From a virus: a stretch of 22,402 bases of DNA. The translations under genes were made by a program, and so were the position numbers. The notes beneath the pieces are model-generated. The model was given only the letters and a program-made list of their open reading frames with translations, was not told the DNA's origin and searched no databases. The stretch is taken from the IMG/VR virus record IMGVR_UViG_3300030061_002792, positions 1 to 22,402 of that record; one strand, written 5' to 3'. Shown one piece after another: positions 1 to 22,402 of this stretch. The stretch's first letter is position 1, and each line of letters opens with the position of its first letter.

Positions 1-3
1 CAT

Positions 4-10
4 CTAAATA
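4..10 (+). promoter_or_regulatory. Late-promoter-like box CTAAATA
   Basis: CTAAATA lies 35 nt before the GTG start of the first gene. The T4 late promoter is a lone TATAAATA -10 box read by the gp55 sigma factor, and related boxes occur in T4-like cyanophages. The same heptamer recurs at the 5' side of two other transcription-unit starts here (1109 and 11347), which supports a late promoter. No -35 element can be judged because the window begins here. Confidence 0.5.
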
Positions 11-45
11 ACTAATAATATAAAGAATCTTATAAGGTATTTAGA

Positions 46-1104
46 GTGGCAAATAGACTTGTTAGTAAAATTATGATGAATGATGTGAAAGATCTGGTTG
101 GTAAGGTCTCACAATCCAATCATTATCTTGTAAGTTTTTCAGCATTAAATCCTCAGATAACAGAACATTTAGGTGGATATCTTGGAATAAGAGATCCAAT
201 TAATTTTTTATCAAGAAAGAGTGGTCTTCTTTGTTCTGACGCTGTATTACCAACTACATCATATGCCACTGGTGAAGTAAAGGATAACTTCATGGGTATT
301 CCTCAAGAATTTGCACATACTCGTTTATATACTGATATTGATTTTTCTTTCTACATTGATACTGATTATACCAATCTAAGAATTTTTGAGGGTTGGATGG
401 ATTTTATTTCAAGTGGTTCTCTTAGTGAGATTGGTGAATTAACTGATAATTATTACAAGAGATATAGATATCCTGATGAATACAAAGTTCAAACTATGTT
501 TATCTCAAAGTTTGAAAAGAGTATAAGTTCTCAGATAGATTATCAGTTTATTAATGCTTTCCCTAAGACCATGACTACGATTCCAGTATCATATGGGGAT
601 GCTGAATTATTAAAAGTTAATGTTACTTTTAATTATGATCGTTATGTCGTAAATCCTCAAGGAAGTTATACTGCTTCTAATTTAAGTTCATTTACAGATA
701 TAGAACGTCGTGGTCGTAATCTGTTTACAACATATGAGTCAATATATGATAGAATATCTTCATATGCATCTGGGAGCAGAAACGTGGAATATGATCGAAA
801 ACGGAATGAAGAAATAAAAGCAATTATGGCTGATTATGGTATGTCTGAAAGCGATGCAAAGACTATAGCGGAGGGTGGTTTTGTAGAAACTGTTTTTGAC
901 GGTGGTAATGGTAATGCAACTGGTGGTCGAACTCCACCAATATTAAATAGAACAACTGGGGATCCTGGTGAAAGAACAGCACCAACATTAAATAGAGGTG
1001 GGGATAATAAAATTGGTTCCGATCCAACTAAAGATCATCGACTTGGTGAAGATAGTAAGGGAAAATATAGAATCAATAGTCGTGGTAGAAAAGTTTATTA
1101 TTAA
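46..1104 (+). CDS. Baseplate/tail-tube junction protein, gp48/gp54-like
   Basis: This 352-residue protein is probably part of the baseplate-tail tube junction, where T4 gp48 and gp54 cap the hub and nucleate the gp19 tube. The recognisable part is roughly residues 80-205. A strand ending in FSFYIDTDY is followed by the LRIFEGWMDFIS helix, and later INAFPKTMTTIPVSYGDAEL leads into KVNVTFNYDRYVV, the typical tail-tube fold ending. Residues from about 285 on are a low-complexity Gly/Asn/Thr/Arg-rich tail with a repeated PP/AP-x-LNR motif (TPPILNR, APTLNR). It starts at GTG, with AAGG at 34-37 as a plausible ribosome site. The next gene is a gp26-like hub gene, which fits a baseplate position. 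I cannot decide between gp48 and gp54, and a gp19 paralogue is less likely given the length. Confidence 0.7.
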   Translation: MANRLVSKIMMNDVKDLVGKVSQSNHYLVSFSALNPQITEHLGGYLGIRDPINFLSRKSGLLCSDAVLPTTSYATGEVKDNFMGIPQEFAHTRLYTDIDFSFYIDTDYTNLRIFEGWMDFISSGSLSEIGELTDNYYKRYRYPDEYKVQTMFISKFEKSISSQIDYQFINAFPKTMTTIPVSYGDAELLKVNVTFNYDRYVVNPQGSYTASNLSSFTDIERRGRNLFTTYESIYDRISSYASGSRNVEYDRKRNEEIKAIMADYGMSESDAKTIAEGGFVETVFDGGNGNATGGRTPPILNRTTGDPGERTAPTLNRGGDNKIGSDPTKDHRLGEDSKGKYRINSRGRKVYY

Positions 1105-1108
1105 CCTG

Positions 1109-1115
1109 CTAAATA
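1109..1115 (+). promoter_or_regulatory. Late-promoter-like box CTAAATA
   Basis: CTAAATA sits in the 36-nt gap between the tail-tube-like gene and the gp26-like gene, 25 nt before the ATG. It is identical to the boxes at 4 and 11347, and the gap has no other recognisable element. The call rests on recurrence and on T4 late-promoter similarity. Confidence 0.55.
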
Positions 1116-1140
1116 AAAATACTGAATTGTTATAAAGATT

Positions 1141-1869
1141 ATGCCTTTACCAAAAATTAATACTCCCACCCATGAGTTGGTATTACCTTCTAATGGAAAG
1201 AAAATTAAATATCGTCCTTTTCTAGTAAGAGAAGAGAAGATATTAGTTATGGCAATGGAGTCTGAGGACATGAAGCAGGTTACAACTGCCATTGTCGATA
1301 TATTGAATAATTGTATTCTTACGAGAGGTGTGAAGGTCGAAAAACTCTCTACATTTGATATTGAATATTTGTTCTTGAATGTTCGTTCTAAATCAGTTGG
1401 TGAAACTGTAGAAGTGAATGTGACTTGTCCTGATGATGGAGAGACACAGGTTCAGATGGAAATTGATATTGATTCTATTAAAGTTAAGAAAGATAAAAAT
1501 CATACAAATATTATTAAACTTGATGATCATCTTTCAATGAAATTGAAGTATCCATCATTGAATGAATTTATTGAAAATAATTTTGATGCTTCTAGTAATA
1601 GTGGTAAAAGTGAAGTTGCCCAATCTTTAGATATGATTACTTCATGTATTGATATAATATACAATGAAGAAGAAAGTTGGAGTTCTTCTGATTCTACTAA
1701 GAAAGAAATGTCAGAATTTATTGAACAGTTGAATACAAAACAATTTAAGGAAGTAGAAAAATTCTTTACAACAATGCCCAAACTTTCTCATAAGTTTAAG
1801 GTAAAAAATCCAAAGACAGAAGTAGAATCTGAAGTTGTATTGGAGGGACTAGCAAGTTTTTTCAGTTAG
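1141..1869 (+). CDS. 26: Baseplate hub assembly protein, gp26-like
   Basis: This 242-residue protein resembles the T4-type gp26 baseplate hub family, which is needed to assemble the central hub in the infected cell. The N-terminus (PTHELVLPSNGKKIKYRPF) and the segment FDIEYLFLNVRSKSVGETVE, followed by a CPDDGET loop, are characteristic of this family in marine T4-like phages. The C-terminal half is acidic and helical. The last codons are GCA AGT TTT TTC AGT TAG, so the gene ends on a T TTT TTC slippery heptamer (1857-1863). A -1 slip would bypass the TAG and continue into the next small ORF. The position immediately before the tape-measure candidates matches that of the tail-assembly chaperones of long-tailed phages. 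Family assignment is fairly secure; the exact biochemical role is not. Confidence 0.8.
   Translation: MPLPKINTPTHELVLPSNGKKIKYRPFLVREEKILVMAMESEDMKQVTTAIVDILNNCILTRGVKVEKLSTFDIEYLFLNVRSKSVGETVEVNVTCPDDGETQVQMEIDIDSIKVKKDKNHTNIIKLDDHLSMKLKYPSLNEFIENNFDASSNSGKSEVAQSLDMITSCIDIIYNEEESWSSSDSTKKEMSEFIEQLNTKQFKEVEKFFTTMPKLSHKFKVKNPKTEVESEVVLEGLASFFS
1857..1863 (+). promoter_or_regulatory. Candidate -1 programmed ribosomal frameshift site
   Basis: The heptamer T TTT TTC is in the correct X XXY YYZ phase relative to the gp26-like frame (codons TTT 1858-1860 and TTC 1861-1863). After a -1 slip the next codons are CAG TTA GGT ATG, entering the frame of the ORF at 1872. The product would be about 303 residues. 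The zero-frame stop TAG follows one codon after the heptamer. I did not find a strong stem-loop directly downstream by eye. The lambda G/GT precedent is established for tail chaperones; its operation here is inference. Confidence 0.55.
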
Positions 1870-1871
1870 GT

Positions 1872-2051
1872 ATGGCTCATACAGACCTTGAGTCATACTA
1901 TAAAGTAAACTTTGCCTTGATGCAACACCATAAATACTCATTAACAGAGCTAGAAAACATGATTCCGTGGGAAAGAGAAGTTTATGTTTCTCTACTCCAA
2001 CAATATATTGAAGAAGAAAATCTAAAACAACAGCAACAACAAAGTGGCTAA
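1872..2051 (+). CDS. Small hub/tail-assembly ORF, likely frameshift extension
   Basis: This is a 59-residue ORF beginning MAHTDLESYYKVNFALMQ, with ELENMIPWEREVYVSLLQQY in the middle and a QQQQQ tail. The WEREVYVSLL segment resembles the short W-E-R/D helix seen in the C-terminal extensions of tail-assembly chaperones; that resemblance is my reading and not a database match. It lies in the -1 frame of the gp26-like gene, starts 2 nt after that gene's TAG, and overlaps the next gene by 8 nt. No Shine-Dalgarno precedes its ATG. It could be made as a -1 frameshift extension of the gp26-like protein, by reinitiation after TAG, or both. Its position also matches gene 51-like hub assembly factors. 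Hydrophilic and helical, with no membrane segment. Confidence 0.65.
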   Translation: MAHTDLESYYKVNFALMQHHKYSLTELENMIPWEREVYVSLLQQYIEEENLKQQQQQSG

Positions 2052-3231
2052 CGTAACAAGTTCAGGAAATACAACTATTAAACCCACAATAAGTGCTGCA
2101 AAATTTATGGGTGCATCTCATGCAGCTGGAAGTTCTTTAGAAAACCAAATTCAGACTATTAGGAATTTGGTTTTTGATAATATGATGGGTATTAGTTCTA
2201 TTAAAAGTGTTATTAGTTCTATTGAAAGTGTTTTAGATAGTGAAACTCTTAAAGTTTCTAATTTAGAATCAAAAGTCGGTAGTCATGAGAAAGCATTAGA
2301 AGAAACAAATAGCATTTTAACAGATATTGGTAATGCACTTGCATTAGATTTTGCTAATCGTATTGCAGCAGCTAAAGATGATATTAGTAATATAAAGGAA
2401 CAAAAATCCAGAGGAAAATTTGGTAGAGCAGAGGATAGAGTAGAAGGTAAAGGAAAGAGAGCAGGAAATATATTTACACAAACTGCATCTAAAGCAGCAT
2501 CTCCTGTACAAGGATTATTTGGTAAAATATTATCATTTATTGGATTAATAGGTACTGGAATGGGACTTAATTTTGCGTCTAAGTGGTTACAAAATCCTGC
2601 AAATATGAAGAAATTAGTAAAAGTTGGTGAATTCATTACAAATAATTGGAAATTAATAGCAGGAGTTATTGTAGGAGGAGGATTGTTAATAGGACTTGGA
2701 GGTATATTAGGAACACTTTTTAGTGTTTTTGCTATACTCACAAATCCAATATTTCTTACACTTTTGGGACTTGGTGCTGTTTTAGGTGGTGGAGCACTTT
2801 TATTAAATCGAAATAAATCTGACGGACCTAAGAAAGAGATTGTTCCAATGGGAAAAAATAAGGATTTTGGATATAAACAGAGTAATTGGAATGCTGGTGA
2901 CTTTGCTAATGAGTATCTGTTAGGAATACCACCTGGAGGTAAACTTGATAAAGATATACCAAAGATGCGTAATGGTGGAATTGTAGATGGTCCGAAGAGT
3001 GGATATCCTGCTATACTTCATGGTAGAGAAATGGTTATCCCTTTAGAAAAACTTTCCCAAAATCCAAGAAGACAACCTAAAATTACAACAATAACTATGC
3101 CACCAATTGTAAAAGGAAGTGTTCCGAAAGGAGAATCTAATGTAGCAACTGCAGTTCCAAATATTCCATCAGCAAATCCTACTGATCCTTATAGACAATT
3201 GACTCCAAATATTTACGGAATATACGTGTAA
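2044..3231 (+). CDS. Probable tail tape-measure/hub protein
   Basis: This 395-residue protein starts at GTG inside the end of the preceding small ORF, with no clear ribosome site, so translational coupling is likely. Residues about 30-125 are predicted helical and coiled-coil. Residues about 155-180 and about 204-256 are strongly hydrophobic, giving two or three membrane-like segments. Around residues 308-337 there is RNGGIVDGPKSGYPAILHGR followed by EMVIPLEKL, a glycine-containing motif common near the C-termini of tape-measure proteins. Helix plus hydrophobic segments plus this motif, straight after a tail-assembly chaperone-like pair, argue for a tape-measure role. It is much shorter than T4 gp29 (590 residues), so the next gene may share the role. 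No sequence-level gp29 match can be claimed. Confidence 0.6.
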   Translation: MANVTSSGNTTIKPTISAAKFMGASHAAGSSLENQIQTIRNLVFDNMMGISSIKSVISSIESVLDSETLKVSNLESKVGSHEKALEETNSILTDIGNALALDFANRIAAAKDDISNIKEQKSRGKFGRAEDRVEGKGKRAGNIFTQTASKAASPVQGLFGKILSFIGLIGTGMGLNFASKWLQNPANMKKLVKVGEFITNNWKLIAGVIVGGGLLIGLGGILGTLFSVFAILTNPIFLTLLGLGAVLGGGALLLNRNKSDGPKKEIVPMGKNKDFGYKQSNWNAGDFANEYLLGIPPGGKLDKDIPKMRNGGIVDGPKSGYPAILHGREMVIPLEKLSQNPRRQPKITTITMPPIVKGSVPKGESNVATAVPNIPSANPTDPYRQLTPNIYGIYV

Positions 3232-3234
3232 GAT

Positions 3235-4326
3235 ATGGCATTACCAATTATAACAGGAATAGGTAAAATATTAATGAAAACAGTTTCAGCAACTGCAAAA
3301 GGTCTTAGTGCGGCTGGAAAATCTACTGCAAAAAAATCTATTAGTGGAGTTCGTAAGTTAATTAATAAACCATCAGGTGAATTAGCAGTTTCAAATCCTA
3401 TTATGGAACCTGTTTCTAATGCTATGAAAACATTGAAAATGAATGCTGAGAGAATTAAAAGTAATCTTATCAATTCTGTTAAAGAGATAGAAAAACAACG
3501 TCTCAATAAAGAAAGAATACAAAGAAATATCCTTGAAAGAAAAGAAATACGAGATATGGAAAAGAATGTAACTTCTACTAAAACTCCTACAGGAAATAAA
3601 GTATCTTCTATACTGAAAAGTCCTATGGGTATTGTTGATAAAATATTTGGATTTGGTGGGTTATTATTGACTGGTATAGTAGTAAATGCTATAGATAATA
3701 TAGCTAGAAATTTTAAAGAATTTAAAAAGGAAGGTATATTCAAGTTTTTTGGTGATATGATAAAATCAGTCACAAATTTTATAGATAATATTAATTTTGA
3801 TATGATAGCAAAGTATGAAGATGGAAAATTAACAGGAGGAGCACTTAAAAATATTGTTGATAATTTTAATAGCATTAATAAAATGGCAAGAATTGTAGCT
3901 ACAGTTATATCAAATGGTATAGGAGGTAGTTTGTATGGTGCTAGTAAAACAGGAGAGAAGAATGCGTTGGGTAGGTCACCAGAACAAATGGGTAGAGTAG
4001 AAAGATTTTTTGCTGGATTATTTGATGCTACAACATTAGATATTTTTGATGCTGATAAACAAGGTAGAATTTATAATTTATTCAAGAATCCTGAAGAACC
4101 AAAAACTTGGAACCAAATAATCAATCAAATTAAAGGTATGAATATTGATACTGATAAATTACAACAACAATTAGAGATTTCTGGTGTTGAACCTGATGTA
4201 ATTTTAATGAATCAGGAGATAATAAACAATATTGCTGTTCCAACAGAATCAGGAAATAATGGTGAAATGGCATCTAGTAGGACACAAGATCTTAATAATC
4301 CATTATGGACAGGGGTGGTGGGATAA
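3235..4326 (+). CDS. Helical tail hub/tape-measure-associated protein
   Basis: This 363-residue protein has no domain I recognise with certainty. Residues 1-45 are basic with small residues. Residues about 60-120 are charged and strongly helical (KEIEKQRLNKERIQRNILER), a likely coiled coil. A hydrophobic segment follows (FGFGGLLLTGIVVNAIDNIA, near residue 140), and the C-terminus is Gln/Asn-rich and polar. It starts 3 nt after the preceding gene and ends directly against the ATG of the gp27-like gene. Position, helical build and one membrane-like segment resemble the preceding protein. Together they could form a split tape measure or a tape-measure/hub-plug pair corresponding to the T4 gp28-gp29 complex. 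That functional link is inferred from position. Confidence 0.45.
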   Translation: MALPIITGIGKILMKTVSATAKGLSAAGKSTAKKSISGVRKLINKPSGELAVSNPIMEPVSNAMKTLKMNAERIKSNLINSVKEIEKQRLNKERIQRNILERKEIRDMEKNVTSTKTPTGNKVSSILKSPMGIVDKIFGFGGLLLTGIVVNAIDNIARNFKEFKKEGIFKFFGDMIKSVTNFIDNINFDMIAKYEDGKLTGGALKNIVDNFNSINKMARIVATVISNGIGGSLYGASKTGEKNALGRSPEQMGRVERFFAGLFDATTLDIFDADKQGRIYNLFKNPEEPKTWNQIINQIKGMNIDTDKLQQQLEISGVEPDVILMNQEIINNIAVPTESGNNGEMASSRTQDLNNPLWTGVVG

Positions 4327-5619
4327 ATGGTAAAAGCATTATCAGGATCAAATTATGAGATACTTAGTATTACTAAGGGTGATAAGGAAATAAATTTACA
4401 GGGTAAAACTACCTCATTCGATTATTATGAGAGTGTTTTATCTCCAAATGTAACTGCAAATTTAACAGTTAAAGATGGTGGGAATGCTGTAAAGTATGAT
4501 AAGAAATTTGATAGACAAGAGAGGGTAGGTTCAATTTATAATGCCCTTCCAATTACTGGTGGTGAGGAAATAGGATTTAAAATAAAAAATTCTTTAGGAG
4601 TTCTTGATTTCTCTAGGAATCCATTAATGGTAAATGGTGCAAGTAATATGGCACATGATGATATGACAAATAATATTTTAATTAATTTAGTTTCTCCATT
4701 ATCAAAGTTAAATCAAGATTCAGTAGTTTATAAAAAATATGATGGTAATATTGGAGATAACGTCAAGAAGATTATAAAAGAATATTTGAAGGTAAATGAT
4801 AATAAAATGACAATTGATGATGTTGTTAATTCTTATTCTTTTATTGGTAATAGCGATTCTGTTTTTGATGTAATTTGTTGGTTAGCAGCAAAATCTATTT
4901 CAGTATTAAATGGTGTTGGATTCTTCTTTTATGAGACACAAGATGGTTTAAATTACAGAGGAATTGAGAATTTAATAGATCAAGATGCGACAGCATTTTA
5001 TTATAAGACAAGTGCTGTCAGAAAGAATATTGATAATAATGCTAATGATTATAAAATTTTATCTTCTTCAATAGAAAAGAATCAAAATATAATTAATGCC
5101 ATGAAATCTGGTACATATCATACTCGTTCTATATTTTTCAATCCTAAATATTTTGATCTTGAAGAAACATTCTCAAGATTTGGTAAAGATAGGCAATTAA
5201 CACCATCAAAAATTTTAGGTAAAGAAGTAGAAGAACCCGAAATAAGTGCTGGTGAAGATAAATTTAATAGAACTCTTTATGATATCCTAGATCTAGGAGC
5301 ATACAATCCTACTGTTGCTGGTGAAGATAATAATGATCCTACACAATGGCAAACACAATCTACAGCAAGATATAATATATTATTCAGTCAAAAATTAAAA
5401 TTACAAGTTCCTTGCAATCCTAACTTAAAAGCTGGTGATGTTATTGCTTGTGATTTTCCTATTGTTACTGAAGATTCTAAAGATCAAGGAGCAAATGATC
5501 CAGTACAGAGTGGAAGGTATTTAATCGTTGATTTATGCCATCACTTTGATCCTACTAGATCTATTACTTCAATGACTTTGGTTCGTGATTCTTATGGGGT
5601 ATATACTAAAAAACAATGA
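4327..5619 (+). CDS. 27: Baseplate central hub protein, gp27-like
   Basis: This 430-residue protein resembles the T4-type gp27 hub protein, whose trimer forms the torus between tail tube and puncturing device. The N-terminus (NYEILSITKGDKEINLQGKT, then FDYYESVLSPNVTANLTV) matches the tube-like beta domain shared by gp27 and VgrG-type hubs. GFFFYETQDGLNYRGIENLI around residues 198-217 is a typical hub element, and the C-terminus returns to beta structure (GDVIACDFPIV, then RYLIVDLCHHFDPTRS). The ATG directly follows the preceding TAA, with a GGGGTGG tract upstream as a possible ribosome site. It overlaps the gp5-like gene as ATGA, as expected for two proteins that assemble with each other. The assignment is good by motif and neighbourhood. 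Confidence 0.8.
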   Translation: MVKALSGSNYEILSITKGDKEINLQGKTTSFDYYESVLSPNVTANLTVKDGGNAVKYDKKFDRQERVGSIYNALPITGGEEIGFKIKNSLGVLDFSRNPLMVNGASNMAHDDMTNNILINLVSPLSKLNQDSVVYKKYDGNIGDNVKKIIKEYLKVNDNKMTIDDVVNSYSFIGNSDSVFDVICWLAAKSISVLNGVGFFFYETQDGLNYRGIENLIDQDATAFYYKTSAVRKNIDNNANDYKILSSSIEKNQNIINAMKSGTYHTRSIFFNPKYFDLEETFSRFGKDRQLTPSKILGKEVEEPEISAGEDKFNRTLYDILDLGAYNPTVAGEDNNDPTQWQTQSTARYNILFSQKLKLQVPCNPNLKAGDVIACDFPIVTEDSKDQGANDPVQSGRYLIVDLCHHFDPTRSITSMTLVRDSYGVYTKKQ

Positions 5620-6146
5620 AAAATAATTTAGGTACAATTGGTAAATATAAATGGTTCTTGGCACAAGTTGTTACAGATCAGAATCAAGTAGTTAAAGATG
5701 ATTGGGAATATCCTAATACGTGGGGAGAACGTGTAAAAATAAGAATACCTGGAATGCATCCACAAAGTAGCAGTGAAGTTGATGGTAATAATTTACCATG
5801 GGCAATTGTTGCTAAACCAACTACATGTGGTAGTAAGAATACTATGACTGCTGGTGTATGGGGAGGTGAATGGGTAATTGGATTCTTTTTAGATGAAGGT
5901 GAACAACAACCTGTTATTACTCATGTTCTAGGTAATAATCTTCATAATCACGAAGTAAGTGCATCTAGTGGTTTTAAAAGGATTAATAGATTTAATTCTG
6001 GTATGAAGCCAGGTACACATCAAATAGGAAAAGGTAGTGCACCAGAGACACCAGCAGAACCTAATAAAGATGAATTTAAAAATTTAGATTCTAAAGTAGA
6101 TACTGAAAATAAAAGCGAACAATTAGAATCTAAAACAAAGGTATAA
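5616..6146 (+). CDS. 5: Minimal gp5-like baseplate hub OB-fold protein
   Basis: This 176-residue protein matches the N-terminal OB-fold domain of gp5/VgrG-type hub proteins, which sits under the gp27 trimer. Evidence is the opening KYKWFLAQVV, WGERVKIRIPGMHP with LPWAIV (residues about 40-68), and the GVWGGEWVIGFFLDEGEQQP strand pair near residues 84-105, followed by VITHVLGN. Residues from about 120 are a charged low-complexity tail. There is no lysozyme domain and no C-terminal beta-helix, both of which T4 gp5 (575 residues) carries. The ATGA overlap with the gp27-like gene supports a gp27-gp5 pair. The beta-helical function may be supplied by the gene at 8222. Confidence 0.75.
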   Translation: MKNNLGTIGKYKWFLAQVVTDQNQVVKDDWEYPNTWGERVKIRIPGMHPQSSSEVDGNNLPWAIVAKPTTCGSKNTMTAGVWGGEWVIGFFLDEGEQQPVITHVLGNNLHNHEVSASSGFKRINRFNSGMKPGTHQIGKGSAPETPAEPNKDEFKNLDSKVDTENKSEQLESKTKV

Positions 6147-6149
6147 ATA
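6142..6149 (+). promoter_or_regulatory. T4-type late promoter box TATAAATA
   Basis: An exact TATAAATA, the T4 late promoter consensus, overlaps the stop codon of the gp5-like gene and lies 21 nt before the ATG of the next gene. This spacing is compatible with a short leader. Overlap with coding sequence and AT-richness make chance occurrence possible. Confidence 0.5.
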
Positions 6150-6170
6150 TTCATACAATAGTACATTATA

Positions 6171-8219
6171 ATGGCTGAACCACAAGTAGGACAATGGAAA
6201 AGAAAAAACACCTCTAGAGGTGCTAGATACCAGATATGGAATGGTACTTCTTGGAGTGGTAATCGTACTGTTAAACCTAAAGGAACTGAATATGATCCTG
6301 AACAGGATGCAGAACAAATTAATTCAATAAGCTTTTATGATGATGATGGTAATTACGTAGGAGATCAATTCTCAGAAATACAGGAGGACAATAAAAAATC
6401 AGATGAAGTTACTAATAGTAAGATTACTATAGATGAGTCTAATGAATCAGTATTTGAATCTTTAACAGACGGTCAGATATCTAGAATATTACTTAGTGCT
6501 CCTGGAGATACTGTTGAGGGAGTGAATGTTACAGTAGATTTATTGCAACAATTAAACCAATTTCAATTGGAGAAAAGTGAAGAATATAAATTAAATTCAG
6601 AGGAGGGTGCTGGTCAGAATGATTCAGTAACTAGTCAAGGAGTAAATAGCACTAATTCTGAACCAAAGATGCATAAAAGGGAATCTATTGGTTTTAGTGA
6701 AGCATTAGCAGCAGCAAAGAAGGAGGCTAATATATTTTCATCTACATCTGATCCATGTGGAGGAAAAGTTAATGCAATTAAATTAGCACTTACAAGTATG
6801 TTCAATACTTTGAGAGATATTAAAAAATATGGAGGAGAGTATATAGATGGTATAACATCTCAAATGGCAAATATAAGAAATGTAATCAGAGATACTGCAG
6901 ATGTGATTGCTACTGCACTTAGATCAGTAGTGCAAAGATTACGTAATTTTGTAATAAGTAAGATAAGAAAGGCGATTGGTAAAATAGCAGATAATATATT
7001 CACATCACTTACACAATCTTTGAAAGATACTATTGTACAAAAAGTTGTTGATGCTCTTTTATGTACATTTACTAAAATATTAACTGGACTTGGAAATTTT
7101 GTTGGTGATTTCTTGAAGGAATTAGTGGGTAAAGTTGTAAACATTCCTCTTTGTGCTGCACAACAATTCGCAAATTCATTAATTAATAATCTGGCAGCAA
7201 AAATTGATAATGCAATAGCTCCTATTTTGGATGGAATAAATGATATGATAGGAGGAGTTGGTAAAATAGCAGGATCAGTTTTCTCAGCAATCGATACTAT
7301 TCTTGGATTTGAATCATATTTATGTCTTAACCCAGATTGTCCAGAAGTTAATTCAATTAATTTTGATCCTTCTAAATTAGGTCCTATAAGTTCTGTTAAA
7401 GATGTATTTGATGGTTTTAAAGAGGCAAAAATACCAACAGCTGCTGGTATAGGAAAATCTGTTACTAATTATATTGAAGATTTTTCAATATTTGGAACAA
7501 AAGTAGGGGACATGCAGGAAGAACAAGAATGGATTTCTTGTGATACAAATCCATTAAAGTGTGGAATGCCAACCATTGAAATTTTTGGTGGAGGTGGTGA
7601 TGGTGCCTATGCGACTGCAGTTGTTGATCAATTAGGTCATGTTATTGGTGCAGATTTAGCAGAAAAAGGTGCAAAATATATTACTCCACCATTTGTTGCT
7701 ATTATTGATCCTTGTGATATAGGACAGGGTGCTTCTGCATATTCTGAACTCAATGATGATGGAGAAGTCGAAAGAATTGTTGTAGTCAATACTGGTAATG
7801 GGTATAATAATCAACCAGTTAGTGATGTAGATGTAGGTACAACATCTGATTATATTGTATGTTTAGATGCTCTTGAAATTATTTCAACAGGAATTGGATA
7901 TGCTCCTACTGATGAAATTGTAATCACACCTGATATACCTAACTTAGAAGTAAGTGTTCAAATGAATGAGGAAGGGCAAATTATACAAATGCAGGTGTTA
8001 AATAGTGTTTGTGGTATAACTGAGATGCCAGATATTGATATAAATAGTGAAACTGGAGCAGGTATACAGGTGAGACCAGTATTATCATTCAATAAATTGG
8101 AATCTCCAGCACAAGTTCCTAATAATATTGTTGATGTTGACATTAGTGATAATAAAGATAATATCAGAATTCTTGCTCAACAGCAAAATATAGTTCGTGT
8201 TATTGATTGTGTTTCTTAA
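6171..8219 (+). CDS. Baseplate/tail hub structural protein, unrecognised family
   Basis: This 682-residue protein is probably a virion structural component; no enzyme motif is seen. Residues 1-40 contain a compact Trp/Arg-rich motif (GQWKRKNTSRGARYQIWNG), and residues 40-180 are acidic and polar. Residues about 200-400 are a long series of amphipathic to hydrophobic helices (for example LRNFVISKIRKAIGKIADNI) resembling tape-measure or membrane-active hub proteins. A Cys-containing linker follows (FESYLCLNPDCPEVNS). Residues about 470-640 hold two or three beta repeats of the form GxGAxAxAxVxxxGxV...GxGYxxxP, also found as a single copy near residue 1130 of the large fibre. The location between gp5-like and needle-like genes suggests a baseplate hub or central spike part. 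It is a mosaic of helical and beta parts with no sign of a frameshift. Confidence 0.5.
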   Translation: MAEPQVGQWKRKNTSRGARYQIWNGTSWSGNRTVKPKGTEYDPEQDAEQINSISFYDDDGNYVGDQFSEIQEDNKKSDEVTNSKITIDESNESVFESLTDGQISRILLSAPGDTVEGVNVTVDLLQQLNQFQLEKSEEYKLNSEEGAGQNDSVTSQGVNSTNSEPKMHKRESIGFSEALAAAKKEANIFSSTSDPCGGKVNAIKLALTSMFNTLRDIKKYGGEYIDGITSQMANIRNVIRDTADVIATALRSVVQRLRNFVISKIRKAIGKIADNIFTSLTQSLKDTIVQKVVDALLCTFTKILTGLGNFVGDFLKELVGKVVNIPLCAAQQFANSLINNLAAKIDNAIAPILDGINDMIGGVGKIAGSVFSAIDTILGFESYLCLNPDCPEVNSINFDPSKLGPISSVKDVFDGFKEAKIPTAAGIGKSVTNYIEDFSIFGTKVGDMQEEQEWISCDTNPLKCGMPTIEIFGGGGDGAYATAVVDQLGHVIGADLAEKGAKYITPPFVAIIDPCDIGQGASAYSELNDDGEVERIVVVNTGNGYNNQPVSDVDVGTTSDYIVCLDALEIISTGIGYAPTDEIVITPDIPNLEVSVQMNEEGQIIQMQVLNSVCGITEMPDIDINSETGAGIQVRPVLSFNKLESPAQVPNNIVDVDISDNKDNIRILAQQQNIVRVIDCVS

Positions 8220-8221
8220 TC

Positions 8222-8833
8222 ATGAGTAAAGTTTTTCAACCAGACCATATATTAACGGAAAATCCACATGGTGCGATTGTCTATGGACCTATTACACCAG
8301 AAGATACTGATGATGGGACAAGATACTTACAGACAAGCACAGGTGGTCATATAACTTGGGCAAATAAGAATGGTAATACAACTACAATTACACCAGGTCA
8401 AAATTCTGAAATTTGTGGAAGAGGTCTTGTTGAAGGTAAAAATACAGACGCAACAAGTGAAGCAGTTGCTAAAGCAATAACTGCCCGACAAGGAGATATA
8501 GTTATTACTGCTGAACATGGAAATATAAAATTAAAGGCAAAAAATATTTGGATTGAAACTAGTGGTTCGGGATCAGCAGGTAATTTTCATGTAAACTCTA
8601 ATGGGCATATAAATTTAACTGCTGGTGAAAAGGTAACTATAGGTGGTACTAAATTGTGTATGATAGGTAAAGAGAATATAGCATTATCTTCTGATGGATT
8701 TATAAATGCAATTTGTGAAAAATTTAATGAGTCACAACCTTTTAGTGGTATTTTTGGTATATTTCAGAATATGTCTATGCAAACTCTTATGACACTAGCA
8801 AGTAGTGAATGTGGAGGTGGTCTTAAACTCTAA
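8222..8833 (+). CDS. Beta-helical tail needle/spike-like protein
   Basis: This 203-residue protein has a central region (residues about 95-155) of short alternating strands of the VgrG/gp5C type: DIVITAEHGNIKLKAKNIWI, then GNFHVNSNGHINLTAGEKVT. Such repeats form the triple-stranded beta-helix of membrane-puncturing needles. The N-terminal 60 residues include GAIVYGPITPED and GGHITWANKNGN, which look like a beta-sandwich attachment part. I chose ATG 8222, two bases after the preceding stop; an in-frame TTG at 8207 lies inside the upstream gene and is not needed. It overlaps the next ATG by one base. With the short gp5-like protein it could rebuild the function of the full-length T4 gp5. The C-terminus contains two cysteines. 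Confidence 0.55.
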   Translation: MSKVFQPDHILTENPHGAIVYGPITPEDTDDGTRYLQTSTGGHITWANKNGNTTTITPGQNSEICGRGLVEGKNTDATSEAVAKAITARQGDIVITAEHGNIKLKAKNIWIETSGSGSAGNFHVNSNGHINLTAGEKVTIGGTKLCMIGKENIALSSDGFINAICEKFNESQPFSGIFGIFQNMSMQTLMTLASSECGGGLKL

Positions 8834-9714
8834 TGACTCAAGTTAAACAAAATTTTAGTACTACAGATGTTTTTAATCCATATCTAGGAAGTGCTATAGA
8901 AGTGCCTAGAACGTTTTGGAAACCAGGAACAGCAGCTGCCTATAATCAACATGTTGGTAAAACATCAGTAACGGGACTATGGCAAGGAGTTTTGATGGCA
9001 GGAATGAATCCTGACTCTCCTTTCTCTTATCTTGGTTCTCCTGGTAATATAAATCTACATTGGCCATCTATTACTACTTATATGGGGGATCATACTGTAA
9101 TTGGTAGATCCAGTGTTCTTGGAATAGGATTTAGAACTGCTGTTGCTAGTGCAACAATGGGAGCACTTGGACCTTCTAAGGTAATTAGTGGAACGACAGC
9201 AAAGGTGATAGCACCAAAAGTGGTAATAGGTGGTGCAACTGTTAACATTGCTGCTCTTCCTGCAGGTATATTCATTGGCGGTAGAAATTGGCTAGCTGAT
9301 ACTATTAAGTGGGATAGTAAGAAATCATTTGATATTCCTCATCCAACAAAAACAAATCATCGTTTAAGATATATTTGTACAGAATCACCAAAAGCAGATG
9401 TATATGTAAGAGGAAGACTTAAAGATTCTAATATAATTAAATTACCAGATTATTGGAAAGATTTAGTTGATGCAGATAGTATTACCGTACAATTACAACC
9501 TATTGGTTCGAGACATTTTCATCTTAATGTAGAGAAATTTGATAATAAAGAAATACATGTAAAAGAAGCAGATGATAAACCTATCGATTGTTTTTATCAA
9601 GTATATGGAGAAAGAAAAGATACTACTAAGAACATATCAGAGTATGAGGGCTTGACACCAGACGATTATCCAGGAGATAATAGAGAATATGTTATTAACG
9701 GAGGTAGACAATGA
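8833..9714 (+). CDS. Virion structural protein with fibre-type C-terminal domain
   Basis: This is a 293-residue protein. Residues 75-155 are a run of short hydrophobic beta strands rich in Gly/Ala/Val (KVIAPKVVIGGATVNIAALP), likely beta-helical. Residues about 165-262 form a distinct domain: FDIPHPTKTNHRLRYICTES, YVRGRLKDSNIIKLPDYW and CFYQVYGERKDT. I recognise this domain from tail-fibre and spike proteins of marine phages, often near intramolecular chaperones; its biochemical role is unknown to me. The start codon overlaps the previous stop by one base and the end overlaps the next start as ATGA, so the protein belongs to the same structural operon. A baseplate spike or fibre-attachment role is inferred. 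Confidence 0.5.
   Translation: MTQVKQNFSTTDVFNPYLGSAIEVPRTFWKPGTAAAYNQHVGKTSVTGLWQGVLMAGMNPDSPFSYLGSPGNINLHWPSITTYMGDHTVIGRSSVLGIGFRTAVASATMGALGPSKVISGTTAKVIAPKVVIGGATVNIAALPAGIFIGGRNWLADTIKWDSKKSFDIPHPTKTNHRLRYICTESPKADVYVRGRLKDSNIIKLPDYWKDLVDADSITVQLQPIGSRHFHLNVEKFDNKEIHVKEADDKPIDCFYQVYGERKDTTKNISEYEGLTPDDYPGDNREYVINGGRQ
9700..9705 (+). promoter_or_regulatory. Strong Shine-Dalgarno GGAGGT
   Basis: A complete GGAGGT lies 5 nt before the ATG at 9711. Most genes in this window lack a clear ribosome site, so this one stands out and fixes the start of the next gene despite the ATGA overlap. Confidence 0.65.
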
Positions 9715-10628
9715 AAGACGAAGCACGATTAGCACTTGATAGTATAAAAAAAGATAATGAGGAATTAAAAAAGATTGGAACTGATGGTTCTCCTGATATT
9801 ACCCCTGTTAGAAATTATGAAAGAAGAAATGTAATACAGAATGATGATGGAACTTGGGGTGAAACCATTACAGAAGAAGAATCTCCTGTAAGAAAAGATG
9901 TTGAACAACGTGCTAGTGAATTAGAAGGTTTTGAAATTGATGCTGCTAATTATGAAAATCTAGCTAAAATTGGAGACAATAAAGTAATTCAAATTATAGA
10001 TGAAATTAATGATAAAAAGGCAGGAATTATTACTACAGTTAATGCAGCAGTAAGTGCTGGATGCTCTGTTCTTACAGGTAATGGTCTATGGGGAAAAAAT
10101 GGAATAACTGTAGGTGGTGTAGTGCTTAGTGCTCCTAATACACAAACAGTATATAATACAAATTACCCAAAATTTACCAAAGATAAGGGAGATATTTTTG
10201 TTTATGATGGATTAAATAATTATATGTCTGATGCTCCTTTTACTGGAATAACTTCTTCTACGTTAATAGAAACTAATGTGGGAACAGGTTTTTCTACAGG
10301 TTGTATTGTGAATACTGGAGATGAAATTGTTGGACTTTATAAAACAATTACAACTGATATAAGTGTTGGTGGAGCATGTGCTGGATATTTGGCTACAGTT
10401 AATGCATTAGCATCAGAAATTGATACATTAAGAGATTCATTAGGAACAGATTGGGCTGCTGGTTCTTATGTTGGAGTGGTTAAAGATACCATTCAAGTTA
10501 AGGATAAAAAAACAGGATCAGAAACTATGATATGGTCATATAGAAATGAGGATGAAGAATCACGACAACAACAAGAGGCAAATAATAGTCTTATCAATAA
10601 TATTGAAAGTCAGAGCGAATATCAATAA
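9711..10628 (+). CDS. Hypothetical virion structural protein
   Basis: I do not recognise this 305-residue protein. Residues 1-35 and 70-110 are charged and helical. Residues about 105-225 are Gly/Thr/Asn-rich and beta-prone, with NGLWGKNGITVGGVVLS and a region resembling secreted or virion surface domains (GDIFVYDGLNNYMSDAPFTG). Residues about 225-250 (YLATVNALASEIDTLRDSLG) and the Gln-rich C-terminus are again helical and possibly coiled-coil. There is no signal peptide, membrane segment or catalytic motif. It closes the tightly packed hub operon: a promoter follows 2 nt after its stop codon. Helix-beta-helix build and position suggest a baseplate or tail component. Confidence 0.45.
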   Translation: MKDEARLALDSIKKDNEELKKIGTDGSPDITPVRNYERRNVIQNDDGTWGETITEEESPVRKDVEQRASELEGFEIDAANYENLAKIGDNKVIQIIDEINDKKAGIITTVNAAVSAGCSVLTGNGLWGKNGITVGGVVLSAPNTQTVYNTNYPKFTKDKGDIFVYDGLNNYMSDAPFTGITSSTLIETNVGTGFSTGCIVNTGDEIVGLYKTITTDISVGGACAGYLATVNALASEIDTLRDSLGTDWAAGSYVGVVKDTIQVKDKKTGSETMIWSYRNEDEESRQQQEANNSLINNIESQSEYQ

Positions 10629-10629
10629 C

Positions 10630-10658
10630 TTGACAAAACCCTCTATATAAGGTATAAT
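10630..10658 (+). promoter_or_regulatory. Consensus sigma70 promoter TTGACA-N17-TATAAT
   Basis: TTGACA (10630-10635) and TATAAT (10653-10658) are separated by exactly 17 nt, a perfect match to the bacterial sigma70 consensus. The predicted start is near 10665, about 16 nt before the ATG at 10681. It differs from the lone CTAAATA/TATAAATA boxes of the late genes, suggesting host-sigma transcription of the downstream two-gene cassette. A second TGGTATAAT (10670-10678) lies too close to the ATG to serve this start. Confidence 0.85.
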
Positions 10659-10680
10659 GCCTTTCTAGCTGGTATAATTT

Positions 10681-10869
10681 ATGGACGATATTGTAAATCG
10701 CACGATTATTGATGTGTGTACTAGATCTTTTTTAATTATTTCTGATGGTGGAGAAGAGAGGATGATAACATGTGAAACTACAGAACAATTCATGGATGTG
10801 ATGGAAGTCGTAAATAAATTACTAGATCCAGAAAGAATAGAATATTCTAATCTTAGTGTTAAGAAATAA
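10681..10869 (+). CDS. Small hypothetical protein
   Basis: This 62-residue protein is acidic, with no recognised domain. The sequence alternates short strands and a helix (IDVCTRSFLIISDGGEER, then TTEQFMDVMEVVNKLLD), compatible with a small alpha/beta fold; two cysteines are present. It is the first gene after the consensus sigma70 promoter, and its TAA overlaps the ATG of the nucleotidyltransferase by one base, so the two are probably co-expressed. There is no good ribosome site, and the mRNA leader would be very short. A regulatory or accessory role to the enzyme is possible but unsupported. It is likely a real gene because of the promoter and the exact junction. Confidence 0.6.
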   Translation: MDDIVNRTIIDVCTRSFLIISDGGEERMITCETTEQFMDVMEVVNKLLDPERIEYSNLSVKK

Positions 10870-11327
10870 TGTTTTTTGAAAAAGTTAGTCTTGTAACTGG
10901 AGGATATGATCCACTTCATAGTGGTCATATATCTAATTTTAAGAGAGCAAAAGATCTATCTAATTATCTTATCGTAGGAATCAACACTGAAGAGTGGTTG
11001 ACACGTAAAAAAGGACAATACTTTCAGTCTTGGAAAGAACGTGCTGAGATTATTCGACATTTAAATATGGTTGATGCTGTTATATCATGGGATGATATTG
11101 ACAATTCTGCTTGCGGTGCTATTAAAAAGTGTTTAGAGATATCAGAGAGGGTAATATTTTGTAATGGTGGTGATAGAATTAAGAGTAATATTCCAGAAAT
11201 TGAAAGGTATGGAGATGATCCTAGAGTAGAATTTAAATTTTCTATTGGTGGTGAAGATAAGATGAATAGTAGTTCTTGGATACTGCATGGATATTTTGAA
11301 CGTCAAAGAAAACTTCTGGGTATATAA
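10869..11327 (+). CDS. Cytidylyltransferase-like nucleotidyltransferase
   Basis: This 152-residue enzyme belongs to the HxGH nucleotidyltransferase superfamily (TagD / RfaE-C type), which joins a nucleotide to a phosphorylated alcohol or sugar with release of pyrophosphate. Evidence: TGGYDPLHSGHI with H17 and H20 as the HxGH motif, the LIVGINTEEWLTRKKG strand-loop (34-49), WKERAEII (55-62), NGGDR (99-103) and a C-terminal NSSSWIL (133-139) in place of the ISTT/ISSS signature. The length is typical for a single-domain enzyme. It lies in a tail-gene block but has its own sigma70 promoter upstream and a late box downstream. The substrate cannot be deduced; a CDP-alcohol or an NDP-sugar precursor are the options. 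It might supply a modification of cell surface or virion glycans, which is inference. Confidence 0.85.
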   Translation: MFFEKVSLVTGGYDPLHSGHISNFKRAKDLSNYLIVGINTEEWLTRKKGQYFQSWKERAEIIRHLNMVDAVISWDDIDNSACGAIKKCLEISERVIFCNGGDRIKSNIPEIERYGDDPRVEFKFSIGGEDKMNSSSWILHGYFERQRKLLGI

Positions 11328-11346
11328 TTTCCTATTTCTTGACTAA

Positions 11347-11353
11347 CTAAATA
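11347..11353 (+). promoter_or_regulatory. Late-promoter-like box CTAAATA
   Basis: CTAAATA lies in the 59-nt gap before the giant fibre gene, 33 nt before its ATG. It is the third identical box at the start of a structural transcription unit. A TTGACT directly upstream (11339-11344) has no good -10 partner at 17 nt, so the late-type reading is preferred. Confidence 0.6.
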
Positions 11354-11386
11354 AGATATAGTAATAATTTTAGAAGTCATAATCTC

Positions 11387-14300
11387 ATGCCTCTGAATAA
11401 ATTAGATAATTTTATTAAGAATACTGAAGGCCGTATTCTTTATGTAAGTCCAAGCGATTTAGACTCAACAGATAGTGTTAGTAATCAGGGTAACTCTCTT
11501 ACTCAACCTTTTAAGACTCTCCAGAGAGCACTTATTGAGTCTGCGAGATTTTCTTATCTTAAAGGAAATAGTAATGATATTGTAGAAAAAACTACAATTC
11601 TTTTGATGCCTGGCGAGCATATTGTTGATAATAGACCTGGATTTGCAGTTAAGAATGATGGTGGAATAGCAAAAGCAATTTCTCCTGGTGGTGGAGAATC
11701 TGCTGCTAGTGATACGTTAACACTTCAGTTAAATTCCAATTTTGATTTAGAACAAGAAGATAATATCCTTTATAAATTCAATAGTGTTAATGGTGGTGTT
11801 GTTGTACCTAGAGGAACATCTATTGTTGGACTAGATTTAAGAAAGACTAAAATAAAACCTAAGTATGTTCCTAATCCTACTGATCCTTCCGTAGCTAATT
11901 CTGCTATATTCAGAATTACTGGTGCTTGTTATTTCTGGCAATTCTCTATTTTTGATGGGGATGATAGTGGATTGGTATATACAGATCCTACAGATTTTTC
12001 AGCAGGTAATAGGGTAATACCATTATTTTCTCACCACAAATTAACAGTATTTGAATATGCTGATGGTGTTAATAATGTAAATGATTATGATCTTACCGAT
12101 CTTGATATGTATTATGCTAAATTATCTAATGCATATAATGTTGCATCTGGTAGAAATATTGATGATAAGTATCCTGCCGACCCAGAAGGGTTTGAGAAAC
12201 AACGACCAGAATGGGAAATTGTTGGTGCATTTGCTTCTGATCCTATCTTATTAGAGTCTATTGAATCTGGTAGTGGTGGAACTCCTAGTACTATAGTTAC
12301 AGTTACAACTAAAGAAAATCATAATTTAACAGCAGGAACACCAATTAAGATTGAGAATGTTTCTCCACAGGAATATAATCTCTCTACTAAAGTTCAGAGT
12401 GTATCTATAGATAATCCAAAAGTATTCACATATTTACTTCCATCTTTTTCTAAAAATTTAGTTACTCCAGCATCTGTTAATACTTTTGAAGGAAAAGCAC
12501 AAGTAACTATTGAGACTGATACGGTATCAGGTGCATCACCATATATCTTTAACTGTTCTCTACGTTCAGTTTATGGTATGAATGGAATGTGGGCTGATGG
12601 TAGTAAAGCATCTGGTTTCAAATCAATGGTTGTTGCCCAGTTTACGGGTATATCTCTACAAAAAGATGATCGTTCATTTGTAAAGTATAATAGTTCTAAT
12701 AGAAATTATGTAGGACTTGATGAAACTAAGGTTACAGGATCAACTCTTTCTAATAATTCAGCATCGAGAAATTCAGCAACAGTATATCACTTAGATTCTG
12801 GAGCAGTCTATAGACAAGGATGGGAAACTACACATATTAAAATTACCGATGATGCTATTCTTCAGATAGTTTCTGTATTTGCGATTGGATATAATAAGCA
12901 TTTTGCCGCAGAAAGTGGTGGTGATGCATCTATAACAAACTCTAACTCCAACTTCGGACAATTATCTTTAATATCTGATGGATTTAAGAAAGAATCATTT
13001 TCAAAAGATAATAAGGCATTTATTACAAACATAGTTGCACCAAAAGCAATTACCAGTGATGAGGAAAATATTGATTGGTTATCTGTAGATGTTGGTGTAA
13101 CCACTTCTGTTTCTAATAATAAGAGATTATATCTCTATGGATATTCTGATGTTGATATTGTTCCACCTATTCTTACACAAGGATATAGAGTAGGTGCTAA
13201 AGTTCATGATAAAGTATATGTAGATTTTAGTGCTGTTACTGGATATGCTACAAGTGAAGCAAAGATCTTAATGACAGATAATTCTAGTAGTAGTTTTAAA
13301 GAATATCCAGTATTATCAGGTCCAACATCAAATAGATTTTCTCTTAATTCTCATAATTTATCAACAGGTGAGAAGATTATTGTAATTAGTGATGATGGAG
13401 ATTATCCAGAAAATATTAAAGGAGAAACTGTTTATTATGTTATTGATGAAGGTGATGATAATCATATAAGATTAGCTTCTTCTAAAACAGACGCAGATAA
13501 TTATACTAACCTTGGTAGTGGTGATATTACTGCCTATGGTGGAACTAAACTTAAGATTATAAGTAGAATAAGTGATAAAATTGCTGGAGATATAGGACAT
13601 CCAGTACAATTTGATGATACATCTACAGTTAAACAGTGGTATATTACTACAAATACTGGTAATGATGTTTACAATGCTTTAACACAAATTGGTGTTAAAA
13701 CGGATTCTGGTTTAGATGCTTTTACCGAACCTTCTTTTATAAAAAGAAAGGCAGATTCTAGAAGTTTAGATGACAAAATCTTTAAACTTAGAGTTGTAAT
13801 TCCTCAACAATTAACTAATTCTAAGAATCCTGAAAGTGGATTTATTATTCAGGAATCAAGCACTACTGGTGTTAGGACTGATGGTGATTTTTCTACCAGC
13901 ACTATCTCAGCAACTGATTATGAATATAATAGGAATCCAAGATTCATTAGTACATGTTCATTCACATCAGGTTCTCCTACTTCAACAATAAGTGTTACAT
14001 CAGAACTACCACATAATTTGAATGTTGGAGATCAAATTATTGTTAAGAATGTAACTGACTCAACCAATCCAGTTGGAACAGCTAGCAGTGGTTATAATGG
14101 AACTTATACTGTTGATACAGTTACCAATGATATGCAATTTACTTATGAGACCACTAAAACACTTGGGTCTTCATTAACAAATAATACATCTTCAAGAACA
14201 ACTGATTTACCAAGATTTGAGAGAAATGATTTACAATCTAATCTTTATGTTTATAGAAATGAAACAATTCAAAATTATGTAAGTGGTCAACAGGATGGTA

Positions 14301-17146
14301 TATATCATCTTTACACACTATCAGCTGATGTAGGTGTTGCCACAGAATTTACAAATCTAAAATATAGTCAGAATGTTGTTGATTTATATCCTCAATTAGA
14401 CAGAGATAATATTGATGATAATCCAGAATCTGCAGAATCTTATGCATTAAGATCTCCTCTAGGGGAAGTTGCGACAAGTAATCTCAAGAAGAGTATTACT
14501 AAATCATCAACTAATAACTTAATTAAAACATTTAATAATAAATTTACTGTAGCAAATGAAAGCACTTTAAGTGCAGTCGCAGGTATAGCAACTCTTACAT
14601 TTACAAGAGAGCATGGATTATCTGGTATTGCAACTTATACTGGTTCTATTACAGGTGGATCTGGACATACAAATGGAACATTCTATAATGTAAAACTCTT
14701 TAATGAAGTTGGATTATCTAGTTGGAATGGTGCGACTGCTACTGTTGGTGTATCTGGTGGAGCAGTTGTTAGTGTAGACATTCAATCTGCTGGTTCTGGA
14801 TATCAAAGTGGTGCTACATTATACTTAGATACAGCAGTTATTGGTGGAAGTGCCAATGCTACAATAACAATTGATAATACTGGTTTAACTGGTTCAATTA
14901 TATCTACTGGTGCTGGAGTTTTAGATAATGGTGGATCTATTCAAGTCACTGGTATTGGAACAACTACTACAGGATATTATAGGTTACTTTCTATTCCTGC
15001 TAAGAATCAAATTGCCATAGCAAAAACAGCAGGAGATCCAATTAGTGTATCTGGACAATATGTTCTTCCTACTGGTGGTGTTGGTATTGTTACATCTAAC
15101 AGTTATGATTCAGCAACAGGTATTACCAATGTTGTATGTTCCTATGCTCATGGATTAGTATCTGGAAATAGACTTAGATTCACTGATAGTAATAATAATC
15201 AAATTGGAGATTATCTAGTAAAATCAAGGGTAGGTGTTAATACATTTACTGTTGTTACTAATGCATCAATATCACCAAAGTATATTATTAAACATGGTTT
15301 ATCTGCTAATGATGGAATATCTGATAAGACTGAAGAGAATATTGCTGCACGTGGAGTTTCATTATATGATAATGAAATAATTACATTTGAAGGATTCCCA
15401 GATCCAACTGATAATACTAAGATTCAGATAAGTTCTCCTACTAAGAGTATAGGATTAACTAAGAGATTACCTGTAGGTTCTTACTTACAAATTGATAATG
15501 AGATAATGAGAATTGCGAGTGATACTTTAACTGGAGTTGGTAATAGTCAGATTACAGTATTACGTGGTGTATTAGGAACAGGAGTTCAAACTCACGATGC
15601 TGGTTCATTTGCTCAAAAAGTAAAACCACTTTCTATTGAGTTCCGTAGACCTTCTATTCTACGTGCTTCTGGACATACATTTGAATATCTTGGATATGGT
15701 CCAGGTAACTATTCAACTGGTCTTCCACAAGTTCAGGTTAAATCTCTGACAGAAAGAGAAGAGTTCTTATCACAATCACAAGAAAGAGGTGCTGGTGCTG
15801 TTGTCTACACTGGTATGAATAACAGAGGTGACTTCTTCATTGGTAATAAGAGAGTTACTTCTTCTACTGGTGAAGAAACAACATTCGATGCACCAACACC
15901 AACAGTTACTGGTCAAGATCCAGCAAGATTGAGTGTTGTATTTGATGAAGTTACTATTAAAGAACGTCTTACTGTTGAAGGTGGTGATTCTAAACAATTA
16001 CTTACACAGTTTGATGGTCCAGTTACATTTAACAATGAAATTGTTACTAAACAAAAAACTACTTTCAAGAAATCAGTAAAGATCAATGATACTACAGATT
16101 CTACTACAGCAACTACTGGAGCACTTGTTGTTAAAGGTGGTGTAGGAATTGGTGCTAATCTGACTGTAGATGGCACTACATTACTAAAAGGAAATGTTGA
16201 TTTAGGTGATGCTGCTACTGATACAGTATCATTTGTTGCTGACGTTGATACTACTATACTTCCATCCACTGATGGAACTTTAGATCTTGGAGCTTCTGGT
16301 AGTAAATGGGGTAACATCTATGGAGTTTTAGCATCTCTTACAGATATTACAGTCTCAGGTGGTGCTAATATAACTGGTGTTGTGACTGCAACATCTTTCG
16401 CTGGTGATGGTTCAGCATTAACAAATATCACCCAGACAACAATAAACAATAATGCAGACAATAGAATCATCACTGGTTCTGGAACAGCAAATACATTAAA
16501 TGGCGAATCTACATTAACCTATGATGGAACTAATCTAGATTTGGGTGATGATAAACTCATAAGATTGGGTGATTCTCAGGATCTTATTATCAAACATGAT
16601 GGTGATAATTCTATTATAAGAGAAACTGGAACTGGAGGACTGTATTTACAAAGTGAAGGTAATGTCTTTATTACTAAAGAATCAGGTAATGCCAATGATT
16701 TAGTTGCTGATTTTAATGCTACAGGAGGTGTATCACTTTACTTTAATACTGCATCAGCAGCAAGTGCTTCGAAGAAATTTGAAACCACTGCGGCTGGTAT
16801 AACAGTTCAGGGTGAAGGTAGATTTGTAGGTGGTGATTTGATTGCCTTTGCATCTTCTGACAAGAGATTGAAAGATAATATTAAACCTATTGAAGATCCT
16901 CTTGCTAAGATTCTTTCGATTAGTGGTAATACATTTGATTGGAATTCAGCATCTGGTAAAGAAGGAAGTGATACTGGTGTTATTGCACAAGAGGTAGATG
17001 CACTTAATCTTCCTGGTATTACAACTATCAGAGATGATGGAACGTATGCTGTTAGGTATGAAAGATTGGTTCCTGTATTGATTGAGGCAATTAAAGAATT
17101 GTCTGCGAAGGTTGATAACCTTGAACAAAAATTATCAGATAAATAA
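11387..17146 (+). CDS. Giant tail fibre with C-terminal S74 autoprocessing chaperone
   Basis: This 1919-residue protein is probably a long tail fibre. The N-terminus has ILYVSPSDLDSTDS and LTQPFKTLQRALIESARFSY (residues about 18-57), a start seen in marine T4-like fibre proteins and suggestive of a pectate-lyase-like beta-helix. The middle holds several HxL repeat modules with a following G and I-V strand (residues about 307, 652, 871, 1252), the FCCH-like type found in phage tail proteins. Residues from about 1530 contain trimeric fibre repeats and a GDGSALTNI element. The end is a peptidase S74 intramolecular chaperone: SDKRLKDNI with S1824 and K1829 as the Ser-Lys pair, GVIAQEVDAL, YERLVPVLIEAIKEL and a terminal coiled coil. 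Self-cleavage before S1824 would release about 96 residues after trimerisation. A late box lies upstream. Confidence 0.85.
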   Translation: MPLNKLDNFIKNTEGRILYVSPSDLDSTDSVSNQGNSLTQPFKTLQRALIESARFSYLKGNSNDIVEKTTILLMPGEHIVDNRPGFAVKNDGGIAKAISPGGGESAASDTLTLQLNSNFDLEQEDNILYKFNSVNGGVVVPRGTSIVGLDLRKTKIKPKYVPNPTDPSVANSAIFRITGACYFWQFSIFDGDDSGLVYTDPTDFSAGNRVIPLFSHHKLTVFEYADGVNNVNDYDLTDLDMYYAKLSNAYNVASGRNIDDKYPADPEGFEKQRPEWEIVGAFASDPILLESIESGSGGTPSTIVTVTTKENHNLTAGTPIKIENVSPQEYNLSTKVQSVSIDNPKVFTYLLPSFSKNLVTPASVNTFEGKAQVTIETDTVSGASPYIFNCSLRSVYGMNGMWADGSKASGFKSMVVAQFTGISLQKDDRSFVKYNSSNRNYVGLDETKVTGSTLSNNSASRNSATVYHLDSGAVYRQGWETTHIKITDDAILQIVSVFAIGYNKHFAAESGGDASITNSNSNFGQLSLISDGFKKESFSKDNKAFITNIVAPKAITSDEENIDWLSVDVGVTTSVSNNKRLYLYGYSDVDIVPPILTQGYRVGAKVHDKVYVDFSAVTGYATSEAKILMTDNSSSSFKEYPVLSGPTSNRFSLNSHNLSTGEKIIVISDDGDYPENIKGETVYYVIDEGDDNHIRLASSKTDADNYTNLGSGDITAYGGTKLKIISRISDKIAGDIGHPVQFDDTSTVKQWYITTNTGNDVYNALTQIGVKTDSGLDAFTEPSFIKRKADSRSLDDKIFKLRVVIPQQLTNSKNPESGFIIQESSTTGVRTDGDFSTSTISATDYEYNRNPRFISTCSFTSGSPTSTISVTSELPHNLNVGDQIIVKNVTDSTNPVGTASSGYNGTYTVDTVTNDMQFTYETTKTLGSSLTNNTSSRTTDLPRFERNDLQSNLYVYRNETIQNYVSGQQDGIYHLYTLSADVGVATEFTNLKYSQNVVDLYPQLDRDNIDDNPESAESYALRSPLGEVATSNLKKSITKSSTNNLIKTFNNKFTVANESTLSAVAGIATLTFTREHGLSGIATYTGSITGGSGHTNGTFYNVKLFNEVGLSSWNGATATVGVSGGAVVSVDIQSAGSGYQSGATLYLDTAVIGGSANATITIDNTGLTGSIISTGAGVLDNGGSIQVTGIGTTTTGYYRLLSIPAKNQIAIAKTAGDPISVSGQYVLPTGGVGIVTSNSYDSATGITNVVCSYAHGLVSGNRLRFTDSNNNQIGDYLVKSRVGVNTFTVVTNASISPKYIIKHGLSANDGISDKTEENIAARGVSLYDNEIITFEGFPDPTDNTKIQISSPTKSIGLTKRLPVGSYLQIDNEIMRIASDTLTGVGNSQITVLRGVLGTGVQTHDAGSFAQKVKPLSIEFRRPSILRASGHTFEYLGYGPGNYSTGLPQVQVKSLTEREEFLSQSQERGAGAVVYTGMNNRGDFFIGNKRVTSSTGEETTFDAPTPTVTGQDPARLSVVFDEVTIKERLTVEGGDSKQLLTQFDGPVTFNNEIVTKQKTTFKKSVKINDTTDSTTATTGALVVKGGVGIGANLTVDGTTLLKGNVDLGDAATDTVSFVADVDTTILPSTDGTLDLGASGSKWGNIYGVLASLTDITVSGGANITGVVTATSFAGDGSALTNITQTTINNNADNRIITGSGTANTLNGESTLTYDGTNLDLGDDKLIRLGDSQDLIIKHDGDNSIIRETGTGGLYLQSEGNVFITKESGNANDLVADFNATGGVSLYFNTASAASASKKFETTAAGITVQGEGRFVGGDLIAFASSDKRLKDNIKPIEDPLAKILSISGNTFDWNSASGKEGSDTGVIAQEVDALNLPGITTIRDDGTYAVRYERLVPVLIEAIKELSAKVDNLEQKLSDK
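17138..17145 (+). promoter_or_regulatory. Possible late box GATAAATA
   Basis: GATAAATA overlaps the end of the giant fibre gene, 16 nt before the next ATG. It differs from the T4 consensus only at the first base, but coding overlap and short spacing make this weak. It may allow separate late expression of the second fibre gene. Confidence 0.25.
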
Positions 17147-17161
17147 CTAAAAAGTCATAAG

Positions 17162-19045
17162 ATGGCAAATTATAGAAAGTCATTTAATTTTCGTAATGGC
17201 GTACAAGTTGATAATGATAACTTCATAGTAGATACAAATGGTCTAGTTGGAATAGGAACTTCTATTCCTACTGAGTTGTTAGATGTTAGAGGAACTGCTA
17301 AAGTTAGTGGTGTTGTAACAACTACTGATTTATGGGTAACTGAAGATGTTTATGTTGGTGGTATTACAACTACATCATCTCTCAAAGTTGGGACTGCTGT
17401 AACTATTACTGGTGGAATTGTGACTGCCACTAGATTTAGTGGAGATGGTAGTCAATTAACAGGATTATCTCAGGCAGCATGGACTATAAATTCTTCAGGA
17501 CTTTCGACATCTGCAGATGTTGGTATAGGAACTACAAATCCTTTATTCAAATTGCAAATTGGGGAATCTCCTTTAACTGGTAATGGAGTTGGTATTGATT
17601 CTATAGGAAACATATATGTATCCGCAGGTGCTACCTTTGGGACTATAGTTGTTGATGGAAATGCTGGTATCGGTAGTCTTAATGTAACTGGTGTCTCAAC
17701 ATTTGCTGGTACCGTAGATGTTAATGGATATCTAGATATAGGTGGAAATGCTAAGATTGCTGGTGTAACAACATTTTATAGTACTTTAGATTCTGCTGGC
17801 AGCACTCAGGGTTCTGTGGTTATGCATGGTGGTCTTGGTGTTTCTAAACAAGTAAATTTTGGTGATGGATTAAATGTTATAGGTCATACGGAAGTAGATA
17901 ATTTAAATGTATCAGGTGTCTCAACCTTTGCTGGAACAACTAATTTAGATGTTCTTAATGTTGCTGAAACTGCTACGTTCTCTTCTGCTGTAGATATTAA
18001 TGCTGGACTAGATGTAGACGGACAAGCAGATTTAGATGAGGTAATTGTTGCTGGTGTTGCTACATTCTCTTCAGCAATAGATGCTAATGGAGCACTTGAT
18101 GTGCAAGGAATTACTACATTCAATAGTAATGTTTATGTAAGTGGTGTTTCTACATTCACAGGTGCTATAGATGCTAATGGGAGTTTGGATATTCTTAGGG
18201 GTTTAGATGTTAGTGGTCAAACAAATTTAAGTGGTGTTAATATAAGTGGTATTGGTACCTTTAATAATGGAAGTGTTAAGATTGCAGTAACCAGTGGAGG
18301 AACTTCTGGACTATCTACTTTCTATGGACTTGTTAAGTATGGTAATGAGAATGGAGCATTTCCATATAGTACGAGAAGATCCGTAGATTTAATAAATTAT
18401 GATACTGGAAATGTTAATTTCTATTTGGATGCTGATAATATTGGTATTAATACTGGAGATTTCCATTGGCATAAGGGATCAAATAATTCTAGATTAATGA
18501 CTCTTACTAATAATGGTAAGTTGGGTATAGGTATTACACTTCCAGAATATGCATTGCATGTTTCTGGTATTGCTACATTTACAGGTGCAGTTTATACTTT
18601 AGGTAATCTGACAGTTGGAAACAATTTAACGATTAATAATAATCTTACTGTAAGTAATGTAAGTTCAAATGTAACTGGTAATGTAACTGGTAATATTAAG
18701 TCAGTTGGTGTTTCTACTTTATATGATCTTGAAGTATCAAGATTTGTTGGAATTGCAACAATAGCAGATACAAATACCTTATTTAAGGTAAACCCTTCTA
18801 CTGAAGCAAGAGTAAGTGTTAATTATCAAGGTAAGATAGCTATAGGCACAGAAACTGCGAGAGGTGCGGTTGATTTTGGTGAAGGTGGATCTGATGAAAC
18901 TAAAAGATTTATGATACCACCACTTCTTGATGCATCTGTAGGAATAGCAAGTTTAACCAGTATAGTTACAGGTGCATTAATTTATAATACAACAACGAAT
19001 AAACTTCAGGTTTATACTGGTAGTGGTTGGGAAAATTGTAATTAA
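17162..19045 (+). CDS. Repeat-rich tail fibre protein
   Basis: This 627-residue protein is almost entirely short beta repeats. Residues 1-40 (YRKSFNFRNGVQVDNDNFIV, then TNGLVGIGTSIPTELLDVRG) form a typical start of shaft repeats. About eight imperfect copies of a roughly 20-30 residue unit follow, carrying VSGVSTFAG, VAGVATFSS or VSGVSTFTG and a DVNG/DANG turn (residues about 175-365). A GxVTATRFSGDGSQLTGLS segment (residues about 84-103) matches a segment in the giant fibre. The C-terminus ends VTGALIYNTTTNKLQVYTGS, then GWENCN, a common fibre tip. No S74 chaperone is present, so trimerisation must use another route or a partner. The gene lies 15 nt after the giant fibre gene and 2 nt before the adhesin gene, consistent with one fibre operon. 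Confidence 0.75.
   Translation: MANYRKSFNFRNGVQVDNDNFIVDTNGLVGIGTSIPTELLDVRGTAKVSGVVTTTDLWVTEDVYVGGITTTSSLKVGTAVTITGGIVTATRFSGDGSQLTGLSQAAWTINSSGLSTSADVGIGTTNPLFKLQIGESPLTGNGVGIDSIGNIYVSAGATFGTIVVDGNAGIGSLNVTGVSTFAGTVDVNGYLDIGGNAKIAGVTTFYSTLDSAGSTQGSVVMHGGLGVSKQVNFGDGLNVIGHTEVDNLNVSGVSTFAGTTNLDVLNVAETATFSSAVDINAGLDVDGQADLDEVIVAGVATFSSAIDANGALDVQGITTFNSNVYVSGVSTFTGAIDANGSLDILRGLDVSGQTNLSGVNISGIGTFNNGSVKIAVTSGGTSGLSTFYGLVKYGNENGAFPYSTRRSVDLINYDTGNVNFYLDADNIGINTGDFHWHKGSNNSRLMTLTNNGKLGIGITLPEYALHVSGIATFTGAVYTLGNLTVGNNLTINNNLTVSNVSSNVTGNVTGNIKSVGVSTLYDLEVSRFVGIATIADTNTLFKVNPSTEARVSVNYQGKIAIGTETARGAVDFGEGGSDETKRFMIPPLLDASVGIASLTSIVTGALIYNTTTNKLQVYTGSGWENCN
17680..18250 (+). repeat. Degenerate in-frame fibre shaft repeats
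   Basis: At least six imperfect copies of a GGTGT(T/C)(T/G)C(A/T)AC(A/C)TT(T/C) core recur within this stretch, for example near 17691, 17914, 18053 and 18143. They are separated by coding for DVNG/DANG turns. At protein level they are the V(S/A)GV(S/A)TF units of the fibre. The multiples of three preserve the frame, so copy number could change by recombination. Confidence 0.6.
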
Positions 19046-19047
19046 AT

Positions 19048-20130
19048 ATGGCATTACAAGGATCAGGAGCAATAAAATTTAGTGAAATTGAATCTGAATT
19101 TGGTTCAAATGGTGAAAGATCATTAGGTAGTTATCGAGTTTCACAAGATATTGGTGGATTATCCAGTTTACCTTTAGACCAAGATGCAGGATCAAGTAGT
19201 AATACAGATATTCCTAGTTCTGGTGCAATAAAATTTAGTAATTTTTATAATGCTAAACTTAATGTAGTTGTTGATTGTCATAGTGGAAGCACCGAAAATC
19301 GTATTATTGCTAAAAATGATAAGTGGAATAATAATAATGTTACTGTAGTTGGTGGGTTTAGAAGTAAAAAAGAAGCAGGTAGTAGAGTAATAATTCATGT
19401 AAATAAAACATTTGGATCTACGTCTAACACTAATCAACAAATATGTGCATTAAGGACTGGATCTTGGGATTCTAGTGTTGCATTACAAGTAGATATTGGT
19501 AGTTCTGGGGCAATTTTAGGTGCTGGTGGAGATGGTGGAGATGGTGCAGACGGATATTCTGATTATGGACCTGTCACTGGTAGTGTTGGTGCTGGTTCTA
19601 ATGGAAACAGTGCTTTAGGTATTCAACACAATCCAACAACTGTAAATGTCGTATCAGGTGGTCAAATTAGAACTGGATATGGTGGCGGTGGCGGTGGACA
19701 AGGTGGTAGACAAGTTGATTCTGGTGCTGATAGAACTGCCTGTGGAGGCGGTGGTGGAGGTGGAGGTGGCACTCCCCCAGGTGCAGCAGGTGAAGGTGGA
19801 CAAAGATTGAGTGGTGGTGGTGATGAAGTTGCCAGTGGTTCAGATGGTGGTGCTGGTTCTAACTTAACCGATCCTGGTCCTGCTGGTGGTGCTGGTGGTG
19901 CTGGTGGAAATAATGCTAACGAAGCGATAGGAGCAACTGGTGGAGTCGGTGGAGATAGTGAACAATCACCAGGAGCAGGTGGTTCAGTTTATAATGGAAA
20001 AAATACTTATGGAGGTAATGGTGCTGCTGGTGCTAGTGGTGCTGCTATTCGTAGAACCAGTGGATATACAGTTACAGTGAACAATTCTGGAACCGTTGAA
20101 GGTTCTACAACTGATACAGGTGTTGCTTAG
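19048..20130 (+). CDS. Glycine-rich distal adhesin, gp38-like in architecture
   Basis: This 360-residue protein begins MALQGSGAIKFSEIESEFG and repeats the motif as SSGAIKFSNFYNAK (residues about 57-68), a frequent opening in marine phage fibre-tip proteins. Residues about 70-150 are a beta-rich domain. Residues about 153-340 are extremely Gly-rich, with runs GYGGGGGGQGG, CGGGGGGGGGTPPGAAG and GPAGGAGGAGG. Long glycine runs joined by variable loops are the hallmark of polyglycine-II sandwich adhesins such as Salmonella phage S16 gp38, which determine receptor specificity. Sequence similarity to gp38 itself is not claimed. It follows two fibre genes, where T4-like phages put the adhesin. The C-terminus is GTVEGSTTDTGVA. 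A lone pair of cysteines is present (C127 and one near 232). Confidence 0.65.
   Translation: MALQGSGAIKFSEIESEFGSNGERSLGSYRVSQDIGGLSSLPLDQDAGSSSNTDIPSSGAIKFSNFYNAKLNVVVDCHSGSTENRIIAKNDKWNNNNVTVVGGFRSKKEAGSRVIIHVNKTFGSTSNTNQQICALRTGSWDSSVALQVDIGSSGAILGAGGDGGDGADGYSDYGPVTGSVGAGSNGNSALGIQHNPTTVNVVSGGQIRTGYGGGGGGQGGRQVDSGADRTACGGGGGGGGGTPPGAAGEGGQRLSGGGDEVASGSDGGAGSNLTDPGPAGGAGGAGGNNANEAIGATGGVGGDSEQSPGAGGSVYNGKNTYGGNGAAGASGAAIRRTSGYTVTVNNSGTVEGSTTDTGVA
19680..19910 (+). repeat. GGT/GGA triplet-repeat tracts in adhesin
   Basis: Short runs of GGN triplets lie at about 19679-19698, 19743-19770 and 19884-19910, all in frame and coding for polyglycine. Such tracts can gain or lose whole codons by slippage. 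They overlap the adhesin gene and are not a separate element. Confidence 0.6.
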
Positions 20131-20151
20131 TTAGATAGAATATGTTATAGT
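20123..20151 (+). promoter_or_regulatory. Possible sigma70-type promoter
   Basis: TTGCTT (20123-20128) and TATAGT (20146-20151) are 17 nt apart, 27 nt before the ATG at 20178. The -10 matches five of six bases and the -35 only the leading TTG. The box begins inside the adhesin stop region. Moderate support only. Confidence 0.35.
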
Positions 20152-20169
20152 ACGAGAAAGGTACGAGAA
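20150..20169 (+). repeat. Tandem GTACGAGAA direct repeat
   Basis: GTACGAGAA occurs at 20150-20158 and again at 20161-20169, an 11-nt period, in the leader of the first oxygenase gene. The spacing is one helical turn, which could suit a DNA-binding protein or an RNA-level repressor. The second copy is 8 nt from the ATG and its GAG could assist ribosome binding. Confidence 0.4.
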
Positions 20170-20177
20170 TTTATATT

Positions 20178-20759
20178 ATGAATGATAATTTTATTATAAG
20201 ATATAAGGGTGCTTTCTCACGAGAAGATTGCGATACGATAATTAAACATATCGAGAATTACGAAGATAATAATTTATTATATTATCAAGAAGAAAATCGT
20301 CATCTACAAGATCATAAGACAATTAGTATTAATAATAGTTATGAAGTAGATTTACCTGCATCAGCAATAATCTCACGTCTTATACTTCCAAAATTTAAAC
20401 CTTGTGTTGATGACTATGTTAAAAGGTTTAGTTTATTAGAACAAAGTAAATTTACAATTTATGATTTAAAATTAAAAAAGATTCCTCAGGGTGGAGGATT
20501 TCATGCTTGGCATTATGAGAATGGTTCAATGATATCTTCATCGAGAATGTTTGTCATTCAAGTATATCTAAATGATGAATTTGATGGAGGAGAAACAGAA
20601 TTTTTATATCAAAATATAAGAGAAGAATCTGTTACTGGTGATGTAGTTATTTGGCCTGCTGGTTTTACTCATGTTCATCGAGGTAATCCACCAATAGGAG
20701 GGTCAAAATATATTGCTAATTCTTGGGCAATAGTACAAGATAATGGAGGCTATGAGTGA
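20178..20759 (+). CDS. 2-oxoglutarate/Fe(II)-dependent oxygenase
   Basis: This 193-residue protein fits the prolyl-4-hydroxylase-like 2OG-Fe(II) family common in cyanophages; such enzymes hydroxylate protein or small-molecule substrates using 2-oxoglutarate and O2. GGGFHAWHYENG carries the first metal ligands, read as H112-Y-E114, an HxE form instead of HxD. FDGGETEFLYQ follows, then ITHVHRG-type sequence FTHVHRGNPPIGGSKY with H167 as the distal ligand and K177 as the likely 2-oxoglutarate anchor. It ends with GSKYIANSW. The length is normal for a single double-stranded beta-helix domain. It has its own leader with a possible promoter, and its stop overlaps the start of a second oxygenase (TGATG), so the two are co-translated. 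The substrate is unknown. Confidence 0.8.
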   Translation: MNDNFIIRYKGAFSREDCDTIIKHIENYEDNNLLYYQEENRHLQDHKTISINNSYEVDLPASAIISRLILPKFKPCVDDYVKRFSLLEQSKFTIYDLKLKKIPQGGGFHAWHYENGSMISSSRMFVIQVYLNDEFDGGETEFLYQNIREESVTGDVVIWPAGFTHVHRGNPPIGGSKYIANSWAIVQDNGGYE

Positions 20760-21421
20760 TGGAAGAATTAGTTTGTAATAATTATGATACACCATTCCCC
20801 CATATGATTATTAAGAACTTTTTTAATGAGGAGGAACTAGAACTTATATGGGAAGAACTTAAGTTCTATACCCATCCTGGTAAATTGTTGAAAGCAGAAA
20901 ACTTTGGTGGTATCGTAGGTTATACTAATTCAAGTGCTATTATCTTAGATCAGATATATCGTAATTATTCAAAAGTAACTAATGAAACTATTAATGGAAA
21001 TCCAAACTTTCGTCCAATATCAAATATTCTGACTCTGAATAGAAAACTATTTGAGTCTGGTGTATTAGATGCTCTTGCTGATGTGCATGATTCTGTAAGT
21101 TTAGTGAATCAATCAAATTGGGATAGTGTAAAGGTAAGATATTATCATAATGGAGAATATTATGATGCACATACTGATAAAGCAATGCAATTCCTAGCAT
21201 TTTATTATATTAATAAAGAACCTAAGAAATATACAGGTGGAGAAGTATATTTTCCTAAGTATGACTATGAGTATGGATGTGATAGTAATTCAATTATAGT
21301 ATTTCCAGGTTGGGTAAAACATGGTGTTAAAAAGGTGAGTATTGATGATTCTGATTACTATGATGGTTATGGAAGATATGCCATTACAACTTTCTTTGGT
21401 AGTAAAGCAAGTGATATGTAA
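20759..21421 (+). CDS. Second 2-oxoglutarate/Fe(II)-dependent oxygenase
   Basis: This 220-residue protein has the canonical HxD...H triad: YYDAHTDKAM with H138 and D140, WVKHGV with H188, and YGRYAITTFFG with R206 as the probable 2-oxoglutarate-binding residue. A conserved GGEVYFP lies between them. The N-terminus (MIIKNFFNEEELELIWEELK) is the usual helical start of phage 2OG oxygenases. ATG 20759 overlaps the preceding TGA and has GGAGG at 20745-20749; GTG 20756 one codon earlier is equally possible. It is divergent from the adjacent oxygenase, so the pair is not a recent duplication. A terminator follows about 85 nt after the stop, closing the unit. The substrate is unknown; proximity to a Gly/Pro-containing adhesin is suggestive only. 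Confidence 0.8.
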   Translation: MEELVCNNYDTPFPHMIIKNFFNEEELELIWEELKFYTHPGKLLKAENFGGIVGYTNSSAIILDQIYRNYSKVTNETINGNPNFRPISNILTLNRKLFESGVLDALADVHDSVSLVNQSNWDSVKVRYYHNGEYYDAHTDKAMQFLAFYYINKEPKKYTGGEVYFPKYDYEYGCDSNSIIVFPGWVKHGVKKVSIDDSDYYDGYGRYAITTFFGSKASDM

Positions 21422-21484
21422 ATATGAAATCTTATAACTATGTTTGTAGAGGTTTAAGGCAGGGATTATAATTCTTTAAAGGAA

Positions 21485-21500
21485 CCAGTGACGGAACTGG
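21485..21500 (+). other. Hairpin CCAGT-N6-ACTGG
   Basis: A 5-bp perfect stem (21485-21489 with 21496-21500) and a 6-nt loop lie 5 nt upstream of the intrinsic terminator. It has no U-tract of its own. It may assist termination or protect the transcript 3' end. Confidence 0.55.
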
Positions 21501-21505
21501 CACAC

Positions 21506-21528
21506 GACCCCATACAGGGGTCTTTTTT
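21506..21528 (+). terminator. Rho-independent terminator
   Basis: The stem GACCCC / GGGGTC (21506-21511 with 21517-21522) has a 5-nt ATACA loop and is followed by TTTTTT (21523-21528). It ends the fibre/oxygenase unit before the helicase promoter. The 142-nt gap 21422-21563 contains otherwise only the upstream hairpin, a 15-codon open frame and the promoter. Confidence 0.9.
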
Positions 21529-21529
21529 A

Positions 21530-21538
21530 TGCTATAAT
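21530..21538 (+). promoter_or_regulatory. Extended -10 promoter TGCTATAAT
   Basis: TGC-TATAAT (TATAAT 21533-21538) directly follows the terminator U-tract, with a predicted start near 21545 and a leader of about 19 nt to the ATG at 21564. No good -35 hexamer exists, since that region is the terminator stem, but extended -10 promoters do not need one. It suggests early or middle transcription of the helicase. Confidence 0.7.
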
Positions 21539-21563
21539 ATATTCATACAAACAAAGAGCATCG

Positions 21564-22402
21564 ATGCAATTACGTCCCCATCAGGAAGAAGCACTGGAAG
21601 CACTAGCAAGACATCCTAAGGGGCAGATCATCGTACCTACAGGCGGTGGTAAGACTCTTATTGCCATTAAGGATGCTGTATCATACTTCAGTGGTTTGAC
21701 TGCCAAGACTGTCGTTGTGGTTGCTCCACGTATCCTATTAGCAGAGCAACTATCGTCTGAGTTCTTGGAAGAGATTGAGAATGTATCTGTAATGCACGTA
21801 CACAGTGGAGAGACTTCACACTTCAGCACAACTAAGATTGATTTGATTAGAGAGTGGGTAGGTGAGCATGTTGGTAATAAGTTGATCTTCACAACATATC
21901 ATTCACTTCATAAGTTAATGGAGTCTGATATATTTGTAGATACAATATACTTTGATGAGGCACATAATAGTGTTCAAAGAAACTTTATTGAAGCAGTAGA
22001 ATATTATTCAATATATTCTGAAAGAGCTTATTTCTTCACTGCCACACCTAAGCACAGTAGAACACCATTCAAGGCAGGTATGAATGATAGTGATATATTC
22101 GGTAATGTTATATGTAATGTACCAGCACCTAAGTTAGTGAAGGAAGGTTATATTCTACCACCAAAGGTGAAAGTATATAAGACTGATATATTACAGAAAG
22201 ATGAGATAACATTCGATGTAGAATGTAATCAGATTATTGATAACATTGATGACCACAATACTAAGAAGATTCTAGTATGTGCTAAATCTACTAAGCAGAT
22301 TAAGGGATTAGTATCTTATGATAAGTTCCTTGACGAATTGGATGGTAGAGGTTATGATTGCATGTATATTACTGCTAAGACTGGTGCTATTATCAATGGC
22401 AA
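21564..22402 (+). CDS. uvsW: SF2 DNA helicase, UvsW-like (partial, 3' end missing)
   Basis: The first 279 residues of an SF2 helicase are present, and the gene continues past the window edge. LRPHQEEAL (3-11) is the Q-motif-like start, PTGGGKT (25-31) the Walker A ATP-binding loop, TTYHSLHK (110-117) motif Ia/Ib region, FDEAHNS (130-136) the DEAH Walker B box, and FFTATP (157-162) motif III. A second RecA-like domain begins with KILVCAKSTKQ. T4 UvsW acts in recombination-dependent replication and branch migration; this protein lacks the N-terminal extension of T4 UvsW, since the Q motif begins at residue 3. It is separated from the structural genes by a terminator and has its own promoter. 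Its first 300 nt are visibly richer in G and C than the fibre genes. The UvsW name is by family resemblance. Confidence 0.8.
   Translation, partial: MQLRPHQEEALEALARHPKGQIIVPTGGGKTLIAIKDAVSYFSGLTAKTVVVVAPRILLAEQLSSEFLEEIENVSVMHVHSGETSHFSTTKIDLIREWVGEHVGNKLIFTTYHSLHKLMESDIFVDTIYFDEAHNSVQRNFIEAVEYYSIYSERAYFFTATPKHSRTPFKAGMNDSDIFGNVICNVPAPKLVKEGYILPPKVKVYKTDILQKDEITFDVECNQIIDNIDDHNTKKILVCAKSTKQIKGLVSYDKFLDELDGRGYDCMYITAKTGAIING

Follow-up and report, generated by a model that had tools for sequence, protein, structure and literature searches.

In phage lambda, a short tail-assembly chaperone (gpG) is accompanied by a -1 long form (gpGT), and the slip sequence, G GGA AAG, lies close to where the first gene ends. 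Frameshifting is reportedly conserved in several T4-like groups as well. The tail assembly chaperones of T4-like phages have been assigned to gp26 and gp51 (Vladimirov, Gautam, Davidson, Virology 2022, 566:9-15, as cited in PMC10885494 and PMC12846349), and poly-T frameshift signals in some T4-like TAC-N genes are described in PMC12846349. The principle of a frameshifted T4-like chaperone, as represented in these citing papers, was already published in 2022 and is not a new idea; the preliminary description of the present locus, which took frameshifting not to be an accepted feature of T4-like gp26, was mistaken in this respect. The SD elements that stimulate -1 frameshifting sit 9-14 nt upstream of the slip site, and U-run heptamers, when tested in E. 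coli, shift less readily than A AAA AAG (PMC5009743); the host here may differ.

The window, meaning the whole stretch of DNA analysed, is a 22,402-nt virus record (IMGVR_UViG_3300030061_002792), and the features of the locus are listed in Table 1. The short form matched PF12322 with an E-value of 3.9e-72 over residues 9-241 (Pfam), the gp26-like gene matched phrog_150 with an E-value of 8e-79 (PHROGs), and the gp26 identity of the first ORF is solid. The gene ends in GAG GGA CTA GCA AGT TTT TTC AGT TAG, and the -1 frame from position 1863 reads CAG TTA GGT ATG GCT and is open to 2051. The preliminary description had placed a phased T TTT TTC one codon before the TAG and, through CAG TTA GGT, a fusion of about 303 residues; the heptamer lies exactly where it was placed (1857-1863) and the computed fusion is 303 aa. 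The predicted junction peptide of the fusion includes GLASFFQLGMAHTDLESYYK, and a free 59-aa protein would begin MAHTD. The small ORF matched phrog_634, 'baseplate hub assembly catalyst' (the gp51 family), with an E-value of 1e-29, and also positions 239-278 of phrog_150, the end of the gp26 profile; fused proteins therefore exist in the phrog_150 family. The extension overlaps the gene that follows it by 8 nt.

Table 1. Features of the gp26-like locus in the window.
Feature	Coordinates	Strand	Evidence
Upstream tail-tube-family gene	46..1104	+	phrog_45 E 2e-32, PF23849 E 2e-18
gp26-like gene encoding the 242-aa short chaperone (TAC-N)	1141..1869	+	PF12322, phrog_150, T4 gp26 hhalign
SD-like GGAGG within the gp26-like gene, putative 5' stimulator	1842..1846	+	anti-SD pairing, spacing
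Slippery heptamer T TTT TTC, phase X XXY YYZ	1857..1863	+	sequence, conservation
Post-slip extension, gp51-like C-terminal domain (TAC-C), 62 -1-frame codons + stop	1863..2051	+	phrog_634, phrog_150
Zero-frame stop TAG of the short form	1867..1869	+	sequence
11-bp hairpin, putative 3' stimulator, holds ATG 1872	1869..1899	+	folding, shuffles
Extension as apparent free-standing 59-aa ORF, ATG 1872-1874	1872..2051	+	ORF list
Next gene, candidate tape measure	2044..3231	+	position + composition, phrog_305

The small ORF and the gp26-like gene are very probably a single gene for tail-assembly chaperones, organised like lambda G/GT and read through with a -1 frameshift. From the observed anatomy, conservation, T4 gp26/gp51 homology and chaperone-like fold we infer the slippage itself, its rate, its stimulation and the protein contacts as follows. 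Most ribosomes would end at TAG 1867 and yield the 242-aa TAC-N. A minority, placed by the internal SD-like GGAGG and slowed by the hairpin, would slip by -1 on T TTT TTC, where the tRNA-Phe on TTT and TTC would re-pair with TTT and TTT. These ribosomes would go on to read CAG TTA GGT in the -1 frame and yield a 303-aa TAC-NC. If lambda is a guide, the short and long forms would together make up a mixed coat that holds the tape measure and brings in the tail-tube protein. The proposal that the gp26 family and its small neighbour are functional counterparts of lambda G and GT is supported; the accompanying statement that the extension binds the tape measure does not hold, since the tape measure of lambda is bound by the G part.

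The relatives were taken from IMG/VR records and named phages and comprised 337 gp26 ORFs (185 non-redundant genes), which are not independent samples. An in-phase T TTT TTN was present in 336 of the 337 gp26 genes, reaching relatives of approximately 25-30% protein identity, with T TTT TTC in 312, T TTT TTT/A/G in 24, and no T6 in one (Vibrio phage K397). Among the non-redundant genes, 184 of 185 had an in-phase T6 at most 40 nt from the stop; T6 runs within the body of the gp26 gene were mainly in another phase. The constraint extended to the codons. The first Phe codon of the heptamer was TTT in 184/184, compared with 66% TTT overall, and the second was TTC in 171/178 and otherwise TTT, which is also slippery; other conserved Phe columns in the same alignment, with the same ancestry, mixed TTT and TTC (93% at best, then 87%, 67% and 63%). 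The codon before the Phe pair had T as its third base in 184/184 (63% expected) while encoding Ser, Asp, Asn, Ala, Gly, Thr or His, and the zero-frame stop varied among TAG, TAA and TGA. Except in S-SCSM1, the -1 frame of every relative read stayed open for 40 codons or more, or as far as the sequence went, and was scored as open so far where a relative's sequence ended first. By count alone, TTTTTTC was not significant in the window (6 copies, 9.4 expected); the heptamer is beyond chance in place, phase and conservation, not in count. No Rfam family was matched at the junction. The comparison across relatives, which had been proposed as a check on the frameshift, thus came out in its favour in heptamer, codon usage and open frame alike.

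Two relatives depart from this pattern. In S-SCSM1 (record L085, 2715-2745) the heptamer is present, and an insertion of approximately 11 nt after the stop closes the -1 frame and introduces an ATG. The sole full-identity match was this phage's own RefSeq record, and the insertion either reflects an error in the sequence or marks a phage that has truly escaped frameshifting. In Vibrio phage K397 (record L096, 2565-2752) there is no T6, gp26 ends in AAGTAATGG, and the downstream ORF starts in a TAATG overlap, which suggests that this Vibrio group may have switched to translational coupling. A broken heptamer together with a small ORF having its own start had been named beforehand as counter-evidence to frameshifting; it is approached only in K397, far outside the lineage of the window.

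The SD-like GGAGG ends 10 nt upstream of the heptamer, within the 9-14 nt rule, and most relatives had a spacing of 8-10 nt. Across the family, anti-SD pairing peaked at the GGAGG site and exceeded that of all 200 synonymous shuffle sets, with a mean pairing energy of -6.5 versus -5.1 (sd 0.13) in the shuffles. The conserved Glu codon at this site was GAG in 73%, compared with 35% among all Glu codons. The element is likely a 5' stimulator of slippage.

Folding of the region 3' of the heptamer, also suggested in the preliminary description, gave a hairpin at 1869-1899 that pairs 1869-1879 with 1889-1899 (11 bp, 9-nt loop) and begins 5 nt after the heptamer. It had a z-score of -3.2 and was matched by 0 of 200 shuffles; relative to synonymous recoding of the -1 frame the z-score was -5.5. 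The hairpin was retained in the clade of the window, with a compensatory pair in one relative (L079), and its geometry was not found in other clades; for this reason the hairpin tests were run clade by clade and against synonymous null sets. The mean MFE at the site in 182 relatives was -8.5 kcal/mol, compared with -3.8 kcal/mol on synonymous recoding, and a control region 60 nt further on showed no excess stability (z -0.1). Different hairpins were found in the same place in other clades, including P-HM1 (GCCCTC/GAGGGC), S-H34 and SH-Ab 15599. In the S-SM2 clade, compensatory changes were observed at 5/5 stem pairs, and 85% of cells were paired versus at most 81% in the shuffles. As some clades (L038, L089 and L169) had no hairpin by MFE, the structure is not universal. 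Where present, it is likely a 3' stimulator of slippage.

The extension could instead be made alone, as a 59-aa protein, by translational coupling, with ribosomes terminating at TAG 1867 and reinitiating at ATG 1872, which starts 2 nt past the stop. We consider this very unlikely. The conserved core of the extension (L-x-x-Y-Y-x-x-N-F) was preceded by no ATG in 52/183 relatives, and by no ATG, GTG or TTG in at least 41/183. Reinitiation therefore cannot be general, and frameshifting is the only evident route to the extension in those relatives, among which the -1 frame was open in all but S-SCSM1. Records of relatives do annotate gp51 as a separate gene, as reinitiation would have it, but the annotated start lies 92 nt (P-SSM7) or 50 nt (Syn19) past the gp26 stop, inside the domain. 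Terminating 30S subunits might be retained by an SD-like element ahead of the stop, as discussed in PMC5009743, and K397 has the TAATG overlap and no heptamer; however, an SD-like tetramer at initiation distance was present in only 15/130 ATG-bearing relatives. In the window, ATG 1872 has no SD at initiation distance and is buried in the hairpin stem. Reinitiation furthermore leaves the invariant in-phase heptamer unexplained. Public annotations cut the gp51-like domain short (P-SSM7 and Syn19) or omit it (Ah1) for lack of a proper start codon (records L089, 2801-2896; L087, 2765-2902; L094, 2714-2884).

Slippage of RNA polymerase on the T6, so that part of the mRNA would join the gp26 and small-ORF frames, is extremely unlikely. 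Transcriptional slippage can also be promoted by a T-run followed by a hairpin, but the T6 run is short for it. Moreover, the run stands in one phase in all relatives but K397 and follows a T-ending codon, which points to the ribosome, as both are needed by tandem slippage and not by transcriptional slippage; an SD-like element 10 nt upstream would likewise be meaningful only to a ribosome. Ribosomal -1 frameshifting is the reading we retain in what follows.

An AlphaFold2 model of the gp26-like protein had a pLDDT of 89. The top PDB matches of model residues 1-88 by VIA-align were 3fgx (an uncharacterised protein, Z 7.9), 2ob9 (the HK97 tail assembly chaperone, Z 7.8) and 3klu (YqbN, Z 7.1), all below the safe-match limit of Z 8, and the next match had Z 2.5. 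Two of these three are tail assembly chaperones, YqbN as a member of the XkdN-like family. Foldseek against the PDB gave no significant match (E approximately 1), with the HK97 chaperone among the best rows, and a PDB sequence search gave no meaningful match for gp26. The model thus gives moderate support to a resemblance between the gp26 N-domain fold and the HK97 tail assembly chaperone. The gp26-like gene is flanked upstream by the tail-tube-family gene and downstream by a gene that the preliminary description called tape-measure-like. A weak match of the latter to phrog_305 (E 0.005) is in keeping with this, but hhalign of ORF3 and ORF4 against T4 gp29, gp28 and gp27 gave no match, including to gp29; the gene may be a tape measure, to which its position and composition weakly point.

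Further along the window, positions 5616-6146 encode a gp5-like protein of 176 aa; its OB domain scored close to the Pfam cut-off, and it appears to lack the parts that make up the lysozyme and the needle in T4 gp5. A cytidylyltransferase-like gene (PF01467, E 1e-9) lies amid structural genes at 10869-11327. A 1919-aa fibre-like protein (11387-17146) has the C-terminus DKRLKDNIKPI..., which reads like a self-cleaving intramolecular chaperone domain. Two adjoining 2OG-Fe(II) oxygenase genes (PF13640) with a 4-nt overlap are present at 20178-21421.

The T4 proteins belong to the same families. PF12322 takes in T4 gp26 from end to end and, in T4 gp51, residues 1-201; T4 gp51 spans the whole phrog_150 profile. 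By hhalign, T4 gp26 aligned with the short form (E 1e-20), and T4 gp51 followed the fusion colinearly through the slip point (E 1e-14), the extension corresponding to the gp51 C-terminus. The long form thus consists of a PF12322 domain and a gp51-type C-terminal segment (phrog_634, phrog_150, hhalign), and T4 gp51 resembles a long form in which the two parts are permanently joined. T4 gp26 (TAC-N) and gp51 (TAC-NC) are made from separate genes, whereas the window would make both forms from one gene and a -1 shift. There was no T6 at the gp26 end in ten T4-type phages (T4 and nine others) with a separate gp51 or equivalent, in which Phe-Phe was mostly retained and usually encoded by TTC TTT. 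The absence of T6 where gp51 is separate is the expected negative control, and it agrees with the conclusion for which Vladimirov et al. 2022 are cited. A broader reading, to which we give even chances, is that the marine T4-like chaperone frameshift is driven by a conserved SD, T TTT TTC and a hairpin, that the hairpin also masks the start of the extension, which would then never arise as a protein of its own, and that lineages with a separate long form, such as T4, silenced the slip site synonymously.

Comparative evidence gives good support to the locus as a genuine programmed -1 frameshift in the tail-assembly chaperone of a T4-like marine phage. The locus shares with lambda the short chaperone, the -1 long form and the position of the slip site; it differs in the slip sequence, in belonging to a myovirus rather than a siphovirus, and in having a recognisable upstream SD and downstream hairpin, and the two are likened by organisation. 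The layout also resembles that of E. coli dnaX, in which an internal SD lies approximately 10 nt upstream of the heptamer and a stem-loop a few nt downstream, compared with 10 nt and a 5-nt spacer here. The dnaX gene is unrelated, and its slip site, A AAA AAG, has a much higher efficiency in E. coli. The TAC locus of Vandenendeviridae/Andersonviridae (Pseudomonas phage Adele, PMC12846349) has, like the window, a conserved -1 frame and a T-rich slip motif, GTTTTT, at the TAC-N end, in a different phage family; an SD or hairpin analysis was not found in the accessible text of that paper. To the known account we add the three-part signal and its phylogenetic tests, and the signal is better defined here than in the descriptions found in the literature, as far as their accessible text goes. 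The free 'gp51' or 'hypothetical protein' in many cyanophage and T4-like records is very probably not a separate gene, and the start chosen for an annotated gp51 is sometimes inside the domain. Annotation as a fusion would put a name to the tail chaperones of viruses that are abundant in the ocean, and would link T4 gp26 and gp51, long referred to as hub proteins or catalysts, with the chaperone system found in other long-tailed phages.
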